Origin: Candidatus Nanopelagicales bacterium
GTDB lineage: Bacteria; Actinomycetota; Actinomycetes; S36-B12
Assembly (NCBI GenBank): GCA_030827125.1
Contig: JAURFD010000002.1
Coordinates: 186,001-250,000 of the forward strand
Reading direction: 5' to 3'
Length of the DNA: 64,000 nucleotides
The notes under the pieces were generated by a model. The model was given only the letters and a program-made list of their open reading frames with translations, did no database searches and had not been told where the DNA came from. Made by a program: the position numbers and the translations under genes. Below, piece after piece: positions 1 to 64,000 of the stretch (positions within the stretch are counted from its first letter, which is position 1; each line of letters begins with the position of its first letter).

Positions 1-371
1 TTCCCGAAGACCTGCGGTACACCAGCGAGCACGAGTGGCTCCGCGATACCGCTGATGGCACCGTCGTCTTTGGCATCACGCACTATGCGCAAGATGCGCT
101 CGGAGACATCGTCTATGTGGATCTGCCGACTGTCGGGACGCAGATCACCGCCGGGAGCAGTTGTGGCGAGGTGGAATCCACCAAGAGTGTCAGCGAGATC
201 TACGCACCGATCTCCGGTGAGGTCATCGCCGTGAACGCCACCCTCGCCGACACACCGGACGTAGTGAATTCCGATCCGTACGGCGACGGTTGGATGATCG
301 AGGTGCGTCCTTCCGATGAGGCCGCCACCCTTGATGCGGCGGCCTACGCCGCCCTCACCGGCCAGGCCTAG
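1..371 (+). CDS. gcvH: Glycine cleavage system H protein, 5' end cut by window
   Basis: Lipoyl carrier protein that shuttles the aminomethyl group between the P, T and L proteins of glycine cleavage. The frame is open from base 3 and gives 122 residues, close to the usual family length, so only a few N-terminal residues are missing. It shows the family pattern YTSEHEWLR, ALGDIVYVDLP and GEVESTKSVSEIYAP; the lysine in ESTKSVSE (codon 183-185) is the lipoylation site. The next gene starts 4 bases downstream, so co-transcription with the FHA protein is likely. The order gcvH-FHA-MerR-DUF151-MerR-gcvP matches the mycobacterial Rv1826-Rv1832 region. Confidence 0.95.
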   Translation, partial: PEDLRYTSEHEWLRDTADGTVVFGITHYAQDALGDIVYVDLPTVGTQITAGSSCGEVESTKSVSEIYAPISGEVIAVNATLADTPDVVNSDPYGDGWMIEVRPSDEAATLDAAAYAALTGQA

Positions 372-375
372 TGCC

Positions 376-849
376 GTGAATGACTGCGGTCACGCGGTTG
401 ACCCCGGCGACCGGTTCTGTCGCGTGTGCGGAGCCCCGGTGGTGCAGGTGGATGAGACTTTCGTGGTCGACGCTGGCCCCGCCTCGACGGGGAGTCTGCC
501 CGCGGTCGGTCTCGGAACGATCAGCGGCGTCGACGAAGGCGCCGGTGTCCTGGTCGTTCGTCGAGGTGCGGGGGAGGGGACCTCGTACCTCCTCTCGGGA
601 GATCTTGTCACCGCGGGCCGCGAACCCGACTCGGATCTCTTCCTCGACGATGTCACGGTGAGCCGTCGTCATGCTGAGTTTCGCCGAATGGCCGGTGGGT
701 GGCTGCTGACCGATATCGGAAGTCTGAACGGCACCTACGTGAATCGCCACCGCGTCGAGGAGCATGCCCTCGTTCCCGGTGACGAAGTGCAGATTGGCAA
801 GTACCGCTTCGTCTACCTCGTTGGAGGGGACACCGGGACCAGCGGGTGA
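376..849 (+). CDS. garA: FHA domain protein, GarA/OdhI type, with degenerate zinc ribbon
   Basis: 157 residues from a GTG start. The C-terminal two thirds is a forkhead-associated phosphothreonine-binding domain with the GarA signature (AGREPDSDLFLDDVTVSRRH, GSLNGTYVNR, PGDEVQIGKYRF). In mycobacteria and corynebacteria the homologue switches 2-oxoglutarate dehydrogenase and glutamate metabolism when not phosphorylated. The N-terminus (CGH ... FCRVCGAP) looks like a zinc ribbon lacking its first cysteine, and the usual tandem-threonine phosphorylation motif (ETTSV) is reduced to ETFVV. The gene overlaps the following MerR gene by GTGA. A start further upstream would run into gcvH; GTG 376 is the first start after the gcvH stop. 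Family assignment is strong; the exact metabolic target is inferred. Confidence 0.85.
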   Translation: MNDCGHAVDPGDRFCRVCGAPVVQVDETFVVDAGPASTGSLPAVGLGTISGVDEGAGVLVVRRGAGEGTSYLLSGDLVTAGREPDSDLFLDDVTVSRRHAEFRRMAGGWLLTDIGSLNGTYVNRHRVEEHALVPGDEVQIGKYRFVYLVGGDTGTSG

Positions 850-1493
850 GCCTTCGCTCCATCGGTGATGTCACCGCGGAACTCCGCGGCGAGTTTCCTG
901 ATGTCACCGTGTCCAAGATTCGCTACCTCGAGATGCGGGGACTCGTGCGCCCGCAGCGGACCAGCGGAGGGCAGCGTCGCTATGACGCGGATGATGTCGC
1001 ACTCATCCGAAGGATCCTGCGTCTCCAACGCGACGAGTACCTGCCACTTGATGTCATCGCCGAGAACATCTCACGTGGGGAGGCGACCGATGAGGTTGCG
1101 AGCGAGGGCATCTCGGTATCGCGCCTGCGGCGATCCGCGTCGCGCGCGATGTCGGAGGATGAGTTTTGTGACCGGGCGGGAATCTCGGCAGAGCTTCTTG
1201 GGGAGCTCAGACGTCACGGCCTGCTGGACTCCCTCACGGGCGACGACCTCGAGGTTGCGAGGGCGATCAAGTCCCTCTCGGAATTCGGCATCGAGCCGAG
1301 GCATCTTCGGCCGTTCCGGACCTCCGCCGACCGAGACGTCGCCCTCGTGGAGCAAACGCTGCCCCAGGGGATCTCCCGGGGGCGCGGCGCCGGCGTTGCC
1401 GAGCATCGGGAGCAGGTGGCGCGGCTCTTGGCCCTGCTCCTCGATCTGCACGTGGCCCTGGTTCGAGCCCGGTCGACTACTCTCGACGTATGA
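846..1493 (+). CDS. ftsR: MerR-family regulator, FtsR type
   Basis: 215 residues with an N-terminal MerR winged helix-turn-helix (residues about 5-75: VSKIRYLEMRGLVRPQR, GQRRYDADDV). The C-terminal half is an actinobacterial-type effector/dimer region with no metal-binding cysteine cluster. It is the positional and sequence counterpart of mycobacterial Rv1828 / corynebacterial FtsR, an activator of ftsZ expression. The GTG start overlaps the FHA gene stop by 4 bases and its own stop overlaps the DUF151 gene by ATGA, so translation is probably coupled. A role in cell division is inferred from family and neighbourhood. Confidence 0.85.
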   Translation: MSLRSIGDVTAELRGEFPDVTVSKIRYLEMRGLVRPQRTSGGQRRYDADDVALIRRILRLQRDEYLPLDVIAENISRGEATDEVASEGISVSRLRRSASRAMSEDEFCDRAGISAELLGELRRHGLLDSLTGDDLEVARAIKSLSEFGIEPRHLRPFRTSADRDVALVEQTLPQGISRGRGAGVAEHREQVARLLALLLDLHVALVRARSTTLDV

Positions 1494-1960
1494 GGCGCGT
1501 GGAGGTTGTCGGAGTTCGGGTCGAGATGCCGTCGAATCAACCCATCGTTCTCGTGCGGGAGGTCGATGGTGACCGCTACGTCCCGATTTGGATCGGCGCG
1601 GTAGAAGCCACGGCCATCGCGTACGCGCAGCAGGGGGTGACACCGCCTCGTCCACTGACGCACGACCTGTTGCGCGACGTGCTGGAGTCCGTGGAGGTAT
1701 CGCTCGTTCAGGTGGAGATCACGTCCTTGGAGGCTGGGGTCTTCTACGCCGAGCTCGTACTGGGCAGCGGTGCCCGCGTCAGCGCTCGGCCGAGCGATGC
1801 CATCGCTCTCGCCCTTCGCACGGGCAGCCCGGTTCTCGTGGCCGACGACGTCCTCGAGGAGGCCGGCGTGGCCATTCCGGACGAGGAAGAGGACGAGGTC
1901 GAGAAGTTCCGGGAGTTCCTTGATCAAATCTCACCGGAGGATTTCGGGGCGGATTCCTGA
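1490..1960 (+). CDS. DUF151 bifunctional nuclease-family protein
   Basis: 156 residues, full length for the BFN/DUF151 family (Rv1829 type). It shows the characteristic LPIWIGAVEA-like segment (VPIWIGAVEATAIA), HDLLRDVLE and RPSDAIALALR. The C-terminus is acidic (DEEEDEVEKFREFLD). Family members have been described with nuclease activity in plants; the function in actinobacteria is unproven. It is encoded between two MerR regulators in a conserved cluster and overlaps ftsR by 4 bases. Confidence 0.85.
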   Translation: MRRVEVVGVRVEMPSNQPIVLVREVDGDRYVPIWIGAVEATAIAYAQQGVTPPRPLTHDLLRDVLESVEVSLVQVEITSLEAGVFYAELVLGSGARVSARPSDAIALALRTGSPVLVADDVLEEAGVAIPDEEEDEVEKFREFLDQISPEDFGADS

Positions 1961-1979
1961 CGGGTATCGGCGGGTCGCG

Positions 1980-2008
1980 TTGACCCTGGAGACCCTGACC
2001 CCTAACGT
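1980..2008 (+). promoter_or_regulatory. Candidate sigma-70 type promoter for the second MerR gene
   Basis: TTGACC (1980-1985), a 17-base spacer and TAACGT (2003-2008) form a good housekeeping-type promoter about 60 bases before the MerR start at 2072. The spacer contains two copies of GACCCT (the second at 1991-1996), which could serve as an operator. This is the only sizeable gap in the first cluster, so it probably starts a second transcript. Confidence 0.5.
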
Positions 2009-2071
2009 AAAGGCCCCGCGTACATCACGCGGTCAGCGGACGCTGTTGGCGGCGGTGGAAGGGCGGAAACC

Positions 2072-2674
2072 GTGAGCGCTCGGTTGCCTGATTCGGTGGA
2101 CGAGACCTCCCTTCCGCGTACAGTCGACCAGCCCGGCTTGTTCGATGACCACCTGCTGCGCTCCCACGCGGTAGGGCTCGGCTACCGCGGGCCTGTGGCG
2201 TGCTCCGCCGCAGGCATCACCTACCGCCAACTGGACTACTGGGCCCGCACGGGTCTCGTGGAGCCCTCCATCCGACCCGCTCAGGGTTCCGGCTCACAGC
2301 GGCTCTACTCTTTCCGCGACATTCTGATCCTGCGCGTGGTCAAGCGGCTCATCGACACCGGAGTGTCCCTGGGCAATATTCGCGCGGCGGTGCAACACCT
2401 CGAGACCCGCGGCGGAGATGATCTGGCGCGCATCACCCTCATGAGCGATGGCGCTTCGATCTACGAGTGTCGAAGCGAGGACGAGGTCATCGATCTCGTG
2501 CGGGGCGGCCAAGGCGTCTTCGGCATCGCGGTTGGACGAGTGTGGCAAGAGGTCGAGGGTCAGCTCGCCCAGTTGCCCGGGGAACGCCCCGACGCGCCCG
2601 ACGATGATCTCGCGCTGGTCGATCCCCGAGATGAACTCTCGGCGCGCCGTGCGGCCCGTCACGCTGCCGGCTGA
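2072..2674 (+). CDS. MerR-family regulator, Rv1830 type
   Basis: 200 residues from GTG. It has an MerR helix-turn-helix at about residues 45-115 (AGITYRQLDYWARTGLVEPS, GSQRLYSFRDILILRVVKRL) after a roughly 40-residue N-terminal extension. It matches the mycobacterial Rv1830 protein in order and type, which has been linked to cell division control in mycobacteria. The C-terminus ends in a charged tail (DDLALVDPRDELSARRAAR). It sits directly upstream of the glycine riboswitch, so gcvP is probably transcribed separately. The regulatory target is unknown here. Confidence 0.8.
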   Translation: MSARLPDSVDETSLPRTVDQPGLFDDHLLRSHAVGLGYRGPVACSAAGITYRQLDYWARTGLVEPSIRPAQGSGSQRLYSFRDILILRVVKRLIDTGVSLGNIRAAVQHLETRGGDDLARITLMSDGASIYECRSEDEVIDLVRGGQGVFGIAVGRVWQEVEGQLAQLPGERPDAPDDDLALVDPRDELSARRAARHAAG

Positions 2675-2683
2675 TCTCAGCGC

Positions 2684-2689
2684 TATGCT
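2684..2689 (+). promoter_or_regulatory. Possible -10 box (TATGCT) for the riboswitch-gcvP transcript
   Basis: TATGCT lies about 20 bases before the first riboswitch helix and just after the MerR stop codon. No convincing TTGACA-like -35 is visible, so this is position-based only. Confidence 0.3.
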
Positions 2690-2708
2690 GGGCCCGCTGT
2701 TCGACCGT

Positions 2709-2898
2709 TCGCGGGAGAGACCCGGCTTGCCGGGCGCCGAAGGAGCAACCGCCCCGGAAACTCTCAGGCATCAGGACCGTGCGCGGGAGGCGACTCTGGA
2801 GAGAGGGTGACCCGTTCACCCCACCGAAGGTGTAGGCCGCATCACGTGTGAGGCGGCGAATGCTCTCAGGTTGCGGTAGTCCGCAGGACCAGAGGGGG
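2709..2898 (+). promoter_or_regulatory. Tandem glycine riboswitch
   Basis: Two consecutive glycine aptamers. The first (about 2709-2806) has the signatures GGGAGAGA, GCCGAAGGAGCAA, AACTCTCAGGCA, AGGACCG and ACTCTGGAGAGA in the right order. The second (about 2807-2898) has CACCGAAGGTGTAGG, AATGCTCTCAGGTT, AGGACCAGAGGGG. The tandem arrangement is the classic two-aptamer form that binds glycine. It lies 50 bases before gcvP and should switch gcvP on when glycine is abundant. Recognition is by sequence; the fold was not computed. Confidence 0.93.
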
Positions 2899-2901
2899 TT
2901 G

Positions 2902-2920
2902 GGTGCGCAGGGCGCGCACC
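2902..2920 (+). promoter_or_regulatory. Short hairpin between riboswitch and gcvP
   Basis: GGTGCGC (2902-2908) pairs with GCGCACC (2914-2920) around a 5-base loop. It sits between aptamer 2 and the gcvP ribosome binding site (GAGGAG, 2938-2943) and has no T-tract, so it could be part of a translation-controlling expression platform. That role is inferred. Confidence 0.35.
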
Positions 2921-2948
2921 TGGCTCGACGCGTTCCCGAGGAGCAGCA

Positions 2949-5798
2949 ATGACAGCATTCCGCGATCGCCACATTGGTCCACGCGAGGCCGACATCCGAC
3001 GAATGCTCGACATTCTTGGCTACGCGGACATGGAAGCCTTCCTCTCCGACGTGGTGCCCCAGCACATCCGCGAGTGGGATGGACTGGACCTGCCACCGGC
3101 ATTGACCGAGACGCAGGCCCTGGATCGTCTCCGTGAGTTGGCTGAGCGCAACGAACCGATGCGGCAAATGATCGGTCTGGGTTATGCGAACTCGGAGACG
3201 CCGGCGGTCATTCGTCGAAATGTGCTTGAGAATCCTGCCTGGTACACCGCCTACACGCCGTATCAGCCGGAGATTTCCCAGGGACGCCTCGAGGCCCTCC
3301 TCGCCTTCCAAACCATGATCGAGGATCTCAGCGGACTACCCGTGGCATCGGCGTCACTTTTGGACGAGGCCACGGCTGCGGCGGAGGCCATGACGCTATT
3401 GAAGCGCTCCGGCAGGGTTCCCGGTTCGGTGTTCCTCGTCGATCAGGACACTCACCCACAAACGGTGGCCGTGCTGCAGACACGCGCACGCCCGTCGGGC
3501 CTCACAATTCGCCTCGTCGATGTCACCAACATCGCGACTGCGAATCCGTCCGATGCCTTCGGGATTCTCATCTCCTACCCAGGATCGTCCGGGGCCATCG
3601 CAGATCCCGGACCGGCCATCGCCTGGGCGCATGATGCCGGCCTTGGTGTCGCCGTCACCACGGATCTGCTTGCACTCACGGTGCTGACACCCCCCGGGGA
3701 ACTCGGTGCCGATGTCTGCGTGGGTTCGGCCGGTCGTTTCGGCGTACCCCTGGGATTCGGCGGTCCTCATGCGGGCTTCATGAGCGTGCGAGCCGGCCTG
3801 GAACGCTCCCTACCGGGTCGCCTCGTGGGCGTCTCCCTGGATGCCGAAGGCACGCCCGCCTACCGACTGGCACTGCAAACACGCGAGCAACACATTCGCC
3901 GCGAGAAGGCCACCAGCAACATCTGCACCGCGCAGGTACTCCTGGCCGTCATCTCCGCCATGTACGCCGCCTACCACGGCCCCGACGGTCTGAGGGCCAT
4001 CGCCGAGCGCACCCATGAGCGCGCTGCTGCGATTGCCGAAGCGTTGACGCTCGGGGGCGTGGAGGTGCTGCACGATGAGTTCTTCGACACCGTGCTGGCA
4101 CGTGTACCCGGTCGAGCTGACGAGGTCGTGGCCTTCGCCCGTGACGCGGGCATCAACCTGCGGCGTGTCGATGAGGACACGGTCGGCGTGAGCGTGGACG
4201 AAACAACATCAGAACAGGACGTCGTCGATGTCGTCACCGCGTTCGGGGTTGCGCCCAAAGCTCACTCCGATCGGTCCCACCTACCGGTGAACCTGCTGCG
4301 CACCAGCCCCTACCTGGCCCACCCGATCTTCCACGACTATCGCAGCGAGACCGAGATGCTGCGCTATCTGCGCAAACTGGCTGATCGAGATCTCGCCCTC
4401 GACCGGACGATGATTCCGCTCGGCTCGTGCACGATGAAACTCAACGCCACCGCGGAGATGGAGCCCATCACCTGGCCGGGTTTCGCGGGGATTCATCCCT
4501 TCGCGCCGCTCGACCAGGCGGAGGGTTACCGACAGCTCATTCGCGAACTCGAAGCGCAACTGTGTGAGGTGACGGGCTATGACGCCGTCTCGCTCCAGCC
4601 CAACGCGGGCAGCCAGGGTGAGTTTGCCGGACTGCTCGCTATCCGGTCCTACCTGGATGCGCAGGGTCAGGGGGATCGCGATATCTGCCTGATCCCGAGC
4701 AGTGCTCACGGGACCAACGCGGCCAGCGCCATCATGGCCGGAATGCGCGTCGTCGTCGTCACCTGTGATGACGACGGCAATGTGGATCTTGATGATGTGC
4801 GCGCCAAGATCGCGGAGCACGGCGACCGGCTCGCGGCTCTCATGGTGACCTATCCCTCGACCCATGGCGTCTTCGAAGAGGACATCGTCGACCTGTGTGC
4901 ATTGGTGCACGACGCCGGCGGTCAGGTCTATGTTGACGGGGCGAACCTCAACGCTCTCGTGGGCCTGGCGAAGCCCGGCAAGTTCGGCGCCGACGTCTCT
5001 CACCTCAATCTGCACAAGACCTTCTGCATTCCCCACGGAGGCGGTGGCCCGGGAGTCGGCCCTGTCGGGGTGCGAGAGCATCTGGCGCCCTACCTACCCG
5101 GCCACCCGTTGCGCCCGGAAGCAGGCCCGCTGGGCCGCGGTGATGAGGACGGGGGAGTGGGGTCGGTGAGCGCGGCACCGTGGGGCTCTGCGGGCATCCT
5201 GCCGATTCCCTACGCCTACATCACCATGATGGGTGCCGACGGGCTGCGGGAGGCGACCTCCGTCGCGATCTTGTCGGCCAACTACGTTGCGCTCCGGCTG
5301 TCGGCTGCCTACCCGATCCTGTACACCGGCGCGCACGATCGCGTGGCCCACGAGTGCATCATCGACCTTCGGCCGCTGACGAAGGAGACCGGTGTGACCG
5401 TCGACGACGTGGCGAAGCGGCTTATCGACTACGGCTTCCACGCGCCAACGATGTCCTTCCCGGTCGCAGGCACCTTGATGATCGAGCCCACCGAGAGTGA
5501 GAGCGTCGCCGAACTCGATCGCTTCTGCGATGCGCTGCTGGCGATCCGGGCAGAAATCGACAAGGTGGCCTCGGGGGAGTGGTCGGTCGAGGACAACCCG
5601 TTGCGCAATGCGCCGCACACGGCCGAGTGCCTCATGGATGACTGGGACCACCCCTATTCGCGTCGTGAGGCGGCTTACCCGATGGAGCAGCGAGGCCACA
5701 ACAAGTACTGGCCGCCGGTCCGTCGCATCGATGGTGCCTATGGGGATCGCAACCTGGTGTGCGCCTGTCCGCGTCCGGAGGAACTCGCGACGACGTAG
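2949..5798 (+). CDS. gcvP: Glycine dehydrogenase (decarboxylating), P protein
   Basis: 949 residues, the normal length of the single-chain P protein. It decarboxylates glycine with pyridoxal phosphate and passes the methylamine to lipoyl-GcvH. The N-terminal half carries [17 protein letters not shown] and [12 protein letters not shown]. The C-terminal half carries the PLP site [18 protein letters not shown] with lysine about residue 690. It ends with the [17 protein letters not shown] tail. The ATG start has a good GAGGAG box 5 bases upstream. Expression is governed by the tandem glycine riboswitch upstream. gcvT is not in this window. Confidence 0.98.
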
Positions 5799-5842
5799 CC
5801 AGCCGTGCCGGGCTGGCCGGCCAACGCTAGCCTCACGGTGTC

Positions 5843-7435
5843 ATGGAACTCCTCGAGGGCGTCTTCGCGACGACGATCCTGGCCGTCGTGGTGGCCGGGA
5901 TCGCCCGCTGGCGCGGCTGGGGGATCGCGCTGCCGGTGCTCGTCGCCGGAATCATCGTGGGTTTCTTACCGTTTGGACCCCGGGCTCCAGATGATGGTGG
6001 GGACGTCTTCCTGCTGGTCCTGGCTCCACTGGTTTTTGGTGAGGCGCTGTCATCTTCGTTCGTTGACTTCCGCCGCCTTCGACGTCCGATCCTGGCGCTC
6101 GCGATCGGCTTGGTGGTGATGTCCTCACTCGCCGTCGGTGCTGTGGCTGCGCAACTGGTGCCGGGGCTGCCGCTGGCCATGGCGTTCGCCCTCGGCGCGA
6201 TCTTGTCGCCAACTGATGCCGTCGCCGTGGCGTCGATCGCCAAGCGCGTGAGTCTGCCTCGACGGGTCGTCACCATCCTCGAGGGGGAGAGCCTCGTCAA
6301 CGACGGCACGGGTCTTACCCTGCTGCGTGTGGCCCTGGCGGTGGCCGCCGCCGGGGCGCTCACCGCGCAGGAGGTTCTCACCGTTCTCGCTCAGTCCGTT
6401 CTCGGTGGCATTGCCGTCGGAGCGCTCGTGGGCATCATCTTGGCCCTGGTCATCCGTCGCGGATCCGATGATCTCCTCGCCAATGCCCTCATCCTCATCG
6501 CGCCATTTCCCGCGTACCTCGGTGCCGAGGCCATTGGCGGCTCGGGAATTCTCGCCGTTGTGACGGCCGCACTCATCGTGACGAACACCATGCTCACCGA
6601 CCGCGACTTCCGCGGCCGGCGCGCGTCTGTCGCGGTCTGGAAGCAGATCACCTTCATCCTCACGGCTCTGGCGTTCTTCTTGGTCGGTCTGGAGCTTCCC
6701 GCCACGATTGAGGAGTTGCCGGCGGAGGAACTGCGCCTGCTGCCTCTCCTCGTCATCGCCGTGCTCGTGACTTTGCTGGTCGCGCGGCTTGTTTTCGTCC
6801 TTCTTATGGCCTTGATTACCCGTCGCGACGCGCGTCGCCGCATTGGCTTGCGCGAAGCGGTCGTGCTCGCGTGGGCCGGGACCAGGGGACCGGTGTCGGG
6901 CCTGGCCGCGTTCTCCCTGCCCCTCGGGGTCGGGGTCGAGGCCCTCGTGGACCAGAGCCAGCTGCTTCAGGCAACAACGTTCCTGGTCATTGCCCTCACG
7001 CTGCTGCTGTCACCGACCCTGGGTCTGGTCGCCCGAGCCGTCAGACTGCGGGCCGACGATGATGGCGATACCGGTGCGGAGCTGCGGGCGGCGCTTGCGG
7101 CCCGTGGCCTTGCCGCACTCGATGATGCGCTGCAGGAGGCCTCCTTGGAGCGCAGGCCGCTCTCCGCAGAGGCGGAGGCGATCGTGCGTTCCCGCCTCAC
7201 CATAGATCTGCGTTCGGCCGAGGATAAGACAGGGGAGTTGCCCGTGGTGGCCGATGGCACCACCACCGTGCACGATGTCTGGGCGCTGGAGCGGATCGTT
7301 CTCAACGCCCAGCACGACGAGTTGCTGGTCCTGCGTGACTCGGGTTGGCCCGACGCGATCCTCCGCCCCGCCATGCATGAGATCGATCTCCAGCGATCCG
7401 CGCTTCGGGCACGCAACCCGCGTGCCACGGACTAG
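5843..7435 (+). CDS. CPA1-family sodium/proton antiporter (NhaP type)
   Basis: 530 residues. The N-terminal 400 residues form about 12 hydrophobic segments with the cation-binding signature of monovalent cation/proton antiporters (GAILSPTDAVAVASIAKR, with the TD pair) and EGESLVNDGTGL. The last 130 residues are a charged cytoplasmic tail with no recognisable domain, typical for this group. It should exchange Na+ (or K+) for protons at the membrane. The ATG start at 5843 is 44 bases after gcvP. It converges with the HAD gene 20 bases downstream. Ion specificity cannot be read from sequence. Confidence 0.88.
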   Translation: MELLEGVFATTILAVVVAGIARWRGWGIALPVLVAGIIVGFLPFGPRAPDDGGDVFLLVLAPLVFGEALSSSFVDFRRLRRPILALAIGLVVMSSLAVGAVAAQLVPGLPLAMAFALGAILSPTDAVAVASIAKRVSLPRRVVTILEGESLVNDGTGLTLLRVALAVAAAGALTAQEVLTVLAQSVLGGIAVGALVGIILALVIRRGSDDLLANALILIAPFPAYLGAEAIGGSGILAVVTAALIVTNTMLTDRDFRGRRASVAVWKQITFILTALAFFLVGLELPATIEELPAEELRLLPLLVIAVLVTLLVARLVFVLLMALITRRDARRRIGLREAVVLAWAGTRGPVSGLAAFSLPLGVGVEALVDQSQLLQATTFLVIALTLLLSPTLGLVARAVRLRADDDGDTGAELRAALAARGLAALDDALQEASLERRPLSAEAEAIVRSRLTIDLRSAEDKTGELPVVADGTTTVHDVWALERIVLNAQHDELLVLRDSGWPDAILRPAMHEIDLQRSALRARNPRATD

Positions 7436-7455
7436 GGGACTGGGGCCCGCGCCCG

Positions 7456-7950
7456 TCAGGTGCGGCCGAGGCGGTCCTGCGCCTCGATAAGCCCGGCGTT
7501 GCGTGGCTGTGTCCACTCCGGAACCGTGGCAGGAAATCCCGCAGCCTGGACAGCGTCCACAACCGCCGCGTCGTCATCCCATAGATTCACCACGGTGTGA
7601 GATTGAGCGAGGTCGAGCACGACCTGCAGCTTGAAATCCGGGGCCGGTCGCCAATCGCGATGCGGGCGCATTATCAGGCAGTCCGGGGCGACGGGTAGTT
7701 CGTGTTGGGCGAGCCAGGACTCGGTCACCCGGCGCAGACGCTCGGGGCGGCCGGTGAGGTAGACGATCCGGTTGCCGTCGGCATCAGCCTGACGGACCGC
7801 GTCGGCGCCAGCCTCCAAGACCGGGTCGTGGCCGGCCGCGCCGAAGAAGGCGTCCCAGTCGCGCCGAGGACCGGCCAGATGGTGCTGTCGATGCGTGACG
7901 TCGGCGATGACCCCGTCAATGTCGACGATCAACAGCGGGCGCTCAGTCAT
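7456..7950 (-). CDS. HAD-superfamily phosphatase resembling the PNK 3'-phosphatase domain
   Basis: 164 residues. It opens with the HAD motif I LLIVDIDGVIADVTHRQHH and has motif II as YLTGRPERLRRVTESWL. The layout (DIDG, HRQHHL, TGR-xE, NLWDDD) resembles the phosphatase half of bacteriophage/bacterial polynucleotide kinase and related 'polynucleotide kinase-like' stand-alone HAD proteins. No kinase P-loop is present. The substrate is unknown; a nucleic acid 3'-phosphate or a nucleotide is possible. It stands alone, transcribed away from the repeat region at 8.0 kb. Confidence 0.7.
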   Translation of the reverse strand: MTERPLLIVDIDGVIADVTHRQHHLAGPRRDWDAFFGAAGHDPVLEAGADAVRQADADGNRIVYLTGRPERLRRVTESWLAQHELPVAPDCLIMRPHRDWRPAPDFKLQVVLDLAQSHTVVNLWDDDAAVVDAVQAAGFPATVPEWTQPRNAGLIEAQDRLGRT

Positions 7951-8000
7951 GCCGCCATCGTGGCATGGTCGGCGCGGGCGGGGAGGGGCGCACCCTTCGT

Positions 8001-8057
8001 TGACTGGCGGGTTGTGGACGGTTTAGCGGGCACAAAACGTCCACAACCCGCCAGTCA
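8001..8057. repeat. Long perfect inverted repeat (REP-like hairpin)
   Basis: TGACTGGCGGGTTGTGGACG (8001-8020) is exactly complementary to 8038-8057, and three more T-A pairs extend the stem after one mismatch, leaving a 9-base loop (8025-8033). It lies between two minus-strand genes. No transposase is nearby. Its size and symmetry suit a dispersed palindromic element or a strong bidirectional hairpin; there is no T-tract. Confidence 0.85.
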
Positions 8058-8067
8058 CGTGAGAGTG

Positions 8068-8095
8068 AAATGACATAATGTCCGTTATCGGATGT
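8068..8095 (-). other. dif-like XerC/XerD recombination site
   Basis: On the minus strand the 28 bases read as an 11-base XerC-type arm ACATCCGATAA, a 6-base spacer CGGACA and an 11-base XerD-type arm TTATGTCATTT. The CCGATAA and TTATGTCA cores agree with what I recall of the actinobacterial dif consensus. It lies 11 bases from the long hairpin. It may be the chromosome dif site or a dif-like site carried by a repeat element. Confidence 0.5.
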
Positions 8096-8130
8096 TCGCA
8101 GCACGACGCTGGGCGGCAAACCGAAGGTAC

Positions 8131-8169
8131 GACCCGCTGTGATCGGCACCCGTGACATCACAGCGGGTC
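8131..8169. terminator. 13-bp perfect inverted repeat after the aminotransferase gene
   Basis: GACCCGCTGTGAT (8131-8143) is complementary to ATCACAGCGGGTC (8157-8169) with a 13-base loop. It begins 24 bases past the stop of the minus-strand aminotransferase gene, where a transcription terminator is expected, although no run of T follows on the transcribed side. Confidence 0.5.
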
Positions 8170-8192
8170 CCCATAACCCTGGTGGCTACCGC

Positions 8193-9617
8193 CTAAGCGC
8201 GCAGCTCGTCTGCGAGTTCGGCGAAGTGGCCCACGAGCAGGTCCATATCGGCCGGCGTGTGCGCAAGCGAGACCAACCACTGCTCGTCGAGTCCGGGTGG
8301 CGTAAGGACGCCACGGTTGACGCCCCACAGCCAACTGAGTTCGGCGATGCCGAAGTCGGTGCGCTTGTAGTCGCGGTAGTTGCGCACCGGTGCCGGTGAC
8401 CAGGTGATCGCACCCTTGACGCCGAAGCCCACGGTGTGGGCAGGCAGCTCATGACGCGCGATGATGTCATCGGCCGCGGCCAGCGCACCATCGTTGACCG
8501 CTTCTGCCATAGCCAGCGCCTCCACGGTGCACACCTCGTCGACCGCGGCCGCGGCGGCCATGACCAGCGGGTTGCCGTTGTAGGTGCCGAAGTGCGGCAT
8601 GCGCCAATCGGAGATCGTGTCCATGACCTCCTTGCGCCCGCCGAAGGCCGCGAGAGGAAGCCCGCCACCGATGCTCTTGGCCAGCGAGACAAGATCGGGC
8701 GTGACCCCGAGGCGCTGCGCGGCACCGGCGTAGCCGGCGGTCAAACCGGTCTTGACCTCATCGAAGACCAGCAGGACGCCGTGCTCGTCGCACAGCGCCC
8801 GGACACCCGCGAGGTAGCCCTCGTCCGGCACGACGATGCCGATGTTCTCCAACACCGGCTCCATGACGACCGCGGCGATCTCCTTGCCGTGATCGGCGAG
8901 GATCTCTCCCAGGCGGTTCAGGTTGTTGTAGGGGACGACGTAGACGGTCCCGGGCTCCACCTCGAACGGCGTCACCGGGATTGGCGCGTCCTCCGGACCG
9001 GCCTCGGCGACCTCGGGCTTCACCGAGACCGACAGGCCGTCGTATCCCCCGTGATATCCACCCTCGATCTTGATGATCGCTTTGCGTCCGGTGTACGCGC
9101 GGGCTGCGCGAACGGCGTACATGTCGGCCTCGGTCCCGGAGTTGGCAAAGCGCACCTGGTCCAGTCCGAAGCGTCGCTGGAAGCGCTCCGCCACCTCAGT
9201 GGCCGACGGAGACGGCGTGACAAAGAGCGTGCCGCGCTGCAGCACCTCCATGACAGCGGCAACGACCTCGGGGTTCAGGTGACCCACGAGCATCGCCCCG
9301 AAGCCCATCGACAGATCCAGAAGTTGACGGCCGTCCACATCGGTGAGCCAGGCGCCCTTGGCCGACTCGATCGCGATCGGGTACGGGTCCCAGTACTGGA
9401 ACGACGAGGGCACTCCCAGCGGGAGCGGATTGAGCGCTCGCTGATGATGCGCCGCCGACCCAGGAGTCTGCGCAGTGAAACGTTCCCACTCGGCGGCGAG
9501 GAGACTTTGGACGCGGCCCTCGTCCAGCGGGGTGAACTCTGTCGGCAGATGCCGCCAGGTGGCCGGATCGTGATCCGGCCAGGTGATCGTGTTGGGGGTC
9601 GCGCTTTGGATGGTCAT
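8193..9617 (-). CDS. Class III aminotransferase, HemL-like (glutamate-1-semialdehyde aminomutase family)
   Basis: 474 residues from ATG 9617, preceded by GGGGAGG. A PLP-dependent fold-type I enzyme: QVRFANSGTEADMYAVRAAR, LVFDEVKTG and the PLP lysine in LVSLAKSIGGGLP (about K314), then MPHFGTYNGNPL. These match glutamate-1-semialdehyde 2,1-aminomutase-like proteins. It has an N-terminal extension of roughly 60 residues compared with canonical HemL, and no other haem genes are adjacent, so a different amino substrate is possible. It stands as a single gene, divergent from the glycerophosphodiesterase. Confidence 0.75.
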   Translation of the reverse strand: MTIQSATPNTITWPDHDPATWRHLPTEFTPLDEGRVQSLLAAEWERFTAQTPGSAAHHQRALNPLPLGVPSSFQYWDPYPIAIESAKGAWLTDVDGRQLLDLSMGFGAMLVGHLNPEVVAAVMEVLQRGTLFVTPSPSATEVAERFQRRFGLDQVRFANSGTEADMYAVRAARAYTGRKAIIKIEGGYHGGYDGLSVSVKPEVAEAGPEDAPIPVTPFEVEPGTVYVVPYNNLNRLGEILADHGKEIAAVVMEPVLENIGIVVPDEGYLAGVRALCDEHGVLLVFDEVKTGLTAGYAGAAQRLGVTPDLVSLAKSIGGGLPLAAFGGRKEVMDTISDWRMPHFGTYNGNPLVMAAAAAVDEVCTVEALAMAEAVNDGALAAADDIIARHELPAHTVGFGVKGAITWSPAPVRNYRDYKRTDFGIAELSWLWGVNRGVLTPPGLDEQWLVSLAHTPADMDLLVGHFAELADELRA

Positions 9618-9669
9618 ATCGCCTCCCCGGCGTGTTGGGACCCTTGGCGTGATCCTAGACAATCAACCC

Positions 9670-10482
9670 ATGACTGCAGGCCCCGACTGGCCAGACGACC
9701 CCCTTCGTGTGTCTTCCCCTGGGTCGCCGCACACCTTTCGCGCCTATGCGCACCGGGGCGGGGCCGCCGAAAACCCCGAGAACTCCCCCGCCGCCTTCGC
9801 CCACGCCGTAGCCCTCGGCTACACCCACCTCGAGACCGATATCCGCCCCAGCCGCGACGGCGTGGCGGTCCTGCACCACGATTCCCGCCTCGATCGCACC
9901 ACCGACGGCACCGGCCCCGTGCGCGGTCAGACGTGGGCCAACCTCTCCATCCTCCGGTTATCGGACGGATCGGCTCTCCTGCGCCTCGAGGAGCTCTTGG
10001 AGTCGCACCCACACACCTTCATCAATGTCGACGTCAAGGAGCCCGGATCCGTCCCGGCCACCGTGGCTGCCATAGCCCGCTGCCGCGCGTGGAGCCGTGT
10101 GTGTCTCACGTCGTTCTCCGGACGTCGCCTCGCCCGAGCACGACGCTTGGCATCCCCCGGCACTGAGAGTGCCGCCCATCCGGGTGAGGTGCTGGCGCTG
10201 CGCGCGGCGCTGCCCTGGCCACGTCGACCCATGCGCCTCCAGGTCCCTCCCACACTCCTGGGCCGACGCCTCATCGACGCAGAGTTCATCGAGCGGGCCC
10301 ACGCTCGTGGGTACGCCGTCGACGTGTGGACCATTGATGACCGCACGAAGATGGAGGCTCTCATCGACGCCGGAGTCGACGGCATCATGACCGACCGTCC
10401 CACCCTCCTGCGCGAGGTCCTGCTGGTGCGAGGACGCTGGCCCGAATCACCGGATACACCGGATTCGAACACCTGTTCCTAA
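9670..10482 (+). CDS. Glycerophosphodiester phosphodiesterase
   Basis: 270 residues. It cleaves glycerophosphodiesters to glycerol-3-phosphate and an alcohol. It has the GDPD TIM-barrel signatures AHRGGAAENPENSPAAF, HLETDIRPSRDG and VLHHDSRLDRTTDG, then INVDVKEP and VDVWTIDD near the end. There is no signal peptide from the ATG chosen, so it appears cytoplasmic. In-frame sequence before 9670 overlaps the divergent aminotransferase start and is not needed. It precedes rbpA, an order I recall from Streptomyces. Confidence 0.88.
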   Translation: MTAGPDWPDDPLRVSSPGSPHTFRAYAHRGGAAENPENSPAAFAHAVALGYTHLETDIRPSRDGVAVLHHDSRLDRTTDGTGPVRGQTWANLSILRLSDGSALLRLEELLESHPHTFINVDVKEPGSVPATVAAIARCRAWSRVCLTSFSGRRLARARRLASPGTESAAHPGEVLALRAALPWPRRPMRLQVPPTLLGRRLIDAEFIERAHARGYAVDVWTIDDRTKMEALIDAGVDGIMTDRPTLLREVLLVRGRWPESPDTPDSNTCS

Positions 10483-10501
10483 GGGTATTCCCAGGAACCG
10501 G

Positions 10502-10528
10502 GGGAAGCCTGGCTGCGTCAACACCGTT
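10502..10528 (+). promoter_or_regulatory. Possible SigR/SigH-type promoter for rbpA
   Basis: GGGAAG (10502-10507), an 18-base spacer and GTT (10526-10528) resemble the thiol-stress sigma factor consensus GGGAAT-N18-GTT with one mismatch. rbpA is a known SigR target in Streptomyces, which makes the match worth noting. Confidence 0.35.
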
Positions 10529-10615
10529 GATAGCCACAGGACCAACGTCCGGTCAGGCGCGGCATTGATCGTCCGATACCCGCCAACAGCACCGGGCGTC
10601 GAACAGGAGGTTGGC

Positions 10616-10960
10616 ATGTCTGAGGGTTCACTGCGCGGTTCGCGCCTCGGCACGTTGAGCTACGAGAACGACGATCGCGTCGTCCCTGCTGAGCGGCTGC
10701 TGGTCAGTTACGAGTGTCCACGCGGACACGCCACGACTGTCCCCTTCTCCGCCGACGCTGACGAGATTCCTGTCCTGTGGGAGTGCCGCTGCGGTGCGGA
10801 GGCACTGCGGGTCGACCATGAGCGGCCCGAGGACAAGCCCACCCGCCCCGCACGCACGCACTGGGACATGCTGCTCGAGCGCCGGACGATTCGGGATCTG
10901 GAGGAGCTCCTCGACGAGCGCCTCGCCCTGCTTCGCGCATCACAGCGCAAGAGCGCCTAA
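10616..10960 (+). CDS. rbpA: RNA polymerase-binding protein RbpA
   Basis: 114 residues, normal for the family. It binds RNA polymerase and the primary sigma factor and stabilises the open complex; it is restricted to actinobacteria. The RbpA core is visible as YECPRGHATTVPFSADAD, WECRCG and the sigma-interacting C-terminus (THWDMLLERRTIRDLEELLD). Cys/His residues of the core zinc-site region are present. The ATG has a textbook AGGAGG box 5 bases upstream (10605-10610). The gene is followed by the convergent fxsA. Confidence 0.97.
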   Translation: MSEGSLRGSRLGTLSYENDDRVVPAERLLVSYECPRGHATTVPFSADADEIPVLWECRCGAEALRVDHERPEDKPTRPARTHWDMLLERRTIRDLEELLDERLALLRASQRKSA

Positions 10961-10985
10961 TTCCCCCGGCGCCACTACGGCGTCA

Positions 10986-11456
10986 TCAGTTCATTGGCCC
11001 CATCGGTCCCATCGGATCGGTGGGGCCTGCTGATGGGGGCGGCATGCGACGTGCTGCCCGCTCAATTCGCTGGGCAATCCGAGACCGCACCGGTGGCAGC
11101 CACAGCACCAGCCCAAGCGCCGTTGTGAGGAACCCTGGCACGGCGATGAGCAAACCTGCGGGAACGATGAGGAGCGTTTGTGCCGGCGGCGCCAGCGGCC
11201 GTTGCGGTGCGCCGCCCTCGATCATGAGGAGTTGCTCGCCGTCGGGCGCCCGGAGGCTCGACATCGCCACCCCGAATGATCGTCCCGTCGCGCCGAGTGC
11301 GTAGCGCATCAGACCCAGCCCCAGCACGATGAAGACCACAATGAGGACGAATACCCACCACCAGCCGATGAACGAGGCGAGCACCGCGGCAATGGCGACC
11401 TCGACGATCGGGTAGGCGAGGATCGCGAGGCAGCCCCATCCGCCGCGACCGGTCAT
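10986..11456 (-). CDS. fxsA: FxsA-family membrane protein
   Basis: 156 residues from an ATG that overlaps the stop of the mannosyltransferase gene by ATGA. It shows the FxsA pattern: hydrophobic segments at about residues 5-60, [14 protein letters not shown]-like linker, then two more hydrophobic segments ([32 protein letters not shown]). The tail is Met/Pro/Gly-rich ([10 protein letters not shown]). FxsA in E. coli relieves phage exclusion; the actinobacterial role is unknown. Coupling to the polyprenol mannosyltransferase suggests a membrane function. Confidence 0.85.
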
Positions 11457-12211
11457 GCCCTCGCCCAGCGTTGACGCAGGCGTCGTCCGCCGGTGCGAAG
11501 TTGCCTGGTGCGTTCGATTGCGCCCCACTCCCCCACTTTGGTGAGCGCTTCGATGACGATGCCGCGGTGCATCTTGGAGGATCCGATTTCGCGTTCCACG
11601 AATGTAATGGGCACCTCGACGACCGTGAACCCACGCTGAAGTGCCCGCCACAGCAGATCGATCTGGAAGCAGTAGCCGTTGGACGTCACCGTGTCGAGTT
11701 CTAGCGCGCGTAGGACATCGGCGCGGTACGCGCGAAAGCCTCCTGTGGCGTCACGGGTGGGGATCCCCAGCGCGATCCGCGTGTAGAGACTGCCGCCTCG
11801 GGACAGAACCTTGCGGCTCGTGGGCCAATTGACGACGGATCCACCCGGCACCCAGCGCGATCCCAGCGCGACGTCGGCACCGGCGTCCAGTGCTGATAGC
11901 AGGCGCGGCAGATCCTCGGGGCGGTGGGAACCGTCGGCGTCCATCTCCACGAGAACGTCGTATCCGCGGCTCAGACCCCACGCAAAACCCGCGAGGTAGG
12001 CCGCACCAAGTCCGGCCTTGCCGGGGCGGTGCAGGACCGCAATGTGATCGTCAGCCGCCGCCATCTCATCGGCGAGTGCCCCGGTGCCATCCGGGCTGTT
12101 GTCATCGGCCACGAGCACATGCGCGTCGGGCACCGCAGACCGCAGCCGTTGAACGATCCCCGGCAGGCTGCCGGACTCGTTGTAGGTGGGGATGATGACC
12201 AGGACGGACAT
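11453..12211 (-). CDS. Polyprenol monophosphomannose synthase (GT2)
   Basis: 252 residues, length of the Dpm1/Ppm1 catalytic domain. It transfers mannose from GDP-mannose to polyprenyl phosphate, giving the donor for lipoglycan and protein mannosylation. Motifs: [43 protein letters not shown] (DXD), [11 protein letters not shown], then [10 protein letters not shown] and [11 protein letters not shown]. There are no transmembrane segments. In M. tuberculosis this domain is fused to an Lnt-like domain; here lnt is a separate upstream gene on the same strand (52-base gap). Confidence 0.93.
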
Positions 12212-12217
12212 GTGATG

Positions 12218-12223
12218 AGCCTA
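12218..12223 (-). promoter_or_regulatory. TAGGCT -10 box, six bases before the mannosyltransferase ATG
   Basis: Minus-strand TAGGCT followed by CATCAC and the ATG at 12211; a transcript from it would begin at or next to the start codon. Confidence 0.5.
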
Positions 12224-12263
12224 GGTGGTGACATTCCTCGCGTTGACAGCGGCGGCGGATGGC

Positions 12264-13814
12264 CTACGCGGGGCTGGGCGGATGCTCCGCGGAGATCGGC
12301 GCTTCTAATCGCGCGCCATCCTCGTCGGGGCGTCGACGGAAGGTGAAGCCAACCGCGATAGCCGCGCCGATTGTGCAGAGCCACTCGGGCCATGCCCCGA
12401 GCCAATCGGCGAGGGTGCGACTGTCGCGCAGCGGCACCTCCACGACGATCGACCCGGTTTGGCCCTCGGGGATCTCGCCGAGAATGGCGCCGTCCGGTGC
12501 AATCACCGCGCTGATGCCCGAAGTGGCCGCCACAAGGACCGTGCGACCGTGCTCGACGGCACGCAGACGAGACATCGTCGCCTGCTGCTCGGGCTGGCCG
12601 AGTCCGGCGTAGGTCGCATTGTTGGTTTGCACCACGATGGCGCGCCCCCCGGCCACGACCGCGTCTCGGACAACCTCGTCGTACGCCACCTCGAAACAGA
12701 TCACGTCACCGACGCGCACATCGCCCACGTCAAGAACGCCGGGAATCGCACCGCCCATGAAGTCGCGCGGCACCCGGTCGAATCGACCGATGAGGGATGC
12801 AAGCACGGAGCGCAGGGGAACGTACTCGCCGAAGGGAACGGGTTTGCGCTTGATGTACATGTCCTGGGGTCCGTCGCCGGTCCACACGATGCCCACGTTG
12901 GCTGCCATGGAGGGATCACCAGGTGCGTCGATGACGGCGCCAATCAGGATGGGTGCATTGATGGCACGGGCCGTTGCGGTCAGTGTCGCCGCGACATCCG
13001 GGCTCGTGTACGGGTCGATATCTACGGCGTTCTCCGGCCAGATGACCGCCTGCGGAGCGGGCACCTGGCCCTTGCCCACCGCGTCCGCGAGGTCGAGGGT
13101 CTCGCGCACATGTCGGTCGAGCACGGCCCGTCGTTCGTCGCTCTGCCCGAGTCCGACGGTCGGCACTCCACCCTGGACGACGGCGACAATGGCGGTCGGA
13201 GGCTGCCCTTCGCCCACAGCCGGGCGCGGGATGAGCAGCCCGGCCAGAGCCACGATGAGCAGCCCGCCGAGTGCGGCGACCATCCACTCCATGCGTCGCC
13301 GAAGGAACGCGAGCAGGCCGTAGGCGAGCAGACCTCCCGCCAAAGCCGTCGCGAAGGTGACGGCCGGGGCACCCGCCACCGCCGCCCACGGGGTCAACGT
13401 GGTCGCTGTCTGCCCGAACGCGAGCCGTCCCCAGGGGAATCCACCGATGGGAATCCGATCGCGGAGCGCCTCTTGAGCGACCCACAGCATGGCGAACCAC
13501 AGTGGCCACCAGGGCAATCGCGACGTGCGCGCCTGCGCCCAGGCCATCAGGGCCATCCAGGTGGCGCACACACCGACGAGGGCGAGCCAGGCATCGACTC
13601 CGATCAGACTCATCCAGCGGATGAGAAGGGCGAAGGTAGTCGCTCCCTGCAGCGCGCCGACCACTGCCGCTTGTCGCCCCGGAGCATGGTGCACCGCCAG
13701 GGCAAAGAGGGCTACCGCGATAGGCGCGAGGAGTGAGGCGCCGACCGGCGGAAAGGCAAGCGACAGCAGTATCCCGGACACCAGGGCGAGGAGTGCGCGC
13801 CATCCGAAGGTCAC
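12264..13814 (-). CDS. lnt: Apolipoprotein N-acyltransferase
   Basis: 516 residues, full length. It N-acylates the lipid-modified cysteine of lipoproteins at the membrane. About seven hydrophobic segments occupy residues 5-195, followed by the nitrilase-like domain with the catalytic triad visible: E261 in VIWPENAVD, K322 in YIKRKPVPFGEYVP and C373 in GDVICFEVAYDE. A final hydrophobic segment lies near the C-terminus. It starts with GTG, overlapping the stop of the amidohydrolase gene by GTGA. It is first in a row with the polyprenol mannosyltransferase downstream. Confidence 0.93.
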   Translation of the reverse strand: MTFGWRALLALVSGILLSLAFPPVGASLLAPIAVALFALAVHHAPGRQAAVVGALQGATTFALLIRWMSLIGVDAWLALVGVCATWMALMAWAQARTSRLPWWPLWFAMLWVAQEALRDRIPIGGFPWGRLAFGQTATTLTPWAAVAGAPAVTFATALAGGLLAYGLLAFLRRRMEWMVAALGGLLIVALAGLLIPRPAVGEGQPPTAIVAVVQGGVPTVGLGQSDERRAVLDRHVRETLDLADAVGKGQVPAPQAVIWPENAVDIDPYTSPDVAATLTATARAINAPILIGAVIDAPGDPSMAANVGIVWTGDGPQDMYIKRKPVPFGEYVPLRSVLASLIGRFDRVPRDFMGGAIPGVLDVGDVRVGDVICFEVAYDEVVRDAVVAGGRAIVVQTNNATYAGLGQPEQQATMSRLRAVEHGRTVLVAATSGISAVIAPDGAILGEIPEGQTGSIVVEVPLRDSRTLADWLGAWPEWLCTIGAAIAVGFTFRRRPDEDGARLEAPISAEHPPSPA

Positions 13815-15409
13815 GGGAGTGCACCGGAGTCATAGATCGTCACACCCGCGCGCACGGTGCGCCAACACTCGGGTCGACCTGCGTCAAGGTCCGGAAGCGG
13901 GGGCGTGCCCGAACGCGGGTCCGTGCTCCAAGCGGCGACGCGACCATCCGGGCGCTGGATGGTCAGCGGCCCTGGAGCCCACACGGTATAGGTCGCCGGG
14001 GCATCAACGGCAATGACTCCCGGCTCGGTGGCCTGCTGTCCTGCCGCACGCCGCCCGCCCCGTGTGTGGGCGGCGAATGCCGCACGAGCGCTGATGCCCT
14101 GCCCCGGGGTCCGGTGATGAACCGCTGCGGCCACGCCGCCCCACGGATCGAGCGGAGTGACCGGGGCGTCGGAGCCGAAAGCGAGAACTACACCGTCGGC
14201 TGCCGCCGCCGCAAAGTCGTTCATCGGTGCAGCCCGCTGTGGCCCCAGGCGTTGCGCATACATGCGATCGAGACCGCCCCAGGCAGCATCGAAGGCGGGC
14301 TGCATGCTCGCGACGACTCCAAGTCGGGCCAGAACCCCTCGATGTCGGGCGTCGAGCATCTCGACATGTTCGAGTCGGTGGCCGGCTCGACGAATGGCCT
14401 CGGCTCCGAGGGTGCGCTCCACGCGCTCCAGCGCCTCAACGACGATGTCCGCGGCGCGGTCGCCGATGACGTGAAATCCCGCCGGCAGACCCATCTGGGT
14501 GGCCGAGGCGAGATGGTGGGTCGCTTCATTGACGTCGATGTATTCCGCACCGGTGGTGACGCCGTCATCGGCGTAGACCTCTCGAAGGCACGCGGTGCGC
14601 GAACCGATCGCGCCATCGACGGAGAGGTCACCGGCAGCCGCATAGGCCCCGAGTTCCTGAGCGTAAACGTGCGCTCCGAGTTCGCCCCAGAACCCAACCA
14701 CCTCGGGCAGATCCGGCTCCCGGCCCAGCGCGAGGGCGCCGCGCAGGTCATCAGCGTCACTGATGACCGGGCCACCCATCTCGTGCACGCTTGCGATACC
14801 GGCAGCAGCGGCCCGGTGAAGGGCCGCCCGCTGCGCGGCCTCGCGGTGCTCAGCGCTCACCTGGGACAGAGCGCGCATGCGGACCTGGTCGTGAGCCTCC
14901 TGCGTCAGCGGGCCCTCGGGATCGAAGCCCACGGCGTGCTCGATATCGCCGCAGGAGCGGACGAGGGACGTGTTCACCAACGCCGAATGCACATCGACCC
15001 TGGTGAGATAGAGGGGCGTGTCCCCCGCAACAGCGTCGAGTTCCGCTCGCGACGGTACCCGACCATTCGACCAGGTGGTCTCGTCCCACCCGTGGCCCAA
15101 CACGATGCGGTCGGGGTGTCGGCGTACCTGATCGCCCAACCGACGGAGGAGCTCGTCGGCATCGGCCACGTCACTCACGTCGACACCGGTGAGGTTCAAG
15201 CCGGTGGCCGTCAGGTGCACGTGGGCGTCGACAAACGCCGGCGCGACCAACGCACCCTGCAGGTCAACGATCTGGGCATCCTCGGCATAGGCCATGGCTG
15301 CGGTGTCATCACCGAGCCAGACGAATCGTCCCTCGGCGATGAGTGCCGACGTCGCGAAGGGTGACTGCGCGCTGTACAAGTGACCTCCGCGCAGCAAGAG
15401 GGGCTTCAC
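13811..15409 (-). CDS. Amidohydrolase family 3 protein (YtcJ-like)
   Basis: 532 residues of the metal-dependent amidohydrolase superfamily. The N-terminal metal motif is VAPAFVDAHVHLTATG; downstream ligands are likely in GLPAGFHVIGDRA and RLEHVEMLD, with the aspartate in AFGSDAPVTPLDPW. This group includes putative amidase/hydrolases without a firm substrate. The gene overlaps its upstream neighbour (acyl-CoA dehydrogenase) and lnt by 4 bases each, so it is embedded in a translationally coupled operon. Confidence 0.87.
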   Translation of the reverse strand: MKPLLLRGGHLYSAQSPFATSALIAEGRFVWLGDDTAAMAYAEDAQIVDLQGALVAPAFVDAHVHLTATGLNLTGVDVSDVADADELLRRLGDQVRRHPDRIVLGHGWDETTWSNGRVPSRAELDAVAGDTPLYLTRVDVHSALVNTSLVRSCGDIEHAVGFDPEGPLTQEAHDQVRMRALSQVSAEHREAAQRAALHRAAAAGIASVHEMGGPVISDADDLRGALALGREPDLPEVVGFWGELGAHVYAQELGAYAAAGDLSVDGAIGSRTACLREVYADDGVTTGAEYIDVNEATHHLASATQMGLPAGFHVIGDRAADIVVEALERVERTLGAEAIRRAGHRLEHVEMLDARHRGVLARLGVVASMQPAFDAAWGGLDRMYAQRLGPQRAAPMNDFAAAAADGVVLAFGSDAPVTPLDPWGGVAAAVHHRTPGQGISARAAFAAHTRGGRRAAGQQATEPGVIAVDAPATYTVWAPGPLTIQRPDGRVAAWSTDPRSGTPPLPDLDAGRPECWRTVRAGVTIYDSGALP

Positions 15410-16557
15410 GGCCGGTGTCCCCCGGACGTGAGAGCCCGCCCGATCACGAGGCGCTGCACCTGGTTGGTCCCTTCCACGATCTGTAGGACCTTCGCCTCGC
15501 GGAAGTATCGCTCCACGGGGAAGTCCCTCGTGTATCCGTAGCCTCCGTGGATTTGCAGCGCATCCGTCGCCACCGCCATCGCGGCGTCGGTCGCGAAGAG
15601 TTTGGCCATCGCCGCCTGGGTCGAGAACGGTGATCCCGCATCGCGTAGACGGGCTGCCTCGCGATACAGCGCACGGGCGGCGGCAATCTGCGTTGCCATG
15701 TCGGCGAGCATGAAGGAAATGCCCTGGAAGTCCCCGATGGGACGACCGAACTGTTGCCGCTGGTTGGCGTATTCGGTGGCGGCATCTAGGCAGGCCTGCG
15801 CAAGTCCCACCGCGCAGGCGGCGATTCCGAGCCGACCGGCATCCAGAGCGCTCAGGGCGATGGGGAATCCCCCACCCTCCGCGCCGACCCGATGGGTGAC
15901 GGGCACTCGGACGCCATCAAGGCGGACCTGGGCCGTCCGACTCGCCTTGGCGCCCATCTTGCGCTCTGGCTCACCAAAGGACAGTCCTGCTGCATCTGCC
16001 GGCACCAACAAACACGTGATGCCATGGTGACCATCATCGGAGGTGCGGGTCATGACGGTGTAGAAGTCCGCGACGCCCCCGTGGGTGATCCAGGCCTTCG
16101 TGCCCGTGATGACGTAGTCGTCGCCGTCGCGCACGGCCCGCGTCACCAGAGCGGCGGCATCTGAACCGGACTGGGGTTCGGACAGGCAGTAGGCGCCGAG
16201 ACTTTCGCCATCCAGCATCCAGGGCAACCACCGATCGCGTTGCTCGGGAGTGCCGGATGTGGCCATGGGGAAGATCGACAGCGCGTGAACACTGGCGCTG
16301 ATGCCGACCGCCAACCAGCGACGCGAGAGTTCCTCGAGAACGGTGAGGTAGGCCTCGTACGACTGCTCGCCCCCGCCGTACTCCTCGGGATAGGGCAACG
16401 ACAGCAGGCCCGCACGACCGAGAGTGCGCAGGAGTGCGCGGGGGAACTCACCCGCCTCCTCATACTCCGCGGCGACGGGAGCGAGTTCGGCATCAGCGAT
16501 CTGCTCGGTGAGATCGAGCAGGGCCTTCGTCTCCGGCGCCTCGAGGACACCGGTCAT
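15406..16557 (-). CDS. Acyl-CoA dehydrogenase
   Basis: 383 residues, standard length. A FAD-dependent alpha,beta-desaturase of acyl-CoA thioesters. It shows AYCLSEPQSGSDAAAL (FAD/substrate binding), GTKAWITHGG, RQQFGRPIGDFQGISFMLAD and IHGGYGYTRDFPVERYFREAK; the candidate catalytic glutamate is in IVEGTNQVQRLVIGR. Chain-length specificity cannot be told. It overlaps the peptidase gene upstream (ATGA) and the amidohydrolase gene downstream (GTGA). Confidence 0.92.
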   Translation of the reverse strand: MTGVLEAPETKALLDLTEQIADAELAPVAAEYEEAGEFPRALLRTLGRAGLLSLPYPEEYGGGEQSYEAYLTVLEELSRRWLAVGISASVHALSIFPMATSGTPEQRDRWLPWMLDGESLGAYCLSEPQSGSDAAALVTRAVRDGDDYVITGTKAWITHGGVADFYTVMTRTSDDGHHGITCLLVPADAAGLSFGEPERKMGAKASRTAQVRLDGVRVPVTHRVGAEGGGFPIALSALDAGRLGIAACAVGLAQACLDAATEYANQRQQFGRPIGDFQGISFMLADMATQIAAARALYREAARLRDAGSPFSTQAAMAKLFATDAAMAVATDALQIHGGYGYTRDFPVERYFREAKVLQIVEGTNQVQRLVIGRALTSGGHRP

Positions 16558-17654
16558 GCGACCACCACGAGTTCACGGGGACGATGGTTCAGCACGATCG
16601 CCGCATCCTCACCACAGGCGACAATATCTTCGATGCGCGCCCCAAAACGACCGTCGACGTAGAAGCCGGGCTCGATGCTGAACACCATGCCTGTTTCGAG
16701 TGGCATCGCATTGCCCTCGACGATGTAGGGCTCTTCATGGGTATCCAAGCCGATGCCGTGTCCGAGGCGATGGATGAACAAATCCCCGAGACCCGCCTCG
16801 ACGAGAACCGCCCGGGCTGTCGCGTCTAGGTCCTCGCACGTGATCCCCGGACGAACCGCCCCCGATGCCGCCGCCTGAGCGCGTTGCAGCACCGCGTACG
16901 CCGCGAGGAACTCAGGATCCGGATCCCCCAGGGCGTAGGTGCGCGTTTCGTCGCTGCAATAACCATCGGGCATCGTGCCGCCGATATCCACCACGATGGA
17001 GTCACCCGGCTGCAAACGTCGCTCGCTCACCTCGTGATGGGGACTCGCGGCGTTGGGGCCTGAGGCCACGATGACAAAGTCGACCCGAGCATGGCCCTCG
17101 CCGATGATCAACTCGGCGATATCCCGGCCCACCTCGCGTTCAGTGCGCCCAGGACGCAGTAGACCGGCAACCTGCTCGTGCACGCGATCAATCGCCGCCC
17201 CGGCCGCGGCGAGCGACGCGATCTCAGAGGGTGACTTGCGCATGCGCAGCGGCCCGAGGGCCGGCGAGGCGAGCTCCTGACGCACACCCGGCATGGCATC
17301 GCGAAGCCGGATGACCTGTCGGGCGGTCATGTGCTCATCGACACCCACCCGGGTCACTCCGGACAACAGCGACGCCACGACCGCGTACGGGTCCTCGGTC
17401 TCCCGCCACGGCGCGATGGTGACGCCGGCCCGGCCGGCGCCGCTCTCCAGGGCTGCGGCCCGTTCAAGAGCCGGCACGACCAGGGTCGGCTCCCCTACGG
17501 CGGGAACAACCAGGCATGTGAGGCGTTCCAGCGGAACGGCCTCATAGCCGGCGACGTAGCGCAGATCAGGACCGGGTGAGATGAGCAACGCCTGCAGGCC
17601 TACGGCCTCGGCGCGTTGGGCGGCCTCCTTGAGGCGGCGCGAGAGGTCTTCCAC
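16554..17654 (-). CDS. M24-family aminopeptidase (Xaa-Pro peptidase type)
   Basis: 366 residues from GTG 17654; the open frame runs further upstream but only into the divergent exonuclease gene. The creatinase N-domain comes first (LLISPGPDLRYVAGYEAVPL), then the pita-bread fold with the five dinuclear-metal ligands: VVDIGGTMPDG, CSDETRTYALG, HRLGHGIGLDTHEEPYI, FSIEPGFYVDG and ARIEDIVA. It should remove N-terminal residues before proline or cleave dipeptides. First gene of the coupled minus-strand operon leading to lnt. Confidence 0.88.
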   Translation of the reverse strand: MEDLSRRLKEAAQRAEAVGLQALLISPGPDLRYVAGYEAVPLERLTCLVVPAVGEPTLVVPALERAAALESGAGRAGVTIAPWRETEDPYAVVASLLSGVTRVGVDEHMTARQVIRLRDAMPGVRQELASPALGPLRMRKSPSEIASLAAAGAAIDRVHEQVAGLLRPGRTEREVGRDIAELIIGEGHARVDFVIVASGPNAASPHHEVSERRLQPGDSIVVDIGGTMPDGYCSDETRTYALGDPDPEFLAAYAVLQRAQAAASGAVRPGITCEDLDATARAVLVEAGLGDLFIHRLGHGIGLDTHEEPYIVEGNAMPLETGMVFSIEPGFYVDGRFGARIEDIVACGEDAAIVLNHRPRELVVVA

Positions 17655-17708
17655 CCCGCCACGGTACCCCCGAGACCAGCCTCCTCGCCTGCGCGGGACG
17701 ATGAGCAG

Positions 17709-18635
17709 GTGAGCGTGCTTCTTCTCGACAGCGCATCCCTGTATTACCGGGCGTACTTCGCCCTCCCCGAGTCGCTGATGGCCCCGGACGGTACCCCCAT
17801 CAATGCGGTGCGCGGATTTGTCGACACCGTCACTGCGCTCGCTCGCGATCGCCATCCCGAGCAGATCGTCGCCTGCTGGGATGACGACTGGAGACCTCAG
17901 TGGCGCGTCGATCTTGTCCCGAGCTACAAGACCCACCGAGTCCTGGACGTCGCTACGGGCACCGAGTCCGGTGCGGAACTCAGCGCCGTTGAAGAAGTAC
18001 CCGACACACTCGCACCGCAGGTAGACATCCTTCGCGAACTCTTGCCACTCGTCGGCATCCCTGTTGTCGGTGCCCCGGACGCCGAGGCCGACGATGTCAT
18101 CGCCACTCTCTGCGTCGAAGCCACGTCCGACATCGCCAGCGGTGATCGAGATCTCTTGCAGCTCGTGGACGACTCGACCACGGTTCTGTTCACCGGTGGC
18201 ACCAGTGCAAGTCGAGGCGGTCAGCCATGGCAAGTCTTCACACCGGAAGCCGTTCAGGAGAAGTACGGCGTCTCGCCGGCGCACTACGCCGATCTCGCCA
18301 TCTTGCGCGGTGACCCTTCCGACGGCCTCCCCGGCGTCAAAGGGATCGGGGAGAAGACGGCCGTGAGTCTCATCCAGGCCTTCGGGGGCATCGAGGAGAT
18401 TCTCACTGCGGCTCGAGGCGATTCGGTGGGACGTCCCATGACCCCGGCCGTTCGGGCGAAGTTGCTGCAGGATCAGGAGGAGATTCCGCGCCTTGATCGC
18501 GTCGTGCGACTACGACCACGGCCGAATGTCGATCCGCCGCAACGCATGGCGGCAGACACCGATAGGGCTCTCGCGTTTGCCGAGCGCTGGGGCGTGCGGC
18601 GCAGCGTAGAACGACTGCTGGCCGCTACCGATTAG
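17709..18635 (+). CDS. 5'-3' exonuclease (FEN/Pol I N-terminal type)
   Basis: 308 residues from GTG 17709, which removes an implausible 31-residue prefix overlapping the divergent peptidase gene. It has the flap-nuclease metal-binding acids (LLLDSASLYYRAYFALPE, VACWDDDWRP..LVPSYKTHR, VGAPDAEADDVIATL, ASGDRDLLQL) and the helix-hairpin-helix LRGDPSDGLPGVKGIGEKTA. It is a stand-alone homologue of the DNA polymerase I 5' nuclease domain; likely roles are RNA primer removal and repair. Its stop overlaps that of helY by 4 bases (TTAG), convergently. Confidence 0.92.
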   Translation: MSVLLLDSASLYYRAYFALPESLMAPDGTPINAVRGFVDTVTALARDRHPEQIVACWDDDWRPQWRVDLVPSYKTHRVLDVATGTESGAELSAVEEVPDTLAPQVDILRELLPLVGIPVVGAPDAEADDVIATLCVEATSDIASGDRDLLQLVDDSTTVLFTGGTSASRGGQPWQVFTPEAVQEKYGVSPAHYADLAILRGDPSDGLPGVKGIGEKTAVSLIQAFGGIEEILTAARGDSVGRPMTPAVRAKLLQDQEEIPRLDRVVRLRPRPNVDPPQRMAADTDRALAFAERWGVRRSVERLLAATD

Positions 18636-21391
18636 TCGACCTCGAGCGCGGCCGAGTAGGCCACAATTCCGCGATCTACCAGGTCCCGCGCCCGGCGTGC
18701 GCGAGTGCGCACCGGCGACTCCCGTGGCACGGCATCGGCAATTTGGTCGAGCACGTCGATCACCTGCCGTGACCAACGGACGAAGTCTCCCGCGGCCATC
18801 TCGGCTTCACTGAGGATTCGAGACAGGCGGGCTCCCTCGGCCCATCGGTGCATCGGCCACACCAAGCCAAAGTCCAGGTCACGCTGGAAGCGCACGTGGT
18901 GCTTGCCCTCGATGTCCTCGATCTCCAGGGCGAGGTCCCAGGTTCGATCCAGGGCCGTGCGCACCGGTCCACCAGGGAGCCGTGGGGCCTCCTCCCCCTG
19001 CTGGCGTCCCTCGTAGACAAGACCAGCGCACAGCGCCGCCAGATCAGGTGGTTCGAGGTCATCCCAGAGACCTTCGCGGAGGGCCTGGCTAATGAGGAGG
19101 TCGACTTCGGAGTAGATCCCCGCGAGCAAGTCACCCGCGGGGGTGACGGTCAAGTCGTCACCGCCTCCGCTGAGGTAGCCGAGGTCGAGCAGCACATCAC
19201 AGACGCGATCGAAGGCCCTGGCCACAGACGAGGTGCGCGAGTCGACACGACGCTGAAGTTTGTGGGTCTCGGCACGGAGGGTGGCCTCCCGTTCGAACCA
19301 GCGGGCGTGCACCTCGCGGTCATCACACGCGTGGCACGGATGACCGCGCAGTTCCTTGCGCAGTTGTGCAATGACCTGCTCAGTATCCGCATCTTTTGGT
19401 GCGCGTTGCGTGCGATTGTGACGGGCGGCGGCACCGAACTCCTTCAGCCTCGCAGCGAGGTCGCGACGATCGTTGGCCGACCTGGGAGCGAAACCACGGG
19501 GAATCTTGATCCGGCCGAGCACCTCCACGGGTCGATGAATCTCCCCGGAACTAATGCGATGCAACGAGCGGTCGAGTCCCACGACGCTCGGTCGTGGCAC
19601 CGGCTCGAAGTGCCGACCCGGGCGTTCCTGCGGATCGTCCACGGCCACCACGACCGCGGGTCCGACACGACGTCCAGAGGGGATCGCGATGACGTCGCCG
19701 ACGCGCAGCTGCCGCAGGGACTCCTCGACGTCGGCACGCGTCCTCCTCGTGCGTTCTCGGGATGCGGACTTCTCTGTTTCGGTCAGCTTCGCGCGGAGTT
19801 GGGCGTATTCGCGGAAGTCGCCAAGATGACAGGTCTGCGCCTCCGTGTAGCCCTCGAGGGCCTCCTCGTTGCGTCTGATCTGTGCCGCCATGCCGACGAC
19901 CGCGCGGTCGGCCTGGAATTGGGCAAAGGAGGTCTCCAGCAGATCACGCGCGGCCACGCGACCCATTTGCCGGATGAGACTGACGGCCATGTTGTACGAC
20001 GGCCGAAAGCTGGATCGGAGCGGGTAGGTGCGCGTTGACGCGAGACCGGCCAACGCGCGGGGATCGAGGCCGGGGTGCCACGCCACTACTGCGTGACCCT
20101 CTACGTCGATCCCACGTCGACCGGCGCGACCGGTGAGCTGGGTGTATTCACCCGGCGTGATGTCCACGTGTGCCTCGCCGTTCCACTTGACGAGTTTTTC
20201 GAGCACGACGGTCCGGGCGGGCATGTTGATGCCGAGGGCGAGCGTCTCGGTGGCGAAGACCATCTTGACAAGTCCCCGCTGGAAGAGTTCTTCCACAACC
20301 TCCTTGAACAAGGGCAGCAGACCCGCGTGGTGCGCGGCAACGCCGCGCCGTAGGCCTTCCACCCAGGTGTCGTAGTGGAGCACTGCCAGATCGTCATGGG
20401 GCAGGGAAGCGGTCCGGCTGTCCACGACCTCTTCGATCGCGCGTCGTTCCTGCGGCGAGGTCAGCCGGATTCCGGCCGAGAGACACTGCTCAACTGCGGC
20501 ATCGCAGCCGGCTCGGCTGAAGATGAAGGTAATGCCGGGGAGCAGGTGATCGTCGTGCAGCGTGCGCACCACATCGGTGCGCCACGGCGTGAGCCGATCA
20601 CGAGATTGTCGCCCGCGCCGATGACCGCGCTCCGATGACCAACGCGCCGCATCGCGCGCCAGCCGGGTAAGTTCCGGGTTCACGTTCTCCTGCCCGGCAT
20701 CGACAAACAGATCGAGGAGGCGGTCGCCGACCATGACTTGTTGCCACAGGGGTACCGGTCGGTGCTCATCGACGACAACATCTGTCGCGCCCCGCACCGT
20801 CCCCAGCCATTCACCGAACTCCTCCGCGTTGCTCACGGTCGCCGACAGCGCCGCCAAGTGAATGCCCTGCGGGAGGTGGATGATCACCTCTTCCCAGACG
20901 GGTCCACGAAATCGGTCGGCGAGGTAGTGGACTTCGTCCATGACGACATAGGCGAGACCATCGAGCGTGTCGGATGACGCGTAGAGCATGTTGCGGAGCA
21001 CCTCAGTCGTCATAATGACGATCGGCGCCTCGCCATTGATGGAGGTGTCTCCGGTCAGTAGCCCGACCCGCTCCGCGCCATATCGCGCGACAAGATCGTG
21101 GAACTTCTGGTTAGACAACGCCTTGATGGGGGTCGTGTAAAAGCACTTGCCGCCCCGCTCCAGGGCAAGATGGACGGCGTACTCCCCCACCACCGTTTTG
21201 CCCGCTCCAGTCGGTGCTGCCACGAGGACGCCCCGCCCAGCCGCGAGGGCGCGACAGCCCTCAATCTGGAAGGCATCCAGGGGGAAGTCGTAACCGGCCT
21301 CGAAGGTGGCGAAGGAACCGGCGGGGTCGAGGTCGAGTCGCGATGCCTGCCGGGCACGCGCGGCGGCGTAACGATCGGCCGGGCTGGTCAT
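18632..21391 (-). CDS. helY: Ski2-like DEAD/DEAH-box RNA helicase HelY
   Basis: 919 residues. Superfamily 2 helicase: Walker A VAAPTGAGKTVVGEYAV (about residue 55-70), motif II as MDEVHYLADRFRGP, SATVSNAEEFGEWLG, motif VI TGRAGRRGIDVEG, then a rRNA-processing-type arch/C-terminal DSHCT-like region ending ALRARRARDLVDRG-like. It probably unwinds structured RNA during decay or rRNA processing. Actinobacteria keep helY next to tatC/tatA, as here, with a lipid kinase inserted between. Confidence 0.93.
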   Translation of the reverse strand: MTSPADRYAAARARQASRLDLDPAGSFATFEAGYDFPLDAFQIEGCRALAAGRGVLVAAPTGAGKTVVGEYAVHLALERGGKCFYTTPIKALSNQKFHDLVARYGAERVGLLTGDTSINGEAPIVIMTTEVLRNMLYASSDTLDGLAYVVMDEVHYLADRFRGPVWEEVIIHLPQGIHLAALSATVSNAEEFGEWLGTVRGATDVVVDEHRPVPLWQQVMVGDRLLDLFVDAGQENVNPELTRLARDAARWSSERGHRRGRQSRDRLTPWRTDVVRTLHDDHLLPGITFIFSRAGCDAAVEQCLSAGIRLTSPQERRAIEEVVDSRTASLPHDDLAVLHYDTWVEGLRRGVAAHHAGLLPLFKEVVEELFQRGLVKMVFATETLALGINMPARTVVLEKLVKWNGEAHVDITPGEYTQLTGRAGRRGIDVEGHAVVAWHPGLDPRALAGLASTRTYPLRSSFRPSYNMAVSLIRQMGRVAARDLLETSFAQFQADRAVVGMAAQIRRNEEALEGYTEAQTCHLGDFREYAQLRAKLTETEKSASRERTRRTRADVEESLRQLRVGDVIAIPSGRRVGPAVVVAVDDPQERPGRHFEPVPRPSVVGLDRSLHRISSGEIHRPVEVLGRIKIPRGFAPRSANDRRDLAARLKEFGAAARHNRTQRAPKDADTEQVIAQLRKELRGHPCHACDDREVHARWFEREATLRAETHKLQRRVDSRTSSVARAFDRVCDVLLDLGYLSGGGDDLTVTPAGDLLAGIYSEVDLLISQALREGLWDDLEPPDLAALCAGLVYEGRQQGEEAPRLPGGPVRTALDRTWDLALEIEDIEGKHHVRFQRDLDFGLVWPMHRWAEGARLSRILSEAEMAAGDFVRWSRQVIDVLDQIADAVPRESPVRTRARRARDLVDRGIVAYSAALEVD

Positions 21392-21395
21392 TCGG

Positions 21396-22283
21396 TCAGC
21401 CTACGGCTCCTACGACTTTCAGCGCGCTGGGCACAGCCTGGATCTCGATGGGCAGGTTACCGATCCGCTCGCCGTCGGCATAGGCCACCTGCCCGGGCGC
21501 GTCAAGCACGATGCGGCGCGCTCTGCCGGTCGCAACATAGGGGCTCTCCACGTGCTTGCCGGTGAAGACGGAGGGGAACACCCGAAGGAATGTCCGCGTC
21601 GGGACCCCGCCAAGCCAGGTCACGTCGAGAAGGCCGTCAAAGGGCTGGGCGTCCGGACACACCCGCATGCCCCCGCCATATGACGGCCCGTTGCCCACCG
21701 CCACGAGCATCGCGCTACCACCGACCTCACGATCGTCGAGTTCGGCGCGATAGGGCACTGGGCGGAATGTGCGCAGCTCCGCAAGGATCGCAACGAGGTA
21801 GCGCGCCTTCCCCGTGGGCCAGCGCATCTGATTGGCCCTTTCATTGACGAGCGAGTCAAAGCCGGTGGAGAGCACGCCGAGGAAGTACTCGTCGGTCTCG
21901 ACGCACTCCACGCGCCCGAGGTCCACGTCGAGAATTGCTCCCGTCAGGGCGAGCTCAACCGCGGCGGCTATGTCCCCGAGTGGGATACCGAAGGTGCGGG
22001 CGTTGTCGTCTCCGGTGCCGGTCGGGATGATCGCCAGAGCGGTCGCTGAGCCCACGAGCGGCTGGACGGCTGCGTGCACAGTGCCATCACCGCCCATCAC
22101 GGCGACGCGCTCGGCGCCCTCATCTCGCGCCTCGGCGACGAACCGGCCGATGTCCTCCGGACCGGAGGTCGGGCGAACGCGGTATTCGACGCCCTGGGAT
22201 GTCAGCGCGCGCTCGACATCCGGGAGCAGTCGCGCGGCACGTCCGCGGCCTGCGGTGGGATTGACCACCACCGTGAGGGCCAT
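21396..22283 (-). CDS. YegS/DagK-type lipid kinase
   Basis: 295 residues. Diacylglycerol kinase catalytic domain: VVNPTAGRGRAARLLP, VAVMGGDGTVHAAVQPL (glycine-rich nucleotide loop) and IPTGTGDDNARTFGIPLGD. The C-terminal beta-sandwich contains VAVGNGPSYGGGM and DGLLDVTWL. It phosphorylates a lipid such as diacylglycerol or a related species; exact substrate unknown. It lies 3 bases after tatC and 4 bases before the helY start, so it is probably co-transcribed. Confidence 0.88.
   Translation of the reverse strand: MALTVVVNPTAGRGRAARLLPDVERALTSQGVEYRVRPTSGPEDIGRFVAEARDEGAERVAVMGGDGTVHAAVQPLVGSATALAIIPTGTGDDNARTFGIPLGDIAAAVELALTGAILDVDLGRVECVETDEYFLGVLSTGFDSLVNERANQMRWPTGKARYLVAILAELRTFRPVPYRAELDDREVGGSAMLVAVGNGPSYGGGMRVCPDAQPFDGLLDVTWLGGVPTRTFLRVFPSVFTGKHVESPYVATGRARRIVLDAPGQVAYADGERIGNLPIEIQAVPSALKVVGAVG
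21398..21403 (-). promoter_or_regulatory. TAGGCT -10 box inside the end of the lipid kinase gene
   Basis: Minus-strand TAGGCT, then GACCGA and the helY ATG at 21391. It overlaps the kinase stop codon, so helY may have its own leaderless transcript in addition to read-through. Confidence 0.45.
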
Positions 22284-22286
22284 GGC

Positions 22287-23147
22287 CTAGGCATCCTCAT
22301 GCAGGTCGAGCGGCGAGGCCTCGTCGTCGTCCCACTCCGAGTAGTCGCCTCCCCCCTTGCGGGCTCGGCGACGGTCGTTTAGCAGGCACACGCCGATAGC
22401 GACGCTCATGAGCAGCAGGATCGGCGCCGCAAGCAGGACCATGTTGATGGGATCGCCAGTCGGTGTCGCGACAGCCGCGAAGATAAACGTGGCGAAGATG
22501 ATCCAGCGCCACCAAGACAGCAGGCGTCGTCCGGTGAGAATTCCTGCGAAGTTCAGCGCGACGAGGATCAGGGGAGCCAGGAAGCCCACGCCGAAGACGA
22601 TCACCATGCGGATGAAGAACGACAGGTAGCGGTCGACCGCCACGATGTTCTCGACATTCTGCGGCGTGAATCCGAAAAGGATCTCTAAGCCATACGGGAG
22701 CACGAAGTACGCAAGGGCAACGCCCGAGGCGAAGAGCGGAACCGCAACGGCCACAAAGGCCACGGCCCATCGGCGTTCGTGCCGATGCAGGCCGGGAGTC
22801 ACGAAACGCCACAGTTGGTAGAGCCATATCGGTGACGACAGTAGGAGACCGGTGACCGCAGCAATCTGCAGTTGCAGGACGAACGGGTCGGCAACGCCGG
22901 TCAAGGCCAAGGTGACATTGCGCCCCTCCGCGCGTGCCTGTTCGACTACGTCGTTGAAGGGGGCGGACAACCACCTGAAGATCGCGTCGTAGTAGATCCA
23001 GCCGACGACCATGCCGACGAGGAGCGCGAGTCCGGCTTTGACCAGGCGGCTGCGAAGCTCACGAAGATGCTCGACGAGCGGCATCGACGAGTCGGCAGAT
23101 CTCTTGCGTCCCCGCCGACCCGATCCTGTCTCAGGTGGTGCGGCCAC
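22287..23147 (-). CDS. tatC: Sec-independent protein translocase TatC
   Basis: 286 residues from GTG. Six hydrophobic segments and the TatC hallmarks MPLVEHLRELRSRLV at the N-terminus and FVTPGLHRHERRWAV, FGVGFLAPLILVALNF and IFAAVATPTGDPINM. It is the twin-arginine signal receptor in the membrane. The C-terminus is an extended acidic tail (DDDEASPLDLHEDA). It lies 3 bases after tatA. Confidence 0.97.
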   Translation of the reverse strand: MAAPPETGSGRRGRKRSADSSMPLVEHLRELRSRLVKAGLALLVGMVVGWIYYDAIFRWLSAPFNDVVEQARAEGRNVTLALTGVADPFVLQLQIAAVTGLLLSSPIWLYQLWRFVTPGLHRHERRWAVAFVAVAVPLFASGVALAYFVLPYGLEILFGFTPQNVENIVAVDRYLSFFIRMVIVFGVGFLAPLILVALNFAGILTGRRLLSWWRWIIFATFIFAAVATPTGDPINMVLLAAPILLLMSVAIGVCLLNDRRRARKGGGDYSEWDDDEASPLDLHEDA

Positions 23148-23150
23148 CGA

Positions 23151-23435
23151 TCACGACTCGGTGCGCTCCGCCTGCGGCGGAGCCGGCGTCGACTCGGTCG
23201 CGGCCGGAGCCGGCGCCGGAGGAAGCGAGGTTGGCGGCGCGGCCGTTGCCGTAGGCGCCGCATCGTCGTCAGCGTCCGCCCCGTCATCGGCGCTGAGCTC
23301 CTTGGTCTCGGCCTTGAAGATCCGCAGGGAGCGACCCATGCCGCGAGCCACGTCAGGAAGCCGCTTGGCGCCGAAGAGGAGCAGGATGATGAGGACAAGG
23401 ATGAGGATCTCCGGCCCCCGGAGGTTGAACGGCAT
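23151..23435 (-). CDS. tatA: Sec-independent protein translocase TatA
   Basis: 94 residues: one N-terminal membrane helix (ILILVLIILLLFGAKRLPDV with the conserved FG), an amphipathic helix (ARGMGRSLRIFKAETKEL) and a long Ala/Pro/Asp-rich tail. It forms the Tat pore with TatC. The ATG is preceded by AAAGGTGACC. No tatB is present nearby. Confidence 0.95.
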   Translation of the reverse strand: MPFNLRGPEILILVLIILLLFGAKRLPDVARGMGRSLRIFKAETKELSADDGADADDDAAPTATAAPPTSLPPAPAPAATESTPAPPQAERTES

Positions 23436-23523
23436 AAATGGTCACCTTTCGACTCGGGGCATCTCACAGATGTCCACTCGCGCGTGAGGCCATGCTAACC
23501 CCTTGTGGCCATGGAGGCGGGAG

Positions 23524-24540
23524 TTAGCGGGACTGGCCCCTCAGAGGATCGTCTGGGCCCGCCATCTGCCTATCGAGGAGGTCCTGGGCCAACGCCCCGA
23601 CGGAACGGCGGATCTCGATCGGGGCGATCACCTCGACGCGGCCACCGAGTCCGACCACTGTCCGGCCTAGCCACCCCGGATCGCCCACCACCATATCCAC
23701 CACGGTCGACCCGTCGGGCTCCGCGACCTCGGTGAGCAACTCGGCCGACTCCGTGAACCAACGGGCGGTCGCATCGACGCGAAGACGCACCACAGTGCCG
23801 TCCTGGGGCGCTATCAATGGGGATGGGGATGACTCCCCCGAGCCATCGCTGTGGAGGCCGATCTCACCGGGAGCGTGAATCGTGTCCGACATGGGCTCTC
23901 CCACGGCCGCGGTGCGGACGCGATCGAGTCGGAATGTCCGTTGAGCGTCCGCGTAATGACAGAACGCCACGAGATACTCTCGGCCGGCGTATTCCTGCAG
24001 GCGTCGAGGACTCACCACACGTTCGGTCACGCTGTCGGTCGTGGCACCCACGTATCGGAGGGTCACGGTTCGGTTCGCGTCGAGTGCCTGCGCGATCGCG
24101 GCGCGTACATCGCTGTCGACGGGGTCCATGACGATGACCGAATGTGACGTCACTATCCCCGCGCCAAGCGCGTCCTCGAGCCGTGCCGTGAGGCTGGCCA
24201 CCATCCCACCGTCGCCATCGCCCGGCACGGTCCCGAGCTTCCGCAGGCCGACCAGCAGGGCCATGGCCTCATCCGGTGTGAGTCGGAGCGGCCGCTGAAG
24301 CGTTTGGGGATCGATCACATCAATGATTCCGTCGTCCTCCCAGAACTGGATGTCGATGAGTTGATCGGGTCCGTGACCGGGGAGCCCGCAGCAGACGACG
24401 AGCCAGAGATCGCGCTCGAGGGCCTGCGGTGTGACCCCGAAGTTCTCGGCGGCCTCCGTGATCGACACCCCTGGATGCTGCGACAGCCACGGAACCAGCG
24501 CGAGGAGCCGAGAAAGCCGTTCTGCTGAAGTCTCACGCAT
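23524..24540 (-). CDS. pafC: WYL-domain transcription factor PafC
   Basis: 338 residues from ATG 24540 (starts MRETSAERL). N-terminal winged helix (RLLALVPWLSQHPGVSITEA, NFGVTPQALERDLWLV) followed by a WYL domain (RRLQEYAGREYLVAFCHYAD, QRTFRLDRVRT) and a C-terminal WCX region. Together with PafB it forms the activator of the mycobacterial DNA-damage response that is independent of LexA. Its start overlaps pafB by 8 bases. An in-frame ATG 9 bases further upstream is possible. Confidence 0.9.
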   Translation of the reverse strand: MRETSAERLSRLLALVPWLSQHPGVSITEAAENFGVTPQALERDLWLVVCCGLPGHGPDQLIDIQFWEDDGIIDVIDPQTLQRPLRLTPDEAMALLVGLRKLGTVPGDGDGGMVASLTARLEDALGAGIVTSHSVIVMDPVDSDVRAAIAQALDANRTVTLRYVGATTDSVTERVVSPRRLQEYAGREYLVAFCHYADAQRTFRLDRVRTAAVGEPMSDTIHAPGEIGLHSDGSGESSPSPLIAPQDGTVVRLRVDATARWFTESAELLTEVAEPDGSTVVDMVVGDPGWLGRTVVGLGGRVEVIAPIEIRRSVGALAQDLLDRQMAGPDDPLRGQSR

Positions 24541-25486
24541 CGACGCCATCCCCCCGATGTCGTTCCACCACTCGACGGAGGTGCTCCCGTGTGCGCTCAC
24601 GCAATTCGGCAGGTTCGACGACTACTCCCCCGCTCGCGAGGACCTCGCTGATGAGCTGATCCCCGTCGGTGAAGGAGACGGTGATCAGCCCATCCGGCTG
24701 CTCGTCGCCACGTTCACGAAGCGACGCGCCGGCCCGGCCGGGAAGTCGAATGAGCGCCACACCCTCGGGTTCTGGCTGTCCCAGACGTTGCACGAGGGCC
24801 CGCGCGTCTCCCGGATCAACCGGATCGAAGTTGTCCGGGAGCAGCCGGACCGACCCGGTGATGCGCGAGAGGCGGTAGACCCGCTCCGCCTGACGTCGCC
24901 TGTTCCAGCCCGCGAGATACCAGGCACCCTGCCAGCGCACGGTCGCCCACGGGTGGACCTCGCGGGGGGTTGGCTCCACATCACCCAGAGCCCGGTAGTC
25001 AAAGGTCACCACATGACGGGTTCGGATGGCTTCCCACAACACCGGGAGTTCGGACTCCCCCGGTGTGCGTGACGCGTCGCGCCAGGAGGTCCCAGGCACG
25101 TCCCCACGCAAGCCTGCAACCGCCTCCACCTTGCGTAGCGCCGCGGTGGCCGGGGCGCTCAGTGCAGCATCGGACCACGCCCGTGCGGCAAGCCCGAGCA
25201 CGGTGACCTCCTGCGCGGTGAACGACAGTTCCGGCATGGCGTAATCGCCCACATCAATGCGGTACCCCTCGACCTCGCCGGCGGAGGTCACCACGGTGTG
25301 GATCGGCACACCCATCCCCCGCAACTCTTCCTTGTCGCGCTCAAACATGCGCTCGAACGCATCATCGGACGCAGCATCCGCATACCCGGGGACCGCCGCA
25401 TGCAGCAGGGACCGCGTCACGGGACGCTCCGCGCCGAGAAGGCACAGGACCAGGTTGAGCAGGCGCTCGGTGCGATCGACCGCCAC
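24533..25486 (-). CDS. pafB: WYL-domain transcription factor PafB
   Basis: 317 residues from GTG 25486 (reads VAVDRTERLLNLVLCLL); the longer open frame runs into fkbP and is rejected. N-terminal winged helix, then WYL domain (REVHPWATVRWQGAWYLAGW, AERVYRLSRITG) and a WCX C-terminus. It partners with PafC. The gap to the fkbP stop is 7 bases. It is a paralogue of pafC and the two genes overlap, supporting co-expression of the heterodimer. Confidence 0.9.
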   Translation of the reverse strand: MAVDRTERLLNLVLCLLGAERPVTRSLLHAAVPGYADAASDDAFERMFERDKEELRGMGVPIHTVVTSAGEVEGYRIDVGDYAMPELSFTAQEVTVLGLAARAWSDAALSAPATAALRKVEAVAGLRGDVPGTSWRDASRTPGESELPVLWEAIRTRHVVTFDYRALGDVEPTPREVHPWATVRWQGAWYLAGWNRRRQAERVYRLSRITGSVRLLPDNFDPVDPGDARALVQRLGQPEPEGVALIRLPGRAGASLRERGDEQPDGLITVSFTDGDQLISEVLASGGVVVEPAELRERTREHLRRVVERHRGDGVDA

Positions 25487-25493
25487 CGAAGGG

Positions 25494-25853
25494 TCAGCCC
25501 ACGTCGAGCAGGTCGATGACGAACACCAGGGTACGACCGGCCAGGCGGTGCGCCCCCGACTCCCCATATGCGAGCGCGGGCGGGATCACCAACTGCCGAC
25601 GGCCGCCCACGCGCATGCCCGGGATGCCGTCCTGCCAGCCGGCGATCAGCCCCTGCAGCGGGAAACGGATGGGCTCGCCACGATCCCAGGACGCATCGAA
25701 CTGCTCCCCGGTCTCGAAGTCGACTCCCACGTAGTGCACGAGCACCTGGGCACCTGGTGTCGCTTCAGCGCCCTCTCCCACGACGAGGTCGGTGATCACA
25801 AGCTCAGCGGGCGGCGGGCCTTCAATGAATTCGATCTCGGGCTTGTCGGTCAT
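25494..25853 (-). CDS. FKBP-type peptidyl-prolyl isomerase (cytoplasmic)
   Basis: 119 residues, a single FKBP domain with the active-site pattern VLVHYVGVDFETGEQFDASW, GLIAGWQDGIPGMRVGGRR and IPPALAYGE. There is no signal sequence. It catalyses cis-trans isomerisation at proline. Two FKBPs between pafA and pafB is an arrangement I also recall from Streptomyces. Confidence 0.95.
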   Translation of the reverse strand: MTDKPEIEFIEGPPPAELVITDLVVGEGAEATPGAQVLVHYVGVDFETGEQFDASWDRGEPIRFPLQGLIAGWQDGIPGMRVGGRRQLVIPPALAYGESGAHRLAGRTLVFVIDLLDVG

Positions 25854-25901
25854 GCGGACTCCTCAGGATGCGGTGGACGTGGAATCAATCGGTGAGCGCG
25901 T

Positions 25902-26525
25902 CTAGGGGCTGGAGATGAGGTCGACCACGAAAAGTAGCGACTCTCCCGCCTCGATGCCGGAGCCGGCGGGCGGGTTGTCGCCGTAGGCCATGTCGGCCGG
26001 GATTATGAGCAGCCGCCGTCCGCCGGGCTTCATGCCGGGCAGACCCTCCTGCCAGCCGGCGATAACGCCCGCCAGAGGGAACGTGATCGAGCTCCCCCGC
26101 GCCCAGGAACTGTCAAAGATGGCCTTGGACACCATGCCGATTCCGCAGTACTCCACGGTGACCTCGGCGCCGGCTTGGACGGCTTCACCGGCACCCTCGG
26201 CGATATCGACATTCACCAGCGAGGTGACGTTGCCTGCCGCGGCCTCAATTCCGACCGTGGGAGCCACCCCGGCGGCGGTGGTGACCGCGACCTCGCCCTC
26301 GACGATCGAGTCCGCGGGAGGCTGGTTGGCCGTGGCCGGTGGAGCGATCGTGGCACAGTCTGTCGTCACCCAATCGCCGGCGGGTGCGGCACTCGATGAC
26401 GACGATGGCGTGCTGCCCTCGTCGCCGCTGTCCGACCCCCCGCATGCGGTCAGGGTCAGTGCAGCGGCGAGAGGTACGGCGACCAGGGCGACCGCCCGAC
26501 GACGGGAGAGGGTGCGAAGGGTCAT
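25902..26525 (-). CDS. FKBP-type peptidyl-prolyl isomerase lipoprotein
   Basis: 207 residues from ATG 26525. An N-terminal signal peptide (RTLSRRRAVALVAVPLAAAL) ends in the lipobox LTAC, so it is likely a lipid-anchored exported protein, then a Ser-rich linker, an N-terminal region of unknown fold and a C-terminal FKBP domain (VEYCGIGMVSKAIFDSSW, GVIAGWQEGLPGMKPGGRR, IPADMAYGDNPP). Arginines at the N-terminus (SRRRAV) could also fit Tat export. It assists folding outside the membrane. Matures through Lgt/Lsp and possibly the Lnt encoded in this window. Confidence 0.9.
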   Translation of the reverse strand: MTLRTLSRRRAVALVAVPLAAALTLTACGGSDSGDEGSTPSSSSSAAPAGDWVTTDCATIAPPATANQPPADSIVEGEVAVTTAAGVAPTVGIEAAAGNVTSLVNVDIAEGAGEAVQAGAEVTVEYCGIGMVSKAIFDSSWARGSSITFPLAGVIAGWQEGLPGMKPGGRRLLIIPADMAYGDNPPAGSGIEAGESLLFVVDLISSP

Positions 26526-26531
26526 GGGCAC

Positions 26532-26537
26532 ACCCTA
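26532..26537 (-). promoter_or_regulatory. TAGGGT -10 box of the FKBP lipoprotein gene
   Basis: Minus-strand TAGGGT, GTGCCC, then the ATG at 26525. The spacing favours that ATG over the GTG two codons upstream. Confidence 0.5.
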
Positions 26538-26593
26538 AGTTGCCTCCGGCGCGAACGTCGCATCGGCGCGCCTGCGGCGGGGTCCGGGCGCGA

Positions 26594-27964
26594 TCACATA
26601 CTGGCGATGAGGCGCTCCACGCGCTCGTCCACAGCGGCGAAGGGGTCCTTGCACAGGACGGTGCGCTGAGCCTGATCGTTGAGCTTTAAATGGACCCAGT
26701 CCACCGTGAAATCCCGGTGGCGCTCCTGCGCGCGGCGAATGAATTCACCGCGCAACCGCGCACGCGTCGTCTGCGGAGGGATGCTCTTGGCCTCGAAGAC
26801 CTCCGGCTCGTGGGTCACTCGAGAGACCTGTCCTCGACGTTCCAGCAGGTAGAACAGCCCCCTGCTCCGACGAATGTCGTGGTAGGCGAGGTCAAGTTGG
26901 GCGATTCGCGGGTCCGACAGGCTCAGATTGTTACGCGTCATGTAGCGCTCGATAAGCCGCCATTTGATCGCCCAGTCGATATCTCGATCGATCAGGGACA
27001 GGTCCTGGGTCTCGACCGCCTTCAAGGTGCGTTCCCAGAGGGCGATGACGTGGCTGCCCACCGACGCTGGCTCATCGAGCAGGCCCTGTCGGTCCGCGAA
27101 GTCACGTGCCTTCTCGAAGTACTCGGACTGCAACTGCAGACCGGTCAACTCGCGCCCATTGGCTAGGCGCACCGTGCGCTGACCAGTGGGATCGTGGCTG
27201 ATCTCGCGGATCGCTCGGATGGGGTTCTCCAGGGTCAGGTCACGCAGCACCGTCCCCGCCTCGAGCATGCGCAAAACGAGGTCTGCCGATCCCACCTTGA
27301 GCAATGTGGTCGTCTCGCTCATGTTGGAGTCGCCGACGATGACGTGCAGCCGCCGATATCGATCGGCATCCGCGTGCGGCTCATCACGGGTATTGATGAT
27401 TGGGCGGGATCGGGTCGTGGCGCTCGAGACGCCCTCCCAGATGTGATCGGCCCGTTGACTGATGCAGTAGACGGCCCCGCGGGGTGTTTGCTGGAGCTTG
27501 CCCGCACCACAAATGACCTGGCGGGAGACGAGGAACGGCAGGACAGAATCCGCTAGCCGCTGGAACTCGCCGTGGCGGGAGACGAGGAAGTTCTCATGAC
27601 AGCCATAGGAGTTTCCGGCACTGTCGGTGTTGTTCTTGAACAGGTAGACGTCTCCGTTGATCCCCTCTTCACGGAGGCGTGCTTCCGCGTCCAACGACAG
27701 GCCCTCCAGGATGCGCTCCCCAGCGCGATCGTGGGCGATCAATTGGCGGACGTCGTCACACTCGGCCGTTGCGTACTCCGGATGACTTCCGACATCCAGG
27801 TAGAGACGGGATCCGTTGCGGAGAAAGACGTTGCTGCTCCGCCCCCAGGACACGACCCGACGGAACAGATATCGCGCCACCTCGTCGGGGCTGAGCCGAC
27901 GTTGGCCGCGGAAGGTGCAGGTCACGCCGTACTCGGTCTCGATTCCGAAGATGCGCCGATCCAT
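26594..27964 (-). CDS. pafA: Pup--protein ligase PafA
   Basis: 456 residues from ATG 27964. It attaches Pup through its C-terminal glutamate to lysines of target proteins, using ATP. The glutamine-synthetase-like fold shows [14 protein letters not shown] with the catalytic-site glutamates, [52 protein letters not shown] and [20 protein letters not shown]. It lacks the extra Dop loop. The start lies one base from the prcA stop. The N-terminal region of the open frame beyond 27964 overlaps prcA out of frame and is not coding. Confidence 0.97.
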
Positions 27965-27965
27965 G

Positions 27966-28673
27966 TCAGTCCCCCGGTGGCGAGGCACTGGACGCCACGA
28001 GGATCTCGGTGAGGTCGGCTGGTCCGAGGCGGCGGAAGGCCCGGCGAGGTCGGGTTCGGTCCAGGACGGCTGCTTCGAGATCTGCCGCATCGAGGGCCCG
28101 GTCGGCCCCAGCGCTGAGGGCGGCAACACCCACGCGCACGCCTTCGGCGAGCTTGAGTCCTTCGCGCCACTGAGCCTCGAGCACCTCGAGGATGGCGTCG
28201 GTCTGTCCACCCATCGCCAGGTAGGAGTGTTCGTCAGCCACGGATCCGTCGAAGGTGAGGCGATAGATCTGATCGTCGTCGGCCGTGCCCCCCACCTCAG
28301 CGACGACAATCTCGACCTCATACGGTTTGGCCGCGTCCGTGAAGATGGTGCCGAGGGTTTGTGCGTAGGCGTTGGCCAGGCTTCTGCCGGTGACGTCGAG
28401 GCGGTCATAGGCGTACCCACGCATATCGGCGAGGCGTACGCCCGCAACGCGCAGGTTTTCGAACTCGTTGTACTTGCCGACCGCTGCGAACCCAATGCGG
28501 TCGTAGATCTCGGAAATCTTGTGCAGCGCCCGGGACGGGTTTTCGGCAACGAATATGACCCCGTCCGCATACTGGAGAACCACGACACTGCGACCTCGGC
28601 TGATGCCTTTGCGCGCGAAGTCCGCCTTGTCTTTGATGATCTGCTCGGGTGACACATAGAACGGCACACTCAT
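27966..28673 (-). CDS. prcA: 20S proteasome subunit alpha
   Basis: 235 residues. Forms the outer alpha ring and gates the proteasome. It begins with the gating peptide [20 protein letters not shown] and the alpha-type signature [20 protein letters not shown]. The C-terminus ([19 protein letters not shown]) is normal. There is no catalytic threonine, as expected. ATG overlaps the prcB stop by ATGA. Confidence 0.97.
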
Positions 28674-29515
28674 GGAGCACCCCCGGAGAGGTTGGCTGCT
28701 GGCCCATCCGGCCGGGTGCGACGCGCCGCGACGACCTCGTCCACAGCATTGCCCATGCGATCCGTGTCGATAATCGTCACACCATCGGCGGTGGCCAGCG
28801 CCACCACGGGGAAGATACGACGATTCATATCCGGGCCGCCCGTTGCCGAGTCATCGTCGGCGGCGTCGTACAGGGCTTCAATTGCCGCGGTGATCGCATC
28901 GGTCTCCGACAGCTGCGGTCGGTAGAGCTTCTTGAGCGATCCCCGGGCGAAGACCGAGCCGGAGCCCACGGCGAAGTGCTCGTGTTCCTCGTAGCGGCCG
29001 CCGGTCACGTCGTAGGAGAAGATCCGGCCACGGGCTCGGTGAAGGTCATAGCCGCCGAAGAGCGGGACCACCGCCAGACCCTGCATGGCGAATCCGAGGT
29101 TGCTGCGCAGGAGGGTGGCCAGGCGGTTCGCCTTGCCATCCAGCGAGAGCGGCACGCCCTCAATCTTCTCGTAGTGCTCGAGTTCCACCTGGAACAGGCG
29201 GACGAGTTCCACCGCGAGTCCCGCGGCCCCCGCGATGCCGATCACCGAATGCTCGTCGGCCGGGAAGACCTTCTCGATATCGCGTTGAGCGATGAGGTTG
29301 CCCATCGTGGCGCGCCGATCGCCGGCCATGATCACGCCGTCTCGGTAGGTGAAGGCGACGATGGTCGTCCCGTGCGGGACCGAGTGGGACAGATCGCCAA
29401 CCGAGGCGGAGACCGCGCCGTGGTAGCCGGTGGACGTGAGGAAGTCCGCGAACGACGCAGTCCCTGGGGCCAGGTACGCGGCGGCAAACCGGCCGGGCAT
29501 GGGGTCCGAGGTCAC
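28670..29515 (-). CDS. prcB: 20S proteasome subunit beta (catalytic)
   Basis: 281 residues with a propeptide of about 49 residues; autoprocessing should expose the nucleophile T50 in [10 protein letters not shown]. Other conserved parts are [17 protein letters not shown] (with the active-site Asp/Lys region), [15 protein letters not shown] and [14 protein letters not shown]. It forms the inner proteolytic rings. It overlaps pup and prcA by 4 bases on either side. Confidence 0.97.
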
Positions 29516-29703
29516 TGGCCACCCTTTTGGACGAAGGATTTCACAAACTCCTCCGCATTCTCTTCGAGGACCTCATCGATCTCGTCGAGGATGGAGTCCA
29601 CCTCGGCGTCGAGATCGGCCGGGGCACGTGCCGGCAGGTCGACCTCGTCAACCTCATCGGTCCGCGTTCGCTCGACGCGCCGCTGTTCGCCCTGAGTGCT
29701 CAT
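29512..29703 (-). CDS. pup: Prokaryotic ubiquitin-like protein Pup
   Basis: 63 residues, acidic, mostly disordered, with the C-terminus KSFVQKGGQ. The terminal glutamine means that it must be deamidated by Dop before PafA can use it. The C-terminal half ([20 protein letters not shown]) is the segment that folds on Mpa coiled coils. The gene overlaps prcB by 4 bases. Confidence 0.97.
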
Positions 29704-29709
29704 GAGCTC

Positions 29710-29715
29710 ACCCTA
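29710..29715 (-). promoter_or_regulatory. TAGGGT -10 box of the pup-prcB-prcA transcript
   Basis: Minus-strand TAGGGT, GAGCTC, then the pup ATG at 29703. A leaderless pup-prcBA transcript separate from dop is suggested. Confidence 0.5.
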
Positions 29716-29767
29716 AACCGCGACGGCCCTGCTCGCGCGTTCCTGGCCTACCGTGATGGAGTCGAAT

Positions 29768-31276
29768 TCAGGCGTTCCGCAGAGCAGTCAACAACTCGTC
29801 CGCCGAGGTGGCACCGTCGAGCAGGTGCTCCACGTGCTCCCGCGTACCTCGGGCGGGCTCGAGGGTGGGGATCCTCTGAAGCGCATCAAAGCCATCGACA
29901 TCGAAGATGACCGAATCCCAAGAGGCCGCCGCCACGGCATCGCCATAGCGGCGCAGGCACTCACCGCGGAAATAGGCCCGCGTGTCCTCCGGTGCTCGCT
30001 CCCGCGCCCGGCGGACCTCGTCGGGGGTGGTGAGGCGCTCCAGCCGCCCGGCTGCTTCCAGTTTGAGCGCCAACCCGCGATCGGGACGGATGTCGGCGTA
30101 CTGCAGGTCCACCAGTTCCAGACGGGGCGAGGACCAATCGAGACCGTCCCGGCGTCGGTAGCCGTCCATGAGCGCGAGTTTGGCGACCCAGTCGATGCGG
30201 TCCGCCGCCAGACGCGGGTCGCGCTCGAGGTCATCGAGCACCCGCGCCCACCGTTCAAGGATGTCCCGGGTCATCGGATCATCACCGTGCGATCGTGACA
30301 CCAGCTGCGTGGCGGCATCGAGATAGCGACGCTGAACATCAATGGCCGTCAGTCGTCGACCATCCCGGAGCGCAAGCACGTGGGTGAGGGAGGGATCGTG
30401 GCTGACCAGATGCATCTCGCGGACGGGATCGATCAGGCTGAGGTCCTCCCCCAACTTCCCCTCTTCGATGACCGCAAGCACGAGCGCCGTAGTCCCGATC
30501 TTCAGGTAGGTGGCGGCTTCGCACATGTTGGCATCGCCCACGATGACGTGTAGTCGTCGATAGCGCTCCGGGTCGGCGTGCGGCTCGTCCCGGGTGTTGA
30601 TGATGGGGCGCTTGAGTGTCGTCTCAAGCCCCACCTCGACCTCGAAGAAGTCCGCACGCTGCGAAATCTGGAATCCGGCCGTGCGGCCGTCTTGGCCGAG
30701 CCCCACCCGGCCCGCTCCGGTGAACACCTGACGCGTCACGAAGAACGGCGTGAGGTCGCGCACGATGTCGGGGAACGGCGTGGCCCGTCTCATCAGGTAG
30801 TTCTCGTGGCATCCGTAGGACGCGCCCTTGTTGTCCGTGTTGTTCTTGTAGAGCTGGATTGCGAAGGGACCCGTGCGGCTCGCCGCCACGGCAGCATCGG
30901 CCATGATCTCCATGCCCGCCCTGTCCCACAGCACAGCATCGCGGGGATTGGTGACCTCCGGACTCGAGTACTCCGGGTGTGCATGGTCGACGTAGAGACG
31001 CGCCCCGTTCGTGAGAATGAGATTGGCGAGACCAATCTCCTCATCGGTGAGTTGGGTCGGGTCAGCCTCTGCCCGCGACATGTCGTAGCCACGCGCGTCC
31101 CGCAAGGGGAACTCGTCATCGAAGTCCCACCGCATCGCCGATCGCCGATCGCCCACCGCTGGTCCGTCGTACGCCGTCACCACCTGCGAAGACGTCATCA
31201 TCGAGTTCACGTGGGGATGGCCCGGAACTGAGATCCCGTACTCCGTCTCGATCCCCATGATGCGGCGAACGCTCAT
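29768..31276 (-). CDS. dop: Depupylase / Pup deamidase Dop
   Basis: 502 residues from ATG 31276 (MSVRRIMGIETEYGIS). Paralogue of PafA with the same ATP-binding core ([59 protein letters not shown]) plus the Dop-specific insertion after residue 40 (AMRWDFDDEFPLRDARGYDM). It deamidates Pup-Gln to Pup-Glu and removes Pup from substrates. It is 13 bases downstream of mpa, so the two are co-transcribed. Confidence 0.97.
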   Translation of the reverse strand: MSVRRIMGIETEYGISVPGHPHVNSMMTSSQVVTAYDGPAVGDRRSAMRWDFDDEFPLRDARGYDMSRAEADPTQLTDEEIGLANLILTNGARLYVDHAHPEYSSPEVTNPRDAVLWDRAGMEIMADAAVAASRTGPFAIQLYKNNTDNKGASYGCHENYLMRRATPFPDIVRDLTPFFVTRQVFTGAGRVGLGQDGRTAGFQISQRADFFEVEVGLETTLKRPIINTRDEPHADPERYRRLHVIVGDANMCEAATYLKIGTTALVLAVIEEGKLGEDLSLIDPVREMHLVSHDPSLTHVLALRDGRRLTAIDVQRRYLDAATQLVSRSHGDDPMTRDILERWARVLDDLERDPRLAADRIDWVAKLALMDGYRRRDGLDWSSPRLELVDLQYADIRPDRGLALKLEAAGRLERLTTPDEVRRARERAPEDTRAYFRGECLRRYGDAVAAASWDSVIFDVDGFDALQRIPTLEPARGTREHVEHLLDGATSADELLTALRNA

Positions 31277-31289
31277 GCAGCACCGCCGG

Positions 31290-32936
31290 TCACAGGTACT
31301 GGCCGGTATTCGCCACCGTGTCGATGACGCGTCCGGCCTCCGTGCCCTTCTTGCCCTGAACGAGGGTGCGGATGAAGACGATGCGCTCGCCCTTCTTGCC
31401 AGAAATGCGCGCCCAGTCATCGGGGTTCGTCGTGTTGGGCAGGTCCTCGTTTTCACGGAACTCGTCCACGCAGGCGCTCAGCAGGTGCTGGACCCTGATG
31501 CCCTTCTGCCCGGTCTCCAGGAACTCCTTGATCGCGCTCTTCTTCGCGCGGGCGACCACATTCTCCAACATGGCACCCGAGTTGAAGTCCTTGAAGTACA
31601 GGACCTCCTTGTCGCCGTTGGCGTAGGTCACTTCAAGGAAACGGTTCTCCTCGTCCTCGGAGTACATGCGCTCTACGGCCCGCTGGATCATGGCGGCGCA
31701 GGTCTCCTCCGGGCTGTCGGCGTTCTCCGCAAGATCGTCCGGATGCAGGGGCAGGTCCGGGGTGAGGTACTTGCTCAGGATGTCCCGCGCCGCTTCGGCA
31801 TCCGGCCGCTCGATCTTGATCTTGACGTCGAGTCGGCCGGGACGAAGGATCGCCGGGTCGATCATGTCCTCTCGATTCGAAGCCCCGATCACAATGACGT
31901 TCTCCAGGCTTTCGACGCCGTCGATTTCGCTCAGAAGCTGGGGGACGATGGTGTTCTCCACATCGCTGGACACGCCCGAACCACGGGTCCGGAAGAGCGA
32001 GTCCATCTCGTCGAAGAAGACGATGACCGGCATGCCCTCGGATGCCTTCTCGCGTGCCCGCTGGAAGACCAGGCGAATGTGTCGCTCGGTCTCCCCCACG
32101 TACTTGTTCAGCAACTCCGGGCCCTTGATGTTCAAGAAGAAGGACCGGCCCTCCTCACGCCCAGTGCGCTCGGCCACCTTCTTTGCCAGAGAGTGCGCAA
32201 CCGCCTTGGCAATGAGCGTCTTGCCGCACCCGGGTGGGCCGTACAGCAGGATGCCCTTGGGCGGCGCGAGCCGATGTTCGAGGTAGAGATCGGGGTGGAG
32301 GAAGGGCAACTCGACCGCGTCCTGAATCTGATCGATTTGACCACCAAGGCCACCGATGTCCTCATAGTCCACGTCGGGAACCTCTTCCAAGACCAGTTCC
32401 TCGACCTCGGACTTCGGGATGACCTCGTAGACATAGTTGCTGCGCGACTCGAGGAGAAGCGAGTCCCCGGCACGCAGGGTCCGTTGCCGCAGTGGCTCCG
32501 CGAGCGCAACGACTCGCTCCTCATCGGCCCGTCCGATCACGAGGGCCCGATCTCCGCCGGCGAGCAACTCCTTGAACATCACCAACTCACCAAGGCGCTC
32601 GAACTCGCGTACACCCACGACGTTCATAGCCTCATTCAGCATGAGCTCCTGGCCGGGAACCAGCGCGTCTTTGTCGACATCGGGACTGGCCACCAACCGC
32701 ATCTTGCGCCCGGAGACCGCGACGTCGATAGCTCCGTCCTCGGCCTGCGCGAGGAACACCCCGTAGGTGCCTGGCGGCTCCGCGAGGCGATCAACCTCGG
32801 CCTTGAGCGTGACGATTTGCTCGCGTGCGTCACGGAGCGTGGCCACGAGGCGCCCGTTATGTGCCTGGGCCGCGGCGAGTTCGGCCTCGATGACGCGCAG
32901 ACGCTCCTCGGCCGTACCGCGATCATTCGTGGGCAT
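31290..32936 (-). CDS. mpa: Proteasome-associated AAA ATPase (Mpa/ARC)
   Basis: 548 residues. Order: N-terminal coiled coil (about residues 5-50, [27 protein letters not shown]) that binds Pup, two OB domains, then the AAA module with Walker [21 protein letters not shown], Walker [13 protein letters not shown] and second region [20 protein letters not shown]. The C-terminus ends GQYL, the tyrosine-containing tail that docks into the alpha ring. It unfolds pupylated proteins into PrcAB. It is first in the mpa-dop unit. Confidence 0.97.
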
Positions 32937-32997
32937 ACATCGCCTCCTTGTCGAACGGTCCTTCGACCATACCCGCGGACGGGTCAGAACGCTCGGG

Positions 32998-33879
32998 TCA
33001 CGCGGAGGTGTCGCCCTCCGGGATCGGGTAGGCCCCCTTGGCAGGGCGGCGCCGTCGCAGCGGAGCCGTGGTGCCGTCCGCCAGTCGGCGCGTCATCAGA
33101 AGGAACCCGGTATGGGCAATCATCCGATGATCAGGACGGACTGCCAGGCCCTCAAGGTGCCAGGTGCGCACCAGGGACTCCTCGGCCCGCGGCTCGGTCC
33201 ACGCTTGCGACTCGCGTAGAGCCTCGGCGGTCTGGCTGAGCTGCGTAGTGGTGGCGACGTAGCAGACGAGTGTGCCACCGGGCCGCACCGCGGCGTGCGC
33301 CGTCGCCAGGTGATTCCAGGGATCGAGCATGTCGAGGACAAGAGCGTCGAAGGGCGCCCACTGCTGCCAGGCCTGATCCGAGACGTCACCGACCAGGAGT
33401 TTCCAGTTGTCCGGAGCCCCCACGAACCACCGCTCCACATTGCGCCGAGCCACCTCGGCGAAATCCGGCCGCAACTCGCAGGACACCACGAGGCCCTGAT
33501 CTCCGACGGCGGACAGCAACGAGCATGTGAGTGCTCCTGAGCCGGCCCCGGCTTCCAACACTCTTCCGCCGGGGCGCAGCCCCGTCGCCATGACGATCCG
33601 CGCAGCATCCTTGGGATAGATCACGGCGGCACCGCGCGGCATGGCCAGGACGAAGTCCTCGAGGTGCGACCGAAGGACGACGTAGGTCGTTCCACCGGTG
33701 GAGGTGACGACGCAGCCTTCGGGCTGTCCGATCAGGTCATCGTGGGCGATCCCCCCACGATGCGTGTGAAAGGTACGGCCGGGCTCGAGGTTCAGCGTGT
33801 GGTGTCTCCCTTTGGGGTCCGTCAATTGAACGATGTCACCCGACGCCAACAGAGCCCGGTCTCGACGAGTGTCTTCCAC
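32998..33879 (-). CDS. trmI: tRNA (adenine-58-N1)-methyltransferase TrmI
   Basis: 293 residues from GTG. AdoMet-dependent Rossmann-fold enzyme that makes m1A58 in the T-loop of tRNA. Motifs: [38 protein letters not shown] (AdoMet loop) and [15 protein letters not shown] (catalytic aspartate region). A small N-terminal domain (residues 1-70) is typical. The arrangement trmI next to mpa/dop is conserved in actinobacteria. Confidence 0.93.
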
Positions 33880-33885
33880 TCGCGC

Positions 33886-33891
33886 AGGCTA
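33886..33891 (-). promoter_or_regulatory. TAGCCT -10 box of trmI
   Basis: Minus-strand TAGCCT, GCGCGA, then GTG at 33879; it overlaps the very end of the upstream HAD gene. Confidence 0.45.
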
Positions 33892-34578
33892 GCGTTCAGC
33901 GGCCGCAAGCCACATGGCGAGGTCACGGGGCGTCACGCCCACAAGGGTGTCGAGGACCACGAGCCGAGGTGCGGGCTCGATCGGAACCATGTGCGGGACA
34001 GCGACCACCAGCGCACCGCTGGCGTGACCGGCTGTGACGCCCGTGGGCGAGTCCTCGATCACCACACAGCGTCGAATGTCGACCCCGAGCCTTGTCGCCG
34101 CGGTGAGGTACGGCTCGGGGTGCGGCTTGCCGTCCGTCACCTCGTCACCGGCAACGCTCATATCGAATCCGCGACCGCCGGTCTGTTCGGCCACGGCATC
34201 GGAGACGGCGTGCAGCAACTGTCGATATGTCGCTGAGACAAGCCCGGTCGGGATGCCCGCGGCCTGGCACGAGCGCACCAGTTCCGCAGCCCCGGGACGC
34301 CATTGGATAGGCCCCGTCCGCAGGAGTGCCTCCATGGCGGTCATCAGCTGGTCCCCCACCTCCGACACGGAGATGGGCACGCCAGCCTTCGCGATCATGT
34401 AGGCGCTCACGCGCTCCAGGGGTCCGCCGAGGCAATGCTGCTGATCGGACGGGGTCCACGTCGCGCCAAGGCCCGCCATCACCTGCCGCTCCGCAATGAG
34501 CCACAGCCCCTCGGAGTCGATAAGCGTTCCGTCCAGATCGAACAGCACCGCGGCGGGAGGGCGGGGCTCGTCTGACAT
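33889..34578 (-). CDS. HAD-superfamily phosphatase (beta-phosphoglucomutase/Gph-like)
   Basis: 229 residues. HAD subfamily IA with a helical cap: motif I AVLFDLDGTLIDSEGLW, motif II VSATYRQLLH, motif III lysine in VTDGKPHPEPYL and motif IV VVIEDSPTGVTAGHA. The substrate is probably a phosphorylated sugar or small metabolite, but sequence alone does not decide. Actinobacteria frequently keep such a gene beside trmI. Confidence 0.85.
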   Translation of the reverse strand: MSDEPRPPAAVLFDLDGTLIDSEGLWLIAERQVMAGLGATWTPSDQQHCLGGPLERVSAYMIAKAGVPISVSEVGDQLMTAMEALLRTGPIQWRPGAAELVRSCQAAGIPTGLVSATYRQLLHAVSDAVAEQTGGRGFDMSVAGDEVTDGKPHPEPYLTAATRLGVDIRRCVVIEDSPTGVTAGHASGALVVAVPHMVPIEPAPRLVVLDTLVGVTPRDLAMWLAAAER

Positions 34579-34644
34579 GGTGAGGGCAGGCTAGCGTCAC
34601 GGCCCGTTTCCCGATCTACCTGGCATAGGCTGAGGTCCTTGACC

Positions 34645-34663
34645 GGGCCGACCCTGTCGGCCC
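34645..34663 (+). promoter_or_regulatory. Hairpin in the leader of the PAC2 gene
   Basis: GGGCCGAC (34645-34652) and GTCGGCCC (34656-34663) form an uninterrupted 8-bp stem with a 3-base loop, 27 bases before the PAC2 ATG. It follows a possible -10 TAGGCT near 34625 and may influence leader structure. Confidence 0.35.
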
Positions 34664-34690
34664 ATGCACCGGCCCGCGAAGGGGGTTCGC

Positions 34691-35542
34691 ATGATCGAGT
34701 TCGAGGCCCTGCCCGAACTCGTCGATCCGGTACTCGTCGCGGCCTTTGAAGGCTGGAATGACGCCGGCGACGCAGCGAGCGACACCGTCCAACACCTGCG
34801 CGACGTGTGGGGTGCGCAACTGATTGCGGAGATCGACCCCGAGGACTATTACGACTACCAGGTCAACCGGCCGCACATTTCTTTCGATGACGAGGGAATC
34901 CGTCGGCTCACCTGGCCAACCACCCGCCTCTACGTCGCGCGTCTGCCCTTGGCCACTCGAGACGTCGTCCTCGTGCACGGTGTCGAGCCCAACATGCGGT
35001 GGCGTCAATTCACCGACGAACTCCTGCACTATTCCTCGGAGTTGGGCGTCACGTTGACCGTCACACTGGGCGCTCTCCTCTCGGACAGCCCGCACACGCG
35101 CCCGGTGCCGGTGACCGGCACGTCCACCGACCCGGGAACGGCCCGCGAGCTTGGCGTTGAGGCCTCCCACTATGAGGGCCCAACCGGGATTGTCGGTGTG
35201 CTGCAGGAAGCGTGTGCGCGTCGGGGTATCCCGTCGGTATCCCTGTGGGCCGCTGTTCCGCACTACGTAGCGCAAGCCCCGTCCCCCAAGGCGACTCTCG
35301 CGCTCGTGCGACGTGTGGAGGACCTGCTCGATGTGCCCGTTCCACTCGGCGAACTCGTGGAGGATGCTCGCGCGTGGGAAATCGGCGTCGACGAGCTCGC
35401 CGCGGAGGACGAGGAAGTCGCGGACTACGTGCGATCCCTTGAGGAGGCCCGCGACACCGCCGATCTGCCCGAGGCCAGTGGCGAGGCCATCGCTCGTGAA
35501 TTCGAGCGCTATTTGCGGCGTCGAGGAGTGGACGGCGCCTAG
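34691..35542 (+). CDS. PAC2-family protein (proteasome assembly chaperone 2-like)
   Basis: 283 residues from ATG 34691, which has GAAGGGGG about 6 bases upstream; a GTG/ATG 9 codons earlier lacks one. PAC2 fold: [35 protein letters not shown] and [22 protein letters not shown]. It belongs to the Rv2125-type actinobacterial group with an added helical C-terminal region ([19 protein letters not shown]). Its position beyond the proteasome genes fits, but a role in proteasome assembly has not been shown. It ends in a CTAG overlap with pgi. Confidence 0.87.
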
Positions 35543-37194
35543 CCTGCGTCGGGCCGCACCGTGGCGTGCATTGCTTGGTACGCGCGAATCAGCGCATCGG
35601 TCGAGGAGTCCCTGTCGAGGGGCCGATCGGCATCTTGCAGGTCGGGCAGGATCGAGTTGGCCATCGACTTGCCTAGTTCGACGCCCCACTGATCGAAGCT
35701 ATCGATGCCCCAAATCGCCCCCTGCACGAAGACGCTGTGCTCGTAGAGAGCTACGAGCGCGCCCAGCGCATGCGGATCGAGTCGCGCCGCAAGGATGAAG
35801 GTGGACGGACGATTCCCCGGCATCACCTTGTGGGGCACAAGATCGTCCGGAACCCCCTCGGCGCGCACCTCGTCTGCGGTGCGCCCGAACGCCAGAACGG
35901 CCGCCTGCGCTAAGGCATTGGCCGCAAGCATGTCCTGCATGTCGAACACCGGCTCCAGTGCCTGGGCGAAGAGGATGAAGTCGCACGACACCACCTCGGT
36001 CCCCTGATGGAGGAGTTGGTAGAACGAGTGCTGGCCATTTGTGCCCGGCTCGCCCCAATAGATCGCGCCGGTGTTGTAGTCCACCCGCGCACCGTCGAGC
36101 CGAACGGACTTGCCGTTGCTCTCCATGGTGAGTTGCTGGAGGTAGGCAGGAAAGCGCGCGAGGTATTGCGCGTACGGCAACACCGCATTCGTGGGGATAT
36201 CGAGGAAGTCGCGATTCCACACCGCGGTCAGTCCCATTCGCAGCGGAATGTTCACGGAGGCGTCCGCATGCCGGAAGTGCTCGTCCATCGCGTGGAACCC
36301 CGCCAGCATGTTCGCGAAGTTGTCTGGGCCGATGGCGACCATGGTGCTCAATCCGATCGCGGAGTCCATGGAGTAGCGACCGCCCACCCAGTCCCAGAAG
36401 CCGAACATGTTGGCGGTGTCGATCCCAAATGCCGCGACGCGATCGGCGTTGGTAGACACGGCCACGAAGTGGCGTTCGACGGCGCCCTCTCCCAGCGCCT
36501 CCACGATCCACGCGCGCGCAGCCTTGGCATTGGTGAGTGTCTCCTGCGTCCCGAATGTTTTGGACGCCACAATGAAGAGGGTCTCCGCCGGATCGAGTCC
36601 GCGAATGGCCTCGCTGATATCGGTCGGGTCGACGTTCGAGACGAACTGGAAAGTCATCGAGCGGTCGGAGTAGTACTGCAGGGCGATGTACGCCATAGCG
36701 GGCCCCAAATCCGAGCCGCCGATGCCGATGTTGATGACGTTGCGGATCCGCTTGCCCGTCGCCCCCTGCCACTCGCCGCTGCGTACCCGATCGGCGAAGG
36801 ACGCCATTCGGCCGAGGACTCCGTGGACCTCGTCCGCGACATCAACACCATCGACGATCAGCGCCCCGCTGGCTGGCGGGAGTCGCAGTGCCGTGTGCAG
36901 AACCGACCGATCCTCGGTGACATTGATGTGCTGCCCGGCGAACATGGCATCCCGGCGCTCGAGGACGCCCTGCTCCCGGGCGAGATCGAGGAGCGCCTCC
37001 ATCACGTCGTGAGTGACGCGCTGCTTGCTGAAGTCCACGCGCAGACCCGCCGCCTCGAGAGTCCACGCCGGTCCGCGATCGGGCTCCGCGGCGAAGATGT
37101 CCCGCAGTTCACGGTGCCGCAACTCGCGGGCCATGTCGTCGAGGCGACCCCACGCCGCGCGGTCCTTGGGATTTGTCGATTCCAGGGCGGTCAT
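35539..37194 (-). CDS. pgi: Glucose-6-phosphate isomerase
   Basis: 551 residues, full length. Interconverts glucose-6-phosphate and fructose-6-phosphate. It contains [59 protein letters not shown]-like [18 protein letters not shown], and the late signature [12 protein letters not shown] with the catalytic histidine. It is divergent from gnd, so glycolysis and pentose phosphate genes flank a shared 133-base intergenic region. Confidence 0.97.
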
Positions 37195-37327
37195 GGCATC
37201 AGCCTTGCACTAGCGTGGCCCTCGCGTACAGCCGATGACCGAAGAGCGCCCGACGCGTCAGTCCGAGCCCAGAGGGTTCGGTTCGTCGCCGCCGGGACCA
37301 CAGGATGTGAGAGGGATGGGATCGCAG

Positions 37328-38362
37328 ATGGCGACAACGAAGCCAATGCAGTTGGGGATGGTCGGCCTCGGCCGAATGGGGGCCAACATCGTCCGGCGCA
37401 TCATGCGCGATGGGCATTCTGCCGTCGTGTACGACCGTGACCCCGCGGTGGTGGCGGAACTCGTCAAGGAGGGTGCCATCGGCGCGGACTCCCCCGCTGA
37501 TCTCGTCGCCAAGATGGAGACACCGCGCAACGTGTGGATCATGGTGCCCGCGGGCGGGATCACCGAGGCGGTCGTCAACGAGTTGGGCGGGCTGCTCGAG
37601 GCTGGTGACGCGATCATCGACGGCGGCAACTCCTACTACCGTGACGACATTCGCCGAGCGGCGGCGCTCAAGCCCAAGGGTGTCCACTACATCGATTGCG
37701 GCACCTCTGGTGGGGTGTGGGGACTCGATCGCGGGTATTCGTTGATGATTGGTGGCGATGACGAGTCCGTGGACCGCCTCGATCCCATTTGGGATTCGGT
37801 AGCGCCCGGTGTTGACGGTGCACCGCGCACCGGGGACCGCACCGGTGAGCTTCTCCCCGGCGAGGCTGGGTGGCTTCATTGTGGCCCCAACGGTGCCGGC
37901 CACTTCGTCAAGATGGTTCACAACGGCATTGAGTACGGAATCATGGCGGCCTACGCGGAAGGGCTGAACATCCTCAAGCACGCCGACACCGGGCTGAAGC
38001 AGCGCACCGCTGACGCCGAAACCGCTCCGTTGGAGCACCCGGAGTTCTACCAGTACTCCTTCGATCTGCCGGCCGTTGCGGAGGTCTGGCGTCGGGGCAG
38101 CGTCATCGGCTCCTGGCTCCTCGACCTCACCGCGCTTGCCCTGGCGAACTCGCCGGATCTCGAAGGCTTCACCGGCCGCGTGTCGGACTCCGGCGAGGGG
38201 CGATGGACCTCGATCGCTGCGATCGAGGAGGGTGTCCCCGCCCCGGTACTCACCGAAGCGCTCTACTCGCGCTTCGACAGTCAGGGCATGGCTGACTTCG
38301 CCTACAAGGTCATGTCAGCACAGCGCAAGGAGTTCGGCGGCCACGACGAGAAGACGTCCTGA
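37328..38362 (+). CDS. gnd: 6-phosphogluconate dehydrogenase, decarboxylating (short GndA/YqeC type)
   Basis: 344 residues from ATG 37328; ATG 37316 and ATG 37346 are also in frame and no ribosome site decides between them. N-terminal Rossmann domain LGMVGLGRMGANIVRRIM, substrate loop IDCGTSGGVWGLDRGYSLMIG and catalytic segment CGPNGAGHFVKMVHNGIEYG. The shorter C-terminal domain places it in the one-domain-repeat (about 300-340 residue) class. It yields ribulose-5-phosphate and reduced pyridine nucleotide. Confidence 0.93.
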   Translation: MATTKPMQLGMVGLGRMGANIVRRIMRDGHSAVVYDRDPAVVAELVKEGAIGADSPADLVAKMETPRNVWIMVPAGGITEAVVNELGGLLEAGDAIIDGGNSYYRDDIRRAAALKPKGVHYIDCGTSGGVWGLDRGYSLMIGGDDESVDRLDPIWDSVAPGVDGAPRTGDRTGELLPGEAGWLHCGPNGAGHFVKMVHNGIEYGIMAAYAEGLNILKHADTGLKQRTADAETAPLEHPEFYQYSFDLPAVAEVWRRGSVIGSWLLDLTALALANSPDLEGFTGRVSDSGEGRWTSIAAIEEGVPAPVLTEALYSRFDSQGMADFAYKVMSAQRKEFGGHDEKTS

Positions 38363-38366
38363 TCGA

Positions 38367-39608
38367 TCATTCGTCACGGTCAAGCAAACGCACCCCGAGC
38401 AACGCATCGGCGGCCTCCGCCACCTGGCAGGGGCCGTCGTGCTCGGGGCCGCCACGTTCCAACGCTTCGCTCGCCCAGCGGTCGAGGACGGCAAGGGCTC
38501 GCGGCGTGTCGAGATCGTCCGCCAGAGCTGCGCGTAGGTCGGCAATGACCGCTGCCGCCACGGGGCCCTGGGCAAGGCGAGCGGCTCGGGACCAGCGGGC
38601 ATGTCGTTCGATTGCCTCCGCCAGGCCCGCATCCGTCCATGCCCAATCCTCGCGATAGTGGTGTGCCGCCACGGCGAGTCGAATCGCGGAGGGGTGAACC
38701 CCGTCCTGCCGCAGGCGATGGACGAAGACCAGATTGCCCAGGGACTTACTCATCTTGTGGCCGCTGAGCCCCACAAGCCCCGCATGGGTGTAGTGCCGCG
38801 CGTAGGGCCATTCACCGGTGAGTACCTCGGCATGCGCCGCGCCCATTTCGTGGTGAGGAAACAGCAGATCGCGGCCGCCCCCCTGGACGTCGAAGGACAT
38901 CCCGAGGTGGTCAAGGGCAATCGCGACGCACTCAATGTGCCATCCGGGCCGGCCGTGTCCCAGCGGGGTGTCCCAGGCGGGCTCCTCGCGTCGCGCCGCT
39001 CGCCACAGCAACGGGTCCAGCGGATGACGCTTGCCCGGTCGCAACGGATCGCCACCGCACTCCCCGAACAATTCGCGCATTCGGTCGTCCGTCGCGTGAC
39101 TCACCTCCCCGAAGAGGGCATCCGCCGACACATCGAAGTAGAGATCGCCTTCGACGTCATACACCGCGCCACGCTTGCGCAACCCTTCGATGCAACGCAC
39201 CACGGACGGAATGGACTCCACGGCCCCGATGTAGTCCCGCGGCGGAATGACGCCGAGCGCCTCCATGTCCTCCCGGAAGAGCTGCGTTTCGCGCTGAGCG
39301 ATGGCGCGCCAGTCCTCTCCGGTCTGGACAGCACGTTCCAGGAGGGGATCGTCAATGTCGGTGACGTTCTGCACGTAGTGGACATCGTGTCCTCGGTCTT
39401 GCCAGTAGCGAGCTACGAGGTCGAAGGTCAGGTAGGTGGCCGCGTGCCCCATGTGTGTGGCGTCATACGGCGTGATCCCGCAGACGTACATCCGCGCGGT
39501 CGCACCGGGATTGGTGGCGCGAACTTCGCGGCTTGCGGCGTCGTAGAGCCGAAGGTCCGGGCCTCGACCGGGCACGTCGGGGATCGCGGGAGTGCGCCAA
39601 GATTCCAC
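38367..39608 (-). CDS. mshC: Cysteine:1D-myo-inosityl 2-amino-2-deoxy-alpha-D-glucopyranoside ligase MshC
   Basis: 413 residues from GTG. It ligates cysteine to GlcN-Ins in mycothiol synthesis. It is a cysteinyl-tRNA synthetase-like catalytic core: [20 protein letters not shown] (zinc Cys and HIGH-like motif), [18 protein letters not shown] (zinc ligands) and [11 protein letters not shown] (KMSKS). It lacks the long anticodon-binding domain of CysRS and has the MshC-specific N-terminus ([14 protein letters not shown]). Its stop lies 4 bases from that of convergent gnd. Confidence 0.96.
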
Positions 39609-39614
39609 GGGGTG

Positions 39615-39620
39615 AGCCTA
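39615..39620 (-). promoter_or_regulatory. TAGGCT -10 box of mshC
   Basis: Minus-strand TAGGCT, CACCCC, then GTG at 39608. No Shine-Dalgarno sequence is present, consistent with a leaderless message. Confidence 0.5.
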
Positions 39621-39630
39621 GTGGCCGGTG

Positions 39631-40419
39631 CTACATAGCCGGCCACGGCAGCGCGGGCCACGCACCCGACGGACTAGGGAAGCAGCCGTCACGGAGAAGG
39701 TCGTTGAGCCGTTGAATCATCGCCAACACTTCGAGCTCGGTGAGGTTAAAGCGAAGGGCCTCCTCCAGGACCGGCAGCCGATCTGCCAGTTGGCGGAGGT
39801 CCAGCAACTCGTCCTCGCGCAGCGGCGAACCCGCCCAGCCCCAGAGCACGGTCCGGAGCTTGTCGTCGACATGGAAGGTGAGCCCGTGGTCAATAGCGGC
39901 CACCGCACCCTCGGGAGTCACCAGGACGTGACCACCCTTCCGGTCGGCGTTGTTGGCCAGGACATCCAGGAGCGCCATACGACGCAGCGCGGGCGTGTCT
40001 GCATGGGCAAGGCAGACGATCTCGCCATCGAGTCCCTCCCCCTGCGCGACGGCGTACCAGCCTTCCGGGACCTGCTCTTCCGGCTGGACCGTGACCGCCT
40101 CGGCATCGGGATCAGTCTCCACCCACAATTGGCAGCTTCCGGGACCGTACGGTCCCTCCTCGCGCCACACAGTCCTCGGCACTAACCCCCAGCCCAGAAT
40201 CTCGTCGAGCGTGGACATGGCTACTTCTCGATGACCCAACGAACCAACCGGGAAGTCCCACAGCGGTCGCTCACCGCGCCGTGGCTTGTAGACGGCTGAC
40301 GCCGAATGAGAGCCCAGATCGCAACGTACCTTGAGCGTCGCATTGCTCGATCCGGCGAGGTGTCCCTCGACGGTCACGTCACCGAAGGTAAGCAGGTCCC
40401 GCTCGTGCTCAGGGGTCAA
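39631..40419 (-). CDS. SCO1664-family protein (PI3/PI4-kinase-like fold)
   Basis: 262 residues from a TTG at 40419 that overlaps the DUF3090 stop (TTGA), which avoids a 25-residue prefix overlapping DUF3090. Conserved parts: SNATLKVRC, SASAVYKPRRGERPLWDFP (lysine in a nucleotide-binding-like strand), LLDVLANNADRKGGHVL and AIDHGLTFHVDDKLRTVLWGW. These resemble the catalytic loop and metal-binding Asp of the PI3/4-kinase superfamily. Substrate unknown. It is always near DUF3090 and mshC in actinobacteria, as here. Confidence 0.82.
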   Translation of the reverse strand: MTPEHERDLLTFGDVTVEGHLAGSSNATLKVRCDLGSHSASAVYKPRRGERPLWDFPVGSLGHREVAMSTLDEILGWGLVPRTVWREEGPYGPGSCQLWVETDPDAEAVTVQPEEQVPEGWYAVAQGEGLDGEIVCLAHADTPALRRMALLDVLANNADRKGGHVLVTPEGAVAAIDHGLTFHVDDKLRTVLWGWAGSPLREDELLDLRQLADRLPVLEEALRFNLTELEVLAMIQRLNDLLRDGCFPSPSGAWPALPWPAM

Positions 40420-40949
40420 ACTCGCCGCCGATAACCGTTGGCTCGCGGACAAATATGCCCACCCACGTCGAGCGGCTGCAAACAGAAGGGACACGGGGGA
40501 CGCCCTGCCGCCACCAGGGCCTTCGCACGTCGGGCAAACGCCGCTGCTCCACCCGGGGAGACCAGCACGCGGAACGTGTCGGGTGCGTCCTCGTCCGCGT
40601 CTTCCCCCACCTCCGCCGGCTCCTCACCCAGCGCATGGGCTTCGACGACGACAGCTTCCTGGGTGGGATCCCACGCCAGTGAGAGGGAACCCACCCGGAA
40701 CTCCTCCTCCAAAGGCACGGACAGCGGATCGTTGTCGTCGGGAACCCCCTTGTCGCCCTCCCGGCCAATCTCGACGAGAAGTTCATCGAGGCGCTCCGCG
40801 AGCAGCGCCACCTGGGCCTTCTCGAGGGCCACACTGGCGATGCGAGAGCCCTCCACGGCTTGGAGGTAGAAGGTCCGCTCACCGGGCATGCCGATCGTGC
40901 CGGCGATGAAACGATCCGGCCAGGCAAAATCGAACACACGGCGAGCCAC
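40416..40949 (-). CDS. DUF3090 family protein
   Basis: 177 residues from GTG. Conserved actinobacterial protein of unknown function. It opens VFDFAWPDRFIAGTIGMPG and GERTFYLQA and closes with a likely zinc site CPFCLQPLDVGGHICPR. An acidic middle part (EEPAEVGEDADEDAPDTF) separates them. It is translationally coupled to the SCO1664 gene and lies 13 bases after the histidine phosphatase. Confidence 0.88.
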   Translation of the reverse strand: MARRVFDFAWPDRFIAGTIGMPGERTFYLQAVEGSRIASVALEKAQVALLAERLDELLVEIGREGDKGVPDDNDPLSVPLEEEFRVGSLSLAWDPTQEAVVVEAHALGEEPAEVGEDADEDAPDTFRVLVSPGGAAAFARRAKALVAAGRPPCPFCLQPLDVGGHICPRANGYRRRV

Positions 40950-40962
40950 GCCCCCACCGTAC

Positions 40963-41643
40963 CTAGCGTTGCCCGGACCCGCCGCCCACGGCGGCGGCCG
41001 AGGAGCGACGTCGCCGTGCGACGGCCAGGTCGCTGAGATCCGAGGCCATGTCGTTCATGCGCAACACGGTGGTTCCGTCCTTGGTGTAGCGCACGACGGA
41101 GATGGAGGCGGGGTCCACAACGATGCGCTGGAATGTGTCGAGGTGCATTCCAAGGGCGTCGCAGAGGATCGACTTGATCACGTCGCCGTGACTGACGACG
41201 ACGTAAAGCCCTCGCGGCCCCACACGCGCATTCCAGTCGTGTACCGCGGCCACTGCGCGCTGCTGCATGTGCAGCATCGACTCACCCTCGGGGAAAGTCA
41301 CCGCACTGGGCCGGGCCTGGACCGTCTTCCACAGTGGCTCCTTGGCCAGATCCTTCAGCGCTTTGCCCGTCCAGTCACCGTATTCGCACTCACCAGCGCG
41401 GTCGTCAACGTCGACCGTGATCGGGCGACGCTGGGCTGCTGCGATCGCCGCGGCCGTCTCCCGGGTGCGATCCAGCGGGCTGGAGACGATGGCGGACAGC
41501 GACAGCGGAGCCAGACGCTGGGCCGCGGCCTCTGCCTGCTGACGGCCGACGTCATCAAGGTGAACGTCAGGTGTCCAACCCGCAAGCACGCCGGTCGCGT
41601 TCGCCGTCGTGCGACCATGACGGACCAGGACAACAACGCTCAT
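40963..41643 (-). CDS. Histidine phosphatase family protein (phosphoglycerate mutase-like)
   Basis: 226 residues from ATG 41643. Branch-1 histidine phosphatase: VVVLVRHGRTTANATGVLAG (phospho-His in RHG), SSPLDRTRETAAAI, AGECEYGDWTGKAL and VVSHGDVIKSI. It dephosphorylates an unknown small phosphoester; the family is sometimes labelled broad-specificity phosphatase (MSMEG_4193 type). The upstream -10-like TAGTCT lies 7 bases from the start. Confidence 0.9.
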   Translation of the reverse strand: MSVVVLVRHGRTTANATGVLAGWTPDVHLDDVGRQQAEAAAQRLAPLSLSAIVSSPLDRTRETAAAIAAAQRRPITVDVDDRAGECEYGDWTGKALKDLAKEPLWKTVQARPSAVTFPEGESMLHMQQRAVAAVHDWNARVGPRGLYVVVSHGDVIKSILCDALGMHLDTFQRIVVDPASISVVRYTKDGTTVLRMNDMASDLSDLAVARRRRSSAAAVGGGSGQR

Positions 41644-41672
41644 AAACGGAAGACTAGCCTCCGCGTGATCCG

Positions 41673-41730
41673 CGAGTGTGCACTCGCGCGCGCGAATTAG
41701 GCGCCTATCGTGCGCGGGAGAGCACACTCG
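41673..41730. repeat. Long imperfect palindrome between uppP and the phosphatase gene
   Basis: CGAGTGTGC (41673-41681) pairs with GCACACTCG (41722-41730); inside, GC-rich arms pair imperfectly and the centre contains the perfect palindrome TAGGCGCCTA (41698-41707). It lies after the uppP stop (minus strand), where a terminator would fit, and before the phosphatase start where an operator would fit. Confidence 0.5.
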
Positions 41731-41742
41731 GCGTTGGGTGGC

Positions 41743-42564
41743 CTAGGTGGCGGTGATGACTCCCGTCGACAACAGGACCACGATCAGCGCGGCGAGGCCG
41801 AGACGGTAGAACACGAACGGCCGGAAGGAGTTCGTCTGCAGGTAGCGGATGAGCCAAGCGATCACCAGGTAGCCAATGGCGAACGCAATCAAGGTGGCCA
41901 CAATGGTCTGCCCCCACTGCACGTTCGCATCGCTGCTGATCTTCGTGGCCTCATACAGTCCGGATGCCAGCACGGCGGGGATGGCCAGCAGGAAGGCATA
42001 CCGGGTGGCGGCTTCGCGGGTGTAGCCGAGGGCGAGTCCCATCGAGATCGTGGCCCCCGATCGGGACACGCCCGGGATCAGCGCGGCAGCCTGGGCGATG
42101 CCAAAGAGCCCGGCATCGCGCGCGCGCAGGTCGTCGATGGGCTTGATCCGACTCCCGAGCGCATCAGCGACGCCGAGAATGACACCGAAGATCGCGAGCA
42201 TGGCTGCCGTGATCCACAGGTTGCGCGCCACCGTCTCGATCTGATTCTGAAACACCAGACCGAGTACGGCGATGGGGATAGTGCCCAGGATGACGTACCA
42301 GCCCATCCGGGCGTCGAGTTCGCGGCGGCGCTCACGATGGACAAGGCTTGAGGACCAGACTCTAATGATGCGCGCGATGTCATGGCGGAAGTAGATGAGC
42401 ACGGCGGTTTCCGTGCCGATCTGACTCACCGCGGTGAACGCCGCACCGGGGTCACCCCACCCGAACAGACGCGAGATCACCAGCAGGTGGGCGCTGGAGG
42501 AAATAGGGAGGAACTCGGTCAGCCCTTGGACGACACCGAGAACGACCGCTTCAAACCAACTCAC
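41743..42564 (-). CDS. uppP: Undecaprenyl-diphosphatase (bacitracin resistance type)
   Basis: 273 residues from GTG with about eight membrane segments. Removes a phosphate from undecaprenyl diphosphate to recycle the cell-wall lipid carrier. Signatures: VVQGLTEFLPISSSAHLLV, the (E/Q)xxxE region in SQIGTETAVLIYFRHD and PGVSRSGATISMGLALG. Its start overlaps the LLM gene stop by GTGA. Confidence 0.96.
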   Translation of the reverse strand: MSWFEAVVLGVVQGLTEFLPISSSAHLLVISRLFGWGDPGAAFTAVSQIGTETAVLIYFRHDIARIIRVWSSSLVHRERRRELDARMGWYVILGTIPIAVLGLVFQNQIETVARNLWITAAMLAIFGVILGVADALGSRIKPIDDLRARDAGLFGIAQAAALIPGVSRSGATISMGLALGYTREAATRYAFLLAIPAVLASGLYEATKISSDANVQWGQTIVATLIAFAIGYLVIAWLIRYLQTNSFRPFVFYRLGLAALIVVLLSTGVITAT

Positions 42565-43619
42565 CGTTGATCGACCGGGAAGCCCGCCTCCGCCATGAGT
42601 TCCGGCATTGCGCGGACGGTTGCGAGGCGCTCCTCCAGCGATCCGGCATAGATGGCCACGGTGAGGGTGGTTACGCCGGCCGCCGCGTAGTCACGCAGGC
42701 GCGCCACGATCTGGTCGGGGGTGCCGATGAGGGAGGTCCGCTCAATGAACTCCCGGGGGATTGCCGCGGCCGCCCCGACGTAGTCGCGAGACAGGTATAG
42801 CTCCTGCACCTGCGCCGCGGCCTCCGCATAGCCCATGCGCGAAGCCAGGGCGTTGTAGAAGTTCTTGTCGCGCGAACCCATCCCGCCGACGTAGAGGGCG
42901 CTGTAGGCGCGTACGGGCTGCGCGCATGCGTCGAGATCGTCACCCATCACGACGGGCACCGTGGGCACGATGTCGAATCCCTCGAGCGTCTTGCCCGCGC
43001 GCTCGCGTCCCGTCCGGATGTGGCCGAGGAGTTCGTCGGCGTACTCGGGTGAATAGAAGACGGCAAGCCAGCCATCCGCGATTTCGCCCGCCAACTCGAG
43101 GTTGCGCGGCCCAACCGCAGCGAGATAGATCGGCAGGTACTCGCGCACGGGATGCACCGTGAGAGTGAGCGCCTTACCCGGTCCGTCGGGCAACGGCAGG
43201 GTGAAGAACTCGCCCTCGTAGGACAGGCGTTCGCGGCGCAGCGCCTTGCGCACGATGTCGATGTACTCCCGAGTGCGCGTTAGCGGCTTGTCGAAACGCA
43301 CACCATGCCAGCCCTCGGACACCTGCGGCCCCGAGACGCCCAGACCCAAACGGAAGCGACCTCCGGACAGCGTGTCCAAGGTTGCTGCCGTCATGGCGGT
43401 GTTGGCCGGCGTACGCCCGGGAATTTGGAAAACCGCCGAGCCCACGTCGATGTGTTGGGTTTGTGCCGCGATCCAGGTGAGCACCGTGGCGGCATCGGAT
43501 CCGTACGCCTCGGCTGCCCACACGACGCTGTATCCCGACTCGTCCGCAGCGCGCGCGAGTGCGAGGTTGTCAGCATCGTTGCCCATACCCCAATATCCGA
43601 GATTCAGTCCTAGCCGCAT
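42561..43619 (-). CDS. LLM-class (F420-type) oxidoreductase
   Basis: 352 residues from ATG with GGAAGGAGAG upstream. Luciferase-like TIM barrel: LGLNLGYWGMGNDADNLALA, AAEAYGSDAATVLTWIA, GRFRLGLGVSGPQVSEGWHG and VHPVREYLPIYLAAVGP. The family usually uses reduced F420 in actinobacteria, but FMN is not excluded. Substrate unknown. Coupled to uppP by a 4-base overlap and divergent from the aldo-keto reductase gene. Confidence 0.88.
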   Translation of the reverse strand: MRLGLNLGYWGMGNDADNLALARAADESGYSVVWAAEAYGSDAATVLTWIAAQTQHIDVGSAVFQIPGRTPANTAMTAATLDTLSGGRFRLGLGVSGPQVSEGWHGVRFDKPLTRTREYIDIVRKALRRERLSYEGEFFTLPLPDGPGKALTLTVHPVREYLPIYLAAVGPRNLELAGEIADGWLAVFYSPEYADELLGHIRTGRERAGKTLEGFDIVPTVPVVMGDDLDACAQPVRAYSALYVGGMGSRDKNFYNALASRMGYAEAAAQVQELYLSRDYVGAAAAIPREFIERTSLIGTPDQIVARLRDYAAAGVTTLTVAIYAGSLEERLATVRAMPELMAEAGFPVDQR

Positions 43620-43669
43620 GACTCTCCTTCCGGGCGTGTCCTGCGAGGGTATCTGGCTACCGCGGTCAC

Positions 43670-43675
43670 TAGGTT
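43670..43675 (+). promoter_or_regulatory. TAGGTT -10 box of the aldo-keto reductase-like gene
   Basis: TAGGTT, GAGGGA, then GTG at 43682. Confidence 0.5.
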
Positions 43676-43681
43676 GAGGGA

Positions 43682-44590
43682 GTGCAGCAACGACGCTTGG
43701 GTGGCTCCGGACTCGAGGTCGGCTGGCTCGGATTGGCGCCCGAAGCGATGCTGCGTCAGCCCGAGGACTTGATCACGGCCCTGGACGCCCTGGTGGATGC
43801 CGGAGGTGACCTGGTCCAGGTCACCCCTCCGATACTCACGCGCGAGAGCGAGCCCACCCCGTTGGCGCAGATCCTCCGCGACCCAGGTCGACGGCGCCTG
43901 CTCCGGCTCTACCTAAGGTCGTCGGAGGCGACTCGCGGCAGTTTGCTGAGTCAGTTGGACACGGCCCTCGACGCGCTCGGGACTGACAGCATTGATGTGT
44001 GGACCCTTGATACCTGGTCCACGGGCTGGCACGAAATTGCCTCGGCCGCCTCGGTGGCCTTGGCCAGCGGCCGCGTGCACTACGTGGGACTCGGCATGCC
44101 TCGCACCTGGCAGGACGTCGCGCTCGCCGGGGCCATCCAGTGCGGCCCTCCGGGGGCGGCGGTATCGGCGCTCAGTGCCGCCTACTCCCTCCTGGACCGA
44201 GCCGCTGACCGAGATCGTCTCCCGGCCGCGCAGGCTCTGAACGCGGGCTTCATCGCCGGTGCTCCACTCGCCCACGGCGTTCTCACCGGCAAGTACCGGC
44301 ACGGCACTCCCCCGGATTCGCGGGGTGCGTCCGAGACGCACGGCTCGACCATCCGCGCGCTCCTCGAGGGGCCGCGGCGTCCGGTGCTCGAAGGACTTCT
44401 GGCGGCAGCCGACGGCTTGTCGACTTCTCCGGCGTCGGTGGCTCTCGCGTGGATTCGTGACGTACCGGGCGTGAGCGCCGCCGTCGTGAGTGCGCGGACG
44501 ATTCACCAGTGGCGTGGGTTGCTCGGAAGCGATGGTGTGGTCCTGCCGCACGAGATACGGTCGGCTTTAGACGACGTGTCCGCCGTGTAG
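43682..44590 (+). CDS. Aldo-keto reductase fold protein, catalytic residues missing
   Basis: 302 residues from GTG. The AKR barrel is recognisable from RLGGSGLEVGWLGL, SLLSQLDTALDALGTDSIDVW, SGRVHYVGLGMP, AYSLLDRAADRD, GAPLAHGVLTGKY and SPASVALAWIRDVPGVSAAVVSA. However the catalytic Asp and Tyr (normally in an FDTAxxYG segment) are replaced by LVQVTPPIL, the Lys strand reads LRLYLRSS, and the His strand reads DVWTLDTW. It therefore looks like a pseudo-enzyme that may still bind a cofactor or act structurally. It is followed by a DUF5703 gene, a pair seen in other actinobacteria. Confidence 0.8.
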   Translation: MQQRRLGGSGLEVGWLGLAPEAMLRQPEDLITALDALVDAGGDLVQVTPPILTRESEPTPLAQILRDPGRRRLLRLYLRSSEATRGSLLSQLDTALDALGTDSIDVWTLDTWSTGWHEIASAASVALASGRVHYVGLGMPRTWQDVALAGAIQCGPPGAAVSALSAAYSLLDRAADRDRLPAAQALNAGFIAGAPLAHGVLTGKYRHGTPPDSRGASETHGSTIRALLEGPRRPVLEGLLAAADGLSTSPASVALAWIRDVPGVSAAVVSARTIHQWRGLLGSDGVVLPHEIRSALDDVSAV

Positions 44591-44608
44591 GTGGGGGAAG
44601 GGAGACCG

Positions 44609-44797
44609 ATGGCCCCGACCTACGAGTACCGGCAGTTCTCACTCCCCCGCGGTACGAGCCGTGACACGGCACGCTCAGTGCTGACCGAGTACGCCGAATA
44701 CGGCCATTGGGAACTCGCCCGCTCGCGTATCTATCCCGATGGTCGCCGGCAGGTATGGCTCCGCCGCAAGGTCATGCGGGTCGCGCGAACCGCGTAG
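44609..44797 (+). CDS. DUF5703 family small protein
   Basis: 62 residues from ATG 44609, preceded by GGGAAGGGAG; a GTG at 44591 is in frame but less likely. Sequence features YEYRQFSLPRGTSRDTARSV, AEYGHWELARSRIYPDGRR and a basic C-terminus (WLRRKVMRVARTA). No known function. It lies 18 bases after the aldo-keto reductase-like gene and probably shares its transcript. Confidence 0.85.
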   Translation: MAPTYEYRQFSLPRGTSRDTARSVLTEYAEYGHWELARSRIYPDGRRQVWLRRKVMRVARTA

Positions 44798-44798
44798 A

Positions 44799-46115
44799 TC
44801 AGGCAGTCTCGAGGAACCTCGCGAGCACTCGAACCCCGAAGCCCACCGAGTCCATGGGAACGCGCTCATCGACTCCGTGGAAGAGGGATGCGAAGTCCAG
44901 ATCCGGCGGCAACTGCAAGGGCGAGAATCCATAGCCGCGGATGCCGAGCCGGGAGAAGGCTTTCGCGTCTGTACCCGCCGACAGGATGTACGGCGCCACC
45001 ATGGCTCCCGGATCCTCCGCCACCAGCGCCTGCGTCATCGCCTCGACCAGGGGAACGTCGTACGGCGCCTCAATGGCCACGTCATGAGATTCGAATTCGC
45101 GGCGCACCCGAGGACCTATCAGTCGATCCACCTCGGCGAGGAACTCATCCTCCGCCCCCGGGACAAACCGACCATCGACACCTGCTGTTGCCTCACCGGG
45201 GATCACGTTGACTTTGTAGCCCGCATTTAACATCGTCGGGTTGGTGACGTGACGGGTGCCCGCACCGATGAGGCGCGCGAGAGGACCGAGTTGATCACGC
45301 AGCGCGACGGTGTCGGCTAGGTCGATGTCGATGCCGTAAGCCTCGGAGATGGCCGCCACCATCCGCTCCGCGGTCGGGCTCAAGCACACCGGCCAGTCGT
45401 GCCGAGCAAGTCGGGACACCGCCTCGGCTACCTCCGTAACCGCGTTGTCGTCATTCAGCATCGAGCCGTGCCCCGCCGTCCCCTGCGCGATCAGGCGCAT
45501 CCAGGCGATGCCCTTCTCAGCCGTCTGGATGAGATACAGCCGGCGGTTCTCCGCCACCGTGAGCGAGAAACCACCCACCTCGCCGACGGCCTCCTCGACA
45601 CCGGCGAACATGTCCGGGCGGTTGTCCACCAGCCAATGGGAACCGTGTCGACCGCCGGCCTCCTCATCGGGAAGCAAGAGGATCACCAGGTCGCGGGCGG
45701 GTCGCTCGCCGGTACGCGCCCAATGCCGTGCGAGCGAGAGGATCATCGCGTCGGTGTCCTTCATGTCGACGGCGCCGCGGCCCCAGACCATGTCGCCCTC
45801 CACCTCGGCGGCGAACGGTGGCACCCGCCAATCCGCCGGATGCGCTGGTACGACGTCGAGATGGCCGTGCAGAAGCAGCGGAGGGCGGGTGGAGTCGTGA
45901 CCGGATATCCGGGCATAGACCCCCTGGCGCCGACCCGATGTGGTCGAGAACCGCTCGCAGTCCAAGCCCACCTCGGTCAGCAACGACTCCACGTACTCGG
46001 CGGCCGCAGCCTCGCCGACGGTTCCGTCGGTACCGTCATTGGTGGAGTCGATGCGGATGAGATCACGCAGGATCGTCACCGCATCGGCGGCGAGGTCAGG
46101 GCTCGAGTTCGACAT
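44799..46115 (-). CDS. M20-family metallopeptidase
   Basis: 438 residues from ATG 46115. Zinc peptidase with LLHGHLDVVPAHPADW (His and Asp region), VWGRGAVDMKDTDAM (bridging Asp), LLPDEEAGGRHGSHWL (catalytic Glu pair) and the dimerisation domain (TAGHGSMLNDDNAVTEVAEA). C-terminal ligand region LSAGTDAKAFSRLGIRGYG. Substrates of the M20 family are dipeptides or N-acyl amino acids; the exact one is unknown. It converges with DUF5703 and diverges from tRNA-Leu. Confidence 0.9.
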   Translation of the reverse strand: MSNSSPDLAADAVTILRDLIRIDSTNDGTDGTVGEAAAAEYVESLLTEVGLDCERFSTTSGRRQGVYARISGHDSTRPPLLLHGHLDVVPAHPADWRVPPFAAEVEGDMVWGRGAVDMKDTDAMILSLARHWARTGERPARDLVILLLPDEEAGGRHGSHWLVDNRPDMFAGVEEAVGEVGGFSLTVAENRRLYLIQTAEKGIAWMRLIAQGTAGHGSMLNDDNAVTEVAEAVSRLARHDWPVCLSPTAERMVAAISEAYGIDIDLADTVALRDQLGPLARLIGAGTRHVTNPTMLNAGYKVNVIPGEATAGVDGRFVPGAEDEFLAEVDRLIGPRVRREFESHDVAIEAPYDVPLVEAMTQALVAEDPGAMVAPYILSAGTDAKAFSRLGIRGYGFSPLQLPPDLDFASLFHGVDERVPMDSVGFGVRVLARFLETA

Positions 46116-46186
46116 AGGCCTATCCTGCCTTCCGGAGCGCGGTTCGGTGTTGTTATCCTCCCGCAGGGCGGTTCGCCGCCCCACTG

Positions 46187-46272
46187 GTCCGGGTGGCGGA
46201 ATTGGCAGACGCGCTAGCTTGAGGTGCTAGTGCCCTTTGCGGGGCATGGGGGTTCAAGTCCCCCCTCGGACA
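46187..46272 (+). tRNA. tRNA-Leu (anticodon GAG)
   Basis: 86-base class II tRNA. The acceptor arm GTCCGGG pairs with CTCGGAC (one G-T pair). The anticodon stem-loop is CTAGC-TTGAGGT-GCTAG with GAG at its centre. A long variable arm (TGCCCTTTGCGGGGCA) and the T arm GGGGGTTCAAGTCCCCC follow. The discriminator is A; CCA is not encoded. It decodes CUC and CUU. Confidence 0.97.
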
Positions 46273-46278
46273 CCGAAC

Positions 46279-46314
46279 GTTGAGGGGTCGACCCAGGTGG
46301 GTCGGCCCCTCAAC
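46279..46314 (+). terminator. Rho-independent-like terminator after tRNA-Leu
   Basis: A 16-bp stem (GTTGAGGGG ... CCCCTCAAC with inner CGACCC/GGGTCG and one G-T pair) and a 4-base loop, 6 bases after the tRNA. The following TCGTTCTC is only weakly T-rich, as usual in high-GC actinobacteria. Confidence 0.8.
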
Positions 46315-46344
46315 TCGTTCTCACCGCAACCGTCGAGGGGTCGT

Positions 46345-46710
46345 TCAGTCGGCGCACACCCAGGAGATGGCCTCGTCCCGCTGCGCGTCGGAGAACACCT
46401 TGATGCGCGCGGGCACCATCCACGCGAAGGCATGAACGGTGTGCCGGACCCAGTCGGTGTCAGACACGACACCGATGCGCTCCCAGTGTCTCCAGTGCTC
46501 GGTGCCGACCAGTGCGTCCTCGAATATGGCGGCACCGGAATACCCGGTGAACCGCTCGCCGAGCACATAGAGGACGCGAATCTTGCCGTGCTTGCGAATA
46601 GCCGCCGTGAGGGCTGGGTCGAGCACCCGCGCGTAGTCCTCGGCAGTCACCTCGCCCACGGCCTCGAAGCCCACGACGTTGTCCGGCAAGTCAGTCAGCA
46701 GGTCGATCAT
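46345..46710 (-). CDS. STAS/SpoIIAA-like protein
   Basis: 121 residues, complete for the SpoIIAA-like family (pfam11964 type). Pattern: IDLLTDLPDNVVGFEAVGEV, TAEDYARVLDPALTAAI, IRVLYVLGERFTGYSG and HWERIGVVSDTDWVRHTVHA. These proteins have a SEC14/STAS-like fold and may bind a hydrophobic ligand; physiological role unknown. Single gene, divergent from the GluQ-like gene. Confidence 0.82.
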   Translation of the reverse strand: MIDLLTDLPDNVVGFEAVGEVTAEDYARVLDPALTAAIRKHGKIRVLYVLGERFTGYSGAAIFEDALVGTEHWRHWERIGVVSDTDWVRHTVHAFAWMVPARIKVFSDAQRDEAISWVCAD

Positions 46711-46782
46711 GGGGCCAGGTTAGGAGAGGGACGACGGAGCCTCCAGGGCACAAGGTCCGTTCCGAGACTTCGCCAGTATGCC

Positions 46783-46788
46783 TAGGGT
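46783..46788 (+). promoter_or_regulatory. TAGGGT -10 box of the GluQ-like gene
   Basis: TAGGGT, GGGAGG, then GTG at 46795; it supports GTG 46795 as the start, which otherwise has a GGGAGG too close to serve as a ribosome site. Confidence 0.5.
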
Positions 46789-46794
46789 GGGAGG

Positions 46795-47556
46795 GTGCTG
46801 CTGCGACTTGCGCCCACCCCCAGCGGATTCCTCCACGAGGGCAATCGGCGCAACTTCGCCATCACCGCGGAGTTGGCCCGCGAACTCGGCGCCCCGCTCG
46901 CGCTGCGCATCGACGACGCGGATGCCGCGCGCTACCGCCGTGAATACGTCGAGGACGTTTTCGCCACGTTGCGTGCGATGGAGATCGAATGGCAGATCGG
47001 CCCGCACGATGTCGCCGAGTTCGAAGCACACTGGTCTCAGCGCCACCGAACGGACCACTACCGTTCTGAGCTCATCGCTGCACGGGCCCATGGTCTGCGG
47101 ACCTATGCGTGTACGTGCAGTCGGCGCACCCAGATCGGACCGGCGATCGGGGGTTGCTCGGCCGGTTGCCGAGACCGCGCGATCGAGTGGAAGCCGGGTG
47201 AGAACACCCTTCGGGTGCAGGTCCCCCGCGGCTCCATGATCGAAGTCGGGGACGCACTCGTCCCCTTGGATGAGGCGATGGGTGATTTCGTGCTGTGGCG
47301 CCGCGACGATCTCCCCTCCTACCAGCTCGTCTCGGTGGTGGAGGATCGCGACCTGCGCACCACGCACATCGTCCGCGGGTTGGACCTGCTCACCTCGAGT
47401 GCCGCCCAGATCTACCTCGCGCCCTTCGTCGATGCCGACAATGTGGTTCGGGCCACCTACGTGCACCATGACCTTGTGACCGATGGAGAGGGGCAGAAGT
47501 TGTCGAAGTCGACGATGGCCGGTCCGGGTTCGGTGAAGGATGGTGATGACCGTTGA
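46795..47556 (+). CDS. Glutamyl-tRNA synthetase-like catalytic domain (GluQ type)
   Basis: 253 residues containing only the Rossmann catalytic part. The HIGH-region is PTPSGFLHEGNRRNF (HEGN instead of HxGN/HLGN) and the KMSKS region is GQKLSKST. Cysteines in YACTCSRRTQ and GGCSAGCRD make a plausible zinc site, as in glutamyl-queuosine tRNA-Asp synthetases. There is no anticodon-binding domain and the protein ends soon after KLSKS, slightly shorter than typical GluQ. Adjacent to, and overlapping (TTGA), an alpha/beta hydrolase gene. Whether it charges tRNA or another acceptor is unknown. Confidence 0.75.
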   Translation: MLLRLAPTPSGFLHEGNRRNFAITAELARELGAPLALRIDDADAARYRREYVEDVFATLRAMEIEWQIGPHDVAEFEAHWSQRHRTDHYRSELIAARAHGLRTYACTCSRRTQIGPAIGGCSAGCRDRAIEWKPGENTLRVQVPRGSMIEVGDALVPLDEAMGDFVLWRRDDLPSYQLVSVVEDRDLRTTHIVRGLDLLTSSAAQIYLAPFVDADNVVRATYVHHDLVTDGEGQKLSKSTMAGPGSVKDGDDR

Positions 47557-48383
47557 CAAACGCCATGCCGGAACTCGGCATCACTATTGACGCGGCTGAC
47601 ATTGCCACGAATGTGCATGACACGGTCGTTGACCCCGGCGGTGGGACGGTCCTGCTGATCCACGGATCCGGACCCGGTGTCTCGGCGTGGGCGAACTGGC
47701 GCCTCACAATCCCGGCCCTGTCCGAGCACTTCCGCGTGGTCGCGCCCGACGTGGTGGGGTTCGGCTACACCGAGAGGTCCGTGGCCTCCTACGACCTCGA
47801 GACGTGGACAGCGCATGCGATCGGGGTCCTCGATGCGCTCGAGATCGACCGTGCGCACGTGGTGGGCAACTCCTTCGGCGGTTCTTTGGCGCTGTCGCTG
47901 GCGATCCACCACCCTCAGCGCGTACGTCGGCTTGGCCTCATGGGAGCCGTGGGAATTCCCTTTGACATCACTCCCGGGCTGGACTCCGTATGGGGTTATG
48001 AGCCCAGCGTGGAAGCGATGCGCGAACTCCTTCAACTCTTCACCGCGTCCCCGATCGGCGATCTCGACGGACTGGCGGAGTTGAGGTACCGGGCGAGTAT
48101 CCAACCCGGATTTCAGGAGTCATTTTCGGCGATGTTCCCTGCCCCTCGCCAGCAGTGGGTCGACGCCCTGGCACACGACACGGACGACATCGCCAGAATC
48201 GAGAATCCGACCATCATCTTTCACGGCCGCGAGGACCGAATCATTCCGATGTCGAACTCACTGCGTCTGCTCGAGTTGATTCCCGATTCGGAGTTGCACG
48301 TCTTCGGGCACTGCGGGCACTGGACACAGATCGAGCACGCGGCGGCGTTCAATCGCCTTCTCAGTGATTTCCTACGCCGCTAG
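47553..48383 (+). CDS. Alpha/beta hydrolase (meta-cleavage product hydrolase-like)
   Basis: 276 residues if it starts at TTG 47553 (overlapping the previous stop), 272 from ATG 47565. Alpha/beta-hydrolase fold: LLIHGSGPGVSAWANWR (oxyanion region typical of the XylF/BphD group), VVAPDVVGFGYTER, nucleophile Ser in VVGNSFGGSLAL, Asp in IIFHGREDRIIP and His in VFGHCGHWTQIEH. This group cleaves C-C bonds of ring-fission products, but no aromatic-degradation genes are nearby, so the substrate is open. Confidence 0.85.
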   Translation: MTNAMPELGITIDAADIATNVHDTVVDPGGGTVLLIHGSGPGVSAWANWRLTIPALSEHFRVVAPDVVGFGYTERSVASYDLETWTAHAIGVLDALEIDRAHVVGNSFGGSLALSLAIHHPQRVRRLGLMGAVGIPFDITPGLDSVWGYEPSVEAMRELLQLFTASPIGDLDGLAELRYRASIQPGFQESFSAMFPAPRQQWVDALAHDTDDIARIENPTIIFHGREDRIIPMSNSLRLLELIPDSELHVFGHCGHWTQIEHAAAFNRLLSDFLRR

Positions 48384-48438
48384 TTCGTCGGCCAGGCTGC
48401 CTCTCGGCCCGGCCCGTCCCGCGACGGTGGGATTCCCG

Positions 48439-49188
48439 CTACATCCGCAAGTACGACGCACCGTTCGCATCGAGGATGGAGCCGCTCATCCAGGCGGCCT
48501 CCGGGCGGGCGAGGAAGGCCACCGCCTCGGCGATCTCCTCCGGCTCGGCGATCCGGCCGAAGGGACTCTCGGCCCGCCGCACGGCACCGCCATCGCCGGC
48601 GAGGGCCTCAGCAGCCATCTCCGTGTCCACGAATCCGGGCGCCACCGTGGTGACAGCGATACCTCGGCGTCCCAGATCCTTGGCCAGCGACTGACCGAAA
48701 GCAGCAATTCCCGCCTTCGTCGCTCCGTAGGCGGGGCACTGGGGCTCCCCGCGAAAGGCGCCGCGCGACCCCACATTGACGATGCTGGCCCCCGCTCCCA
48801 TATGCCGCACCGCCGCCCAGGTCACGTTGGCCGGGCCCACCAGATTGACGGCGACCGCCTCACTCCAGCGTCGTTGCCACTCGTCGTAGTCGGTCTCATC
48901 AATGGGGTGCGCCTCGAAGATGCCAGCGTTGTTGACGAGGACGTCCAGCCCATCCCAACCCTCGGCAATCTCGTCCACCATGGCCCGAGTCGCTTCCGGA
49001 TCACGCAGATCGGCGCGAGCAAGCATATGGTCGCTGCCGTGTAGTCCCTGGCGCACCCGGACGGCGAGCTCCTCATCGGTCCGATAGTGGACCGCAACGC
49101 GATAACCGTCTGCCGCCAGGCGCTGTGCGATCGCCGCGCCAATCCCGCGTGAAGCTCCCGTCACCAGCGCGCGTCGTCCCTGTGTCAT
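48439..49188 (-). CDS. Short-chain dehydrogenase/reductase
   Basis: 249 residues. Classical SDR: cofactor motif ALVTGASRGIGAAIAQRLAA, LVNNAGIFEAHPI, catalytic Ser in IVNVGSRGAF and YxxxK as PAYGATKAGIAAFG. The last residues of the C-terminus (MSGSILDANGASYLRM) match FabG-like oxidoreductases. NAD(P)(H)-dependent; substrate unknown. Confidence 0.92.
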   Translation of the reverse strand: MTQGRRALVTGASRGIGAAIAQRLAADGYRVAVHYRTDEELAVRVRQGLHGSDHMLARADLRDPEATRAMVDEIAEGWDGLDVLVNNAGIFEAHPIDETDYDEWQRRWSEAVAVNLVGPANVTWAAVRHMGAGASIVNVGSRGAFRGEPQCPAYGATKAGIAAFGQSLAKDLGRRGIAVTTVAPGFVDTEMAAEALAGDGGAVRRAESPFGRIAEPEEIAEAVAFLARPEAAWMSGSILDANGASYLRM

Positions 49189-49194
49189 CGGGCC

Positions 49195-49200
49195 AGCCTA
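49195..49200 (-). promoter_or_regulatory. TAGGCT -10 box of the SDR gene
   Basis: Minus-strand TAGGCT, GGCCCG, then ATG at 49188. Confidence 0.5.
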
Positions 49201-49238
49201 GGCGCTATTCCCGCGGGCCGATCTGGCAGAGTACACGC

Positions 49239-49544
49239 ATGGCCCATTCCGAGAACTACGACTTCCCTGTCCATCTGAACAACCATCACCTCGACACCCT
49301 CACGGTGATCTTCGCCCACCCCACCAGCGGCAATATCCGCTGGGTGGACGTGCTCTCCTTGTTGGAGGCCACCGGCGAGGTCGAGGAACGCCACGACGGG
49401 AAGTTCCGGGTCACCCTCGGCGGGGAGACCGAGGTATTCGAAAGGCCCCGCCACAAAGACATCGATGTTCAAGCCATCGTTGATCTGCGACGCATGCTCA
49501 AGAACGCGGGCTTTGAGCCCAAGGCTCCCGGAAACGAGGTCTGA
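49239..49544 (+). CDS. HicA-fold-like small protein
   Basis: 101 residues from ATG 49239. The C-terminal 65 residues (VDVLSLLEATGEVEERHDGK, FRVTLGGETEVFERPRHKDI, VDLRRMLKNAGF) follow the layout of the HicA mRNA interferase dsRBD-like fold, including the late PRH segment. The usual catalytic GSH motif is replaced by RHDGK, so nuclease activity is doubtful. No HicB-type antitoxin follows; instead an eRF1-like gene starts one base after the stop codon. Confidence 0.6.
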   Translation: MAHSENYDFPVHLNNHHLDTLTVIFAHPTSGNIRWVDVLSLLEATGEVEERHDGKFRVTLGGETEVFERPRHKDIDVQAIVDLRRMLKNAGFEPKAPGNEV

Positions 49545-49545
49545 C

Positions 49546-50013
49546 ATGCAGGACATCACAGACGCCATTGACCTGACCGGCAAGGTCGCAATCGCGGCGG
49601 TCGATTTCCACTCGACACGGATCTACGCCCTGGATTCGCCGGATCACTCGGCTCCGGAGCACGTTGTTGCTGACGATCCGCGCAAGCGATTCCACAACGT
49701 GTACCACCATCACGGCAATGTGGACGGGACCTACCTTGATGACAGTGACGTGTACTGGCACACACTCGCCGAAGCTCTCGTCCACGCGTCCGCGATCGTC
49801 CTGCTCGGTCACGGCACCGGCAAGGCGAATGCCAGCCACCATCTGGTGACCTACCTCGAGAAGCATCGCCGCGACATTGCGCAGCGGATCGTGGCGGACG
49901 TGCGGGCGGATATCGACGACCTCACCGACGAGCAGGTTCTGCGTCTCGGCCAGCACATCATGGGCATCGACCCGCTCCGAGACCACGGCGATAGCCGCCG
50001 GGGTGCTCTCTGA
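49546..50013 (+). CDS. eRF1 C-terminal-domain-like ('translational machinery') protein
   Basis: 155 residues from ATG 49546. The layout VAIAAVDFHSTRIYAL, a His-rich turn (FHNVYHHHGN), WHTLAEALVHASAIVLLGHG and TGKANASHHLVTYLEKHRRD resembles small bacterial proteins annotated 'translational machinery protein' related to domain 3 of archaeal/eukaryotic release factor eRF1. The catalytic GGQ domain is absent, so it cannot release peptides by itself. It may bind ribosomes or recycle stalled complexes; this is inference. Coupled to the HicA-like gene. Confidence 0.55.
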   Translation: MQDITDAIDLTGKVAIAAVDFHSTRIYALDSPDHSAPEHVVADDPRKRFHNVYHHHGNVDGTYLDDSDVYWHTLAEALVHASAIVLLGHGTGKANASHHLVTYLEKHRRDIAQRIVADVRADIDDLTDEQVLRLGQHIMGIDPLRDHGDSRRGAL

Positions 50014-50746
50014 GGGGGCTTCCCAGCGCGGGGGCGGCGTTGGCCCTCGGGCTCCTCGCTCTCGCGGGGTGCTCCAGCGCCACACCCGAATGCCTCGGTG
50101 GAGATGCCGACGGCCTCGTACACACCGCCGGCTGACGCGCAGGCCACGCCCCCTGATCAGGTCTCGCTCGCCAACGTACAACCCGACGACACCCTACGGA
50201 ACCTGTTGGAGCAGACCGTTCGCTCTCTCCCAGGGTCCACCAATGCCTGCGCCTTCGTGGATCCGTTGGGCAATGTGCTGGTCGTGGCTGCCGACCAGCA
50301 GCACGTGAACGCCGTGTGCACCGCCTCCGCGCTGTGCACGCGTGCCTACGCCCAAACCCGATTCGCGTTGATGGCGGACAGAGCATCGTCCGACGTCGCG
50401 AGTTTCACACTCACCAATCCGAATTTCGGGACGTTCGTGTGGCTCACCGCACCGGACCCCCGCACGGCTCTCGGGATGCTCGATATCGGCGCCTACGGCT
50501 CGAACCTCGGTTCGCCCGGATCTCCGTTGATCCCCAGCGCCTTCCAGTACTACGACCTCCCGGCGGGCTTGAGCGCCCAGGAGTTGCAGTCCCTGATCTA
50601 TCCGTTGCCACCGTTGTACTCCGAGCACATTGCCATCAGCCCACAACAGACCCCGGGACAACCCCCGGTTTTCGACCGTTATGGTTGGTTGCCGCGACCG
50701 GAATCCCACCCCAAAGGTCGGAAACCGGAAACCGGAAGCCGGCTAG
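50010..50746 (+). pseudogene. Disrupted lipoprotein gene (one 1-base and one 7-base shift)
   Basis: A lipoprotein signal peptide (AALALGLLALAGCSSATPE, lipobox LAGC) is encoded from about CTG 50010 in one frame, but it stops soon. The main body (MPTASYTPPADAQATPP ..., with LLEQTVRSLPGSTNACAFVD and PNFGTFVWLTAPDPRTAL) is in another frame, open from ATG 50104 to 50904. Omitting the G at 50088 joins both frames (LAGCSSATPNASVEMPTAS). At the 3' end, removing one 7-base CGGAAAC unit would end the protein at TAG 50744-50746, in a 4-base overlap with dsbB, as in the other convergent pairs here; as written it runs 158 bases into dsbB antisense. Body unrecognised. Sequencing error is a serious alternative for the 5' shift. 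Confidence 0.5.
50719..50739 (+). repeat. Three tandem 7-base units (CGGAAAC, CGGAAAC, CGGAAGC)
   Basis: The units occupy 50719-50725, 50726-50732 and 50733-50739. Seven is not a multiple of three, so each gain or loss of a unit changes the reading frame of the overlying lipoprotein gene. Confidence 0.85.
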
Positions 50747-51483
50747 TCGTTCTTGGCAGCCCAGCGGCGCTCAAAGACCCAGGCGATGACGGCGGCCACG
50801 GCACCACCGGCGAGTACGGCGTACCAGCCCCCCATGTTGCCAAGTCCCGAAATCGCCGGCGGATCATCCGGGCACTCCCCCAGTCCACACTCCGGAACGA
50901 CTGACACTCCGACCGCCGCGAGGTCAATGACGATCCAGATGAGCGCAAAGAGTGTGACCCACACGATGATGAAGACACCGAGCGGACGAACGAGTCCTGG
51001 TTCCCGCAACACGCCTTGGTCGCCCGCCTGGTACGGCGTCTGCCACAGGATCAGCAGGGCGCATCCCACGATGGCGATGATGAACGTCACCAACGCCCAC
51101 GTGTATAAGTGCCACCCGAGAACTGCTGGTCCGTAGCCGGGGTCGTTGGGATCGGCGATGTGCAGGAGGATTTGGCGCGTCGACGCCGCGGCACCCACCA
51201 CTGCGCCCAGGATGCTCAGCGCGTAATGACGTGCTCGAATACCCCACAGCAGGTTCATCATCGGACCGACCGCGATGGCGAACATGCCCGACCGCTGGAC
51301 GATGCACAGCGGACAGGGTTGCTCGCCCACGCCGAACTGAAGTTGCAGTGATCCGGCCAGGACACCGAGGAGCGCGAACAGTGCCGCGACGTTGAGCAAG
51401 CGCGACAGCAGCACTGCGCGCTCGGGTGGCATCCACGAGGGTGCGGTCTGCTGGGACAGCGTTGTCTGCTGGGACACGGTCAC
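50743..51483 (-). CDS. dsbB: DsbB-family disulfide bond formation protein
   Basis: 246 residues from GTG, with about five hydrophobic segments (four in DsbB of E. coli plus an extra C-terminal one). The first redox pair is in EQPCPLCIVQRSGMF, the second candidate pair in VVPECGLGECPDDPP on an outside loop. It would reoxidise a periplasm-side DsbA-like partner by passing electrons to quinone. The partner is not in the window. Its start is one base from the stop of a tiny upstream membrane protein gene. Confidence 0.87.
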   Translation of the reverse strand: MTVSQQTTLSQQTAPSWMPPERAVLLSRLLNVAALFALLGVLAGSLQLQFGVGEQPCPLCIVQRSGMFAIAVGPMMNLLWGIRARHYALSILGAVVGAAASTRQILLHIADPNDPGYGPAVLGWHLYTWALVTFIIAIVGCALLILWQTPYQAGDQGVLREPGLVRPLGVFIIVWVTLFALIWIVIDLAAVGVSVVPECGLGECPDDPPAISGLGNMGGWYAVLAGGAVAAVIAWVFERRWAAKND

Positions 51484-51484
51484 C

Positions 51485-51649
51485 TCAGAAGTTGAGTGGG
51501 ATGGGGTCGGTCATGTGGGTGGTGAGCACGAAGAGGGTGTAAGCCAGGTTCACCAACACCAGGATCGGTATCCAGCGCCAATGGCGGAAGATCCCGAGGA
51601 AGATGACTCCCCACAGGACGAACATCAGCAGCATCACGTGAACGGACAC
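51485..51649 (-). CDS. Small two-helix membrane protein upstream of dsbB
   Basis: 54 residues from GTG 51649, an open frame easily missed for its size. The translation begins MSVHVMLLMFVLWGVIFLGI, with a first hydrophobic stretch to about residue 20, then a basic turn (FRHWRW), a second hydrophobic stretch (IPILVLVNLAYTLFVL) and a short polar tail (TTHMTDPIPLNF). It ends one base before the dsbB start, so it is likely co-translated with dsbB. No known family recognised. Confidence 0.7.
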   Translation of the reverse strand: MSVHVMLLMFVLWGVIFLGIFRHWRWIPILVLVNLAYTLFVLTTHMTDPIPLNF

Positions 51650-51698
51650 TAGGGGTGCCCGTCCCTCAGGGCAAGCACCTCGCCGTGATCGAGTCCCC

Positions 51699-51704
51699 TA
51701 GGGT
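51699..51704 (+). promoter_or_regulatory. TAGGGT -10 box of the Gfo/Idh gene
   Basis: TAGGGT, GACCCC, then ATG at 51711. Confidence 0.5.
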
Positions 51705-51710
51705 GACCCC

Positions 51711-52676
51711 ATGCCTGAATTAGCAGCGACGCGCTGGGGACTCCTGGGTGCCGGGTGGATTGCCCGTAGGGCGATTGCGCCCGCCCTGCACACAGCAGAC
51801 GGTGCCCGCCTCGACGTCGTCGCCGCCCGTGACCGCGACCGCGCTGCGGCACTTCACCCCGCGCGCTACGCAGCGGACGACTACGCCGCGGTCATCGACG
51901 ATCCGGATATCGACGCCGTCTACATCGCGCTTTCCAACGACGCCCACCTGCCATGGTCCGAAGCGGCACTGCGAGCCGGCAAAACCGTGCTCTGCGAGAA
52001 GCCACTCACACGCGATCCGCAGGAGACCCGCCGGTTGCGGGCCGTGGCTGAGGACACCGGCGGGCTCCTCGTGGAAGCGACGTGGAACCTGTGGCATCCG
52101 CGCACCGCACGGGCGGCCGCGCTGTTGGCGAGCGATGCGATTGGCCCGGTCACTTCCGTATCAGGAGTGTTCACCATCGACGGCGTCGCAGCAGATAACT
52201 ACCGCCTTGATCCCGACCTCGGCGGGGGCGCACTTCTCGATGTCGGGTGCTACCCCATGACCGCTGCCACCTGGATCACCAAAGCCGAGACCGCCGTGGT
52301 GCGGCACGTGCACATTGAACGATCCGATCGCGGTGTAGATCTCACCACGGACGCGCACCTGGATATGGCCGGCATTGACGTCCACGTCCGCGGATCCTTC
52401 ATTGAGGCTCCCCTGCAGACCCTGGTCATCGAAGGTCCGCACGGCGTCCTGGAGTTCACCGGCAACGACGCCTACACGTCGTGCCTGCAGCCGAGTGCCT
52501 TGCGCGTGCTAGACCGCGACGGCGAGCGCGTCGAGCACTTTGCCCCGGTCGATCCGTACCGCACGATGATCGAGAACGTCGGACGCGCGAGCCGGGGCGA
52601 GCCACACTGGCTGCCCGACCCAGCTTGGTCCGGGATCGTGGCCGAGACCATGGCCGCGATTCTCACCAGGGACTAG
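51711..52676 (+). CDS. Gfo/Idh/MocA-family oxidoreductase
   Basis: 321 residues. N-terminal Rossmann domain WGLLGAGWIARRAIAPAL, the family signature VLCEKPLTRDPQE with the EKP lysine, and a C-terminal domain with GGALLDVGCYPMTAATWI. It oxidises a sugar or cyclitol hydroxyl, or a related small molecule, with NAD(P). Substrate unknown. Single gene, no operon partner. Confidence 0.9.
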   Translation: MPELAATRWGLLGAGWIARRAIAPALHTADGARLDVVAARDRDRAAALHPARYAADDYAAVIDDPDIDAVYIALSNDAHLPWSEAALRAGKTVLCEKPLTRDPQETRRLRAVAEDTGGLLVEATWNLWHPRTARAAALLASDAIGPVTSVSGVFTIDGVAADNYRLDPDLGGGALLDVGCYPMTAATWITKAETAVVRHVHIERSDRGVDLTTDAHLDMAGIDVHVRGSFIEAPLQTLVIEGPHGVLEFTGNDAYTSCLQPSALRVLDRDGERVEHFAPVDPYRTMIENVGRASRGEPHWLPDPAWSGIVAETMAAILTRD

Positions 52677-52734
52677 AGCCCCTGATCTCCCTGTCGAATG
52701 TGGGAGACAATCGAGCGGAGGAAGGGAGCACGCC

Positions 52735-53208
52735 ATGAGCACCGAGGCCAACGCGCAGGACCCTGATGAGGTCGCCCGCGTCACCCAGGACACGGTTGAT
52801 CCTGCAGGCGATGCCGCCGATCAGGCCGAACGTCTCACGATGGTCATGGAAGCCGAGGCGCTGCGCAACGCGCTCCACGGTGATCCGTCCGGCGAAGGCT
52901 CCCTGGAAGGCTACGACTACCCACTAGAAGACATTGAGAGCGTCCTGGCCATGGAGGATGCCGAAGACTCCAGCGATGACCCGATGCACGCCGGCGGCCT
53001 TGACCCTGCGCCGTGGGTCCCCGCCGAGAAGGCTGCGATGCACATCGTGGACTCCGATGACGAGTGGGATGGCCGACCCGTTGAGGAGATGGAGGACGAC
53101 GAGGATCCCAACATCGATCCCTTCGACCGCGCGGGTGGCGAACTCACCGCGGAAGACGAAACCCTCCTCGGTATCGATCCTTACGACCGGGCGGATGACG
53201 ACGAATGA
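52735..53208 (+). CDS. Acidic conserved hypothetical protein
   Basis: 157 residues from ATG preceded by GGAGGAAGGGAG. Very acidic and low in hydrophobic residues. Two nearly identical motifs stand near the C-terminus (NIDPFDRAG and GIDPYDRAD), and DYPLEDIESVLAMEDAED in the middle. It has no recognised domain; it resembles other short acidic actinobacterial proteins (possibly DUF5709-like). Its stop overlaps the enoyl-CoA hydratase start by ATGA, so expression is coupled. Confidence 0.7.
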   Translation: MSTEANAQDPDEVARVTQDTVDPAGDAADQAERLTMVMEAEALRNALHGDPSGEGSLEGYDYPLEDIESVLAMEDAEDSSDDPMHAGGLDPAPWVPAEKAAMHIVDSDDEWDGRPVEEMEDDEDPNIDPFDRAGGELTAEDETLLGIDPYDRADDDE

Positions 53209-54011
53209 CCGCTGCGGTCAGCGTCGAGCACCGCGGGCCGGTGGCCATCGTGTGGATGCGCCGGCCCGAGCGGCGCAACGCCATCGTGCCGGAGATGGGT
53301 CGCGCCTTCATCGAATCCCTTCGCGAGGTCGACGCGGACCCCGACGTGCGTGCTGTGGTCATTGCGGGCGCTGGTCACGCCTTTTGCGCCGGCGCGGATC
53401 TCAGCGTCCTCGCTGAGGGATACGACGCGCTGACGGCATTCTCGGACGACCACGCGCTCCGCGATCTCGCGGTGGCCCCCATGGTCATGTCCACTCCTGT
53501 GGCTACCGCGGTGCAAGGTGCCGCGGCCGGCGCAGGCTTCGTCCTCGCTATTGCCGGTGACACAACCTTCGTGGCGCCCGATGCACGCTTCATCCCGGTC
53601 TTCCCCCGTTTCGGTCTCGTGGCCGAATATGGCGTCGCATGGCTCCTCCCCCGCCGTATCGGCGCAGCCCGCGCTGCGGATGTGCTCCTCACGGGTCGAG
53701 AGATCGACTCCGCCACGGCCGTTCAGTGGGGACTGGCCAACGACATCGCCGATGACCCGGTGGCGCGTGCCGTGGAGTGGGGGCACGACGTCGCCCGCTG
53801 TGCACCGTTCTCGGTGGTGACCGCCAAGCGCCAGCTCATTGACGGCGCACACGAATCCTTTGCCCAGTCGCACGCCCGGTCGTTGGACCTCATGCGCGAA
53901 TCCTTTGCCCGACCCGACCTCGCGGAGGCCCTAATGGCGCGTGTTGACGGGCGCGACGCTGACTTCGCGCCGTGCCCCGCGCCCCTCGTCGGCGAGCGTC
54001 AGTCCAACTGA
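53205..54011 (+). CDS. Enoyl-CoA hydratase/isomerase family protein
   Basis: 268 residues. Crotonase fold: VAIVWMRRPERRNAIVPEM, AVVIAGAGHAFCAGADLSVL (oxyanion hole), AVQGAAAGAGFVLAIAGD and FIPVFPRFGLVAEYG. The Glu pair of canonical hydratases is not clearly present in the second segment (AEYGVAWLLPRR retains one), so the reaction may be hydratase, isomerase or other. It ends with a 13-base antisense overlap with DUF4916. Confidence 0.88.
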   Translation: MTAAVSVEHRGPVAIVWMRRPERRNAIVPEMGRAFIESLREVDADPDVRAVVIAGAGHAFCAGADLSVLAEGYDALTAFSDDHALRDLAVAPMVMSTPVATAVQGAAAGAGFVLAIAGDTTFVAPDARFIPVFPRFGLVAEYGVAWLLPRRIGAARAADVLLTGREIDSATAVQWGLANDIADDPVARAVEWGHDVARCAPFSVVTAKRQLIDGAHESFAQSHARSLDLMRESFARPDLAEALMARVDGRDADFAPCPAPLVGERQSN

Positions 54012-54535
54012 CCCGCGTGCGCAAGGGCCAACCGGACCAGTCGGCCCTGTCCCCCGGTCATCTCAGCCTGAAAACTCGTCGAGGCTGCCTCCCAGGGCTC
54101 GACCCAGATCAGGTCCAAGGCATCTTGGCTCGGTGAACAATCGCCGTCGCACGGAACGATGAAGCACAGGCTCACCGCGTGCTGACGTGGGTCGTGGTAA
54201 CCCGTCACTGTGGGATCAGGGAAATACTCCGCAACCGTGAAGGGCGCCGGATTCACCGGGAGTCTCGGCAGCGCGACCGGCCCAAGGTCCTTCTCCAGAT
54301 GACGCAGGAGCGCCTCGCGCAACCGCTCGCCGTACAGCACACGACCGGACACAAGCGCCCTACTGATACTGCCGTCCGGCATGGCGCGCAGCAGCAGCCC
54401 AATACTCGTGATGTGACCCCAGGAGTCGGTGCGTACGGGAATGGCCTCGACATAAACGAGGGGCAATCGCTCACGCGCCTGCTCGAGATCCTCCGAGCTC
54501 AGCCATGCGCCCCGCGTATCCAGAACGTCACTCAT
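53999..54535 (-). CDS. DUF4916 (NUDIX-like) protein
   Basis: 178 residues from ATG 54535 (AGGGGA 6 bases upstream). Strong DUF4916 pattern: LVYVEAIPVRTDSWGHITSI, RALVSGRVLYGERLREALLR, FTVAEYFPDPTVTGYHDPRQ and ALDLIWVEPWEAA. The family is an actinobacterial NUDIX relative whose NUDIX box is degenerate, so hydrolase activity is uncertain. It is convergent with the enoyl-CoA hydratase. Confidence 0.87.
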   Translation of the reverse strand: MSDVLDTRGAWLSSEDLEQARERLPLVYVEAIPVRTDSWGHITSIGLLLRAMPDGSISRALVSGRVLYGERLREALLRHLEKDLGPVALPRLPVNPAPFTVAEYFPDPTVTGYHDPRQHAVSLCFIVPCDGDCSPSQDALDLIWVEPWEAASTSFQAEMTGGQGRLVRLALAHAGQLD

Positions 54536-54605
54536 TCTCACTCCCCTGCTCAGCTTCGTGCCGAGGACGAACCGCCCTCGAATCGCTCGCCGCCCCCGTG
54601 GGATC

Positions 54606-54611
54606 TAGTCT
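54606..54611 (+). promoter_or_regulatory. TAGTCT -10 box of msrB
   Basis: TAGTCT, CGGGGC, then ATG at 54618. Confidence 0.5.
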
Positions 54612-54617
54612 CGGGGC

Positions 54618-55064
54618 ATGTCGACTGTAGAGCCCACTCGTCCCGATGGATCGCCCTACCCCGTCGCGATGCCCGAGGCGGACTGGCAGGCACGGCTGAC
54701 GCCTATGGAGTACGCCGTACTCCGAGAGGGTGGCACTGAGCGGGCATTCACCGGCGAATACACGGACACCACGACAGAGGGCGTCTACTCCTGCCGCGCC
54801 TGTGGGAGCGAACTCTTCCGCTCTCACGAGAAGTTCTCATCGCATTGTGGCTGGCCCTCCTTCTTCAGCCCGCTCGCAGGCGACCGGGTGGTGGAAATCG
54901 AGGATCGGTCATTGGGGATGCTGCGTACCGAGGTGCGCTGCGCGGCCTGTGGGAGCCACCTGGGCCACGTGTTCTCCGGTGAGGGCTACGACACGCCGAC
55001 CGATCTGCGCTACTGCATCAATAGCGTCTGCCTCTCGCTGGAGCCGGTTCCCGACACCCCCTGA
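54618..55064 (+). CDS. msrB: Peptide-methionine (R)-S-oxide reductase
   Basis: 148 residues, full length. It reduces methionine-R-sulfoxide in proteins. Two CxxC zinc motifs (CRACGSEL, CAACGSHLGH), KFSSHCGWPSFF and the catalytic-Cys segment RYCINSVCLSLE are present. It probably draws electrons from thioredoxin or mycoredoxin. Confidence 0.97.
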   Translation: MSTVEPTRPDGSPYPVAMPEADWQARLTPMEYAVLREGGTERAFTGEYTDTTTEGVYSCRACGSELFRSHEKFSSHCGWPSFFSPLAGDRVVEIEDRSLGMLRTEVRCAACGSHLGHVFSGEGYDTPTDLRYCINSVCLSLEPVPDTP

Positions 55065-55104
55065 TTCGACGGCGTGGATGACCGGCGTCGAAGCCTTTCA
55101 GGCG

Positions 55105-55110
55105 TAACCT
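55105..55110 (+). promoter_or_regulatory. TAACCT -10 box of the DUF3000 gene
   Basis: TAACCT, GACATG, then GTG at 55117. The spacing supports GTG 55117 rather than the ATG at 55114. Confidence 0.45.
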
Positions 55111-55116
55111 GACATG

Positions 55117-55692
55117 GTGAGTGCGGCGGCCGATGACACCTTTGAGCGTGCCCTGCGCAGCCTCCACAACGTGCGCTTTCGCCCCGAACTCGCGGTCGAA
55201 GAGAGCCCGGCACCGCAGCGACTCGCGCCCCACGCGGTCGCCCTCACGGCCGAGTTCGTGGAGGACGACGAGGAACTTGCCAGCGGCCGCTTCGTCCTGC
55301 TCCACGATCCCGACGGTGTCGAGGCCTGGGGCGGCTCCTTCCGGGCGGTGACCTTCATCAAGGCCGTTCTCGAGCCCGATGTCGCCACGGATCCCCTGTT
55401 GACCGGGGTTGCCTGGACCTGGCTTCTCGAGGCGCTCGATGCCCATGCGGGTGCCTACGTCGAACTCGGCGGCACGGTGACGCGGGTCATGAGCGAGTCC
55501 TTCGGGTCCCTCGGCGATCGCGATGTCGCCGGGCAGGTTGAAATCCGCGCCTCGTGGACCCCGGATGGCGACCCCGCGGATATCGGGGGCTCCGCACACG
55601 CCTGGGGAGCGGCGCTCGCGCACGCCGCGGGATTGCTCCCAGTGCCCGAGGGCGTCGCAATCTTGACGCCCGGGCGTTCGCCCCATGAGTGA
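55117..55692 (+). CDS. DUF3000 family protein
   Basis: 191 residues from GTG (or 192 from ATG 55114). Typical DUF3000 sequence: FERALRSLHNVRFRPELAVE, ESPAPQRLAPHAVALTAE, GRFVLLHDPDGVEAWGGSFR and WTWLLEALDAHAGAYVELGG. Function unknown; the order DUF3000-rnd-dxs matches the mycobacterial Rv2680-Rv2682 region. Its stop overlaps the RNase D start by 8 bases. Confidence 0.9.
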   Translation: MSAAADDTFERALRSLHNVRFRPELAVEESPAPQRLAPHAVALTAEFVEDDEELASGRFVLLHDPDGVEAWGGSFRAVTFIKAVLEPDVATDPLLTGVAWTWLLEALDAHAGAYVELGGTVTRVMSESFGSLGDRDVAGQVEIRASWTPDGDPADIGGSAHAWGAALAHAAGLLPVPEGVAILTPGRSPHE

Positions 55693-56893
55693 CTCGCCCC
55701 CTTCACTGCCCTCCGTCCAGACCCAGGACGGCACTCCTGCTGTCACGACGGAGCCCGGGGATCTCCAACGCGCAATCTCGTCCCTGGCACACGGTTCTGG
55801 TCCCGTCGGCGTCGATGCCGAGCGTGCGTCCGGGTTCCGATACGGACAGCGCGCTTACCTGGTGCAATTCCACCGTCGCGGGGGCGGAACCTGGCTCATC
55901 GATCCCATCGCGCTCCCTGACCTCACCGCACTGCGAGAGGCGCTGTCCGACGCCGTCTGGATTCTCCACGCGGCAAGCCAGGATGTTCCGTGCCTGCGCG
56001 ACGTCGGCCTGCAGCCACCGGCCGTTTTTGACACCGAAATGGCGGCCCGACTCTTGGGACGCGAACGGGTCGGTCTCGGCCCACTCGTCGAATCCGAACT
56101 GGGCCTACACCTCGCCAAGGGGCATGGCGCGGCCGATTGGTCACAACGACCCATTCCCGAAGAGTGGCGCCACTACGCCGCGCTCGATGTGGAGGTGCTC
56201 CCGGACCTCTACGACCTCCTTCATGACGAACTCGTGGCGACGGGCAAGGATCAGTGGGAACGCGAAGAGTCGGAAGCTGTGCGGGTCGCTCCACCCCCTG
56301 CGCCCCGGGAAGACCCGTGGCGACGGACATCGGGACTGCACAAGGTTCGCGGCCGACGAAATCTCGCCGCGGTCCGGAGCCTGTGGCAGAGCCGCGATGC
56401 ACTCGCGCAGGAACGCGATATCAGCCCGGGCCGAATCCTCCCGGATGCGGCTATCGCCGCTGCGGCAATTGCTTCGCCATCAACCATCGACGAACTGTCC
56501 GCGCTTCCCGAGTTTCGTCGACGTGGTGCGGCGCGCGACATCCGTCGCTGGTGGTCGGCACTCCAGGAGGCCAGGCAACTGCCCGACGACCAACTACCCG
56601 CCCTCAGCTTGCCGAGCGACAGTCCGCCACCGCCACGCACCTGGCGGGACAAGGATCCTGCGGCCGCGGACCGACTCGAGCGCTCCCGCGCTGCGCTCGC
56701 AGAGCTTTCCGACAGCCTCACCGTGCCGGTAGAAAACCTCGTGACTCCCGACTACGTCCGCCGACTCGCATGGCAACCCCCCGACCCCCTGGATGAAGCA
56801 GGGGTTCGAGCGATGCTGGCCGAGAGAGGCGCTCGTGACTGGCAGATCTCCCTAGTCACAGCGCCGTTGCTCACTGCGCTTGACGACAGTTAA
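55685..56893 (+). CDS. rnd: Ribonuclease D with HRDC domain
   Basis: 402 residues. DEDD exonuclease domain: [44 protein letters not shown] and [16 protein letters not shown] (Exo motifs). An HRDC domain covers about residues 210-290 ([20 protein letters not shown]). A third helical region follows. It trims the 3' ends of tRNA and other stable RNAs. Its stop overlaps that of dxs by TTAA. Confidence 0.93.
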
Positions 56894-58797
56894 TGCTCAG
56901 CGGTGACGTCCGCCGTCGGGATCAACGCCGTCACCTCTTCGACGATCCGGCGGGTCACCTGTTGAGCCGTGAGTCCGGCATCCTCGAGAACGTGGGCTCT
57001 CGTGCCGTGCTCGGGGAACACGCGCGGAACGCCAAACGTCATGGTCGGCGTCACGACATCCACGTCCTCCATCGCCATCCGAACCGAGGAACCGATTCCT
57101 CCGGCGCGCGAGTTGTCCTCAAGCACCGCCACCAGGTTCGCGTCACGCGCGAGATCGATGAGTTCACCGGGCACGGGCAGAGGCCACCGAGGATCGACCA
57201 CGCGCGCAGGGATTCCCTGGGCGTGTAGCCCGGAGGCAACGTCAAGGGCCAACTGGGCAAACGCGCCGACTCCCACCAAAAGGACTGTGGGATCGTCCTC
57301 CTCGCGCAGCACGTCGACGATCCCCAACCGACGAACAGCCGGCAACTCCTCAACCACCGGCCCCTTCGGGAAACGGATCACCGTCGGTGCATCAGAAACG
57401 GCAACAGCCTCACCGAGGGCTTCGGTCAGATTCTTCGCGTCCCGCGGGGCGGCCAAGCGCAGTCCGGGGACAACGCCGAGGATGCTCATGTCCCACACGC
57501 CGTTGTGACTCGGTCCATCATCTCCCGTGACGCCGGCGCGGTCGAGGACAAAGGTCACACCCGCCTTGTGCAGAGCACAGTCCATGAGCACCTGGTCGAA
57601 CGCGCGGTTAAGGAACGTTGCGTAGACAGCGACCACGGGATGCAACCCAGCGAAGGCCATGCCCGCGGCGCTCGCTGCCGCATGCTGCTCAGCGATGCCG
57701 ACATCGAAGGTGCGTTCAGGGTAGGTGGACGCAAACGTGTCCAATCCCGTGGGACCCATCATCGCCGCGGTGATGGCGACGATGGACTCATCATCCGCTC
57801 CCAGCCGGACCATTTCCTCCGAGAACACATTCGTCCACGTCTGTGCTGACGCCCGCATCGGACGGCCAGTATCCGGATCAATGACGCCAATGCCGTGGAA
57901 ACGATCGGCCTCGTCTGTTTCTGCCGGCCGATAGCCGCGACCCTTCTCGGTAATGACATGCACGATGACGGGAGCGTCGAAAGCGCGGGCGCGGCTCAGG
58001 GCATGCTCCAGGGCGGAGACGTCGTGCCCATCGACCGGCCCGATGTATTTCAAACCGAGGTCTTCGAACATCCCCTGCGGGGCCACGATGTCCTTGATGC
58101 CCTTCTTCATGCCATGCAGGGCGTCATAGAACGGCGCTCCGAAAACCGGGGTGCGCTGGAGCGTCCGACGTCCCCACTCAAGGAAGCGCTCGTAGCCCTG
58201 CGTGGTACGCAAGGTGGACAGATGGTGGGCGAGCCCACCGATCGTCGGGGAGTAGGAGCGCTCGTTATCGTTCACCACGACAATGAGAGGGCGATCTGAA
58301 GCAGCAATCGTATTGAGGGCTTCCCATGCCATTCCTCCGGTGAGCGAGCCATCGCCGACGACTGCCACCACGTGGCGTCCCGATTCACCGCCCAACCGGC
58401 CGTTGAGCTCCCAGGCCTTAGCAATGCCATCGGCGTAGGACAGAGCCGTGGAGGCATGGGAGTTCTCGATGACGTCGTGTTCAGACTCGCTTCGGCTCGG
58501 GTAGCCCGAGAGGCCACCCCGTTGGCGAAGTCCCTCAAACTGCCCGGCTCGACCCGTGACCATCTTGTGTACGTAGGCCTGGTGCCCGGTATCCCAGACG
58601 ATGGCATCGCGGGGGGAGTCGAAGACCCGATGAAGTGCCAGAGTGAGCTCCACGACACCCAAATTGGGACCTAGGTGCCCACCGGTCCGTGATACCCGGT
58701 CGACGAGGAACCGGCGGACCTCCTCGGCCAGCGCGGGCAAGTCCTCCTCCGGGACAGCACGAAGGTCAGAGGGTGAATGGATTCCCTCAAGCAGCAC
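56890..58797 (-). CDS. dxs: 1-Deoxy-D-xylulose-5-phosphate synthase
   Basis: 635 residues from GTG 58797 (GGGAGG upstream); the 23-residue open prefix is not needed. Thiamine-diphosphate enzyme of the MEP isoprenoid pathway: [46 protein letters not shown] and [18 protein letters not shown]. It condenses pyruvate and glyceraldehyde-3-phosphate. All expected TPP-binding residues are in place. Confidence 0.97.
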
Positions 58798-58862
58798 TGC
58801 GCCTCCCTCGTTCGACCGACTTAGTGTAGGCGTGCCGAGCCCTCCGCACCCGTCGGCAACGC

Positions 58863-59225
58863 TCACAGCCGGTTTACCCAGCGCCGACCGGAGAGCGCTT
58901 CGTGGACCAACTCCACCTCGCGTAGGCGCGCGGAGAGGTAGGCCCCCTCGACCTCGAGGGCCTTAAGGACCTGGTCGACATCGACGCCCGTCGGGCCGAG
59001 GTCCGCGCGCGCCGTGGCATAGGCGGCCCGGGCGCCTTCGCGCCGTGCCTCGAGGTCACGGATGAGCCGATGAGCAAGGGCGACGGGGAACTCCCGCCAC
59101 ACCGGCTGCATCCGCCACTCCGGCGACCCCAGATCCAGCATCCACGCCGACGAGCGTGCGACGAACTCATCGTGATCAGGATCGGGGACGGCGCTCGGCC
59201 AGCCGGGCGGCACCCTGGGCGGCAT
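58863..59225 (-). CDS. Conserved hypothetical protein beside aconitase
   Basis: 120 residues from ATG 59225, 4 bases after the aconitase stop. Sequence: Pro-rich start ([20 protein letters not shown]), [20 protein letters not shown], then a mostly helical C-terminus ([38 protein letters not shown]). The arrangement suggests a coiled helical pair. I do not recognise a family. Co-transcription with acn is likely. Confidence 0.72.
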
Positions 59226-59229
59226 GGGA

Positions 59230-61899
59230 TCAGACGAGTGAGCGCAGGACGTACTGCAGGATTCCGCCGTGACGGAAGTACTCCGCCTCACCCGGCGTGT
59301 CGATTCGCACTAGGGCGGTGAATTCCACCGTACGGCCATCCGCAGCGACAGCCTCGACTTCGACCATGGGCGGCGTCCTGCCGTCGTTGAATTCGGTGAT
59401 CCCGCGGATGGTGAAGACCTCGTCACCCTGAAGGCCAAGCGAGTCAGCGCTCATCCCTTCGGGGAACTGCAAAGGAAGGACTCCCATGCCGATGAGGTTG
59501 GAGCGGTGAATGCGCTCATAGGACTGTGCGATCACTGCCTTGACACCCAGCAGGGCGGTGCCCTTGGCTGCCCAGTCACGGCTCGAACCCGACCCGTATT
59601 CCTTGCCGGCGAGGATCACCAGCGGCGTGTGGTGCTGCGCATACGCCATAGCCGCGTCGTAAACCGGAACGGTGTCATCGTTCGGGGTGGTGAAGTCCAC
59701 CGTGAAGCCACCCTCGACATCGTGCAGCATGAGGTTCTTCAGCCGGATATTCGCAAAGGTCCCGCGAATCATCACCTCGTGATTGCCGCGCCGGGAACCG
59801 TAGGAGTTGAAGTCCTTGCGTTCGACGCCATGCTCGGCAAGGTAGATACCCGCGGGACTGTCCGCCTTGATGTTGCCCGCCGGTGAAATGTGGTCGGTGG
59901 TTACCGAGTCGCCCAGCTTAAGCAGCACCCGAGCGCCGTTGATGTCATGAACGGGTTCCGGTGCACGACCCATGCCGTCGAAGTACGGGGGCTTGCGCAC
60001 GTAGGTGCTGTGCTCGTCCCAGGTGAAGCGCTCTCCGGTGGGTGTCGGCAGGGCCCTCCAGCGCTCGTCTCCGCGATAGACGTCGGCGTACCGCGAAGCG
60101 AACATCTCCTCATCGATCGTCTCTGCAATCACGGCGTCAACCTCGGTCGGACTCGGCCAGATATCCGCGAGAAAAACCGGTTGCCCGGCGTTGTCGAGCC
60201 CGAGCGGCTCAGTGGCAAAATCAATATCCATCGTTCCCGCAATCGCGTAGGCGACCACGAGCGGCGGGGATGCAAGGTAGTTCATCTTGACGTCCGGATT
60301 GATCCGGCCCTCGAAATTGCGATTGCCGCTGAGCACCGACACCACCGCGAGATCAGCCTCGTTAACCGCCGCGCTCACCTCCGGGATGAGCGGGCCTGAG
60401 TTGCCGATGCAGACCGTGCAGCCGTAGCCCACGGTGTTGAAGCCCAGCTTGTCCAGGTAGGGCGTCAGCCCCGCCTTGTTGTAGTAGTCGGTGACGACCT
60501 GCGACCCGGGGCCGAGGGTGGTCTTCACCCACGGCTTGCGGGTGAGTCCGGCCTCGACGGCCTTCTTGGCGAGAAGTCCGGCACCGACCATCACGGAAGG
60601 ATTCGACGTGTTCGTGCACGAGGTGATGGCCGCGATGGCCACCGCACCATGACCGATCTCGACCGGCGTGCCGTCAATGACGGTCTCAACGGCCGCTGCC
60701 GGCTCCTTGGTGTAGGCGCCGAGGTCACGCTGGAAGGCGGACTTCGACTCCGACAGCGATACGCGATCTTGAGGACGCTTCGGGCCAGCGAGGGAGGGCA
60801 CCACCGTGCCGAGGTCGAGCTCGAGGTACTCGGAGTACGCCGCCTCGTGGGCCGGGTCATGCCACAGCCCCTGTTCGCGCGCGTACGTCTCCACCAAGGC
60901 CACCTGCTCAGCACTGCGACCGGTCAGACGCAGATAGTCGGTGGTCGCCTCGTCGATCGGGAAGATCGCTACCGTCGATCCGTACTCCGGGCTCATGTTG
61001 CCGATGGTGGCCCGATCGGCGAGCGGCACCGCGCCGACACCATCGCCGTAAAACTCGACGAACTTGCCCACCACGCCGTGCGCTCTGAGCATCGCGGTAA
61101 TGGTGAGGACGAGGTCTGTAGCCGTCGCACCCACCGGCAGTTCCCCGGTCAACTTGAAGCCCACGACACGTGGGATCAACATGGACACCGGCTGCCCGAG
61201 CATCGCGGCCTCCGCCTCGATGCCGCCCACGCCCCAGCCGAGAACACCGAGTCCGTTGACCATCGTGGTGTGAGAATCGGTACCGACAACGGTGTCGGGA
61301 TAGGCAGCTCCGCCACGCGCCATTACGACGCGGGCGAGATGCTCGATGTTGACCTGGTGAACGATGCCCGTCCCGGGTGGAACGACCTTGAACTCCTCGA
61401 ACGCGTCCTGACCCCAGCGAAGGAACTGGTAACGCTCTCGGTTGCGCTCGTACTCGAGAGCGACGTTCAGATCCGCAGCGTCCGGTCGACCGAAGTAGTC
61501 GGCGATCACGCTGTGATCGATGACGAGTTCGGCCGGGGCCAGCGGCTCGATCTTGGCTGGATCTCCGCCGAGGTCGGCGACGGCTTCGCGCATCGTGGCC
61601 AGATCCACCACGACGGGAACACCGGTGAAGTCCTGCATGATCACCCGGGCCGGCGTGAACTGGATCTCCTGAGTGGGTTGTGCCGTCGGGTCCCATGACC
61701 CAAGGGCGCTGATCTGCTCGGCGGTGACGTTGGTGCCGTCCTCGGTGCGCAGGAGATTTTCGAGCAGAACCTTATGGGTAAAGGGAAGGCGGTCCGAGCC
61801 GGGAACGGCATCGATGCGGTAGATCTCGTATGACTGCCCACCGACCTCCAGGGAGCTGCGCGCTCCGAAGGTGTTCGGTCCGGTCGCGCCCTCGCCCAT
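59230..61899 (-). CDS. acnA: Aconitate hydratase A
   Basis: 889 residues from ATG 61899, preceded by AGGAGGT. A [4Fe-4S] enzyme that interconverts citrate and isocitrate. Cluster ligands are in [13 protein letters not shown] and [13 protein letters not shown]. Other parts include [19 protein letters not shown] and the swivelling domain ([19 protein letters not shown]). The 5' region contains a perfect 20-base palindrome likely to be an operator. Confidence 0.98.
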
Positions 61900-61916
61900 G
61901 GTGACCTCCTGACGGA

Positions 61917-61936
61917 ATATCTTGACCTCAAGATAT
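61917..61936. promoter_or_regulatory. Perfect palindrome upstream of acnA: candidate operator
   Basis: ATATCTTGA-CC-TCAAGATAT is a perfect 9-2-9 palindrome starting 18 bases before the acnA ATG. Dyads of this kind, with TCTTGA/TCAAGA half sites, are typical of a dimeric regulator; which one is unknown. Confidence 0.6.
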
Positions 61937-62036
61937 CTGAGTCGCCCTACGCAGCGCACAGGGGCGGCTTCCCGGGGAAGCCCAACGTTGCGTGCTACGT
62001 TCGCCATTCCGCGTTGTGCAAGGGAGGGCGAACTCG

Positions 62037-63914
62037 ATGTGCGGCATCGCTGGCGTCCTCGGCAATCCGGCACGCACCGCGCCCTTGATCGGCCCCATGC
62101 TCGACGTGATCACCCATCGGGGCCCCGATGATTCCGGTGAATATGTCGGTGATGCCTTCGCCTTCGGCATGCGCCGACTGTCCATCATCGATCTCGACGG
62201 TGGCCACCAGCCGATGTGGAGCGACGGCGACGCCGTCGGACTCGTGTTCAACGGTGAGATCTACAACTACCGTGAACTCCGCGAGGAACTCAGCGCGGCC
62301 GGTTGGTCCTTCCGGACGCACAGCGCCACCGAGACGATCCTCGTGGGCTATCAGGCGGGTCGGGACGACCTCCCCGCGTTCCTCCGATCCCTGCGCGGCA
62401 TGTTCGGGTTATGCCTCTACGATGCCGAGCGTCAGTGTCTGATCCTCGCGCGCGACCCCTTTGGCATCAAGCCTCTCTACTACCGAATCGATGAGGCCAG
62501 CGGGATCCCAACGGTGCGTTCCTTTGGTTCGGAGATCAAGAGCCTCCTTCTCGACGACGAGTACACCGCTGAAGTCAACGACGAGGCGCTGGTCAACTAC
62601 CTGTCCTTCCAGTTCAACCCGCTCCCGGAGACGTTCTTCCGGGGGATCTACCGCCTTGATCCCGGAAGCTACGCGGTGGTCTCCCTCGCCGACGGATCCG
62701 TCACGTTCGGGGAGTATTGGTCCTACGACTTCGCCGAACCATGGGACGACGAGCCCGCCCTCATCGCCGGTGTGCGCGAATGCCTCGAAGACTCGGTGGC
62801 CCATCACCTCATCGCGGATGTGCCCGTGGGCGCGTTCCTCAGCGGCGGTATCGATAGTGCTATCACGGTCACACTGGTCCAGGAGCAACGGCGTGCGCTC
62901 GGTCAAGAACCGGTTAAGACCTTCACCGTGGGCTTCGACGCCGTGAGCGAGCACGCTCAGGCTCGTGAGGTCGCCGATCGCCTCGGTACGGACCACCACG
63001 AGATTCACGTCGCCCTCGACGAGTACTTGGACGTGCTCCCGCGTATCGCCTGGTACTTCGATGAGCCAGTAGCCGACCCCAGTGCGGTCAGCCTGTACTT
63101 CGTGGCTCGGGCGGCTCGCGAGCACGTGAAGGTCGTGCTCTCCGGCGAGGGTGCCGACGAACTCTTCGGGGGGTATCGGATCTATCGCGAACCGTTTGAT
63201 CTGGATCGCGTACGACAGCTCCCCTCTCCCCTGCGCAAGGCAACGTCCCGACTGTCCCGGGTGTCGCGCCCCTTCCCCGGCCGCAACTACCTTCGCCGCG
63301 CTGCCACCGCATTCAACGATCGATATATCGGGAACGCCTACGTCTTCCGCCCGAATGAGGTGCGCCGGCTACTGCGCAAGCCAATCACCGATGAGCATGT
63401 GAGCCCCGGGCGGCAACTGGCAGGGATCTATCCAGGATTCGATGAACTGCCCGAGTCCCGCCGCATGCAACTGGTCGACATGCACTACTGGCTACGCGGC
63501 GACATCCTGGCCAAGGCGGACCGAATGACCATGGCGCATTCTCTGGAGTTGCGGGTGCCCTACCTCGACCCCGAGGTGGCCGCTCTCAGCGAGCGCATCC
63601 CAGATAATCTGAAGTACCGCGACGGAACCACCAAATGGGTCCTGCGCCGAGCCTTTCGCGGACGCGTCCCGCAATCCACCGAGAACCGCGACAAGCTCGG
63701 CTTCCCCACCCCACTCGGTACCTGGCTGCGCCAGGACCCCGACGCCGTCATGGCCCCCGTCCGCAACAGCGCATGGCTGGCAGGAATCGTCGACATGGCC
63801 GTGGTGGAGGAGCTCCTCGCCGACCATGTCGCCGGGCGCGCGGACAATGCCCGTCGCCTCTTCGTCCTGCTCATGCTCGCCCTCTGGCACGAGCAGTTCT
63901 TTACCGCGGACTAG
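62037..63914 (+). CDS. asnB: Asparagine synthase (glutamine-hydrolysing)
   Basis: 625 residues from ATG 62037 (AGGGAGGGCG upstream). The N-terminal Ntn glutaminase starts with MCGIAGVLG (Cys2 nucleophile) and includes [11 protein letters not shown] and [16 protein letters not shown]; the synthetase domain has [17 protein letters not shown] (P-loop) and [15 protein letters not shown]. It makes asparagine from aspartate, glutamine and ATP. The family also includes amidating enzymes in cell-wall or secondary metabolism, but the layout is that of housekeeping AsnB. Stop overlaps the convergent partial gene (CTAG). Confidence 0.95.
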
Positions 63915-64000
63915 CGCCAGTCCTCGCTCTCGGCGCGGGTATCCGAGGACGACATCTGCCAGGGCACGCTCACGACCATGACCCCGGGCGAAAAGAGCAG
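63911..64000 (-). CDS. C-terminus of a convergent gene, cut by the window
   Basis: The last 29 codons of a minus-strand gene are open to the edge and end with TAG 63913-63911. The visible residues are LLFSPGVMVVSVPWQMSSSD followed by a polar end (TRAESEDWR). The stop overlaps that of asnB in the CTAG arrangement that recurs at other convergent pairs here, which is the main support. The function cannot be told. Confidence 0.5.
   Translation of the reverse strand: MLFSPGVMVVSVPWQMSSSDTRAESEDWR

Follow-up and report, generated by a model that had tools for sequence, protein, structure and literature searches.

The resolution of chromosome dimers at dif sites is understood from the mechanism worked out in E. 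coli (PMC5357621). In actinobacteria, dif was predicted successfully in all 66 genomes searched, and the site of Frankia alni, to take one example, is CACGCCGATAATGCACATTATGTCAAGT (Kono et al. 2011, PMC3025954). In Corynebacterium, the architecture-imparting octamers G(A/T/C)GGGGGA and (T/C)GGGGGAG have been used to locate a dif that has the actinobacterial consensus (PMC2830990, PMC3350403, after Hendrickson and Lawrence 2006); in C. aurimucosum these octamers number 856 on the leading and 61 on the lagging strands (PMC2830990). Here we compare with these systems a 28-bp site in a 64-kb stretch of DNA, referred to below as the window, and an oriented heptamer, GGGGGAG, that converges on it.

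Results

The site occupies positions 8068-8095 of the window on the minus strand, where direct reading from 8095 to 8068 gives ACATCCGATAA CGGACA TTATGTCATTT; besides this reading, it was assigned from a pattern match, copy number and conservation in relatives and GTDB. Its two 11-bp arms, 6-bp centre and lineage core, 28 bp in all, have the layout of a dif site. By analogy with E. coli dif we take ACATCCGATAA (8085-8095, minus strand) to be the XerC-side arm and TTATGTCATTT (8068-8078, minus strand) to be the XerD-side arm. Among relatives, CCGATAA is kept in the former, with weakly conserved bases outside it, the TTATGTCA core is kept in the latter, and the most variable bases are those of the central region, CGGACA (8079-8084, minus strand). 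When the window was searched for the dif core CCGATAANNNNNATTATGTCA with up to 3 mismatches, a single match with 0 mismatches was obtained, against a mean of 0.04 matches in dinucleotide shuffles. An earlier note on this DNA had described a 28-base, 11 + 6 + 11 dif-like site on the minus strand; its sequence was exact and the match is far above chance.

In the whole assembly, a draft of 2.6 Mb in 82 contigs that is 97.2% complete and to which this count applies, CCGATAANNNNNATTATGTCA has 1 exact match, as expected of a site present in one copy per chromosome; the runner-up has 3 mismatches, and a reversed control pattern of the core gave 0 matches. The note had asked for the copies to be counted and had held out the alternative of a dispersed element with many dif-like copies. 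With its single copy the site is therefore not a dispersed element, although sequence missing from the draft might contain a second one.

The dif core is present at ≤1 mismatch in 55 of the 59 genomes of the order, this one included, and is single copy in 53; pattern matches with 2 mismatches in relatives (for example G018 and G019) look like chance and were left out of this count. It also occurs in at least 119 GTDB contigs, nearly all of them actinobacterial by record title. CCGATAA and ATTATGTCA were fixed by the query pattern in the GTDB scan, so that their conservation there is preset; at the pattern-free positions of the matches listed, most information lies at centre positions 7, 10 and 11 and at the right-arm T at 23, and among the same listed matches conservation drops to background a few bases beyond the 28 bp. 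The present site is slightly atypical at the pattern-free positions: its score outside the core is 3.2 bits, whereas the others among the matches listed average 10.1 (sd 5.3). The score still exceeds the 99th percentile for random sequence (1.8). The dif profile search that the note had proposed returned identical or near-identical cores in relatives and GTDB, and the note's statement that the cores fit the actinobacterial pattern agrees with these genomes and with the dif of Frankia alni.

The site is intergenic, between a minus-strand ORF at 7456-7950 (HAD family, PF25109) and another at 8193-9662 that encodes a glutamate-1-semialdehyde-like aminotransferase; these are the two ordinary genes between which it had been placed. 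In six congeners (G003, G004, G006, G007, G008 and G009) dif directly adjoins the same aminotransferase gene and has gcvP, and mostly also nhaP and the HAD gene, on its other side. G005 and G010 lack the aminotransferase but keep the remaining neighbours, and gcvP is still near dif in other genera. The window also contains rbpA (10565-10960, PF13397), which we take to be an actinobacterial gene.

On its contig, C22, dif lies at 194068-194095 (194.07 kb). The cumulative GC-skew maximum is at 189229, 4.8 kb from dif, and a one-step change-point at 189 kb has a bootstrap interval (178-198 kb) that contains dif. The site thus coincides with the shift in GC skew close to the terminus, as the skew plot suggested in the note was meant to check. 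The gene-strand change that the note had seen, from mostly plus to mostly minus, is weakly right: a crude ORF count on C22 gives 100 plus and 50 minus before dif, and 34 plus and 40 minus after it. The dnaA gene is on a different contig from dif.

The genome contains exactly two PF00589 tyrosine recombinase genes, one following a dprA-like gene and the other flanked by a NUDIX gene and a parA-like gene; from these gene neighbourhoods we presume the gene beside dprA to be XerC and the gene beside parA to be XerD. There is one FtsK gamma domain (FtsK_gamma) in the genome, which completes the set of XerC, XerD and FtsK that a dif system requires.

A motif scan of the window for GGGGGAG, a KOPS-like word, found plus-strand copies directed at dif at 570-576, 5151-5157, 5573-5579 and 6283-6289, the last of these being the final copy before the switch. 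Minus-strand copies directed at dif follow at 9783-9789, the first after the switch, at 11528-11534, and at 15 further places within 18992-53652 (starts 18992, 21182, 22349, 23833, 24625, 25055, 26092, 30446, 32091, 37489, 40036, 44307, 44642, 50875 and 53646). The only copy pointing away is on the plus strand at 58612-58618, so that 21 of 22 are oriented towards dif. It is this orientation that is informative in the window, the abundance itself not being raised (22 copies versus 18 expected).

Along C22, 78 of the 81 copies point at dif (left arm 52 plus and 1 minus, right arm 2 plus and 26 minus), and the polarity flips between 192282 and 195782, a 3.5-kb interval containing dif. An order-3 Markov model with the same leading strands predicts 29:15 where 78:3 is observed. 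GGGGGAG is alone in reaching 96% polarity among the 2683 heptamers that occur 40 times or more; the next most polar are TGGGGGA (89%) and CACCTAC (86%), the polarity of other G-rich words is far lower (for example GGGGGCG 55:28, GGGGGTG 26:23), and the most strand-polar octamer on C22 is CGGGGGAG (39:1). As for a rise in abundance towards dif, which a KOPS should show, 18 copies of GGGGGAG lie less than 20 kb from dif and 3-5 per 20 kb at distances over 100 kb, but bins past about 92 kb cover one arm only. Other large contigs mostly have one polarity each (C11 72:5, C54 43:2, C44 8:23), with a density on C44 half that of C22. We also tried established guide words: the E. coli KOPS GGGNAGGG is weakly polar on C22 (28 towards and 20 away from dif), and neither B. 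subtilis GAGAAGGG nor L. lactis GAAGAAG has a clear polarity. GGGGGAG polarity tests for dif more sharply than GC skew does, and dif stands at the switch of both, in line with the terminus that the note had expected here if the site is the chromosomal dif.

GGGGGAG also switches at dif in eight relatives spanning the genus, family and order (G003, G006, G014, G035, G011, G038, G036 and G020), of which G003, G035 and G038 have a weak or one-sided local GC skew. At the 119 GTDB loci, among the matches listed, 419 of 425 copies aim at dif and 6 away; if the switch is placed 500 bp away, the misoriented copies rise from these 6 to 16-19, and if 1 kb away, to 44-60. The orientation is much the same whichever strand a gene is on, at 103:6 for leading-strand genes and 87:5 for lagging-strand genes. 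The site is where oriented copies of this probable guide motif converge, and GGGGGAG has the strong leading-strand bias and the polarity switch at dif that characterize a KOPS. The word also points at dif in L051 (3:0), L080 (9:0) and L086 (3:0), whose record titles are non-actinobacterial (Thermoanaerobaculia, Acidobacteria and Geobacter); these are either binning errors or a sign that the guide word is shared beyond Actinomycetota.

At 7999-8059 of the window, less than 10 bp from dif, there is a near-perfect palindrome of 61 bp whose loop is variable. It has at least 21 dispersed copies in the genome (G000; 20 other places, L294-L311), mostly just past gene ends. Of its 19 pairs, 4 show paired changes, and the arm positions that vary most recur every sixth base (6, 12 and 18). 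We rejected it as a part of dif because 20 copies lie far from dif, the congener G004 has none next to its dif, and none was found in the 39 other genomes searched. Rfam returned sub-threshold microRNA matches only, taken as chance. The palindrome may represent a family of terminators or a REP-like repeat confined to this species.

Elements associated with dif were seen in other genomes. In G036, a relative within the order, two dif copies 842 bp apart (C7:81472-82334; L313:2473-3335) enclose a Phd/YefM antitoxin gene and a ParE-family toxin gene (Pfam), so that the chromosomal dif of this relative holds a toxin-antitoxin module flanked by dif copies. In G045, dif is found on three contigs (C8:403, C54:16686 and C94:1787; L314-L316); the right flank is common to two of them and one left flank resembles, by eye, the N-terminal part of a tyrosine-integrase-like protein, which suggests an element integrated at dif. 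A common dif-like site, CCGATAATAAATATTATGTCAACTAGC, occurs in the IMG/VR viral contigs L207, L213, L221, L242 and L243 (also L162 and L167), directly after a small-subunit-like gene in contigs with terminase-like genes; L162 differs from the others in gene content. This site is perhaps an attachment site used via the host XerCD.

Discussion

Dif-like sites associated with such elements exist elsewhere, as in the pair around the G036 toxin-antitoxin genes, the extra copies of G045 and the site present in a phage group, and the locus described here might by the same token be the dif-like attachment site of an IMEX or phage. This is very improbable, since the genome has one dif copy, the genes to either side are ordinary, conserved ones whose order is shared with congeners, and no integrase lies beside the site, both PF00589 genes being XerC and XerD at other loci. 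By the assembly copy count and the congener neighbourhoods, there are no two dif copies flanking foreign DNA, as an IMEX would have. Short AT-rich motifs can also arise randomly in an intergenic region, but the likelihood of a chance resemblance is negligible: the low match rate of the shuffles, even with 3 mismatches, the conservation at the same locus in the genus and order, and the coincidence with the GC-skew and GGGGGAG switches are three independent coincidences, and it is because of these that this explanation is refuted.

GGGGGAG is G-rich, as are leading strands, and its polarity could in principle simply follow from replication-linked GC skew or from codon use and have nothing to do with guiding FtsK. 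We consider this unlikely, although less so than either alternative for the site itself, because the observed polarity far exceeds the order-3 Markov expectation, no other heptamer attains it and other G-rich words fall well short, the orientation does not depend on gene strand, and the word flips at dif in G003, G035 and G038 despite their weak local skew. The word that guides FtsK in this genome is most likely GGGGGAG, its reading by FtsK being proposed on the E. coli model; no experimental test of FtsK binding to this motif was found in the searchable literature. It is also probably the FtsK guide (KOPS) of Actinomycetota at large, distinct from the proteobacterial GGGNAGGG and alone able to mark dif within a few hundred bases even in weak-skew drafts.

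Positions 8068-8095 are almost certainly the chromosomal dif site of an actinobacterium, an ordinary member of a well-known kind, which bears out both the observation and the interpretation in the note. Sequence shows that the site exists in a single copy, that it is conserved, that it stands where skew and motif polarity reverse, and that XerC, XerD and FtsK are encoded in the genome. Binding, strand order, FtsK activation and the reading of GGGGGAG are modelled on the E. coli system. An odd number of crossovers would join sister chromosomes as a dimer. XerC would bind ACATCCGATAA and XerD TTATGTCATTT, and FtsK at the division septum would load on oriented guide sequences, most likely GGGGGAG, pump the DNA of both arms towards dif and switch XerD on, after which XerCD would recombine the two dif copies inside the 6-bp centre to give two monomers. 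The site fixes the replication terminus of the draft genome and orients its contigs. GGGGGAG polarity offers a simple, sharp confirmation of dif in actinobacterial drafts, where GC skew is often weak, and gives a word to try against actinobacterial FtsK.

The locus shares with the E. coli XerCD-dif-FtsK system (PMC5357621, PMC2680272) the dif layout, two recombinases, the FtsK gamma domain and a motif converging on dif, and differs from it in the guide word, the E. coli KOPS being weakly polar in this genome whereas GGGGGAG is strongly so. A close counterpart is the dif of Frankia alni (PMC3025954), with the same 11 + 6 + 11 layout, identical CCGATAA and ATTATGTCA, and likewise a single copy at the GC-skew shift; the two differ in the centre (CGGACA here, TGCACA in Frankia alni) and in the outer arm bases (ACAT...TTT versus CACG...AGT). 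The Corynebacterium octamers have the same G-rich core as GGGGGAG and the same leading-strand bias. As they are already published, what we see confirms an observation made before and takes it further, to other genera and, among the matches listed, to 119 loci, with a switch within a few hundred bases of dif.
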